37,078 bases of DNA from Candidatus Bathyarchaeia archaeon (GTDB taxonomy: Archaea > Thermoproteota > Bathyarchaeia > Bathyarchaeales > Bathycorpusculaceae): contig JASEET010000010.1 in NCBI GenBank assembly GCA_030019335.1, forward strand, positions 1 through 37,078, given 5' to 3'. Under the pieces are notes generated by a model. It did not search any database. It saw nothing but the letters and a program-made list of their open reading frames with translations, and had not been told where the DNA came from. This document shows positions 1 to 37,078 of this stretch, one piece after another. Position 1 is the first letter of the stretch. Each line of letters opens with the position of its first letter. The translations under genes were made by a program, and so were the position numbers.

Positions 1-48
1 GCTTAATGCGGATACATTCATTAATAAACAAAGTTTGGTGGCACATTT

Positions 49-1320
49 TTGCGCGACAACTATGCACCAGAAAGATTAAGAGTGATAATTCCAGTTGGTG
101 GAAAAGCTAAGCGTCTGCTACCACTCACAGCCGAAACAAGCAAGGCGTGCCTCCGCATCTTAAACAGACCACTAATAGAATTTTCACTGTTATCCCTTGC
201 GCGTCAAGGCATCAGAAACTTCATCTTCGGAGTAAAAGGCTACACAAACTATAGAGATTTACACGACTATTTCGAGTCGGGTTATGGATTTTCCGCAAGA
301 TATGGCGTAAGCCCGCGTGTTCACATAAAATATCAACCGAACGTGGATGATATTGGAAGCGCAGACTCTGCGAAGATAAACATGGAATATTATAACGTTA
401 GGAACCCAGTTTTTGCGGTACAAGGCGACAACATTTTCGACGTAGATGTGAAGGAGCTTGTGGAATTCCACCAAAAGAAAGGAGCAGTCATGACTATAGC
501 GTTAAGAGAAGTTGAAGACGTGGAGGGTTACGGAATAGCTGACATAAACAAGGATAGAAGAATTTCAAGATTTGTTGAAAAACCCCCGCCAAAAGAGGCA
601 CCGTCAAATCTTGCTAATACAGGCTTGTACATGGTTTCGCCAGAAATAAGGAAAATATTCAAAGAAAAAGGTGTCAAACAGATAATTAAGGAGAGGCATC
701 GCCTAGATTTCGGTTTCGATTTCATCCCCTACCTGATAAAAAGCGGTAGACCCGTGTACGGCTACACTTTAAAGGGAAGCTGGTATGATGTAGGTAGTCC
801 AAGACGTTATTTAGAAGCCATGCGTGACATGCTTGACGGCTGCTTTTCCTCGTTGAAAGACTTTGGTGGAAGAATAAACGAAGAAGACAGAATATGGGTT
901 CAAGGAGAAAGCAAAGAATCAATGAAACGGAGAAAAGAAATCATTAGAAAGATTAAACAGGGAAAAATAGAGGTTGAAGGCTCCGTTCTCATAGGAAGAC
1001 ATTGCAAAATAAGCGATAACGTGAAAATAGTAAATTCATGTATTGACAACTACACAAAAATTGGCAAAGGGGTCACGATAGAAAACTCTGCAATTATGGA
1101 TAGAGTCATAATCGAGGAAAAAGCGGAAATAAAAGAAAGCATCATAGGAAGACACGTAACAATCTGCTCAAGCTCAAGAAAACGAACAAAAATAGATTCA
1201 GTTTCAGTTATTGCAGATGATGTGACGATAGCGGAAGGCTGCAAATTAACAGCGACAAAAATTTATCCACATCAATATGTGAGAGGAGAGTTCCTAAACC
1301 AAACATTGATGCCAGGCTAA
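49..1320 (+). CDS. Sugar-phosphate nucleotidyltransferase with C-terminal left-handed beta-helix
   Basis: This 423-residue protein probably forms an NDP-sugar from a sugar 1-phosphate and an NTP, supplying glycan precursors in the cytoplasm. The N-terminal half is a nucleotidyltransferase domain: PVGGKAKRLLPLT near residue 16 replaces the usual LAAGxGxRLxPLT, followed by GDNIFDVD, FVEKPP, NTGLYMVSPEI and GSWYDVGSP. From about residue 305 hexapeptide-like repeats (IGRHCKISDNVKI, IGKGVTIENS, IGRHVTI) form a beta-helix, as in GlmU or archaeal bifunctional enzymes such as Sulfolobus ST0452. The start is TTG at 49 after a GGTGG ribosome site at 36-41; no in-frame ATG lies upstream within the window. 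The substrate cannot be told; glucose-1-phosphate thymidylyl/uridylyl or GlcNAc-1-phosphate activities are all possible. Confidence 0.85.
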   Translation: MRDNYAPERLRVIIPVGGKAKRLLPLTAETSKACLRILNRPLIEFSLLSLARQGIRNFIFGVKGYTNYRDLHDYFESGYGFSARYGVSPRVHIKYQPNVDDIGSADSAKINMEYYNVRNPVFAVQGDNIFDVDVKELVEFHQKKGAVMTIALREVEDVEGYGIADINKDRRISRFVEKPPPKEAPSNLANTGLYMVSPEIRKIFKEKGVKQIIKERHRLDFGFDFIPYLIKSGRPVYGYTLKGSWYDVGSPRRYLEAMRDMLDGCFSSLKDFGGRINEEDRIWVQGESKESMKRRKEIIRKIKQGKIEVEGSVLIGRHCKISDNVKIVNSCIDNYTKIGKGVTIENSAIMDRVIIEEKAEIKESIIGRHVTICSSSRKRTKIDSVSVIADDVTIAEGCKLTATKIYPHQYVRGEFLNQTLMPG

Positions 1321-1378
1321 TAAATGAACAACAACTTATCAGAAATAAAAAATAATCTTGTAACTTCTATTGATTGTT

Positions 1379-2050
1379 TTAATCATTATTATCCAAAATA
1401 TGTTTTGATGGACAAAGCGTATTCACTGGACATTGATTGCATAATGGATTATTAGCCTTGCAGTAGTTTCTACCAAGCAAAATCAACAAAATATGAAGCA
1501 TTAAATAGTCTTTTGGATTGTAAAGTGCTTGAAGAGATTCACGAACAGCCTCATAATCCCCCTCTATGGGTGCTAGACCTAAGCGTTTTGATACGCGGTT
1601 GACATGAGTGTCAACAGGAATTGTGGGTTTTTGTGCACAAAAAAGCAAGACAACGTCGGCTGTTTTGGGTCCAACTCCAGGAAGTTGTAGAAGCGTTTTC
1701 CTCGCTTCTTCGAAGGGCAACGATAGAATTGGTTTTAGGTCGCCGAGGAATTTGTTAAGGATTATCTTTGAAGTTTGTTTTATTGTTTTGGCTTTGTTTC
1801 TGTATAAGCCAGCCACTTTTAAGCATTCTTCAATTTGGCTTATTTGTGCGTTCGCTAATACTTCGGGCGTTATTTTGAATCGTTTCGAAAGTTTTCCGAA
1901 GGCTTTAGCCGTGTTTCTATCCGCTGTGTTTTGAGAAATTATTGTTACGATTAATGTTTCGAAGGGGTTCCTATTTGAGGTTACCCGTTTTGGCAACGTG
2001 AACGTTTTTCGGAGTATCTGCAGAGTTTTTTCAGCTCGATTTTCAGCCAT
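1379..2050 (-). CDS. nth: Endonuclease III (DNA glycosylase/AP lyase)
   Basis: This base-excision repair enzyme removes oxidised pyrimidines and cuts the abasic site. The 223-residue protein has the helix-hairpin-helix motif LPGVGPKTA (123-131) with the catalytic lysine at K129, the catalytic aspartate D147 in VDTHVNR, and a C-terminal 4Fe-4S loop with the family spacing C197-x6-C204-x2-C207-x5-C213. Length is normal for the family. It starts at ATG 2050 and converges on the nucleotidyltransferase gene, leaving a 58-base gap. The gene upstream on the other strand is divergent and 70 bases away, so it has its own promoter. Confidence 0.95.
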   Translation of the reverse strand: MAENRAEKTLQILRKTFTLPKRVTSNRNPFETLIVTIISQNTADRNTAKAFGKLSKRFKITPEVLANAQISQIEECLKVAGLYRNKAKTIKQTSKIILNKFLGDLKPILSLPFEEARKTLLQLPGVGPKTADVVLLFCAQKPTIPVDTHVNRVSKRLGLAPIEGDYEAVRESLQALYNPKDYLMLHILLILLGRNYCKANNPLCNQCPVNTLCPSKHILDNND

Positions 2051-2120
2051 TCTATTGCATCCTTTTTGAAAACAATAAATAGTGAGTGTATGAAGCTATA
2101 AATAAGCGTGAGGATTGATA

Positions 2121-2498
2121 ATGGAACGTGCCACAGTTGTTAAAGATGAAATAATCGAGCAGAACATACGTTTTCTGGCAGTTTACTTAGAAACAAGAAA
2201 TTCTTGTTTAATTCTCCTAAGTGAAAACAACGATAAACTCGGAACATTGGCGATTGCGGTGCCAAAGCCTCAAGATTTGCTCGGACCACCTTCCTCATCT
2301 GTCCTTCTTGGCGATAGAAACGCGATTTCAGCCCGCATGTTCGCTGAGTATTTGGCTTCCAAAAAGAATAAGATAGCATTAGTCTCTATATACTTAGAAA
2401 CCATTGATGAAATGCAGGCTCAATCGATTTTCATGAAATTGATTGAAAAGGTTATCCGTGCTAAGCCTGAGGAAGAGGGGGCAATGGCATGGGCCTAA
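2121..2498 (+). CDS. Proteasome assembly chaperone 4 (PSMG4)-like protein
   Basis: This 125-residue protein resembles the PSMG4/PAC4 family, which helps assemble 20S proteasome rings in eukaryotes. The best visible match is VLLGDRNAISARMFAEYLAS followed by a lysine-rich KKNK and a beta strand LVSIYL, which parallels the LLGD...LA..L..K.NKQVFVSYNL block of human PSMG4. I prefer ATG 2121 (preceded by GTGAGG at 2108-2113) to the TTG at 2115. Its last 10 bases overlap the start of the UbiD gene, so the two are translationally coupled. The assignment is by recollection of the family motif; function in archaea is unproven. Confidence 0.6.
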   Translation: MERATVVKDEIIEQNIRFLAVYLETRNSCLILLSENNDKLGTLAIAVPKPQDLLGPPSSSVLLGDRNAISARMFAEYLASKKNKIALVSIYLETIDEMQAQSIFMKLIEKVIRAKPEEEGAMAWA

Positions 2499-3838
2499 GA
2501 AGTTTTCTCGAACAAATGGAAGCGAAAGGGGAAGTTTTACACGTAAAGGATGAAGTGTCCACACGTTTTGAAATTCCGTTTATCATGAAAAAATTTGACA
2601 ATGAAGGACCAATTCTCTTGTTTGAAAAGGTGAAACGTTATAAGACTAGGGTTGTTGCCAACGTTTGCGGAACTCAAAAAAGAATCTGTGCAGCACTTAA
2701 TACAGACCAGAATGAACTTTACAAGAGGCTGATTGAGGCTTGGCGTTCGCCACAAAAACCGAAAATTGTTGAGGATGGTTCAGTAAAAGAAACTGTCGAA
2801 AAGCCTGATTTGTCTAAGATTCCAGTCTTGACACATTTTGAGAAGGATGCTGGTCCGTACATTACTTCAGCGGTTATTTATGCAAAAAGCATAGATGGAA
2901 GTGTTGAGAATGTGTCCGTGCATCGCCTCCAAGTTTTAGACAAGAAGCATTTAGCAATACGTTTGGTTCCGCGGCATCTTTTCAAGTTGTGGCAAATGGC
3001 AAAGGATGCCGGTAAAGATTTAGATGTATCAATGTCTATTGGCGTTCATCCAGCAGTCATGTTAGCGGCTTCTTCTCCCGTTCCTTTCGGCGTGAACGAG
3101 TTTGATGTTGCAAATGTTTTGATGGATAACAGCCTCCGTTTAGTTAAATGTGAACGTGTCGATGCTTATGCGCTGGCAGAGGCTGAACTGGTTTTGGAAG
3201 GCAAAATTTCTACAACAAAAGAGGTTGTTGAAGGAACTTTCGTGGATATAACTGGAACATATGATGTGGAGAGGAAGCAGCCGATTGTGGAAGTTGTGAG
3301 TATTACGCATCGTGAAGACTATGTTTATCAGGCGCTTTTGCCTTCTGGGGCTGAGCATAGACTTTTGATGGGTTTACCGCACGAAGTCCTGATTTGGGAG
3401 GCTGTTTCAAAGGTTGTGCCGAAAGTTTATGCTGTTAATCTTTCAGATGGTGGAAGCGGATGGCTTCACGCAATAATATCCATCGAAAAACAGCTTGATG
3501 GTGATGGAAAAAACGCTTTGTTGGCCGCTTTCGCGGCGCATCCAAGCCTAAAACATGCAGTGGTTGTGGATTCCGATATTGATGTTTATAATGTTTCCGA
3601 TGTGGAGTGGGCTATAGCGACTAGATTCCAAGCCAGCAAAGACTTAATCGTTATAGAGAATGTGCGAGGTTCAACATTGGACTCTTCTGCTGATCAGGAG
3701 ACAGGTTTAACAACTAAGATGGGTATTGACGCCACCAGACCATTGGCTAAGCCTAGGGAGAAGTTTGAACGTGCAAAAATTCCCGCGAGTAAGCGTGTTG
3801 AAAGGCTAGCTCGTAAATTGCTTGGCTTGCGAACCTAA
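2489..3838 (+). CDS. UbiD family prenyl-FMN-dependent decarboxylase
   Basis: This 449-residue UbiD homologue is a prenylated-FMN-dependent (de)carboxylase. Family features include the N-terminal FEIPFIMKKF/GPILLFEKV region, the HRLQVLDKKHLAIRL strand, FGVNEFDVANVLM, the glutamate-rich AEAELVLEGKI.....VEGTFVDITGTYD block, and a C-terminal half with VVDSDIDVYNVSDVEWAIATR. In archaea with the modified mevalonate pathway, a UbiD homologue decarboxylates trans-anhydromevalonate 5-phosphate to isopentenyl phosphate. That role is plausible here but is inference. No UbiX-type prenyltransferase or aconitase-like phosphomevalonate dehydratase lies in the window. ATG 2489 overlaps the PSMG4-like gene by 10 bases. 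Confidence 0.88.
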   Translation: MGLRSFLEQMEAKGEVLHVKDEVSTRFEIPFIMKKFDNEGPILLFEKVKRYKTRVVANVCGTQKRICAALNTDQNELYKRLIEAWRSPQKPKIVEDGSVKETVEKPDLSKIPVLTHFEKDAGPYITSAVIYAKSIDGSVENVSVHRLQVLDKKHLAIRLVPRHLFKLWQMAKDAGKDLDVSMSIGVHPAVMLAASSPVPFGVNEFDVANVLMDNSLRLVKCERVDAYALAEAELVLEGKISTTKEVVEGTFVDITGTYDVERKQPIVEVVSITHREDYVYQALLPSGAEHRLLMGLPHEVLIWEAVSKVVPKVYAVNLSDGGSGWLHAIISIEKQLDGDGKNALLAAFAAHPSLKHAVVVDSDIDVYNVSDVEWAIATRFQASKDLIVIENVRGSTLDSSADQETGLTTKMGIDATRPLAKPREKFERAKIPASKRVERLARKLLGLRT

Positions 3839-3854
3839 ATTTTCTGCACACCAA

Positions 3855-3864
3855 TTTATATATA
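3855..3864 (+). promoter_or_regulatory. TATA-like promoter of the CBS gene
   Basis: The stretch TTTATATATA lies 63-72 bases before the GTG start and is the clearest TATA box in this part of the window. It gives a leader of roughly 40-45 bases containing AGGAG at 3911-3915. Confidence 0.5.
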
Positions 3865-3926
3865 GGCTTAAGAATACAAAAGTCGGTGGCACCATTGCCC
3901 CATGAGAAAAAGGAGAAAAGCTATGT

Positions 3927-4382
3927 GTGTTAAAAGTTGAGGACGTGATGGTGAAGGAAGTAATGACCATTGATGAAAATTCAACGGTTAAGGAAGCAGC
4001 TGAAGTTATGAACAAGTTTGAGATAGGCTGTTTGATTGCCGTTAGGAAAGGAAAAGCCATGGGCATAATAACTGAAAGAGACCTCTTAGAGAGGATTGTT
4101 GCAAAGGCAAAAGACGCAAACAAGACTAAGGTGAAGGATGTTATGAGCAGTCCTTTAATTGTTGTTGAACCAGACGTGGGGTTGGAAGAGGCTGTGAAAT
4201 TGATGTTTCAGATGAAGATTAAGAAGTTGCCAGTGGTGGACGGAAAACGTTTGGTTGGCTTGGTAACGTTGACTGATATAGCTCGTTTTCAGCCTCAAAT
4301 GATAAACATACTGAAACAGCTTGCCATGAAGCAGGCTGCACCGAAAAGCATGAAGAAAGTTATTGACTATTACGTTGTCTGA
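3927..4382 (+). CDS. CBS-pair domain protein
   Basis: This is a stand-alone tandem CBS protein of 151 residues, a type that binds adenine nucleotides and signals energy state. The two repeats are visible: VEDVMVKEVMTIDENSTVKE...GIITERDLLERIV, and VKDVMSSPLIVVEPDVGLEE...GLVTLTDIARF. The GTG start at 3927 is the only good one: the nearby ATG at 3923 and GTG at 3925 run into stops at once. AGGAG at 3911-3915 serves as ribosome site. The partner enzyme or ligand cannot be inferred from neighbours. The gene appears monocistronic, with a TATA box at 3855. Confidence 0.9.
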   Translation: MLKVEDVMVKEVMTIDENSTVKEAAEVMNKFEIGCLIAVRKGKAMGIITERDLLERIVAKAKDANKTKVKDVMSSPLIVVEPDVGLEEAVKLMFQMKIKKLPVVDGKRLVGLVTLTDIARFQPQMINILKQLAMKQAAPKSMKKVIDYYVV

Positions 4383-4476
4383 CAATCTCCCGTAGTTTTT
4401 GCCTCTGTTTTAATTTAAAGAAGTTTAAATGTCTAGATTTGAATTTTAATAGGCGACGAAAGGGATTCGGTAACCG

Positions 4477-5544
4477 ATGAAGAAAACCCTAGTGTTAAAA
4501 GTTGATTCGCAAGAGCCGGAAATAGAAAAGATTCGAATAGCAGCAGACTTCATTAAGAAAGGCGGTTTAGTGGCTTTTCCAACAGAAACCGTATATGGTT
4601 TAGGTGCAGATGCATTAAATCCGAAAGCGGTTTTAGCTCTTTTTGAGGCAAAAAAACGTCCTCTCGATAACCCGCCAATAGTGCACGTAGGAGACTTAAA
4701 AGTCGTTTGCAGATTAGCCAAGAAAGTCCCGACTAAAGCTGAAAAATTAATGAAGACGTTTTGGCCCGGACCATTAACGTTGATTTTTAAGCGTTCAGAA
4801 ATTGTCCCAGATGTTACTGTTTGTGGTTTGGATACCATAGCGGTTAGAATGCCCAAGCATAATGTTGCTTTAGCTTTGATTAGGGAAAGCAACTGTCCCA
4901 TCGCTGCTCCTAGCGCCAATCTTGCTGGAAAGCCCAGCCCAACAACAGCAAAGCATGTTTTAGACGACCTTGACGAGAGGATAGATGCGGTTTTGGATGC
5001 TGGGCCAACCCGCATCGGGGTGGAGTCCACGGTTTTAGACATGACTGTTGACCCACCGCAGATTCTCCGTCCAGGAGGAACACCGTATGAAGTGTTGAAG
5101 AAAATTCTTGGGAGAGTGGAGCTTCATCCGGTTGCGGTTGCTGAAAAAGCGTTGACGGTTGAGAAGGCGCGTTCTCCTGGAGTGAAGCATAAGCATTATG
5201 CTCCAGATGCGGATGTGATTGTTGTGGAGGGAGAATTGTCAGCTGTTATGAATAAGGTGAAGGGGTTGACGGAATTTTACATGCAGAAAGGCAATAAGGT
5301 TGGTGTTCTTGCTACGGACGAAACTGTGGGCTATTATAGGGCTGGTGTTGTGAAGTCTCTTGGGAGCAGAAGTGATTTGGCGGTTATTGCGAGGAATCTG
5401 TTTAGGCTTTTGAGGGAGTTCGATTTGGAAAGCGTTGACATTATAATTGCTGAGGGCGTACCTACTGAGGGGCTTGGTTTGGCTGTTATGAATAGGCTTC
5501 GTAAAGCTTCTGGATACAAGATTGTCAAGGCAAGTAGCCGTTAG
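4477..5544 (+). CDS. sua5: Threonylcarbamoyl-AMP synthase (Sua5)
   Basis: Sua5 makes L-threonylcarbamoyladenylate from threonine, bicarbonate and ATP, the first step of tRNA t6A37 synthesis. The YrdC-type domain spans about residues 15-205 (GGLVAFPTETVYGLGADA, KKRPLDNPPIVHV, FWPGPLT, APSANLAGKPSPT, STVLDM, LRPGG). It is followed by a linker with SPGVKHKHYAPDADV and a Sua5-specific C-terminal Rossmann-like domain to residue 355, so this is the long Sua5 form. A TATA-like GTTTAAAT lies near 4424. The KEOPS subunit Cgi121 that acts in the next step is encoded 8 kb away in the same window. Confidence 0.95.
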   Translation: MKKTLVLKVDSQEPEIEKIRIAADFIKKGGLVAFPTETVYGLGADALNPKAVLALFEAKKRPLDNPPIVHVGDLKVVCRLAKKVPTKAEKLMKTFWPGPLTLIFKRSEIVPDVTVCGLDTIAVRMPKHNVALALIRESNCPIAAPSANLAGKPSPTTAKHVLDDLDERIDAVLDAGPTRIGVESTVLDMTVDPPQILRPGGTPYEVLKKILGRVELHPVAVAEKALTVEKARSPGVKHKHYAPDADVIVVEGELSAVMNKVKGLTEFYMQKGNKVGVLATDETVGYYRAGVVKSLGSRSDLAVIARNLFRLLREFDLESVDIIIAEGVPTEGLGLAVMNRLRKASGYKIVKASSR

Positions 5545-5636
5545 AGGATTTTGTTGTGGTAAAAGTTTTAAGTTGTTAGGGTGTGGAATTACGGGTAAGG
5601 TGTGAGGGTTTGGTGGTTGGGGTGGATTGACGGGGT

Positions 5637-5873
5637 TTGGTTTTGGTTGTGGTTGTTGGTGTTTGTATAGGTTTGGTTAGTGGGTTTGTTGAGAATCCGC
5701 CTGAAGCTAGTGTGGGTGTACATAGGTATTATGGATGGCCGCTTGCTTGGCGAATCACTACGATATTTGAAGATGAATTGTATCGATATTTTGAGTTGTT
5801 TGTTGATTGCTTGTTTTGGTTTTTCGTGGTTGCTGTGGTTTATCTTGTAGTGAGAAAGTTGGTGAAAGGTTAA
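5637..5873 (+). CDS. Small two-TM membrane protein, unknown function
   Basis: This 78-residue frame starts at TTG 5637, just after an in-frame TGA at 5628, in a very G/T-rich stretch. It encodes an N-terminal hydrophobic helix (VLVVVVGVCIGLVSG), a polar middle (ENPPEASVGVHRYYGWPLAW), and a second helix (FVDCLFWFFVVAVVYLVV) ending in a basic RKLVKG. The topology and conserved-looking middle suggest a real protein. I recognise no family. It ends 15 bases before the DUF6485 gene and may be co-transcribed with it. A downstream GTG near 5649 could also start it. Confidence 0.55.
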   Translation: MVLVVVVGVCIGLVSGFVENPPEASVGVHRYYGWPLAWRITTIFEDELYRYFELFVDCLFWFFVVAVVYLVVRKLVKG

Positions 5874-5888
5874 AACGAGGTTTAAAAG

Positions 5889-6098
5889 ATGGTGGAGCGG
5901 AAGGATTGTCCAAATATTCAAATAAACTTGCAGAGTTGCACGTGTACTTATGTTGCTTGTGACAAGCGTGGTAAATGCTGTGAGTGTATTCGTTATCATA
6001 GGGAGAGGGGTGAACTGTCGGGATGCCTATTCCCACCAGAAATAGAAAAAACATACAACAGAACAATCAAAAAATTCGTAGAAACTTTCACCAAGTAA
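5889..6098 (+). CDS. DUF6485 Cys-rich small protein
   Basis: This 69-residue protein has the Cys pattern CPNIQINLQSCTCTY-ACDKRGKCCECIRYHR, followed by ELSGCLFP. That pattern matches my memory of the DUF6485 family of small metal-binding-like proteins in archaea and anaerobic bacteria. Seven cysteines suggest zinc or Fe-S binding, but no function is established. It begins at ATG 5889 directly after the small membrane protein gene. Confidence 0.75.
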   Translation: MVERKDCPNIQINLQSCTCTYVACDKRGKCCECIRYHRERGELSGCLFPPEIEKTYNRTIKKFVETFTK

Positions 6099-6158
6099 TT
6101 TTCGTAGCTCTTTTTTCTTTCAGCGTGTCTCCTTTCTAGTTTTATAAACAAGATTTTC

Positions 6159-6338
6159 CATTGAGTAGCCTTTCCAGAGTCTAAAGTCAAAGGTTTTATT
6201 CCTATGTATGAAACATTGGAAGTTGTTAAGTGTGAGAAATGTGGAAAAGTTATAGCTGAAACAAAGGAACTAATCAAGTCACGGAATTCCACTGTCGACA
6301 ATAGGTTCTTTAACAGAAGAAGATTAGAGAAATGCTAA
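6159..6338 (+). pseudogene. Remnant of a small CxxC zinc-ribbon-like gene
   Basis: From ATG 6204 to TAA 6336-6338 a 44-residue frame reads MYETLEVVKCEKCGKVIAE and continues to a C-terminal Cys. The frame stays open upstream of the ATG for 14 codons and still looks like protein (PESKVKGFIP before the Met) back to a TGA at 6162. No start codon exists in that extension and no ribosome site precedes 6204. This suggests a gene truncated at its 5' end, although an intact 44-residue protein from ATG 6204 cannot be excluded. The CEKCGK pair could bind zinc. Confidence 0.35.
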
Positions 6339-6373
6339 TTATTCCCTATCTTCAATAGAACAATGGAAACAAG

Positions 6374-7309
6374 ATGAAAATAATAATTGTTTCAATAATC
6401 ATTGTTGCATTGTTCTTAACATCAATTGCCCACGCTGTCACCAAAATTTCTAATGTAAAAGACTTCTCCGTTAAGGGTAACCTTGTCGAAACAACTTACA
6501 ACACAAGTGTAGATGGATGGGCTGTCTTATTAGAGATGAATGAATTTCCTGAAGGATGGTCCGACTTGCCTGTTGAGTTCATAAATTCTGAAAGAATGCG
6601 AATAGCTCTATTCAGTTTAGGCTGGCAAAGTGAGCATGTATATACTATACATGACAATCTCACCATCTCAGTTGTACAGGAAGCAGTCGAATGGTTGGTT
6701 AATAACACAGACCATGATGATATCGCTCTGTTATACATATTCACACACGGAATGTGGATGCGTAACGTTCTTCACTGGAATGATTGGTTTCCTACCGAAT
6801 GGGGAAAACTGAATACGTCAAAAAAGGTTCTCATAATTGATACATGTCTTGCAGAAGAATTCATTGAACCCATCAAAAATGACCCGACGCCCCACATCTC
6901 CTTAGCCTGTTGCTCTGCAGATGAGGTTTCTTGGGCTGGTCTCGAAGAAGAAGAACTTCCAATAATAGGAAGTGTCTGGAACTACTATTTCACCAATGCG
7001 TTATGCAATTCATCTGCAGATTTCAACGGCGATGGATTTGTCTCAATTGAGGAAGCCTTCAATTTTTCAACACCTTTAGTACAACGATATATGAATGAGA
7101 CCGTTTTTGCAGTTCCAGAATTCTTACAATCATACCATGACATTGGCATTTACCCAGAAGATTATGATGCCTACCCTCACCCAGTAATGGATGACAGATA
7201 TCCATATCAACTTGTGATACCAGAATTTTCCTCAATCATAATCATGCCACTATTCATGATATCAACACTACTAGCAGTAATAGCCTTCAGAAGAAAACAT
7301 TCCAAGTAG
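6374..7309 (+). CDS. Secreted legumain/C13-like clan CD protein with EF-hand and PEF-CTERM-like anchor
   Basis: This 311-residue protein has a signal peptide (residues 1-21, ending near AHA) and a caspase-fold-like core. His125-Gly126 (IFTHG) and Cys158 (LIIDTC) are spaced as in legumain-type cysteine peptidases, and ISLACCSADEVSW sits where legumain has its VTTASxxxExS strand. A perfect EF-hand loop, D216-F-N-G-D-G-F-V-S-I-E-E227, follows. The C-terminus reads VIPEFSSII, then a hydrophobic helix and RRKHSK, resembling archaeal PEF-CTERM sorting signals cut and anchored by an archaeosortase. It is probably a calcium-dependent cell-surface protease. The ATG at 6374 is chosen because the upstream ATG 6364 stops after four codons. 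The ribosome site is weak. Confidence 0.7.
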   Translation: MKIIIVSIIIVALFLTSIAHAVTKISNVKDFSVKGNLVETTYNTSVDGWAVLLEMNEFPEGWSDLPVEFINSERMRIALFSLGWQSEHVYTIHDNLTISVVQEAVEWLVNNTDHDDIALLYIFTHGMWMRNVLHWNDWFPTEWGKLNTSKKVLIIDTCLAEEFIEPIKNDPTPHISLACCSADEVSWAGLEEEELPIIGSVWNYYFTNALCNSSADFNGDGFVSIEEAFNFSTPLVQRYMNETVFAVPEFLQSYHDIGIYPEDYDAYPHPVMDDRYPYQLVIPEFSSIIIMPLFMISTLLAVIAFRRKHSK

Positions 7310-7401
7310 TTGCATATGATATCTATTGTCTGTGTTCATATAAATTCTGAGGAGAGCCCTTGAAAATTCTTAATTTATGTGTCTTGAAAGAATGTTCTCT
7401 T

Positions 7402-9063
7402 TTATCGTTTTTGCATTGGCATTTTGATTGCTTTTTCTTTTGCTATTTTTTGTGCTTTCTCATATCCCGCATCTGCATGTCTCACTATGGCTGTGCCTGG
7501 ATCTGTTGTCAACACTGTTACTAAGCGTTTCTCCGCTTCTTTTGTGCCATCAGCCACCAAACACATGCCAGCATGAATACTATAGCCTATGCCTACACCT
7601 CCGCCGTGATGAACAGAAACCCAAGTAGCCCCACCAACAGCATTCAACAAAGCATTAAGAATAGGCCAATCCGCAATCGCATCACTTCCATCCTTCATAC
7701 CCTCAGTCTCACGATTAGGCGAAGCAACACTCCCACCATCCAAATGGTCACGTCCAATCCAAACAGGCCCACTAAGCCTTCCATCAGCAACCATGTCATT
7801 AATCAACTTCCCGAAACGGGCTCTCTCGCCGAAACCAAGCCAACAAACCCTTGCGGGCAAACCTTGAAACTTCACTTGTTCCTTTGCTTTCTGTATCCAG
7901 CGACACAACTCCTTATTATACGCAAACTCTTTCAAAATAACATAGTCCAACGTGTAAATGTCTTCTTTGCTGCCAACAAGCGAAGTCCAACGGAAAGGTC
8001 CACGGCCTTCACAAAACATTGACCTAATATAACGCTGAACAAACCCTGGATAAACAAATGCCGCTTTAAACCCAGCATTGTAGGCTTGTTGCCGCAGGTT
8101 ATTGCCATACTCAAATGTTATGGCGCCTTTTCGCATCATTCCAACCATGGATTCTACTTGAACACGCATGCTCTCGTTTGCACGCCGCATATACTCCTTC
8201 GGGTCATTCTTTCTAAGCTCATCCGCTTCTTCCTTAGATAAACCAGCAGGATAATAACCATTCAACGGGTCATGCGCAGAAGTTTGATCAGTCAAAACAT
8301 CTGGAATTACGTTTCGCCGTAAAAGTTCAGGATGCACCTCAGCAGCGTTACCTAACAAACCAATACTTTTTGGCGTGCCATCACGCTTAGCCTCCAAAGC
8401 TAATTTCACAGCCTCGTCCAAATCGTCAGTCCACATCTCCAAATAACCGTGCTTAAGCCTACGCTCAATCATATGCCTATCAATCTCAACAACCAAAGCC
8501 ACACCATCATTCATTGTAACAGCCAAAGGCTGAGCACCACCCATCTCGCCTAAACCAGCAGTCAAAACAAGCCTTCCACGCAAAGTTCCGCCGAAATGCT
8601 CCTTCGCAACAGCCGCAAGCGTTTCATAAGTGCCCTGCAATATGCCCTGTGTGCCAATGTAAGCCCAAGAACCAGCCGTCATCTGCCCAAACATGATTAG
8701 GCCCTTCTGTTCCAACTCGTAAAAGTAGTCCCAAGTAGCCCATTTCGGCACAAGCATACTGTTAACAATTAAAGCCCGTGGAGCCCACTCATGCGTCTTA
8801 AAAACAGCAGCAGGCTTGCCGCTTTGAACAAGCATGGTCTCGTCAGGCTCAAGCTCCGTTAAAGTTTCCACAATCTTCTCGAAGCATCCCCAGTTTCTAG
8901 CAGCTTTACCAGTTCCACCATAAACAATAAGCCTTTCAGGGTCCTTAGCCACTTCAGGGTCAACAACATTGAAAAGCATGCGTAAGATGCCCTCAATCTG
9001 CCAGTTTTTGCAGTGCAGCTCAGGACCAGTTAAACATTTAACAGGCTTTTTCAATTTCAGCAA
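7402..9063 (-). CDS. hutU: Urocanate hydratase
   Basis: HutU adds water to urocanate, giving 4-imidazolone-5-propionate, with tightly bound NAD+. At about 553 residues it has normal length. Family segments visible include [74 protein letters not shown] (with the conserved active-site Cys) and [17 protein letters not shown]. The frame also opens at TTG 9069, but GGTGG lies only one base before that codon. TTG 9063 has five-base spacing from the same site and is preferred. It is the last gene of the ftcD-MBL-hutI-hutU operon. Confidence 0.95.
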
Positions 9064-9112
9064 AGTCAACCACCATTAGCAGAATAAACCTAAAGCCAAT
9101 TATAATTCTTTA

Positions 9113-10435
9113 CTAAAACAACCCAACAGTTTTGATTCCGCTGGCTTCTTTATCAACAACTAATCTTCCGTTTTTTACAACCTTGTCAACTAAATTCACG
9201 CCGAAACGATAACCAAGAAACATGTGATTCGGCACGTCCAAAACGATAACGTCAGCCTTTTTGCCAATTTCCAAGCTGCCAACCTCGCTTGTTCTACCTA
9301 TGGCATGGGCAGAATTAATCGTAGCCGCGGTTATGGCTTCAGCAGGCGTCAACCTCATAAAATGACAGGCAAAAGCTATAACCAACTGTTGATTCTCAAC
9401 CCAACAGCTCGGATTAAAATCAGTACCCAAAGCCACAGGAACCCCAAAATCAATCATTTTTCTAGCATCCGCATACCGCCCAGTCATCAAGCTGAAGGCT
9501 GCTGCTGGAAGCAAAACAGCAACCACGCCTTTATCAGCCATGGCTTTAATGCCCTCATCAGAAGCAAAAAGCAAATGCTCAGCAGAAACAGCCCTAACAT
9601 CAGCCGCAAGCTCTGCACCACCAAACATACTCATTTCATCAGCATGAACCTTAGGCTTTAAGCCACGATTCTTACCAGCAACCAAGACACGCCTAGTCTG
9701 CTCCAAATTGAAAACACCTTTCTCACAGAAAACATCACAAAACTCTGCAAGCCCTTTCTCAGCCACTCGCGGAATCATCTCCTCAATAATTAAGTTAACA
9801 TACTCTTGCGGATTATTTTTGTATTCAAGCGGAATGGCATGAGCACCCAAAAAAGTTGGAACAACATCAACAGCATGTAATTGATTCAAACGCTTCATAA
9901 CTCCTAAAATCTTCAACTCATCCTTCAAGGTTAAACCATAACCGCTTTTAGCCTCCACAGTTGTTGTACCATGCTCCAACATAACATCCAAAGTTTTAAA
10001 CCCAAATTCCACAAGCCTTTCAACACCAGCCCTCCGTGTTTCCCTAACAGTCCTCAGGATTCCGCCGCCAGCACCAAGAATCGCCATGTAAGAGACTCCC
10101 TCCACCCTCATCTGAAACTCATCCTCCCGCGAACCAGCAAAAACAAGATGAGTATGCGGGTCAACAAAGCCGGGCATAACAATTTTTCCGCTCGCACTTA
10201 TCACGTTTTCAGCACTGAAACTCTTCCTGATTTCAGGTGTTTTTCCAACAGCAACTATTCTGCCATCTTTGACTGCCAATCCGCCCTTACGGATTATCCC
10301 AAGATTCTGTATCTGCGTGCCGGTGCGTGGCTTTTCACTGCCGCCCTTTAGCGTTACAAGCTCGTTAGCGTTCACTATAAGCATGTCTACTTTTTCTTTT
10401 CTCGTTCGCTTACCACGCCTTTTAGCTTTAGTCAT
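9113..10435 (-). CDS. hutI: Imidazolonepropionase
   Basis: HutI hydrolyses 4-imidazolone-5-propionate to N-formimino-L-glutamate. This amidohydrolase-fold protein shows the metal ligands DPHTHLVFAGSREDEF, AHAIPLEYK, KVHADEMS and GTDFNPSCW in the right order. The ATG at 10435 gives an unusual basic N-terminus (MTKAKRRGKRTRKEKVD) before MLIVNANELVTL; an internal ATG at 10384 would give a more typical 423-residue enzyme. The start lies two bases after the stop of the metallo-beta-lactamase gene, so coupling is expected from 10435. Confidence 0.95.
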   Translation of the reverse strand: MTKAKRRGKRTRKEKVDMLIVNANELVTLKGGSEKPRTGTQIQNLGIIRKGGLAVKDGRIVAVGKTPEIRKSFSAENVISASGKIVMPGFVDPHTHLVFAGSREDEFQMRVEGVSYMAILGAGGGILRTVRETRRAGVERLVEFGFKTLDVMLEHGTTTVEAKSGYGLTLKDELKILGVMKRLNQLHAVDVVPTFLGAHAIPLEYKNNPQEYVNLIIEEMIPRVAEKGLAEFCDVFCEKGVFNLEQTRRVLVAGKNRGLKPKVHADEMSMFGGAELAADVRAVSAEHLLFASDEGIKAMADKGVVAVLLPAAAFSLMTGRYADARKMIDFGVPVALGTDFNPSCWVENQQLVIAFACHFMRLTPAEAITAATINSAHAIGRTSEVGSLEIGKKADVIVLDVPNHMFLGYRFGVNLVDKVVKNGRLVVDKEASGIKTVGLF

Positions 10436-10437
10436 TT

Positions 10438-11082
10438 CTAAACCACTTGATACTCTTCGCCCTTCCGCAACACCACAACTTTAACGTTTGAGGTTGCTTC
10501 CACCCTCTTTTTGAACTCCTCCGGGTTTGTGTCCCAACGATGCATGGGTATTACAATTTTAGGGTTAATTGCCAATACAGCTTCAGCAGCCTCAGGGTTA
10601 TCCATGGTGTATGTGCCTCCACTCGGAAGCAAAGCCACATCTACACGTCCAAGCTTTCGCATTTCGGGAATAAAGTCGGTGTCTCCAGCATGATAGACGG
10701 TTTTTCCTTCAGCCGTTACCAAGTAGCCGACTCCAAGTCCCTTTGGATGAAACGGATTTCCAGGAGACCTAAAGCGTTTATAATTGTATGCTTCGACAGC
10801 CTTAACTCTTATGTTACCAATGGTTGCTTCTTCCCTAGGTTTAAGCGTCTTAACGCTTCCACCAATTTTTGAAGTGCAATCTTCAGGAGCAATTATCACG
10901 GTATCGGCTTTACGAACTTTTTTGATTTTAGATGCATCGCAATGGTCAAAATGCGAATGTGTCACCAGCATCAAGTCTGCCTTTTCAGAATATTCACCTT
11001 CATAAGGGTCTATGTAAATGGTTTTCCCTTCCGCTCCAATCTGGAAACTGGCGTGACCCAGCCATTTTATTGAGAGATTCAT
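10438..11082 (-). CDS. UPF0173-type metallo-beta-lactamase-fold hydrolase
   Basis: This 214-residue protein has the compact metallo-beta-lactamase fold of the UPF0173/YtkL group: IKWLGHASFQI at the start, the metal motif THSHFDHCD, later YHAGDTDF, and IPMHRWDTNP near the end. Zinc or another dication should bind the HxHxDH site. It overlaps ftcD by four bases and hutI starts two bases after it ends, so it is fully embedded in the histidine-degradation operon. A role in that pathway, for instance on a formimino or lactam intermediate, is inference only. Confidence 0.88.
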   Translation of the reverse strand: MNLSIKWLGHASFQIGAEGKTIYIDPYEGEYSEKADLMLVTHSHFDHCDASKIKKVRKADTVIIAPEDCTSKIGGSVKTLKPREEATIGNIRVKAVEAYNYKRFRSPGNPFHPKGLGVGYLVTAEGKTVYHAGDTDFIPEMRKLGRVDVALLPSGGTYTMDNPEAAEAVLAINPKIVIPMHRWDTNPEEFKKRVEATSNVKVVVLRKGEEYQVV

Positions 11083-11999
11083 TCTGGAACACCTCCTTTC
11101 TCTATAGCGTTTTGTATCGCTATCTCTAAAACTCTATCCTCGGTTAGGTTATCAATTTTTAGGTAATACGCAGCTATGTCAATTAATGCCTTTAACGGTG
11201 CCATGCCACAGAATTCCGAGGCAACTATTGGTACGTTGTAGCGGGTAGCTTCCACTTTAAGCATTTCGAAAACACGGTAAAGCGGAGTCTTCTCAAAATC
11301 GCTTATGCTCATGCCAATCTGCGTAATGTTTTTCTCTGGAATAAAGGCAGCCATAGCCTTCACATTAGAAAAGCCACCTTTCTTCGCATGCAAAGCCTTC
11401 GCAATCTTCTTCACAACCTTCAAATCAGCAGTGCCCAAATTAACATTGAAACCAGCCATAACCTTACGGGCACCGGTTATGGTTGCACCAGCCGTAGGAT
11501 GAGGCTTAGCTGGACCAAAATCTGGTTTACGCTCAGGTCTAACAATCATCTCAGCCAACCTTTCATATTCACCTTCACGTATCCAGTCCAAATCCCTTCG
11601 CTCAGGACTTTTCGCCGCTTCATCATAAAGGTAAATGGGCACGCCACATTTTTCCGCTAGGGTTTCTCCGAATTTTCTAGCAAGCATTATGCATTCTTCC
11701 ATTGTAACATTTTTTACGGGTATGAACGGGACAACATCAACGGCGCCTATGCGTGGATGCTGACCCTTATGCTTTCGCATGTCAATTAGCTCTACCGCTT
11801 TGAAAGCCATGTTTAATGCAGCCTCAAGCACTGATTTCTTGTTTCCAACAAAGGAAACCACAAGTCTATTGTAATAGTCGTCAAAAGTGTAGTCAAGCAA
11901 GAAAGCGTTTTTGGTTTTCTTGATTTCGTTAAGGATTAAGTCAACAGTTTTCGGCTCTGAAGTGCTAAAGTTTGACACACACTCAACAACCTTTCTCAA
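11079..11999 (-). CDS. ftcD: Glutamate formimidoyltransferase (single-domain FtcD)
   Basis: This enzyme moves the formimino group from N-formiminoglutamate to tetrahydrofolate or an archaeal analogue. The sequence has the family start RKVVECVSNFSTS, the HKGQHPRIGAVDVVPFIPV block with the catalytic His, and GARKVMAGFNVNLGTAD. It lacks the cyclodeaminase domain of the vertebrate bifunctional FTCD. The frame is open from TTG 12056, but TTG 11999 is the likely start: it follows GGTGG with six-base spacing, gives the canonical N-terminus and a 306-residue protein, and lies downstream of the start site expected from the TATA at 12064-12071. It is the first gene of the hut operon. Confidence 0.93.
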   Translation of the reverse strand: MRKVVECVSNFSTSEPKTVDLILNEIKKTKNAFLLDYTFDDYYNRLVVSFVGNKKSVLEAALNMAFKAVELIDMRKHKGQHPRIGAVDVVPFIPVKNVTMEECIMLARKFGETLAEKCGVPIYLYDEAAKSPERRDLDWIREGEYERLAEMIVRPERKPDFGPAKPHPTAGATITGARKVMAGFNVNLGTADLKVVKKIAKALHAKKGGFSNVKAMAAFIPEKNITQIGMSISDFEKTPLYRVFEMLKVEATRYNVPIVASEFCGMAPLKALIDIAAYYLKIDNLTEDRVLEIAIQNAIEKGGVPE

Positions 12000-12063
12000 C
12001 TTTATCCACCCATCCCTAAGCATTTTACACAACTGCGTAATTAGAGTTTCACTCAAAACGAAG

Positions 12064-12071
12064 AATTTATG
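12064..12071. promoter_or_regulatory. Possible shared TATA element between ftcD and the phosphoribosyltransferase gene
   Basis: The sequence AATTTATG (CATAAATT on the minus strand) sits between divergent genes. On the minus strand it predicts transcription from about 12040, before the TTG at 11999. On the plus strand it predicts transcription from about 12093, before ATG 12122. One AT-rich element could drive both directions. Confidence 0.35.
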
Positions 12072-12121
12072 TGTACTCGCTAGAACCTAACAAACTAGAA
12101 AGTTCAAAGGAGAAACACCAC

Positions 12122-12724
12122 ATGAGTTCAGATATCGAATTTGAAGTCCCTACATGGAACCGAATATATGGCATGCTCCTGAATTTAGCTGAGAAAATTC
12201 GAAAAAATGGATTCAAACCGGACGTAATTGTAGGTGTTTCTCGGGGAGGGTGGCCTCCAGCCAGAGTCCTCTCAGACCTTCTGGACAATCCAAATCTTGC
12301 AAATGTTAAAGCTGAATTCTATTTGGGAGTTGCGGAAACAAAGGGGGAACCAACCCTAACACAGCCAGTTTCTGTGGCGGTTGCGGGTAAAAAAGTGCTT
12401 ATCGTAGACGAGGTTGCCGACACTGGAAAAAGCTTGAAACTTGTGAAGGAACATGTCATTAAAGAATGCGCAGCGGAGGTTAAAGTAGCCACGGTTTACT
12501 ACAAACCATGGAGCATCATCATGCCTGATTATTATGAAAAGGAGACAAGCCGCTGGGTAGTTTTTCCATGGGAGATAAAGGAAACTGTCCGAAAAATCGT
12601 TAAAAAATGTAGAGAAAAAGGGAAATCTGTAGAAGAGGAAACTGTGAAGCTTGTAAAGGCTGGGATATCCGCAGAACTTGTTAGAAGATTCTTGAAGGAA
12701 ATTTTTGAGGAAGAAGATTGCTAA
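12122..12724 (+). CDS. Purine-type phosphoribosyltransferase
   Basis: This type I phosphoribosyltransferase has the PRPP-binding motif KVLIVDEVADTGKSLKL and the upstream PDVIVGVSRGGWPPARVLSD loop. It resembles archaeal Gpt/Hpt-like enzymes that salvage hypoxanthine, guanine or xanthine; the base cannot be assigned. ATG 12122 is chosen over GTG 12071 because AAAGGAG at 12107-12112 precedes it and the extra 17 residues look non-conserved, giving 200 residues. The C-terminus is Lys/Glu-rich. Its stop overlaps the TTG start of cgi121. Confidence 0.9.
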   Translation: MSSDIEFEVPTWNRIYGMLLNLAEKIRKNGFKPDVIVGVSRGGWPPARVLSDLLDNPNLANVKAEFYLGVAETKGEPTLTQPVSVAVAGKKVLIVDEVADTGKSLKLVKEHVIKECAAEVKVATVYYKPWSIIMPDYYEKETSRWVVFPWEIKETVRKIVKKCREKGKSVEEETVKLVKAGISAELVRRFLKEIFEEEDC

Positions 12725-13287
12725 AATATATCGAAGAATTTGGAAAGCACATTGCGATAGCTGGCTTTAGAAAAACCAAAATTAAAGACATTGAAGAATT
12801 TTTTAAGATAATTCGCAAAGAAAAAAAGCTGGCACACGTAGAAATCCAACTTTTCGACGCAAAATCCGTGGCTACATGGCAGCATCTATACTTTGCAGCT
12901 TTAAACGCGCTAACAGCGTTCAAAAACGAGGAAAACATTTCGAAAAGCCTAGCGATGGAAACGATGGTTTACGCTTCCGCACAACGCCAAATCCGAAAGG
13001 CAATGAAACTTCTCGGAATTAATTCCGATTCATCCGAAATGGCAGTACTGATAATTGGAGAAAAACCTGAAACAGTAAAATCAGCTTTATCAATGGTTTC
13101 AAAACATATTAATGCACAACATGATGACACGGTTCTTGAGTTATCAGAGGAAAAGGCAGCAATTATCCAAGGGAAATTCGGAATCTTAGATGTGGAGCTC
13201 AAAACCGTTATGAAAAAGGATGGTTTAGAGAAAGCCTTAACAGACCTTGTCATCGAACGAATGGCATTGCTGGCAACTCAACGTTAG
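12718..13287 (+). CDS. cgi121: KEOPS complex subunit Cgi121
   Basis: Cgi121 binds the tRNA 3' end and Bud32 in the KEOPS complex, which attaches threonylcarbamoyl to A37. The family core is clear: VEIQLFDAKSVATWQHLYFA, ALNALTAF, ISKSLAMETMVYASAQRQI, followed by a Rossmann-like MAVLIIGE strand. At 189 residues it is slightly longer than typical. The start is TTG 12718, overlapping the upstream stop by seven bases, so it is coupled to the phosphoribosyltransferase. Its pathway partner Sua5 is encoded at 4477-5544. Confidence 0.9.
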   Translation: MLKYIEEFGKHIAIAGFRKTKIKDIEEFFKIIRKEKKLAHVEIQLFDAKSVATWQHLYFAALNALTAFKNEENISKSLAMETMVYASAQRQIRKAMKLLGINSDSSEMAVLIIGEKPETVKSALSMVSKHINAQHDDTVLELSEEKAAIIQGKFGILDVELKTVMKKDGLEKALTDLVIERMALLATQR

Positions 13288-13293
13288 CTCAGC

Positions 13294-13818
13294 TTACAGC
13301 ACTTTCTCCTTCAGAACGTATAAAACGTCATCTGGTTTTATTACCGATATTCCGGTTAATCCGCCAATAACCTCAATCAACAGGATTTTGTCAGGCTTGT
13401 TTAAGTCAACTTTCCTTTCAATGTTTGCTGCGGCGACTTCAATAATGTCCCGTGTAGGAATTTCCGTAAAGCGTTTCTCAACTGTAACTCGAAACGTTTC
13501 GTTTTCCCCTATTTTTGAATTAAGTTCTGTGGCTACACGCTGAATTTCGCCCAAGTCTGTGCGGACAACTTTTTCAATCGGAATTATTCGAAGCGTGTAA
13601 CGAAACTCGTAAGGGCGTTCATGCAAAATTTTACGAAACTTCTCTACGACCTCAAAGGGGTTAAAGGCTGTTTTTGCGACAACCAAACCTGTGACGCCTG
13701 TCTTGTCAACGGTAGCCGCTGAATCACCTATCTGCCCAAGCAAATACCATAACTCGGAGCAAGCGTCATCCTCGTTTCCACGCGAAGTGGTAGCTAAAAG
13801 GTTAAAATCTCTGAGCAT
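13294..13818 (-). CDS. THUMP-domain protein, Tan1-like
   Basis: This 174-residue protein begins MLRDFNLLATTSRGNEDDAC and has a THUMP RNA-binding core (YTLRIIPIEKVVRTDLGEI, FRVTVEKRFTEIPTRDIIE, KVDLNKPDKILLIEVIGG, TGISVI). The layout matches Tan1, the adaptor for tRNA Ser/Leu N4-acetylcytidine at C12 in yeast, and its archaeal homologues. It is convergent with cgi121, six bases apart. An AT-rich TATA-like stretch on the minus strand lies at 13859-13872. Confidence 0.85.
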   Translation of the reverse strand: MLRDFNLLATTSRGNEDDACSELWYLLGQIGDSAATVDKTGVTGLVVAKTAFNPFEVVEKFRKILHERPYEFRYTLRIIPIEKVVRTDLGEIQRVATELNSKIGENETFRVTVEKRFTEIPTRDIIEVAAANIERKVDLNKPDKILLIEVIGGLTGISVIKPDDVLYVLKEKVL

Positions 13819-14095
13819 AGTTTACACCTCTGCTCCAAACAATCATATTATTATCTTTACAGATAAATTAAACATTTCCAGAAACAAAGTCTCTTGTTAA
13901 AATTGTTCATAACTGAGTTAAAGGTCAGTGCAGGTTAGTGGCTTTTCATAGCTTGCAGCTCCTACCGTCGCCTCACATCATCCCATACTTAATATTTTAT
14001 TACAAGGATTTATCCATTTTGATAAGCTAAAGCCAGTAGGCTTAAATTTTAAGTTGCATGAATCTTACTGATTCGGTTAACAGGGGGAAACGACA
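13819..14095. other. 277-base intergenic region with divergent promoters
   Basis: Between the THUMP gene and the asparaginase gene I see no open frame or RNA gene. It contains a minus-strand TATA-like GTTTAATTTATC at about 13861-13872 and a plus-strand CTTAAATTTTAAG at about 14040-14052. The middle (13920-13990) is GC-richer, without a recognised feature. Confidence 0.4.
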
Positions 14096-15058
14096 TTGAC
14101 TGAGGTGCGAAAACCCGTAATTGTTGTTCATGGTGGTGCTGGAACTTGGCGTCCGGGACGTAGCCAAGCGGGTTTAGAAGGAGTTAAAAAGGCAGCGAAA
14201 ACTGGTTTTGACGTTTTAAAGCATGGTGGAATCGCTGTTGACAGCGTAATGGAAGCTGTAGCGATCATGGAGGATGAAGACGCATTCAATGCTGGCTACG
14301 GCTCAAGTTTAAACATAGAAAAACGTGTTGAGATGGAAGCATCCATAATGGATGGAAAAACATTGCAGGCTGGAGCTGTTGGACTTTTAAAGGATGTTAA
14401 GAATCCTGTCCGTTTGGCAAGAATAGTCATGGAAGAAACAGACCACGTTTTTATCGTAGGCGAAGGCGCAGAGAAACTTGCTAAAATTTTTAACCTTGAA
14501 AGAAGGGAAATGATGACTGAACTTAGGCTAAAATACCATGAACAGCAAAGAAAAGCTTTACTCGAAGGAAAGTTTGAATTACGAAAGCTGGCTAGCTTGA
14601 TTAAAAGTTATCCAGAATTGTTTCAGCTTGAAACAGTAGGCGCAGTTGCCTTAGACAAGGATGGAAACGTTGCGGCTGCAACCTCAACTGGAGGTTTTCC
14701 ATTAAAACTTCCTGGAAGGATTGGAGATTCACCATTAATTGGATGTGGTACATATGCGGATAACTGGGCTGGAGCATGTTCAGCCACTGGTGTTGGTGAA
14801 ATAGCGATAAGACTAGTTTTAGCCAAAACTGTTTGCAGCTACATGGAGAATGAAAAGACAGCGCAAGACGCTGTGGAGATTGCAATAAAGCTTGTTAATC
14901 AAAGATTAACAGCCACATACAATTCTATGGGGTTGATCGCTGTTGATGCCCACGGTGGAATTGGTGCAGCACATAATTCACCAAACATGTGTTGGGCATA
15001 CGTTACGCCGGAAAAACAAGAACCCGTAGCTTCTTTGACAGCAAAAACTGTGAAATAA
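14096..15058 (+). CDS. Isoaspartyl peptidase / L-asparaginase (Ntn hydrolase)
   Basis: This plant-type asparaginase hydrolyses isoaspartyl dipeptides and asparagine after self-cleavage. Motifs are PVIVVHGGAGTWRPG at the N-terminus, GYGSSLNIEKRVEMEASIMDG, the nucleophile in ETVGAVALDKDG (Thr180, the new N-terminus of the beta subunit), STGGFPLKLPGRIGDSPLIG and GTYADNWAGACSATGVGE. The residue before the nucleophile is Glu instead of the common Gly or Asp. The start is TTG 14096 with a run of Gs (CAGGGGGAA) just upstream as ribosome site. It is 320 residues, normal for the family. Confidence 0.93.
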   Translation: MTEVRKPVIVVHGGAGTWRPGRSQAGLEGVKKAAKTGFDVLKHGGIAVDSVMEAVAIMEDEDAFNAGYGSSLNIEKRVEMEASIMDGKTLQAGAVGLLKDVKNPVRLARIVMEETDHVFIVGEGAEKLAKIFNLERREMMTELRLKYHEQQRKALLEGKFELRKLASLIKSYPELFQLETVGAVALDKDGNVAAATSTGGFPLKLPGRIGDSPLIGCGTYADNWAGACSATGVGEIAIRLVLAKTVCSYMENEKTAQDAVEIAIKLVNQRLTATYNSMGLIAVDAHGGIGAAHNSPNMCWAYVTPEKQEPVASLTAKTVK

Positions 15059-15177
15059 AGCTTTAGGAAAAACACAGCAAATGTACGGCAAAACTTTTAT
15101 TCTCGACAAGTGACGAATAAAAAGCTTAAGGCATTACATGTTGCTTCACCCGCAAGAAAAGCAAAGGGGGAAAAAAC

Positions 15178-15234
15178 ATGGTTGATGAAGAGGAATGGGA
15201 AGAGGAAGAAGAGTTTGAAGAAGAGGAGTGGTAA
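15178..15234 (+). CDS. 18-residue acidic microprotein ORF
   Basis: ATG 15178 opens an 18-codon frame encoding 13 acidic residues plus two Trp and one Phe (MVDEEEWEEEEEFEEEEW). A strong purine ribosome site AAAGGGGG lies 8-15 bases before the ATG, and a TATA-like CTTTTATT lies at 15094-15101. The aromatic residues break the acidic run at intervals of six and five. Isolated purine-rich DNA could produce this by chance, but start, ribosome site and promoter are all well placed. No family is recognised. It lies between asparaginase and ABCE1. Confidence 0.4.
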   Translation: MVDEEEWEEEEEFEEEEW

Positions 15235-15311
15235 AATTTAACATTGACGCATGCACTTTCGCTTTTTCCTAAAAGTTTTTAGCAACCTTCTACCTAGATT
15301 TTAAGTTCATG

Positions 15312-15319
15312 TTTATAAA
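15312..15319 (+). promoter_or_regulatory. TATA box of ABCE1
   Basis: TTTATAAA lies 29-36 bases before ATG 15348. Transcription should start within a few bases of the ATG, so the mRNA is nearly leaderless. No purine-rich ribosome site is seen before the ATG, in agreement. Confidence 0.5.
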
Positions 15320-15347
15320 GTTGTGATCATTCCATTGCTGGATTAAC

Positions 15348-17135
15348 ATGACAAGGGTAGCGGTGTTAGACGCTGACAAGTGCAAATCGAAACGTTGCAA
15401 TAGGTTATGCTATCGTTTCTGCCCAATGGTGCGAAGCCACAAAGAAGCAATACGCTTTGAAGATGACAGACCAGTGATTGTAGAATTGCTCTGTTCTGGA
15501 TGTGGAATATGTATAAAGAAATGTCCGTTTAACGCTATTTCAATAGTTAATCTTCCGGATGAACTGGAAAAAGAGTGCAGTTACCGTTTTGGACAGAACA
15601 CTTTCAAGCTTTACAGGCTTCCAACGCCCTCGCCCGGCATCGTTTTAGGTTTACTGGGACAGAACGGGGTAGGTAAAACCACAACCCTCAAAATACTCTC
15701 CGGAGAGACCAAGCTAAACCTTGGAAACTACGAAAATCCACCAGATTGGGACGAGATAATCCGGCATTTTAGAGGGTCAATACTTCAAGATTACTTCCAA
15801 AAGATAAGCAATGGTAAACTCAAGATTTCGTATAAACCCCAATATGTTGACAAGATTTCGAAGGTTGTTTCCGGAAAGGTCGGAGAACTCTTAGAAAAGG
15901 TTGATGAACGCGGAAAACTCAATAAAATTGCAGAGCAACTTGAACTCAAACAGCTTTGGAATAGGCCCCTTGAGGTTTTAAGCGGAGGTGAACTGCAACG
16001 GGTGGCGGTAGCAGCCTCCATATGCCGCGAAGCCGATGCATACTTTTTCGACGAACCATCAAGCTATCTGGACGTGAAACAGAGGCTTGAAGTCGCCAGA
16101 GCCATAAGAAGCCTAAAAAAAGACGAAAAAACAGTGATTGTGGCTGAACATGACTTAGCAATAATAGATTACTTGTCAGACCAAATCTGCATTTTTTACG
16201 GAGAACCGGGAGTTTATGGTATTGTCTCTCATGTTCACGGAGTAAGAACAGGCATAAACATCTATCTACAAGGTTACATTCCAGACGAAAACATCCGATT
16301 TAGGAAAGAAGCAATAATATTCCACGAGAAGCCGCCAACAGTAAGTTTTGTCGTCGGCGAAACATTGTTGAAGTGGGAGCAAATAGAAAAAACATTTGAA
16401 GGATTCAAACTTGTTGCCCGTCCGGGGAAAATAAAAAAGGGAGAAATCATCGGCATTTTGGGACCTAACGGTATAGGCAAAACAACTTTCGTAAAAATTT
16501 TGGCTGGAATTGAAGAGGCTGACAATAGGAAAAAGTTTGGTGAGTTGGAGGTAAGTTATAAGCCACAGTACATTTCAGCGGAGTATGAGGGAACAGTCCA
16601 AGAACTTTTGATGGGTGTTGCTAAGGAAAATTTCACTTCAAGCTGGTATAAGACGGAAATCCTTCAACCCTTAAGGATACATATGCTTTTGGATAGAAAT
16701 GTAGCTGAACTTAGCGGTGGAGAACTGCAAAAAGTCGCGATTGCAGCATGCCTATCCCGAAAGGCTGAACTTTACCTGCTTGACGAGCCAAGCGCTTATT
16801 TGGATGTTGAAGAAAGATTGAACATGGCTCGCGCTATTCGAAGGATTGTTGAAACTCATAACGTAACAGCCTTTGTTGTTGAACACGACGTTGTTGCCCA
16901 AGACTTCATAGCGGACCACCTAATGGTTTTCACAGGCGAACCCGGAGTCAAGGGCATGGCAAACCCACCGACCAGCCTAAGAGATGGAATGAACATGTTT
17001 CTGAAAGAAATGCAAGTTACTTTTAGAAGAGACCCTGTTACGAAGAGACCGAGGGTTAACAAAGATGGTTCAAAACTTGACAAGTTTCAAAAGGAAATTG
17101 GAGAATACTACTATGTGCGTCAGTTGCAAAAATGA
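15348..17135 (+). CDS. Ribosome recycling ATPase ABCE1/Rli
   Basis: ABCE1 splits ribosomes after termination, working with aRF1 or aPelota. The 595-residue protein has two N-terminal 4Fe-4S clusters (CKSKRCNRLCYRFCP and CSGCGICIKKCPF). NBD1 has Walker A GQNGVGKTTT, signature LSGGELQRVAV and Walker B AYFFDEPSSYLDV. NBD2 has GPNGIGKTTF, LSGGELQKVAI and LYLLDEPSAYLDVEER. The hinge and C-terminal tail are complete, and no motif residue is missing. Confidence 0.98.
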   Translation: MTRVAVLDADKCKSKRCNRLCYRFCPMVRSHKEAIRFEDDRPVIVELLCSGCGICIKKCPFNAISIVNLPDELEKECSYRFGQNTFKLYRLPTPSPGIVLGLLGQNGVGKTTTLKILSGETKLNLGNYENPPDWDEIIRHFRGSILQDYFQKISNGKLKISYKPQYVDKISKVVSGKVGELLEKVDERGKLNKIAEQLELKQLWNRPLEVLSGGELQRVAVAASICREADAYFFDEPSSYLDVKQRLEVARAIRSLKKDEKTVIVAEHDLAIIDYLSDQICIFYGEPGVYGIVSHVHGVRTGINIYLQGYIPDENIRFRKEAIIFHEKPPTVSFVVGETLLKWEQIEKTFEGFKLVARPGKIKKGEIIGILGPNGIGKTTFVKILAGIEEADNRKKFGELEVSYKPQYISAEYEGTVQELLMGVAKENFTSSWYKTEILQPLRIHMLLDRNVAELSGGELQKVAIAACLSRKAELYLLDEPSAYLDVEERLNMARAIRRIVETHNVTAFVVEHDVVAQDFIADHLMVFTGEPGVKGMANPPTSLRDGMNMFLKEMQVTFRRDPVTKRPRVNKDGSKLDKFQKEIGEYYYVRQLQK

Positions 17136-17196
17136 AACGGTAAGGAACGGTCATGGATAAGATTGGAGAAAACGAGAAGAAGCTGTTGAACGTGCT

Positions 17197-17574
17197 TTGA
17201 AAGCAATGGATAACGCTTATGTGCTTTGGGGCTTTAAGGTTGGTGCTGCTGTACTTGCAGAAGATGGGAAGATTTATGCTGGCTGCAATGTTGAAAGCTG
17301 GATTTCTGGAATTGGCATTTGTGCCGAAAGATGTGCAATCGATCATGCTGTTTCGCACGGCAGCCGGAAAATTAAGGAAATAGCGGTTGTTACGAGTGCT
17401 GATAGCCAAAGTGAGCCTAGACCATGTGGAGTATGTCTACAATACATTTACGATTTTGCAGAGAATCCCAAAATTAAGGTTGTTATGGCAAAAGCAGAAA
17501 ACGGCAAAATCTTGTTTGAAACTGTTAAAGTAAAAACTATTGGGGAGTTACTGCCGTATCCTTTCAAAAAATAG
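17197..17574 (+). CDS. cdd: Cytidine deaminase, 5' end apparently frameshifted
   Basis: Cdd deaminates cytidine or deoxycytidine in pyrimidine salvage. Zinc ligands and the catalytic Glu are present: C42-A-E44-R and PC77GVC80 numbered from TTG 17197, plus GFKVGAAVLAEDGKIYAGCNVE. The usual first helix is encoded in frame upstream (WRKREEAVERA before LKAMDNAY), back to a TAA at 17158, but without a start codon. ATG 17153, with AAGGAA before it, is in another frame and stops after 15 codons. One indel near 17158-17165 would join it to the deaminase frame. Either this is a real or sequencing frameshift, or translation starts at TTG 17197 and gives a truncated 125-residue protein. Confidence 0.85.
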   Translation: MKAMDNAYVLWGFKVGAAVLAEDGKIYAGCNVESWISGIGICAERCAIDHAVSHGSRKIKEIAVVTSADSQSEPRPCGVCLQYIYDFAENPKIKVVMAKAENGKILFETVKVKTIGELLPYPFKK

Positions 17575-17659
17575 AAAATTTTCCACTGAAAAACGTAGTT
17601 AAATTAAAGAGTGAGCAGAGCGTATCGTAAAAGTGATTGATGTTAGAGAGGAGGCTTAA

Positions 17660-19177
17660 GTGGTTCAGACAACATTTGAAGAGATAAGCGCAGCCGATTT
17701 TTTCTACCGTAATCGTGATATAGCTGGCTTCACAAATCCTTCTAGAGCTATTTTTGCAGCCGTAAGAGAGCTTGTGGAAAATTCGTTGGATGCCGCTGAA
17801 AGCCTCAAAATGCCGCCGGACATTTATGTTAGGCTTTCATTCGAAGGTGAAGCAGGTAAAGAATCCCAGATTTATAGGTTAAGAGTTGAAGATAACGGTA
17901 TAGGGGTTCCGCCAAGACATATACCTTCAGCTTTTGGACAGGTGCTTTTCGGCTCAAAATATAAGTTAAAACAGCAGAGGGGAACTTTCGGTTTAGGCGG
18001 GAAAATGGCAATTTTATATGGACAAATCACAACGCATCAGCCCGCGTGTATAATTTCAAGCACAGGTGCATCAAAAGCCTACATGTATAAACTCATGATC
18101 GACATTCAAAGAAACCGCCCACTCATATTAGATAGAAAGGTCCGTATAAACAAGGAGCAGTGGCGGGGAACAATAGTTGAGTTCTGCCTAGAAGGCGACT
18201 ATTTTAGGGCTATGCCGAAAATCTTGGAATATTTTAAACAAACAGCTATGGTGAACCCATATGCAAATTTGACTTTTGTTGACCCTAAAGGCAGACTCTA
18301 TAAATTCACTAGTGTTACGAAGGAGATGCCAGACCCGCCTAAAGAAACCTTACCGCACCCGTATGGTGTGGATGTGGAACTTCTTCAGCGCCTTATACAG
18401 GTAACACCCTACAAGAACATGCTTGAGTTTTTAAGGCATCATTTCCACAGGGTCGGGGAAATCACCGCGCGAAAGTTTCTGGAATTCAGCAACATAAGCC
18501 CGTCTAAAAATCCGAAGAAACTCTCCCACGGGGAAATCGTCAGGCTCATGCGTATGCTTAAGAGGTTCAGAGAGTTTCTACCGCCAGATGCGGGCTGCTT
18601 GTCGCCTGTAGGTGAAGAACTGCTGAGGGTTGGCATACTGAAGGAGTTGAAACCAGAGTTTGTGGCGGTTCACCAACGTAAACCATCAACCTATGCAGGT
18701 CATCCATTCATCATCGAAGTTGGAATTGCTTATGGAGGGGAAATCCCCAAGAAAGGAAGCTTCTTAATTTATCGTTTTGCTAACAGAATTCCGTTGCTAT
18801 ACGATGAGGCGAGCGATGTTTCAGTGAAAGTGATAAATTCTATGAATTGGAGAAGGTATAAGGTTACGCCGGACATGCCAATTGCAGTTTCAGTGCATAT
18901 TTGCAGCACAAAAGTTCCATACAAAACCGTTGGAAAAGAATTCATCGCGGACAGACCAGAAGTTAAAAGAGAAGTAGCTAATGGACTGCGGGAGGTTGCC
19001 CGTCGGCTCCAGCGTTTCTTGACGAGAAGGGAGCATGTGGACAGAGAACGGAAAAGACTTGGAATTTTCAGCAAATATTTGCCGAAAATAGCGCAGTTTT
19101 CAGCTCAGCTTGCTGGTAAGGAAAAACAGCCAGATATAAAAAAACTCTTAAGGAGCGTAGAAAAGTTTGCCGCGTAG
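17660..19177 (+). CDS. top6B: DNA topoisomerase VI subunit B
   Basis: This ATPase subunit of the type IIB topoisomerase relaxes and decatenates DNA. GHKL motifs are visible: VRELVENSLDAAE (N-box), RVEDNGIGVPP, and GTFGLGGKMAILYGQ. The transducer domain and its conserved lysine region (STKVPYKTVGKEFIAD) follow. The 505-residue protein starts at GTG 17660 with GAGGAGG seven to eight bases upstream. Its 3' end overlaps top6A by 11 bases. Confidence 0.97.
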   Translation: MVQTTFEEISAADFFYRNRDIAGFTNPSRAIFAAVRELVENSLDAAESLKMPPDIYVRLSFEGEAGKESQIYRLRVEDNGIGVPPRHIPSAFGQVLFGSKYKLKQQRGTFGLGGKMAILYGQITTHQPACIISSTGASKAYMYKLMIDIQRNRPLILDRKVRINKEQWRGTIVEFCLEGDYFRAMPKILEYFKQTAMVNPYANLTFVDPKGRLYKFTSVTKEMPDPPKETLPHPYGVDVELLQRLIQVTPYKNMLEFLRHHFHRVGEITARKFLEFSNISPSKNPKKLSHGEIVRLMRMLKRFREFLPPDAGCLSPVGEELLRVGILKELKPEFVAVHQRKPSTYAGHPFIIEVGIAYGGEIPKKGSFLIYRFANRIPLLYDEASDVSVKVINSMNWRRYKVTPDMPIAVSVHICSTKVPYKTVGKEFIADRPEVKREVANGLREVARRLQRFLTRREHVDRERKRLGIFSKYLPKIAQFSAQLAGKEKQPDIKKLLRSVEKFAA

Positions 19178-20258
19178 GAGATATAAAAGTAGTATAATAG
19201 AGAGAAGGAAAGAAGTTTTAACAGGTTTGGAAAATCTTGGAGTTAGAATTTATGAACAACTTGATAGGGGATATTTCCCATCAATAGAGATGCCTAGCCG
19301 CTCAACAGAAAACATCTACTACGACCCCCAAGTAAGGCAGTTCATTTTAGGCGACAAGAGAGTTCGGAGAAGCGCCCGCAACATTCGACATATAAGACCT
19401 TTCACGCAGCTTGTTTGGACCGCGTTCTTTTCTCACGAGCTCGCTTCCCAACGCAAAACATCCACTCTGAGAGACGTTTACTATTCTGCACAAGCATATG
19501 AGATGAGCTTCAAAGACCAGCAGGAATCAAACAACATAATAACAGATTTGGAAACGGTTTTGGGATCCTCACGAGAAGACTTCAACATCTTTCCAGAAGA
19601 ACGTAGCGCAATCTTCGGCGACCTAACAATAGAGTATACAGTGCCAGACTATGAAGGAAGAACATTGAATTTAACTTCCCATCCAGACGGTGTCATGATT
19701 GGCCCAGCTTTAACCTCATCGGAGTTTGTGAAAACAACAGCGGACAAAGTTATAGCCATAGAGAAAGGCGGTTTGTTCACACGGTTCATAGAGGAAAATG
19801 TGCATAAAAAGTTTAATGCAATACTTGTTTTGACAGCTGGACAAGCCCCGCGAGCGACACGCCATTTTGTTAGGAGGCTTAATAGAGAGCTAAACCTTCC
19901 AGTTTATATTTTTACGGACGGTGACCCATGGGGAATGCACATAGCCATGGTGATGATTTCGGGTTCTGCAAACGCTGCACACTTAAGAGAGTTAGCTACG
20001 CCGGATGCGAAATGGAGCGGAGTGTGGGCAACAGACATTGTTAATTATAAGTTGCCGACAGATCCACTGGACGAAGTAGACGTAAAGAGGCTTTATGAGC
20101 TGCAGAAGGACCCGCGCTACAAGGATCCGTTGTGGCAGAGGGAGATTAAAATGTTCTTGAAGATAAGGAGGAAGGCGGAGCAGGAAGCCTTCAGCAGATA
20201 TGGTTTAACTTACATTGTGGACAAGTATTTACCAGCAAAGCTTGAAGAAACAAAATAA
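19167..20258 (+). CDS. top6A: DNA topoisomerase VI subunit A (Spo11 homologue)
   Basis: This is the DNA-cleaving subunit. The 363-residue protein has the 5Y-CAP tyrosine pair in STLRDVYYSAQ (Y105/Y106; by alignment with Spo11 the second is probably catalytic), and the Toprim motif VYIFTDGDPWGMHIAMVM. TTG 19167 overlaps the B subunit stop, so the two are translationally coupled and made together. Confidence 0.97.
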   Translation: MPRRRYKSSIIERRKEVLTGLENLGVRIYEQLDRGYFPSIEMPSRSTENIYYDPQVRQFILGDKRVRRSARNIRHIRPFTQLVWTAFFSHELASQRKTSTLRDVYYSAQAYEMSFKDQQESNNIITDLETVLGSSREDFNIFPEERSAIFGDLTIEYTVPDYEGRTLNLTSHPDGVMIGPALTSSEFVKTTADKVIAIEKGGLFTRFIEENVHKKFNAILVLTAGQAPRATRHFVRRLNRELNLPVYIFTDGDPWGMHIAMVMISGSANAAHLRELATPDAKWSGVWATDIVNYKLPTDPLDEVDVKRLYELQKDPRYKDPLWQREIKMFLKIRRKAEQEAFSRYGLTYIVDKYLPAKLEETK

Positions 20259-20327
20259 ACCATGGGAAATTTAAAATAACCGTTCATGTTCTATGTAGAA
20301 AGCGCATTGAAAGGGAAGGATTAGGGT

Positions 20328-20525
20328 ATGAGTGAAGAAGGCGGTTTCGGATTAACCATAGCCGAAAAATTCTTCGGTTTAATACTCCTCATTATTGGCG
20401 CCCTAGCCACATATTACACTTTTACAAGCGCTCAAGCATTAGACGTTTACACGGGATTTTTCGGATTTTTAAGCGCCATATTAATTGCGTTAGGGCTAAT
20501 TTTGTTAATTGCAAAGACAGAGTAG
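20328..20525 (+). CDS. Small two-TM membrane protein, unknown function
   Basis: The 65-residue protein has a short polar N-terminus (MSEEGGFGLTIAEKF), a first membrane helix (FGLILLIIGALATYYTF), a short loop and a second helix (GFFGFLSAILIALGLILLI) ending in AKTE. ATG 20328 follows GGGAAGGATTAGGG, and a TATA-like ATTTAAAA lies at about 20269-20276. It looks like a real gene between top6A and aIF5B, but I recognise no function. Confidence 0.7.
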   Translation: MSEEGGFGLTIAEKFFGLILLIIGALATYYTFTSAQALDVYTGFFGFLSAILIALGLILLIAKTE

Positions 20526-20637
20526 CAGTTATTGCTATTCGTTTTCACAAATGTTTATTATTTTGAAAAGCATCATTGATAAAAAGCGTAAGTGAATCTG
20601 TTTCCTTATGCTGTTTGCATATTGGAAGACATGTGAC

Positions 20638-22419
20638 ATGCCTATTCGTCAACCAATTGTATGCGTTCTTGGTCACGTTGATACGGGTAAGACTTTGCTT
20701 TTGGATAAAATACGTAAGACAAGTGTTCAGGCTCGTGAAGCTGGAGGGATTACGCAACATATTGGTGCAAGCTTTTTTCCTATTGACACACTTAAGCAGT
20801 TGTGTGGTTCTTTGCTTTCTATGGTTAAGGGTGAAATTGAGATTCCAGGCTTGCTTATTGTTGACACACCCGGGCATGAAGCATTCACGAACTTGCGTAA
20901 GAGAGGCGGAAGCGTAGCTGACATAGCCATTCTCGTTATTGACGTTTTGCGGGGTTTTGAAGACCAAACCTACGAGTGCATAGAGATTTTGAAAGCTCGC
21001 AAAACACCTTTTCTTGTGGCTGCAAACAAGATAGACCGCATACCAGGCTGGAATTCCTATTCGGATACGCCATTTTTGAAGGCCTATAAGTTGCAGGACC
21101 CATATGTTAAACAGGATTTGGACGCAAGAATCTACGACATTATAGGTGTGTTTTCACGTTTGAGGTTTAGGGCAGACCGATTCGACCACATAAAGGATTT
21201 TACAAAGACTGTGGCGGTTGTGCCTACAAGTGCGAAGAGTGGTGAAGGCTTAACTGAACTTCTCATGGTTCTCGTGGGCTTAACACAACAATTTTTGAAG
21301 AAGCGCTTGCAGACGACTGAGGGACCAGCAAAAGGCACAGTTTTAGAAGTTAAAGAAGAGCCGGGATTGGGTTTAACGATTAATACTATAATTTATGATG
21401 GAGTTTTGCAGAAAGATGATTTGATTGTTATCGGCGGCAAGGAAAAGCCCGTTACAACGCGGATACGGGCAATTTTGGTTCCAAAACCCCTAGATGAAAT
21501 TAGAGACCCAAGGGACAAGTTTTCTTCTGTGCATTCAGTTTCTGCAGCGGCTGGAATCAAGATTGTTGCACCTGATTTGGAGGGTGCTTTGGCTGGAGCA
21601 CCTTTATATGGTGTTCCTCAGGGGGAAGAGCCGGAAAAGTATTTGCGGCTTGTTTCTGAGGAAATTGAAAGGATTAGGATATTGACGGATGTTGATGGGG
21701 TTGTTTTGAAGGCTGACACGTTAGGCTCATTAGAGGCTATTGCTGAAAGCCTAAAACGAAACGATGTGCTGATTCGGTTGGCGGATGTTGGAGATGTTTC
21801 AAAAAGGGATGTTACAGAGGCTGCGGTTGTGAAGGAACATAAGCCTCTCTATGGCGTGGTTTTAGCCTTTAATGTTAAGGTTTTGCCAGACGCTGAAGAG
21901 GAAGCCACCAACAGGAATGTTCAGATTTTCCGTGAAAACATAATCTACCGCCTAGTAGACGAGTATTTATTGTGGCTTAAAACTCAGCGGGAGGCAGAAC
22001 TTGAGCAAGAGTTTGAGAAACTTGTTATGCCCGGGAAAATTCGCATTATGGAAGGATATGTTTTCCGAAGAGCAAAGCCAGCGATAGTGGGCGTAGAAAT
22101 CTTAGCTGGAAGGATAAAGCCGAAATGCATGCTTGTTAGAAGCGAAGATGGCAAAGAAGTAGGTGAAATACAGCAGATTCAAGAGAAAGGAAAAGCGTTG
22201 CCGGAGGCTGGACAGGGGATGCAGGTGGCAATATCTATAGACAAGCCGATGGTTGGGAGACACATATTTGAAAAGGATGTGTTATATGTGAAGGTGCCGG
22301 AACGTCATGCGAAGGTGTTGCTGACAACGTTTATAGATAGATTGACAGTGAAAGAGCAAGAGGCATTAAACGACTACGTAAACCTAATGAGAAAGAAGAT
22401 GCCATTCTGGGCGGCATGA
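20638..22419 (+). CDS. infB: Translation initiation factor aIF5B
   Basis: This ribosomal-subunit-joining GTPase is homologous to eIF5B/IF2. GTPase motifs are G1 GHVDTGKT, G3 DTPGHEAF and G4 AANKIDRI. Domains II-IV follow, with VKADTLGSLEAI and a C-terminal domain ending YVNLMRKKMPFWAA. The frame is open from ATG 20608, but ATG 20638 (MPIRQPIVCVLGH) is preferred. GGAAG lies upstream with normal spacing, and archaeal homologues start just before the G domain, giving 593 residues. Confidence 0.97.
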   Translation: MPIRQPIVCVLGHVDTGKTLLLDKIRKTSVQAREAGGITQHIGASFFPIDTLKQLCGSLLSMVKGEIEIPGLLIVDTPGHEAFTNLRKRGGSVADIAILVIDVLRGFEDQTYECIEILKARKTPFLVAANKIDRIPGWNSYSDTPFLKAYKLQDPYVKQDLDARIYDIIGVFSRLRFRADRFDHIKDFTKTVAVVPTSAKSGEGLTELLMVLVGLTQQFLKKRLQTTEGPAKGTVLEVKEEPGLGLTINTIIYDGVLQKDDLIVIGGKEKPVTTRIRAILVPKPLDEIRDPRDKFSSVHSVSAAAGIKIVAPDLEGALAGAPLYGVPQGEEPEKYLRLVSEEIERIRILTDVDGVVLKADTLGSLEAIAESLKRNDVLIRLADVGDVSKRDVTEAAVVKEHKPLYGVVLAFNVKVLPDAEEEATNRNVQIFRENIIYRLVDEYLLWLKTQREAELEQEFEKLVMPGKIRIMEGYVFRRAKPAIVGVEILAGRIKPKCMLVRSEDGKEVGEIQQIQEKGKALPEAGQGMQVAISIDKPMVGRHIFEKDVLYVKVPERHAKVLLTTFIDRLTVKEQEALNDYVNLMRKKMPFWAA

Positions 22420-22449
22420 AAATTTAGGTGAGAGCTCAATTCTTGTGTA

Positions 22450-22782
22450 TTATTTTTTCTTGCGTCTCATTTTCCTCTTTGTCTTTGCGAGTTTTTGTTT
22501 CTTTTCTTGCATCCTGCGGAAATCTGCATGTACCGGTCTGGGAATGTCTGTTCGTGGAAAGTAGATGTCCGTCTTTCCCTCCGGGGGCACAATTGGGTAT
22601 CTTGCCTCTTTCTTTTGATACAATCTAACATAAAGGAAATAGATAGTGAAAGCTATAATCCCCGAGGCAATAACACACGTCCAAACAGATTGTACAAGAA
22701 AACCTATGAAAAGCCATAGCCCTTCAACAACAAAAACAATGGCTATTCCAATTAGCGCACCCAGCTTTCTCCCTATACCCAA
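22450..22782 (-). CDS. Membrane protein with two TM helices and a basic tail, unknown function
   Basis: This 110-residue frame starts at TTG 22782 with GGGGAA upstream. Two membrane helices (GALIGIAIVFVVEGLWLFIG and VWTCVIASGIIAFTIYFLYV) precede a soluble tail with YPIVPPEGKTDIYFPRTDIP and a very basic C-terminus, KTKRKMRRKKK. The tail would face the cytoplasm and could bind nucleic acid or ribosomes; that is inference. It converges on infB with a 30-base gap. No family is recognised. Confidence 0.6.
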   Translation of the reverse strand: MGIGRKLGALIGIAIVFVVEGLWLFIGFLVQSVWTCVIASGIIAFTIYFLYVRLYQKKEARYPIVPPEGKTDIYFPRTDIPRPVHADFRRMQEKKQKLAKTKRKMRRKKK

Positions 22783-22870
22783 CAGATTCCCCAGATAATT
22801 TTACAAAAAGTACCTATTACATCTTGCGTTGCGCGTGCGTGGCACCACTGTAAAGGGAGAGTAATAAGTG

Positions 22871-22885
22871 TGCACTTTAAGTGCA
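22871..22885. promoter_or_regulatory. Inverted repeat, candidate operator
   Basis: TGCACTT-T-AAGTGCA is a perfect 7+1+7 palindrome about 30 bases before the TATA-like TTATTATAA at about 22918-22926 that serves the PAS gene. It is a plausible regulator binding site. Confidence 0.35.
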
Positions 22886-22952
22886 TGTGTGCTACAAGGG
22901 AAACGGTATGAATATGTTTTATTATAATGTTAATATCAAATAAGTTGTGGTG

Positions 22953-23384
22953 ATGAGTGAAGTGACTGAGGAGGGAATATTGCAGTTTGAAACTGGGTCT
23001 CTTTCGAAAGAGGAAGTTGAGGCTATCTTAGATTCGCTTCCGGTTGACATATCATTTGTTGATAAAGAAGACCGTGTAAAATACTTTAACAAGGCTGAGA
23101 AAAGAATTTTTGTTCGGACAAAGGCTGTTATTGGAAGAAAAGTGCAGTTATGCCATCCGCAGAAAAGCATTCATGTTGTAAATAATATTCTCGAAGCCTT
23201 CAAAACGGGCAAGAAAGATGTGGCAGAGTTTTGGATTCAAATGAATAATCGGCTAATCCACATCTGATATTTCGCAGTAAGAGACAAGAATGGAAAGTAT
23301 TTAGGAACTGTGGAAGTAACGCAAGACCTAACTGACATCAAGAAAATTGAGGGTGAAAAAAGACTTCTAGAGTGGAAGGACTAG
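22953..23384 (+). pseudogene. PAS-domain protein interrupted by an in-frame TGA
   Basis: The frame from ATG 22953 encodes a PAS sensor domain: VEAILDSLPVDISFVDKEDR, VKYFNKAEKRIFVRTKAVIG, RKVQLCHPQKSIHVV and FWIQMNNRLIHI. It stops at TGA 23265-23267 (codon 105). The same frame then runs on as YFAVRDKNGKYLGTVEVTQD, LTDIKKIEGEKRLLEW to TAG 23384, exactly as in DUF438-associated PAS proteins, where an Arg stands at the stop position (CGA to TGA). The result is a truncated PAS protein unless the stop is read through or is a sequence error. It resembles heme/small-molecule-sensing PAS proteins of methanogens; the ligand is unknown. Confidence 0.75.
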
Positions 23385-23495
23385 CCTCCATTTTCTCAAA
23401 AGCAAACAATAACATATAGCGAGGTTTAGTCGTCTATCTGCTTAGATGATCAGCTCAAGATTTTGAATGGGTTAGGAGCTTTTGCGTTATTTTAT

Positions 23496-24608
23496 TCATG
23501 CAAGTAGGTGGATGTTTCCTATTCTTGTGTTTTTTAGGTGTTTTTCCGCTGTTTTTTGGCAGTCCATTGCTTGTTTTCTGCTTGTTGTTGGTAAATCGTT
23601 CATGACATAGCATGGATAAAACGCTAATAGCGTATATGGAATATTCGGGTCTATTTCGCTTATGAATTTGGCAATGTTCTCAATCTCTTCAGCATCTACA
23701 TAGCCCGGAACAAGTAGCGTGCTGGCGGAAAGCACTGGCAGTTCCGGTCGCTGTTTGTAGAATTTTTCTCCTATCATTTTGAAGTTGGCCAGTGTTGGCT
23801 TGTTTGAAACTCCGCATAATGCCATGTTTAATTCTTCACTCCAAGTTTTTAGGTCGAATTTTATGTTGCCGCCGCTTTCTAAAGCGTATTGTGCTGCTTT
23901 TTCAGCCAATTTTCGGTTCATATAGCCGTTGGTTTCCCAGCAAATCCGAAGGATACGTTTTTCAGCTTTGGCTTTTTCTAGGGCTATGCGGCTCACTTCA
24001 AGTGAATGCGGCATCTGGGGTGAAGGGTCGCCGCCGAAATAGCAGATGCAAGAGACATGTTTATCCACTTTGCCTGCTAAGGCATCGGCACTCATGACAG
24101 GCTTGTGCTTAACAGCCAAGTTGCGGTAATGCCAGTTCTGACAAAACAAACAATCATAGCTGCAGGCTCCGTAAAAAACCGCTAAATTAGAATAGCCATA
24201 CTCGGCTTCTGGCTTGTAAGCATATTTTGGATAGCCCTTTCCAGTGCAGCCCGGACAAAACCACCAGCTAACGCAGTTGGTTGGCAAACCATCATAATAC
24301 CATTCCAAAATACCTTTCTCAGCAGTACCGCCGAAACGAACCAAACGCCCACCAACATTCCAAACAAGCCCACAAAAACCACTATTACCAGCACCAATCC
24401 TACAATTATTGGCACAAACCCCACAAGACAATCCACCAGCGTCTTTAGGCGGCTCAGGAGGCAGACCAAAAACGGCACGGCTCTTCGCATGCACACGCCT
24501 CGTAATCTCAAGGGCTTGTTCAGGCTTCTCCCTTATGCACCTTAAACAAGCACCCAAACTGTCCGAAATAGTCGCGGCTTTTTCGCCGCAAATTAAACAT
24601 TTTCCCAT
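23496..24608 (-). CDS. Radical SAM protein, AmrS/pyruvate-formate-lyase-activase-like, with extra zinc site
   Basis: This is a radical SAM enzyme. Numbered from ATG 24608, it has an N-terminal zinc-ribbon-like part (C4LIC7 ... C21LRC24), a CGVCANNCRI...GFCGL cysteine region as in AmmeMemoRadiSam AmrS proteins, CVSWWFCPGC (112-121), and the cluster motif C149SYDC153LFC156. Next come FGGDPSPQ, WETNGYMN and FDLKTW. ATG 24608 is preferred over GTG 24623 because GTGGGG then serves as ribosome site. It is the third gene after two ubiquitin-like genes on the same strand, which suggests a role with them. The substrate is unknown. Confidence 0.85.
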   Translation of the reverse strand: MGKCLICGEKAATISDSLGACLRCIREKPEQALEITRRVHAKSRAVFGLPPEPPKDAGGLSCGVCANNCRIGAGNSGFCGLVWNVGGRLVRFGGTAEKGILEWYYDGLPTNCVSWWFCPGCTGKGYPKYAYKPEAEYGYSNLAVFYGACSYDCLFCQNWHYRNLAVKHKPVMSADALAGKVDKHVSCICYFGGDPSPQMPHSLEVSRIALEKAKAEKRILRICWETNGYMNRKLAEKAAQYALESGGNIKFDLKTWSEELNMALCGVSNKPTLANFKMIGEKFYKQRPELPVLSASTLLVPGYVDAEEIENIAKFISEIDPNIPYTLLAFYPCYVMNDLPTTSRKQAMDCQKTAEKHLKNTRIGNIHLLA

Positions 24609-24694
24609 AAACGTGAACCCCACAAAAACCTAACAAGACCTTAGAATATAACTCTTCTAAACGCTAAGTTTTCTGACATACAAGAGGCAAGTGG

Positions 24695-24988
24695 CTAGCC
24701 GCCACCAACTGGTGGTAGTATGGCTAAAACGTCACTGTCCATAAGTTTTGTTTTTAACCCGTCAAGGGTAGCTATGCTTCTACCGTTCACTAGCAGTGTC
24801 AAATAGCTTTGAATCTCGCCGGTTTTTCTATCAAAAACATACTCGACGAAATCCTTCCCGTGAAGCTCAGCTAACTGCTTCAACACGTTTTCAACTGTGA
24901 CTTCTTCTCCGTCTGGAAACGTAAGAGATTCTGCTTTTTTCCCAACCAATTCACGCAACGCCGCAAAGAAACGCACAGATACCTTCAA
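24695..24988 (-). CDS. MoaD/SAMP-like ubiquitin-fold protein
   Basis: This 97-residue beta-grasp protein begins KVSVRFFAALRELVGKKAES and ends LAILPPVGGG, the MoaD-type tail that is adenylated and thiocarboxylated by an E1-like enzyme. It could act in molybdopterin/tungstopterin synthesis, tRNA thiolation or protein conjugation. The TTG start at 24988 has GGGAG nine bases upstream. It lies 22 bases after the other ubiquitin-like gene and 86 bases before the radical SAM gene. Confidence 0.88.
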   Translation of the reverse strand: MKVSVRFFAALRELVGKKAESLTFPDGEEVTVENVLKQLAELHGKDFVEYVFDRKTGEIQSYLTLLVNGRSIATLDGLKTKLMDSDVLAILPPVGGG

Positions 24989-25010
24989 CAGTCAAACGCT
25001 CCCAACAAGT

Positions 25011-25283
25011 TTAGCCTCCAGTATCAGCATACCCAACTAAAACTTCACAATCAGATTTTAAGGTTTCATCCCTTATGCTCAGAAGTGCCCTGCCCCCAGA
25101 TATGAAAACGAAGGTGTCCAGCATCTTTTCATCCAACTTTCCATAACGCCTCAGCCTTTCCTTAAGTATGCTCAAAATATTTTCATACTTGGCATCGTCA
25201 GAAACATGAATAGTTTCCACTTTCCCAGATGAGCCGAAGCACTTGGCTATTTCGTGGCTTAGGTACCGTATCTTAACTTCCAT
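25011..25283 (-). CDS. Second ubiquitin-fold (MoaD/Urm1-like) protein
   Basis: This 90-residue protein reads EVKIRYLSHEIAKCFGSSGK...ILSILKERL...FVFISGGRALLSI...LVGYADTGG. It has the beta-grasp pattern and a terminal Gly-Gly suited to activation by an E1-like protein. It differs clearly from its neighbour, so this is not a recent duplication. ATG 25283 starts it, and it faces the E1-like gene across a 111-base promoter region. Confidence 0.75.
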   Translation of the reverse strand: MEVKIRYLSHEIAKCFGSSGKVETIHVSDDAKYENILSILKERLRRYGKLDEKMLDTFVFISGGRALLSIRDETLKSDCEVLVGYADTGG

Positions 25284-25339
25284 GGCTTATGGCCACAGCT
25301 CGCCTTCAAACTTTCCTATAAGTTAAGCTTAGTTTTAAT

Positions 25340-25347
25340 TTTATAAA
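25340..25347 (+). promoter_or_regulatory. TATA box of the E1-like gene
   Basis: TTTATAAA lies about 48-55 bases before ATG 25395. The leader contains ATAGGAGG, a strong ribosome site at 25380-25387. Confidence 0.45.
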
Positions 25348-25394
25348 AGCTATTATGCAATAAATCCTAAACTAAGGCTATAGGAGGCTTCTAG

Positions 25395-26132
25395 ATGAGT
25401 TTGTCACCGTCAGAGCTTGAGCGATATGAGAGGCAGATGCTGATTTCTGGCTGGGGAGTAGAGGGACAGAAAAAGCTGAAATCTGCAAAAGTCGCTGTAG
25501 TGGGCATCGGCGGATTGGGATGTTCAGCAGCAATTTATCTCGCAGCCGCCGGCATAGGAAAGATAATTCTTGTAGACAAGGGAAAATTTAAGCTAAACAA
25601 TCTAAACCGACAGATTCTCTGCTGGCAAAGAGATGTTGGAAAGTTTAAGGCAGAAGTAGCCAAAGAAAAGCTTGAGGCGTTAAATCCCGAAATAGAAGTA
25701 GAGGCGGTTGTTGCAGAAATCACCAAAGACAACGCCCATGATGTGATAGGAGATGTTGATGTGGTTTTGGATGGACAAGATAATTGGAAAACAAGATTCA
25801 TAATAAACGAGTACTGCGTCAGACATAGCATACCATTCATTCATGCCGGCGTTTCGGCACTGCACGGACAAATGACCACGATAGTGCCGGGTAAAGGACC
25901 TTGCTTTCGTTGCATATTTCCGAAAGACCCGCCAGAAGTTGAAAAGATTCTAGTGTTAGGCGCCACCCCCGCCTTACTTGCCTCATTACAGGTGATGGAG
26001 ACCGTTAAACTTGTTACCGGGATAGGTAAGCCGCTTGTTGGACGAATGCTGTTTGCAAACGGAGAGGAAATGGTGTTCGAAACTGTAGAAGTTAAGAGAA
26101 ACGTTGAATGTCCTGTTTGCAGCAATCTGTAG
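25395..26132 (+). CDS. E1-like adenylyltransferase (ThiF/MoeB/UbaA family)
   Basis: This enzyme adenylates the C-terminal glycine of a ubiquitin-like protein. It is 245 residues with the nucleotide loop GIGGLG (37-42), the Arg finger in NNLNRQ (68-73), DGQDNWKTR, and zinc pairs C170-x2-C173 and C239-x2-C242. In MoeB the catalytic Cys lies in SCAEGGVLG; here the same stretch reads VEKILVLGATPALLASLQ, so that cysteine is absent. Other archaeal members may share this. It is divergent from two ubiquitin-like genes, the likely substrates. Confidence 0.9.
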   Translation: MSLSPSELERYERQMLISGWGVEGQKKLKSAKVAVVGIGGLGCSAAIYLAAAGIGKIILVDKGKFKLNNLNRQILCWQRDVGKFKAEVAKEKLEALNPEIEVEAVVAEITKDNAHDVIGDVDVVLDGQDNWKTRFIINEYCVRHSIPFIHAGVSALHGQMTTIVPGKGPCFRCIFPKDPPEVEKILVLGATPALLASLQVMETVKLVTGIGKPLVGRMLFANGEEMVFETVEVKRNVECPVCSNL

Positions 26133-26203
26133 GGAAGACACATAAAACCCTAGCAAACATCTATTCGCAGAGCATTAGAAAACCGCACTCATGGGAGGTA
26201 AGG

Positions 26204-26211
26204 TTTATATT
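26204..26211 (+). promoter_or_regulatory. TATA box of the thermosome gene
   Basis: TTTATATT, within GGTTTATATTTTAGCG, lies about 57-64 bases before ATG 26268. The leader ends with a GGAGGG ribosome site. Confidence 0.5.
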
Positions 26212-26267
26212 TTAGCGCATTTTTGCTTATTCAGAATTAACATTGTAGGTTAGAATGGAGGGTTTGT

Positions 26268-27908
26268 ATGGCTTACTTAACACAAACACCGTCGGGACAA
26301 CCAGTCCTAATTCTTAAAGAAGGCACAACAAGAAGCCGCGGAAGTGAAGCTCAAAGAAACAACATAATGGCTGCCCGCATAATAGGCGAGGTGCTAAAGA
26401 CAACGCTTGGACCACGTGGCATGGACAAAATGCTCATAGACAGCCTAGGAGACATAACAATAACAAACGACGGAGCAGCAATCCTAGACGAAATGGAAGT
26501 TGAGCATCCAGCAGGTAAAATGATGGTTGAAGTTGCAAAGACACAGGATGATATGGTGGGTGACGGAACAACAACAGCCGTAGTTTTAGCAGGCGAACTA
26601 CTAAAGAAAGCGGAAGAACTTCTAGACCAGAACATCCACCCAACAATAATTGTGAGTGGTTATCGCAAAGCAGTGCAAAAAGCGATGGAAACCATAAACA
26701 AAATTGCAATACCAGTAGACATTGAAGACCGTGCAACACTCAGAAAAGTTGCGTTAACATCAATGGCAAGCAAAGCAGTGGGCCCAGCAAAAGAACACCT
26801 GGCAGAAATAGCGATAGACGCTGTAAAACAAATCGTTGAAAAACGTGGAGACAGGAGAATCGCAGACATAGATAACATCCAAATAATAAAGAAGGAAGGA
26901 AAAAGCCTCTTCGAATCACAACTCATCAGAGGCGTAATAATAGACAAGGAAGCAGTTCACCCAGGGATGCCCAAAAAATTAGAAAATGCGAAAATAGCCT
27001 TGCTCGACTGCCCACTAGAAATTGAAAAGACGGAAATCAGCGCCGAAATAAGAATACGAGATCCAACTCAAATGAAGGCTTTCTTAGACCAAGAAACCCG
27101 AATGCTGAAAGAGATGGTTGAAAAAATCAAGGCTGCAGGGGCTAACGTTGTTTTCTGCCAGAAGGGCATAGACGACATGGCACAGCACTTCCTGGCAAAA
27201 GAAGGAATATTGGCGGCCAGAAGAGTGAAAGAATCAGACATGGAAAAGCTTGCGAGGGCGACTGGCGGAAGAATAACCACGGATTTAGATGATTTAACGC
27301 CGCAGGATTTGGGGGTAGCTGGCATAGTTGAGGAACGCAAAATCGGCGAAGACAAAATGATTTTTGTTGAAAAATGCAAAGACCCGCGCTCAGTTGCGGT
27401 GCTTATCCGAGCTGGACTTGAAAGAATGGTTGATGAAGCGGAAAGAGCCATGAACGATGCTCTATCCGTAGTTTCAGACGTGATAGAAGACAACAAAATC
27501 GTTGCAGGCGGCGGCGCAGTGGAAGTTGAAGTAGCCAAGGAACTGCGGAGATATGCCACAAAGGTGGGTGGAAGAGAACAACTCGCTATAGAAGCTTTCG
27601 CCGATGCAGTTGAGATAGTGCCAAAAACCCTAGCTGAAAATGCAGGACTGGAATCCATAGACATAATTGTGGGATTAAGAGCTGCTCATGAAAAAACAGA
27701 CGGCAAATACATGGGAGTAAACATTTTCACAGGAAAAACCGAAAACATGCATGACAACGGAGTTGTCGAACCATTGGTGGTCAAGGAACAAGCAGTGAAG
27801 TCAGCCGCAGAATCCGCATCGATGATACTGCGCATAGACGACGTAATAGCATCCACAAAACCAAAAGAGGAGAAACCACCAAGCGGACCTGAAAGCGAAG
27901 AATACTAA
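26268..27908 (+). CDS. Thermosome subunit (group II chaperonin)
   Basis: This ATP-driven protein-folding chamber subunit has 546 residues. Family motifs are [48 protein letters not shown] (ATPase), [11 protein letters not shown] and VVAGGGAVE-type [14 protein letters not shown]. It ends in a short charged tail (PESEEY) where some subunits have GGM repeats. Only one subunit is encoded here; others may lie elsewhere. A clear TATA and ribosome site precede ATG 26268. Minus-strand frames inside it are shadows. Confidence 0.97.
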
Positions 27909-27989
27909 AAGCTCCCCAGTTTTTCTCACACACTACTACTTTTTATACATCAAAAATTTAAACCATAAAACAGCTTTTACTCTTAAGGG

Positions 27990-28082
27990 GCTCCGGTAGT
28001 ATAGTCCGGTCAAGTATTGCGGCCTCTCGACACCATAGGTGAAAGAAAGCCGCGGACCCGGGTTCAAATCCCGGCCGGAGCA
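27990..28082 (+). tRNA. tRNA-Glu(CTC) with an 18-nt intron
   Basis: All arms fold. The acceptor GCTCCGG pairs with CCGGAGC (28075-28081), D stem GTAT pairs with GTAT, anticodon stem GCGGC (28019-28023) pairs with GCCGC (28049-28053), and T stem CCGGG pairs with CCCGG. The anticodon CTC is at 28026-28028, followed by G37. An intron ACACCATAGGTGAAAGAA (28030-28047) sits at the canonical 37/38 position. It forms a bulge-helix-bulge with bulges CGA and AAA, a central helix with one C-A mismatch and an inner hairpin CACC-ATA-GGTG. CCA is encoded at 28083-28085. A TATA-like AAATTTAAAC lies upstream near 27955. Confidence 0.95.
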
Positions 28083-28085
28083 CCA
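28062..28085 (+). repeat. tRNA-Glu 3' end, copy 1 of a 24-base imperfect direct repeat
   Basis: The T-loop to CCA end of the tRNA matches 28758-28781 at 21 of 24 positions, and the final 11 bases are identical. The layout resembles the attachment repeats left when an element integrates into the 3' end of a tRNA gene. Confidence 0.6.
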
Positions 28086-28154
28086 AAATTAAGCATTTTT
28101 AAGCTTATTTTAAATCGTAAGAGTTAGTTTGTTAGCAAAGCAACGGCGATAACG

Positions 28155-28389
28155 TTAAATTTCTTCTAGAAGTTTGAAGAATTTTTCTCTGCTTAATCCT
28201 GCTTCCTTTATTATTGCTCTAATTAATCCTAGTTTCACGTCTTTGCCAAGGTGGACAGGTACGACTATTCTGGTTCCCTTGTCATTCATCATAATAACAG
28301 GTGAACCCTTTTGACGGATAACTTTAAATCCGGATTTTTCGAGGATTTTAATTAGTTTTTTGATGGTTTATAGGAGAAATTTTAGGCAA
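28155..28389 (-). pseudogene. hicA: Decayed HicA-like toxin gene
   Basis: The minus strand encodes KKLIKILEKSGFKVIRQKGS, then PVIMMNDKGTRIVVPVHLGK, and ends AGLSREKFFKLLEEI at TAA 28155. This matches HicA double-stranded-RNA-binding toxins. The N-terminus MPKISPI is in another frame, starting at TTG 28389, so one indel lies near 28368-28375. In HicA the motif is normally KGSH with a catalytic His; here it is KGSP, so the toxin would be inactive even without the frameshift. Confidence 0.7.
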
Positions 28390-28611
28390 AGGCTTTCACT
28401 TTTTTGTATTCCAACAACTTTTTGTTTTAAAAGCTCCTTCTTTTCTTCCTCTGTTAAGGTTTCTAAGTGAGTTCTATGGCTTCCTTGATGTTTTCCATGA
28501 GTTCTTGCAATTTGTCTCCTTGGGTGTGACAGCCAGGTAACGCAGGAACAAAAGCTACGTATCCACAGTCTCATCTTCAATTATAATTACGTCAAACTCG
28601 TACATTGTCAT
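28382..28611 (-). pseudogene. hicB: Decayed HicB-like antitoxin gene
   Basis: Pieces of HicB are spread over frames: MTMYEFDVIIIEDETVDT from ATG 28611, then VAFVPALPGCHTQGDKLQEL with MENIKEAIELT, then LETLTEEEKKELLKQKVVGIQ, then KVKAFA and TAA at 28384. Frameshifts lie near 28557-28562, 28463-28470 and in a T run near 28399-28405. The order is hicB before hicA with a few bases of overlap, a normal hicBA layout. Three indels argue for a dead gene. Confidence 0.7.
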
Positions 28612-28954
28612 TTCCAATTATGAAACGTTTAGCACCAATATAGCCTTTGCTTTCATTCTAACATTACAGCGGTTAACTTTATCGTGAAAGAAACATTAAC
28701 TAAATGGGCTGTTCGTAACTTAAGTAAATACTAAAGAGGTTCTACCAGCAGATTTATGTTCTAATCTCGACCGGAGCACCATTTTTTAGCTTTTTCAAGT
28801 CTATCAATTTTTTACTAGCAGATAGCATGAGCAACTTCTTTTATTTAATTAGAAAGGACAATTGAAACAGGAAGGTGGCGGCGTCGCGGACAAACTGTGA
28901 TGCTTTTGTAAAAGCCTTGAAAACGCTTTTCTTTGAGTTATGGAGTAATGATGC
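28612..28954. other. 343-base intergenic region with a tRNA fragment
   Basis: This stretch lies between hicB and the 3' end of the flippase gene. It contains only the tRNA-Glu 3' fragment at 28758-28781. I see no open frame with a ribosome site, no other RNA gene and no integrase remnant. Confidence 0.5.
28758..28781 (+). repeat. tRNA-Glu 3' fragment, copy 2 of the imperfect direct repeat
   Basis: This 24-base segment repeats the T-loop, T-stem, acceptor and CCA end of tRNA-Glu with three substitutions. All three lie outside the last 11 bases. No 5' tRNA half precedes it. It is followed by a T run. The two copies are 696 bases apart and enclose the decayed hicBA pair. Confidence 0.6.
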
Positions 28955-30451
28955 TTAAGTTGTTACTCCTTTAACTTTGAATTTTATTTCTTGCCATACG
29001 GAGTTGGCTAATAATCTTGCTTCTTTGTCAATTGCCGTCAACAATGCAAGGTAGATGATTCCGCCTATTGCTGTTACAATTAAAGTTAAATATATTCTTG
29101 TTGGATGCGGTTGCCATAACGCTAGAATAGTTGCCATAACAGTTGAAGCGAAAACATATTTTGCAGTGTTTCTCCACGGAATGGCTATCTTTATTGATTT
29201 GCGTACAATAGCGTATAGGATAAGAAACATTACAAAACGGGCTGATAAATTGATAATGCTTACGTAAAGGGCCGATTGCAAGGGTTGATTTTGGGCATAA
29301 TTTGTTAGAACGAAGAATGCTGTGGGCAATGTTATTGCGGAATGAAAATATGGCAGAGAAAACACGATAAGCATGCGGCTTTTAGCTAACTCTCTAAATG
29401 ATATTTTCGCCTTCTCATCGATTCTCTCTACTCCGAAAAGAACGAAGCTGAAAAGCGTCGACATTGTTATGATAAAAGCATCTATTGCCAGCACAACTAA
29501 AACAGGCCAAGCGTCCTTGTATACGCTTTTCATAATTATGATGTAGGAATCCGACAAGGTTATTGCTCCAGCAGTCATGGGTATGGCGAACATTAAAACC
29601 ATTTTTAATGAGGCTGTTATGTCTTCGCGGTTTTTTTCGGCTAGAAGTTTTGGATACAATGCAAAGGCTAAGAAAGAAGAGTATGTGATTACGGTTGCGA
29701 TCTGTGTTGCGGCGCCGTAGCTGCCTCGAGCCCCTTCTCCTCCATAAGTGAACAGCATGATGAATATGAAGGCTGCAATTTGGCTACCGATAACACTGTA
29801 GACGTTTGCCATGGAACCTTTAAACCATTCTTTCACATATTCCCACTTAAAATGTTGTTTTAATTCTTTAACCAGTAGCTTGAAGTAATACACTATTTGA
29901 AAGGTGAAGGCTACTATGAGGCTGAGTAGGGCTCCCAAGAGAGGTTGCTGAAATTTGATGATGAGTATGTAGCCCAAAATGACTTTACAAACTTCTGCCA
30001 TAAGTAATCCATAGCCTAAGGTTTGTGGAATTTTTGCTTGTAGACAAGCCTCTAACGCGCTGATGAAGTGAAGTTCTATTATCTGTATTGAGACTAAAAA
30101 GTATAGGAAAACATATTCTTGGCTGATGCCAAGCCATGAGGTTATTAAGGGAACAAGCGGGAGATAAATGATTGTGGCTATTGCTGAAATTGTTAGGTTT
30201 GCGAGAATGCCTGTTTTGGCGGCTCCTTCTTTGCTTCTCGCCACAAATCGCATGGTCCAAAATGGAAAGGCTGTAGCAAGCAATGTGAAGTATGCTCGTA
30301 TGTCGTTGATGTTGAACCATAAGTCAAATTCCGGTTTTGTTGTTCCTCTAGCTATCATAAGCTGAAAGGCTAGGCCTGTGGCTATGCTGAGCATTTTAGC
30401 TGCGAAAATGATGAAGCCTGAATATTGAAGCCTAATTTCGGTTTTAGCCAA
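28955..30451 (-). CDS. Oligosaccharide/polysaccharide flippase (MOP superfamily)
   Basis: This 498-residue membrane protein has about 12-14 hydrophobic helices spread over its length. The N-terminus SGFIIFAAKMLSIATGLAFQ is typical of Wzx/RfbX-type flippases, which move lipid-linked oligosaccharides across the membrane. The start is TTG 30451 with GGTGAGG upstream, and a minus-strand TATA-like element lies near 30490-30500. AglB, the enzyme that would use such a lipid-linked glycan, is encoded 5.5 kb away on the same strand. The substrate is inferred from that only. Confidence 0.88.
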   Translation of the reverse strand: MAKTEIRLQYSGFIIFAAKMLSIATGLAFQLMIARGTTKPEFDLWFNINDIRAYFTLLATAFPFWTMRFVARSKEGAAKTGILANLTISAIATIIYLPLVPLITSWLGISQEYVFLYFLVSIQIIELHFISALEACLQAKIPQTLGYGLLMAEVCKVILGYILIIKFQQPLLGALLSLIVAFTFQIVYYFKLLVKELKQHFKWEYVKEWFKGSMANVYSVIGSQIAAFIFIMLFTYGGEGARGSYGAATQIATVITYSSFLAFALYPKLLAEKNREDITASLKMVLMFAIPMTAGAITLSDSYIIIMKSVYKDAWPVLVVLAIDAFIITMSTLFSFVLFGVERIDEKAKISFRELAKSRMLIVFSLPYFHSAITLPTAFFVLTNYAQNQPLQSALYVSIINLSARFVMFLILYAIVRKSIKIAIPWRNTAKYVFASTVMATILALWQPHPTRIYLTLIVTAIGGIIYLALLTAIDKEARLLANSVWQEIKFKVKGVTT

Positions 30452-30689
30452 AGCCTCACCCTTGCTGGTTCTTGGATAGTTATTCTGCGCGTATTTTAAT
30501 TTAAGGGTAAAGGGTGTGGAAATTGACTGCGCTTAGTAAAAATGCGGACTGCCTAGTTCGTTTACCTAAAGTCAGAAGGAGACTCGCTTGCTTTTTGGGG
30601 GAGGAGCAGTTGACTTTTCTTCTTTTAGAGCTTGAGGTTTTTGGGAATTGGCTTTGTTCGTTTAGTGTGGATTTGTGCTCGTTTGTTGC

Positions 30690-30962
30690 CTAAGATGTTG
30701 CAGCGAATTTTGAGGCTTCCATTATCATTAATCCTGCGGCTTCTCCCTGTTTGTCTAAAGAAGCAGTTACGAGGCCTTCTTCGTCTAGCGGCTTGTTGTC
30801 CACTATTTTTGTATGTTTGAACTTAACGTAAAGTATATCTGCTGGTTCATCGTAGTCTATGGACACTATTCTTCTCGTGATCCGTGGTTTTTTAACGCTA
30901 ATTAAAGCTTTTTGAATAACCATGAACGGGTCTATAGCCATTTTCATTTCAGTCTCTGCCAT
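30690..30962 (-). CDS. DUF2283 protein
   Basis: This 90-residue protein contains the DUF2283 core: VSIDYDEPADILYVKFKHTK, IVDNKPLDEEGLVTASLDKQG, LMIMEASKF. The family is small, common in mobile and toxin-antitoxin settings, and of unknown function. A minus-strand TATA-like TTTATATTA at about 31010-31018 and a GGAG before ATG 30962 support expression. The protein has an extra N-terminal helix-like segment (residues 8-30). It is not adjacent to a toxin here. Confidence 0.8.
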   Translation of the reverse strand: MAETEMKMAIDPFMVIQKALISVKKPRITRRIVSIDYDEPADILYVKFKHTKIVDNKPLDEEGLVTASLDKQGEAAGLMIMEASKFAATS

Positions 30963-31194
30963 AGCTTGAATCTCCGTTTAAGTCTCTTATGAGACATTAT
31001 GAGGGCTGTTAATATAAATCCGTTGGATTGTGAAACTTCCCGATAGTGAACAACAAGATTTTTCGTTAATCCGAATTTAACAAGTCGAATGAAAACTTTT
31101 ACAGCAGCAAAATTCGCGCGCGTTTTTGTCGTATCCCAGGGTAATGTGGCTGTTCAGAATCTTTTTGTTTTTGGGAGAAGAAATTTTCACGGAG

Positions 31195-31204
31195 AATATT
31201 TAAG
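31195..31204 (+). promoter_or_regulatory. TATA-like promoter of the first mntA gene
   Basis: AATATTTAAG lies 56-65 bases before ATG 31260. The leader carries GAGG near 31250 as ribosome site. Confidence 0.35.
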
Positions 31205-31259
31205 TTTAGCGTCGACAGTGTATCGTTGGTTAGATAACATCTTTCGTTGAGGTTGTGAG

Positions 31260-31667
31260 ATGAGGTTAGAGGAAGAAATTAAGAGAGTGTTGAAAGGCCA
31301 TAGGGAGGTGCTTGGGGCTTATCTCTATGGTTCGATAGCTAAGGGTTATGCAGGGAAGGGAAGCGACATAGATGTGGGGTTGCTGCTTAGGAAGGATTTT
31401 AGGGCAGAGGCTTTATATGCAGCTCGGATTGCGGGGGAGATAAAGGAGAAATGCCGCCTTAGTCAGGAGGTGGACGTTAGAATTTTGAATGGTAGATCTT
31501 ACCGTTTTCTTTATCAGGTTATTAAGAGTGGGCGGGTCATCCTGTTCTCGGATGAAAAGGAAAGGGTGAAATTTGAAACTTCTGTCACGGACAGATACAT
31601 CGATTTCAAGCCTTTTTACAAACAGTACGATGAAAAAAGGAGGGAGAGGCTGCTAGAATGCGTCTAG
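31260..31667 (+). CDS. mntA: MntA-type nucleotidyltransferase antitoxin (first pair)
   Basis: This 135-residue minimal nucleotidyltransferase has the active-site motif YLYGSIAKGYAGKGSDIDVG (G24-S25, D36, D38) and the third Asp in VDVRIL (D72). MntA proteins AMPylate the HEPN toxin HepT and so silence it. ATG 31260 has GAGG upstream. The downstream hepT is broken, so this antitoxin appears to lack a working partner at this locus. Confidence 0.88.
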   Translation: MRLEEEIKRVLKGHREVLGAYLYGSIAKGYAGKGSDIDVGLLLRKDFRAEALYAARIAGEIKEKCRLSQEVDVRILNGRSYRFLYQVIKSGRVILFSDEKERVKFETSVTDRYIDFKPFYKQYDEKRRERLLECV

Positions 31668-31683
31668 AGATGGAGGTAACAGA

Positions 31684-32088
31684 GTGAAAAATCGATATAA
31701 TTGATCGCAATTTAAGGTTTCTGGAGGAAATTAAGCATCTTAGCTTGGAACAGTTTTTAGAAAGCTACAGAGATGTTCAGGCTGCCAAGTATTCTCTATT
31801 GGAGGTCGTGGAAGCTTACATCGACATCGCCAACTACATAATATCTGTGAAGGGGTTAGAAGAGCTGAAGAATATAGCGAGATGTTTAAGGTTTTGAAGG
31901 AGGAAGGAGTTATAGGAAAAGGGCTTGCCACAAAACTTGAGGATATGGCTAGGTTTAGAAATTTGCTGGTGCATAGGTATGGAGAGGTTGGCAACCGAAG
32001 GGTTCTGGAGATAATAAAGTACAACCTTGAGGATGTCAAGGAATTTGAAAGAGAGATCGGAGAATTCGGGAGAGGAGAGGTTGAATGA
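31684..32088 (+). pseudogene. hepT: Frameshifted HepT-like HEPN toxin (first pair)
   Basis: HEPN-family sequence runs in two frames. IDIIDRNLRFLEEIKHLSLE, EQFLESYRDVQAAKYSLLEV and IANYIISVKGL are followed, after a one-base loss near 31858-31862, by RAEEYSEMFKVLKEEGVIGK and MARFRNLLVHRYGEVG to TGA 32088. A second indel in the A run at 31687-31691 separates the GTG start (31684) from the frame. The RNase motif RNLLVHRY (Rx4HxY) is itself intact. Two lesions make a functional toxin unlikely. Confidence 0.75.
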
Positions 32089-32339
32089 AAATCCTTTAAA
32101 AGATGTTAAATTCAGTGTAAGTGATGAAGAATACGTGGGTCAAACCTCGCCTTTGCGAGGCGTTCGTGGATATATTTTAATTTGTTGGAATATGATGTTA
32201 TGTGCAAGCATGATTGATGCCTGAAAGGAGACGATCGAGTTGTTTGGTAGGGGTTTGGTTACTGGTGGCAGGTTTTATTGGAAGCCATTGGTGATGGGGT
32301 GAGTGGAGAAAGAGTTTTTATTGTGGTTGCTACACAAAG
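32089..32339. other. 251-base intergenic region with hairpin and promoter-like repeat
   Basis: It holds a hairpin CCTCGC-CTTT-GCGAGG at 32145-32160, a TATA-rich segment at about 32166-32215 resembling the one at 35808-35855, and a second TATA-like TTTTTATT at 32315-32322 before the second mntA. No convincing gene lies here. Confidence 0.4.
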
Positions 32340-32756
32340 ATGATTAAGGCTTTCAAAATGGATGATGCAATTTTAAGAGAGCTTTACAGCTTCTTCACGA
32401 GGGAAGAACCTGTCGTGGTGGCTTATTTATTTGGCTCCACGGCTAAGGGAGCCGCGGGAAGGTTAAGCGATGTTGATGTCGCCGTCCTCTTGTCAGAGGC
32501 CTATGATTTAACATTGGATCATCGTCTTTATCTTATGGGTGAGCTTGCTGAGATTATTGGAAGAGAGGCGGATATTGTGATATTGAATGAGGCGCCTCCG
32601 TTGCTTCGTTACGAGGTTATAAAATTTGGGAAGATTCTTTATTGTCGGGATGAGTATGAGCGTGTGGCTTTTGAGGAGCGGACGCTTGACGAGTATCTTG
32701 ATATGGGCAGGATTGAGAAGGAGTACTTTAAATGTTTGCTTCAGAGCGTAAAGTGA
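32340..32756 (+). CDS. mntA: MntA-type nucleotidyltransferase antitoxin (second pair)
   Basis: This 138-residue protein has AYLFGSTAKGAAGRLSDVDV (G32-S33, D44, D46) and D78 in ADIVIL, the full catalytic set of minimal nucleotidyltransferases that AMPylate HepT. ATG 32340 lies about 20 bases after a TATA-like TTTTTATT, so the mRNA may be almost leaderless; ATG 32358 is an alternative. It overlaps hepT by 4-25 bases depending on the hepT start. It is only distantly similar to the first mntA, so the modules were acquired or diverged separately. Confidence 0.9.
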   Translation: MIKAFKMDDAILRELYSFFTREEPVVVAYLFGSTAKGAAGRLSDVDVAVLLSEAYDLTLDHRLYLMGELAEIIGREADIVILNEAPPLLRYEVIKFGKILYCRDEYERVAFEERTLDEYLDMGRIEKEYFKCLLQSVK

Positions 32757-33178
32757 ACAAAAGGATAGTTACTAACAGAATAAGCAAGCTGAGGGTGTAC
32801 CTCAAGGTGCTCAGGGAGCTTCAGAAGGCTTCTTTTGAAGAATTCAGTTCAAATCCTAGAATTCGTTACTCCGCGGAACGGTGCCTCCACTTGGCTATAG
32901 AGTGTGCCATCAACATTGGAAATCACATAATTTCGGCGCTACAGCTGAGAAAACCTGAAGAATACCATGACATTGCTTTAATTTTAGAAGAAAATGGAGT
33001 GATTCCAAGTGGATTTGCCGAAGAGTTTGTTAAGATGATAAGGTTTAGAAACATACTAGTGCATGATTATGTCGGTCTGGACATATCAAGGGTCTACACG
33101 TTCCTACAGGAACGTTTGGCAGATTTTGAACTTTTTATAGAGTATGTAACTAAATTTTTGAAAAGCAAGCAAGCATGA
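32732..33178 (+). CDS. hepT: HepT-type HEPN RNase toxin (second pair)
   Basis: This intact HEPN toxin of 148 residues is mostly helical. The RNase motif is R106-NILV-H111-D-Y113; the Tyr is the residue AMPylated by MntA in the studied system. ATG 32732 overlaps mntA by 25 bases; GTG 32753 would give a four-base overlap and a 141-residue protein, and I cannot decide between them. With the gene upstream it forms a complete type VII toxin-antitoxin module. Confidence 0.9.
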   Translation: MFASERKVNKRIVTNRISKLRVYLKVLRELQKASFEEFSSNPRIRYSAERCLHLAIECAINIGNHIISALQLRKPEEYHDIALILEENGVIPSGFAEEFVKMIRFRNILVHDYVGLDISRVYTFLQERLADFELFIEYVTKFLKSKQA

Positions 33179-33434
33179 GAAGCTACTAACTTTACCTTTA
33201 CTCATTAATGTTAACTTTGTATATTTGGGAGCATTTCTTTTCATATACTCTAATGTAATAGGTATATGAGAAATGTGCGCGGATTTCTTGCAGTTACTTG
33301 GCTAAATCAATTGATTTTTCCGAACATCTTTTTAGCTTATGTTTGAGTTTTGTAATTTTACATTTGGATATCCGCTAGAAGCGTGGCTAAGGAATGAAAG
33401 TTGTGCTTAATGAGAATCCCAAAATTTTCTTAGA

Positions 33435-34175
33435 TTATGGCAGCGGTCTTTTCTCGAAGAACTCAGGCTTTTCTTCCAACTTCATCAGCAGTCCTTTCCC
33501 CTTTAAATATTGACTTAAGCCGGTTAACAGCTCTTCCCAAGTAGGCACTTTCTTCTCATCTTCCACCGTTATTCGAAGTCTTAATGGAAATGTGTATCTT
33601 TTCCTTTCAAACGCCTCTAAAAGCTCGTTGTAATTTTCCACAACATGTCTATCTTCGGCTTCCATCTTCTTCTCCTGGAAAAGCCACCTAGAAAGCTCGT
33701 AAAGCTCTCTTGCTTGTGCAAACTTTTTCGGCTGCTCTCTCGTCAGAAACCCGAAACGAAATGGATTATCTATATATGTAACTTTATTGGTGAATGGATC
33801 AATGGTTGCGGCGTGCCAGTATCTTTTCGTCGATATCCTTATTCTAAAATGTTCCATTTTTCTAATATCTACAATGGCTGGACGTTTTGATCCCAGTGGT
33901 ATCTGCAACTCGTAGACTCCTTTCTTTTCAAACTCATCAAATCTTGGGGGATAGTATCTGTAGTCGAATACTGCCTTGTTTAGGTCTACTCTTACAATGG
34001 CCTCGCCTTTCACATTCTCAAAACTGTATTTCCATTCATGGCCTGTGATTTCCTTGAGAAGTAATTTTACATGGGGATGGTGTTGAAGGATTAATTCTTC
34101 TGAGACGTCTATATCACCTTCAAATCTAACGTGTAGCTCACTGCCCTTTATTTCACTTTTTAAACTTTTCGCCAT
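33435..34175 (-). CDS. Hypothetical protein, 246 residues
   Basis: I do not recognise this protein. It is soluble, without signal peptide or membrane helices. The N-terminal half looks beta-rich (ELHVRFEGDIDVSEELIL, EAIVRVDLNKAVFDYRYYPP, YELQIPLG, FRIRIST). A distinctive RYWHAATIDPFTNKVTYIDN follows. The C-terminal part is helical and charged, ending in a Leu/Lys/Glu-rich tail. A TATA-like ACTTAAATAA on the minus strand at about 34200-34209 lies 27 bases before ATG 34175, so translation is probably leaderless. It stands alone between the second TA module and a broken coiled-coil gene. Confidence 0.65.
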   Translation of the reverse strand: MAKSLKSEIKGSELHVRFEGDIDVSEELILQHHPHVKLLLKEITGHEWKYSFENVKGEAIVRVDLNKAVFDYRYYPPRFDEFEKKGVYELQIPLGSKRPAIVDIRKMEHFRIRISTKRYWHAATIDPFTNKVTYIDNPFRFGFLTREQPKKFAQARELYELSRWLFQEKKMEAEDRHVVENYNELLEAFERKRYTFPLRLRITVEDEKKVPTWEELLTGLSQYLKGKGLLMKLEEKPEFFEKRPLP

Positions 34176-34212
34176 GTTTAAAGGTGATGGAAAAATGGTT
34201 ATTTAAGTATTT

Positions 34213-34554
34213 TTGCATGTTTTAGAGCTTTTAGAAAGGGATAGGGAGTTCCGCTGGACTGTTGCGGGTTACATAGGAATTTCCGAAGTTTTGAAAAGGC
34301 TGGATGAACTAATTGAGGAAGAAAGAAACCTTAGGGATGAGCAAAGGGACCTTAGAGAGGAACAAACAAAAACGTGGTGGAGATTGAAGCCCTCAGAAGA
34401 GAGCACGTTAAGATTTGGGAAGAAATCAGGAGGATTAGGAGGAGCAGAAAAGCCTCAGAGAGGAGCAGGCAAAAATCTGGAAGGAGGTAGCCGGCTTTTA
34501 GATTCTTTTTCTAAGCGTGTTTCTCGTAAATATGATGTCGTTGGGCTTGCTTAA
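34213..34554 (+). pseudogene. Frameshifted DUF3782-like coiled-coil gene fragment
   Basis: The frame from TTG 34213 begins HVLELLERDREFRWTVAGYI, then EVLKRLDELIEEERNLRDEQ, typical of DUF3782-like archaeal proteins in which a coiled coil precedes a PD-(D/E)XK nuclease-like domain. After about residue 52 the open frame turns into low-quality sequence (GKKSGGLGGAEK). Coiled-coil coding continues in other frames (VEIEALRREHVKIWEEIRRI, then SLREEQAKIWKEVAGF and a stop near 34500). At least two indels are needed, and the nuclease domain is absent. Confidence 0.55.
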
Positions 34555-34569
34555 GAGTTGATAGGAGAA

Positions 34570-34821
34570 TTAAGCAGGTTTTTTGTACGTTCTTTTTAGG
34601 AGGGTTTCAACAACTTCTTTTTTCTCATGTGCGAGATCTGTTAGGCTTTTCAGTAGTCCCCTTTTTGAAGCGTCCCATATTTCAAGTGCAATGAGTTCGT
34701 TGTTCACGTCGTATCCTAAGACAACATCGCTGTCTAGGAGCTTCTCGTTTTTTATAGCTCCCTCTTTAAGCTTTATTGCTAAGATGTCTGCCTTTGAATC
34801 GTATTTTAGGATCAGTTTCAT
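34570..34821 (-). CDS. DUF2283 protein downstream of VapBC
   Basis: This protein has the DUF2283 core LILKYDSKADILAIKLKEGA, LLDSDVVLGYDVNNELIALE, IWDASKRGLLKSL. The frame is open from ATG 34872, but ATG 34821 is preferred: GGGGAG lies just upstream and the family begins at this point, giving 83 residues. It follows vapC by 32 bases (overlapping it if the upper ATG is used), so it is probably the third gene of the vapBC operon. Function is unknown. Confidence 0.8.
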   Translation of the reverse strand: MKLILKYDSKADILAIKLKEGAIKNEKLLDSDVVLGYDVNNELIALEIWDASKRGLLKSLTDLAHEKKEVVETLLKRTYKKPA

Positions 34822-34853
34822 CTTCCGCTCCCCTCGCGCTTTTGTTATTTTGG

Positions 34854-35273
34854 CTAGAGGGTGTTTAGCCATTTTACTTTAATGCCTTTTATAGTTTTGA
34901 AGTGGTCATCGTCTGTGACTACTACGCCTTTGGTGTGAATAAGGGCGGTGGCAGCTATTGTGGCATCGGCTATAGGAATTTTGGGTGTATTCAGAGTTAT
35001 TTTTCCGGCAAGTTCGGCTATGTTCTCTGTTACTGGAATTATGTTTATATTTGAGCTTTTAGCTGAGGCGATTCTTATTTTTATGGCGTCTGTTCCGAGA
35101 ATTCTTCCCATGGTGTTGTAAAGTTCTGTGATGGTGATTGTTGATGAAGCTGCTTTAATTTGTCCTTTAGATATTTTTTGGATGACGCGTTTACTCCAAT
35201 CGGCTATTTTTTTGTTTTCAGGATTGTAGTATGAAAAGTAAAATCTGGTGTCTAAGATGACCTTTAACGCCAT
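34854..35273 (-). CDS. vapC: PIN-domain RNase toxin (VapC family)
   Basis: This 139-residue PIN nuclease has the acidic residues D8 (VILDTR), E50 (TITELY), D103 (IADATIAA) and D121/D122 (VVTDDDHF), enough for Mg2+-dependent RNA cleavage. The first motif reads LDTRFYFSYY instead of the more common LDTSxLI. Its start overlaps vapB by 10 bases. The targets of archaeal VapC proteins are usually tRNA or rRNA; the target here is unknown. Confidence 0.9.
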   Translation of the reverse strand: MALKVILDTRFYFSYYNPENKKIADWSKRVIQKISKGQIKAASSTITITELYNTMGRILGTDAIKIRIASAKSSNINIIPVTENIAELAGKITLNTPKIPIADATIAATALIHTKGVVVTDDDHFKTIKGIKVKWLNTL

Positions 35274-35503
35274 TCCTCTCGTACTCGGTCTAGTGATTTT
35301 TTCAGTTCTTTCGTGTCGTATTTTCCAGCGTCGATTCCAGCTTGTTCCTCTAGGCGCATGATGGGCCTGAGAAAGATGCCCCTTTCAGCGTCGTCAATCA
35401 GCACTTTTGTTCCTTCGTTTATCCCATACTTCCTTCTATACTTCACTGGAATTGTAACCTGCCCCTTCCTTGTTACCGAAACCTCTTCCAACTCGGTCAC
35501 CAT
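35264..35503 (-). CDS. vapB: AbrB/SpoVT-fold antitoxin (VapB family)
   Basis: This 79-residue antitoxin has an N-terminal swapped-hairpin DNA-binding fold (VSVTRKGQVTIPVKYRRKYG, INEGTKVLIDD) and a C-terminal acidic/basic tail that would wrap the PIN toxin. ATG 35503 lies 22-31 bases from the minus-strand TATA, so the mRNA is likely leaderless. Candidate operators flank that TATA, suggesting autoregulation. Confidence 0.92.
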   Translation of the reverse strand: MVTELEEVSVTRKGQVTIPVKYRRKYGINEGTKVLIDDAERGIFLRPIMRLEEQAGIDAGKYDTKELKKSLDRVREEWR

Positions 35504-35546
35504 AGTACTTTTTGTAAAATGTAGTACTTAAAGCTTATTGTACTAC
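35503..35546 (-). promoter_or_regulatory. vapBC promoter with inverted-repeat operator
   Basis: GTAGTAC at 35521-35527 and GTACTAC at 35540-35546 form a perfect 7-base inverted repeat with a 12-base spacer, and the TATA-like CTTTAAGTAC (minus strand) lies between and over them. A third half-site TAGTAC sits at 35503-35508, next to the start codon. This arrangement fits repression by the VapB-VapC complex. Confidence 0.55.
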
Positions 35547-35603
35547 TAAAAGTTTCTGGATGGATTTTTCCATTTTAAGTTTATTCGCAGTTCGTCCAGC
35601 TAT

Positions 35604-35766
35604 TTATAGCGATCCTATTAATGATGAAAATGTATTCCATATTCCTGGTTTTGTGGTTACGCAGGCTGTCATGAGTTGGAAGACTGGGTCTGTTGCTACG
35701 CTGAGCATTTTAGCTGCAAAAATGATGAAGCGTGAATTATTAAAGCCTAAATTCGTTTTTAGTCAA
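35604..35766 (-). pseudogene. N-terminal fragment of a second flippase gene
   Basis: From TTG 35766 the minus strand reads TKNEFRL. After a frameshift it continues RFIIFAAKMLSVATDPVFQL and MTACVTTKP, matching residues 3-39 of the intact flippase at 28955-30451 (TEIRLQYSGFIIFAAKMLSI and on). Similarity fades after that. At DNA level the match includes a 31-base block with one difference (35700-35730 against 30388-30418), and extends upstream past the start codon into the promoter. The copy is a dead fragment. Confidence 0.75.
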
Positions 35767-35934
35767 AGCTTCACCTTTACGGGAGTGTTAACGGTATAGT
35801 TTAGGATGCGTATATTTTAATTTAGTTGAGTTTTATGTTATGTGTAGGTGTGCGGTTTAAAAAGTGGGATAGAAAAAAGAAGTTGCGCTGGCTGAAACGT
35901 AAATTACCCTAGACTGTTTGGAAACAATAGTCTT

Positions 35935-37078
35935 TCATTCATTTGGATAAACGATTTCATAAAGGCATATAAGCGGAACGATGCCGCCATATTTGGTTGA
36001 TGCGTCACTTCTAGAAAGATCTAAGCCTGCAAAGTATGCCTCTTTAAAATATTGTGGTTGAACAAAAGGATCAGGATCATTTACGCCGTTTTTTATGCAC
36101 CACAGATGTTTTCCGTAGCTCATTAACTTATAGATTGTTGAGCTCATTCCCCATTCTTCATTCCACACCCACTTGTTTAGGGTTGCGTTGTAGCTTCCGA
36201 ATTTTGTTTCATCAGTCCACGCAGACTGTTTATCAAGGAAACCGCTATCTACAAACCGATCATGTGCCTTGCCTGAGATTCGTGCCATCCATATCCATTT
36301 TCCTTCGTCACCACCGTAGCCAATCCAGTTTCCATTAGCGTCGAAGGTTGTGAACACAAGAATGTATTTTGCATTGTATAGTTTTAACATTTTTAGTGCT
36401 TGTGTTTCGTTAGCCATAAATATGAAGCCGATATTTTCTATCTGTGTACTATTTATTGTGGCGTTGTCGGCAAGTGATGTTACATTGCCTAGCACAGTTA
36501 GCCAGTATCCGTAGTCCCACCAGCTGCATACAACAGTAGTCGCCCCGAGGTGTGTAGTATACTCTAACATATCCAGCCATTCTCGTACAGGTTCGTTAGG
36601 CGCTATGGGAAGGCTGCTGGCAGTTATGGTGACTGGGGAATATGCTTGTCGATACACTTTGGGCATTGGAAAAGCAAGGCTCGTCATTAGAATGAGAAAT
36701 ATTAAGAAAACCGTAGCTCCGCTGAATTCTTTTCCAACGTATTCTGAACCATATTTCTTTTTAGCACTTATCTTTGGCGGTTCCTTTAACAACGTGTTGA
36801 ACGGCTTCAGCACTCCTGTTATCCCCACGGCTGCCAAAAGACTGAATGCTGAAGCCATAAGCACCAGTAAGCGCACCATAGAACAAGCAAAGTAAAGAGA
36901 TGTTAAACCGAAAATCAATAGAAATAGATTCTTGTTGTTAAGGTCTCTCAAAATAAAGAATAGACTAACCATGAAGAATATTATTACCATGCCAAACTCG
37001 TAATAAATGGAACCCCAAGCTGAGATTCTATGTTCAGACACGGACTCTATAAGCGGAGAAGCTCCACGTGCAAACGGG
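35935..37078 (-). CDS. aglB: Oligosaccharyltransferase AglB/STT3, C-terminal part (cut by window edge)
   Basis: AglB transfers lipid-linked glycans to Asn in Asn-X-Ser/Thr sites outside the cell. The visible part includes the last transmembrane helices (GMVIIFFMVSLFFIL, LFLLIFGLTSLYFACSMVRL), a loop, another helix (TVFLIFLILMTSLAFPM) and the soluble domain with the catalytic-fold motif SWWDYGYW. The frame stays open past ATG/GTG candidates to the window edge (SPLIESVSEHRISAW aligns with the family), so the true start lies beyond 37078. The flippase upstream in the island may supply its substrate. Confidence 0.92.
   Translation of the reverse strand, partial: PFARGASPLIESVSEHRISAWGSIYYEFGMVIIFFMVSLFFILRDLNNKNLFLLIFGLTSLYFACSMVRLLVLMASAFSLLAAVGITGVLKPFNTLLKEPPKISAKKKYGSEYVGKEFSGATVFLIFLILMTSLAFPMPKVYRQAYSPVTITASSLPIAPNEPVREWLDMLEYTTHLGATTVVCSWWDYGYWLTVLGNVTSLADNATINSTQIENIGFIFMANETQALKMLKLYNAKYILVFTTFDANGNWIGYGGDEGKWIWMARISGKAHDRFVDSGFLDKQSAWTDETKFGSYNATLNKWVWNEEWGMSSTIYKLMSYGKHLWCIKNGVNDPDPFVQPQYFKEAYFAGLDLSRSDASTKYGGIVPLICLYEIVYPNE

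Follow-up and report, generated by a model that had tools for sequence, protein, structure and literature searches.

Two ubiquitin-like proteins, a short E1-like enzyme and an unnamed radical SAM enzyme encoded side by side in a genome of the Bathyarchaeia

The genes for a radical SAM enzyme, two ubiquitin-like proteins (here UBL1 and UBL2) and a divergently oriented E1-like enzyme lie side by side in a genome of the Bathyarchaeia. The explanation we prefer, at what we judge to be about an even chance, is that they represent two adjacent modules: an ordinary system for sulfur-carrier activation, made up of the short E1 and its ubiquitin-like proteins, and a radical SAM enzyme of anaerobes loosely tied to tungsten/molybdenum-pterin metabolism. 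UBL1 and the radical SAM enzyme can each do without the other. The window, that is the whole stretch of DNA analyzed, is one complete contig (C1) of 37,078 bases from a genome of 1.64 Mb in 73 contigs, rated 100% complete. The family holding this genome is labelled f1 (family labels are those of the genome tool itself) and is called the window's family below; the genomes used for comparison are assembled metagenomes.

The radical SAM gene (23496..24623, minus strand) is accompanied upstream on the same strand by the gene for UBL1 (24695..24988, TTG start), a MoaD/SAMP1-type ubiquitin-like sulfur carrier with the tail PPVGGG, and, 22 bases from it, by the gene for UBL2 (25011..25283), a beta-grasp ubiquitin-like protein with the tail DTGG. 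A divergent intergenic stretch of 111 bases (25284..25394) with an AT-rich, TATA-box-like element, TTTTATAAAA, which is also present in the related genome G132, separates UBL2 from the short E1-like adenylyltransferase of the ThiF/MoeB/UbaA superfamily (25395..26132, plus strand). The thermosome subunit gene (26268..27908, plus strand) is a conserved flank of the UBL1 gene, and a gene for a GTPase resembling translation initiation factor IF5B (20608..22419, plus strand) is the conserved flank on the far side of the radical SAM gene. All four central genes had been recognized in the initial annotation and their positions hold; because all four are conserved at the protein level in relatives, the four-gene observation is not due to chance. 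Within the window a PAS-domain gene at 22947-23400 (plus strand) is ended by an in-frame TGA (23265-23267), with PAS-like residues continuing past the stop in frame; its products in close relatives are longer (146-147 aa), and the gene has possibly been disrupted recently.

The radical SAM protein carries the CX3CX2C motif as CSYDCLFC and matches Pfam Radical_SAM with 57 bits. Its relatives begin at an ATG internal to the annotated reading frame, and 24608 is the likely true start. Sixteen cysteines are invariant across 59 relatives from Asgard archaea, Bathyarchaeota, Methanomethylicota and crenarchaeal families: four in an N-terminal zinc-ribbon-like pair (CX2C..CX2C), four in a CX2CX3CX9C motif, three in the SAM-cluster motif and five others. 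Such a set would be expected to hold one SAM cluster, a zinc site and one or two more metal sites. The predicted structure (pLDDT 97.5) has as its closest solved fold the pyruvate formate-lyase activating enzyme (target-normalised TM 0.75-0.80). The fold is similar, but the window enzyme has about 120 extra N-terminal residues with ten of the invariant cysteines. By model score it does not qualify as a glycyl-radical enzyme activase, lying far below every activase cut-off.

The best NCBIfam relative is AmrS of the AmmeMemoRadiSam system (TIGR04337), which belongs to the same radical SAM branch and shares the N-terminal four-cysteine motif CX2CX3CX9C. That the enzyme is itself an AmrS, as the initial annotation had allowed for, is nevertheless highly improbable: proteins of the window's type reach 48-57 bits against a cut-off of 220 (the window's own 48), while the true AmrS encoded elsewhere in the same genome (G000:C44) scores 323 bits, the two form separate clades with support 100/99, and the window enzyme has extra zinc-ribbon-like cysteines at its N-terminus in place of the C-terminal motif of AmrS. 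A literature search delivered no paper on this family in connection with AMMECR1/MEMO1 or in Bathyarchaeota. The protein also matched no MoaA family, in line with the initial view that the locus is not a simple MoaA/MoaD locus; the sole Mob_synth_C match of the genome lies on contig C33. The tungsten oxidoreductase maturase TIGR04317, to which we take tk1064 of T. kodakarensis to belong, is absent from the protein's 13 family matches at E<=1. Identity with MoaA and with this maturase was rejected accordingly.

UBL1 passes the curated models TIGR01687 (moaD_arch; 71.2 against a cut-off of 49.5) and NF041918 (SAMP1; 66.1 against 60). Of 22 non-redundant loci in the window's family, 19 encode it on the strand of the radical SAM gene and no more than 1 kb away. 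The linkage to both ubiquitin-like proteins suggested by the initial annotation thus holds for UBL1, whereas UBL2 and the E1 gene are found near the radical SAM gene only in close relatives. Of the two findings that would have overturned the initial annotation, a lack of linkage to ubiquitin-like genes in relatives and clear orthology to AmrS, neither was made. The pairing exists, yet either partner is dispensable: 25 family genomes keep UBL1 and have no radical SAM enzyme, and in G102 and G110 UBL1 is encoded beside the thermosome gene and away from the enzyme. Several of the enzyme-less genomes still hold UBL1 between the thermosome and IF5B genes. In G104 (L313:6511-7605) a deletion has left about 28 codons from the start of the radical SAM gene, joined in frame to the ornithine-cyclodeaminase-like gene that comes next, and has spared the UBL1 gene upstream. 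Many archaea in turn encode the enzyme with no UBL1 adjacent to it. An obligate pair of enzyme and carrier, as the initial annotation had implied, was rejected on these grounds. In three other families of the Bathyarchaeota (L323, L324, L326), UBL1-type carriers were seen by eye near two long genes resembling glycine-cleavage P-protein subunits, and two of these loci also hold a MIP18-like gene of about 100 aa.

These losses bear on two other explanations. In one, the enzyme takes sulfur from thiocarboxylated UBL1 or acts on the UBL1 tail; the close, co-directional genes in the window's family, the invariant extra cysteines, which could carry an auxiliary cluster, and the resemblance in fold to an activase known to act on a glycine would all suit such a role. 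Direct action of this kind is possible, finds no specific support in these data and is in our estimate distinctly unlikely, given the 25 family genomes that keep UBL1 alone and the many archaea in which the enzyme has no adjacent UBL1. In the other, only the neighbourhood is shared: the enzyme would serve some unrelated housekeeping purpose in anaerobic archaea and would stand beside UBL1 by inheritance of the thermosome-IF5B gene order. The persistence of UBL1 in that block where the enzyme is lost or, as in G104, reduced to a remnant, and its position with the thermosome elsewhere in G102 and G110, count in favour of this explanation. It is a serious alternative of lesser probability than the two-module explanation.

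More than 500 relatives of the radical SAM enzyme were found in the genome collection, ranging from Asgard archaea to crenarchaea. Roughly one genome in two of the order has an orthologue (48-92% identity), and among 300 genomes sampled from the phylum Thermoproteota 148 have the enzyme. Outside the window's family a ubiquitin-like or MoaE gene lies within 1 kb of the enzyme in 13 of 100 non-redundant loci, against fewer than one expected by chance (estimated for a density of about four of these genes in 1.6 Mb); the remaining 87 loci have neither, which agrees with a merely inherited neighbourhood. Three arrangements account for these 13 loci: in Bathyarchaeota an Urm1-like gene that converges on the enzyme gene, a MoaE gene directly upstream of the enzyme in all six Methanomethylicota loci read, and, in one Thermoprotei genome, a cluster of two ubiquitin-like genes, MoaE and a further ubiquitin-like gene convergent with the enzyme. 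In the tree the MoaE-linked clade of the Methanomethylicota is the probable sister group of the enzyme of the window's family (support 93/91). In G457 (L354:3483-8018) a window-type radical SAM gene, an aldehyde oxidoreductase (AOR) gene, a ubiquitin-like gene (tail PPAGGG) and a tungsten oxidoreductase radical SAM maturase gene follow one another in one direction, the last being a true member of TIGR04317 (452.6 bits), and in G172 an AOR gene lies 680 bases from the enzyme. Neighbours of four kinds, MoaD-like, MoaE, AOR and Urm1-like genes, thus occur beside the enzyme in one lineage or another more often than expected by chance, which argues against an unrelated housekeeping role. In Asgard archaea, by contrast, the commonest neighbour is a RimI-like GNAT acetyltransferase gene directly preceding the enzyme (L133, L136, L145-L149, L151), a point in favour of that role. 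The pair of GNAT and radical SAM genes was also seen in some Bathyarchaeota, after a LarA-like gene.

The distribution of the enzyme points in the same direction as the adjacencies. In comparisons that ignore phylogeny and kinship, MoaE is present in 136 of 148 Thermoproteota genomes with the enzyme and in 78 of 152 without it, and AOR in 139 of 148 and 80 of 152, respectively. Counted by genus, with numbers derived by hand, MoaE occurs in 67 of 72 genera with the enzyme against 34 of 55 without it, and AOR in 70 of 72 against 30 of 55. Genomes with the enzyme are thus near-nested in those bearing AOR beyond chance, which counts against an unrelated role; an anaerobic lifestyle alone could also produce this co-occurrence. 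Exceptions run both ways, with nine genomes that have the enzyme and no AOR, 12 that have it and no MoaE, and about 80 that have AOR or MoaE and no enzyme, and neither molybdopterin synthesis nor AOR therefore requires the enzyme. A role in core molybdopterin synthesis was rejected on the 78 MoaE-bearing genomes without the enzyme and the 12 enzyme-bearing genomes without MoaE. The possible tie to a tungsten cofactor that the initial annotation had raised is nonetheless supported by the adjacency to AOR or MoaE in several lineages and by the co-occurrence. A bolder version appears unlikely to us: the family would be an unrecognized archaeal component of the chemistry of tungsten/molybdenum pterins or of thiocarboxylates, in a clade that reaches from Asgard archaea to crenarchaea, and would draw sulfur from a ubiquitin-like carrier or a tungstoenzyme or activate its glycine tail.

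UBL2 belongs to no family in Pfam or NCBIfam. Its AlphaFold model (pLDDT 86.6) has its best match in the PDB in SAMP1 (3po0, TM 0.68), with MoaD, Urm1 and ubiquitin scoring lower; this resemblance to SAMP1 speaks against the idea that UBL2 is a detached C-terminal domain of long E1s. UBL1 and UBL2, described as unrelated in the initial annotation, are distant relatives as judged by profile comparison (UBL2 profile against the UBL1-group profile, probability 78%, E 1.8e-5). The terminal GG is present in eight of ten UBL2 orthologues; that of G132 ends in Ser-Gly, and one has no GG-ended reading in the aligned stretch. A profile search found UBL2 in 10 of 257 genomes of the class, and because of this rarity any functional reading of it draws on seven to ten genomes.

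The window E1 matches PF00899 (ThiF) with 254 bits and carries the nucleotide motif GIGGLG and the CX2C...CX2C pair CFRC and CPVC. It lies below the equivalog cut-offs of NF047750 (UbaA; 230 against 450) and TIGR02355 (MoeB; 185 against 376), and its clade is without the TBP-like C-terminal extension carried by the usual E1s of the family. In the E1 tree the short enzymes from seven genomes with UBL2 group as a single clade (support 98/89). UBL2 is divergent from the short E1 in the window, in G132 and in G011, a member of another family in which the pair has no radical SAM gene between or beside it, and in G143 and G199 the two genes are within about 1 kb of each other. A four-gene unit was rejected, since UBL2 and E1 occur where the radical SAM gene is missing, and the radical SAM gene occurs where they are missing.

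The crossover-loop cysteine is the thioester site of E1s of the UbaA/Uba4 type. It is present in 12 of 12 long E1s and in none of ten short E1s compared, which fits an adenylating enzyme and would argue against thioester formation by the short E1. The genome, rated complete, has a single ThiF-family match, namely this E1, and encodes four carriers or more: UBL1, UBL2, a MoaD next to an AOR gene on C33 and, on C55, an Urm1-like protein. Since it is the only E1 found, it presumably serves all four, on the assumption that the assembly is complete. The Urm1-like protein of C55 (L231:6306-6593) has the tail HAG, not HGG, and an arCOG07188-like gene (10356-10736) is located about 4 kb away. MoaE and MoaA are encoded elsewhere in the genome. 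The absence of an aldehyde oxidoreductase, pointed out in the initial annotation, is true of the window; the genome has three matches, one of them accompanied by its own MoaD on another contig.

In the two-module explanation the short E1 would adenylate the C-terminal glycine of UBL2, of UBL1 and of the two other ubiquitin-like proteins, and the adenylates would be converted to thiocarboxylates which, to judge from the protein families, could donate sulfur to molybdopterin/tungstopterin synthase and to tRNA thiolation. The E1-type activation of sulfur carriers assumed in the initial annotation is supported at this level. UBL2 would be the dedicated partner of this short-E1 clade, and UBL1 a putative MoaD/SAMP1-type carrier that in the window's family is co-directional with a radical SAM enzyme of an apparently O2-sensitive type. 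The latter would reductively cleave SAM and modify a substrate, most plausibly in the tungsten/molybdenum-pterin metabolism of anaerobes or in related sulfur metabolism, the area to which linkage and co-occurrence point. The locus is of interest for a radical SAM family of anaerobic archaea that is highly conserved, has no name and offers a testable tungsten/molybdenum lead, and for the ubiquitin-like family UBL2, of which no library has a model. With a sole E1 that does not have the usual catalytic cysteine, the choice between conjugation of ubiquitin-like proteins and sulfur carriage alone becomes directly testable in such archaea.

Comparable arrangements have been described in other archaea. 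A single E1 of T. kodakarensis, TK2117, is presumed to act on three ubiquitin-like proteins that are redundant with one another, and the operons comprise tk1064 (radical SAM), tk1065 (ubiquitin-like) and tk1066 (AOR) on the one hand and tk2117 (E1) and tk2118 (ubiquitin-like) on the other (PMC11323500). The window resembles this organism in having a ubiquitin-like gene beside a radical SAM gene, another paired with an E1 gene and a single E1 for several ubiquitin-like proteins; it differs in the absence of an AOR gene next door, in the divergent orientation of the E1 gene to the carriers, in the second carrier family UBL2 and in a radical SAM protein that does not match TIGR04317. As in the SAMP1/UbaA system of Haloferax, UBL1 passes the SAMP1 model and the E1 belongs to the superfamily of UbaA, but the E1 stays well under the UbaA cut-off and has no crossover-loop cysteine. 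In the Sulfolobales a neighbourhood of thermosome, S17e, arCOG07188 and Urm1-like genes is known (PMC2948915). Unlike there, the ubiquitin-like protein on the thermosome side of the window is the MoaD-like UBL1, the E1 gene lies in between and the Urm1-like protein is encoded on another contig; as in the Sulfolobales, a ubiquitin-like gene is divergent from a thermosome subunit gene.
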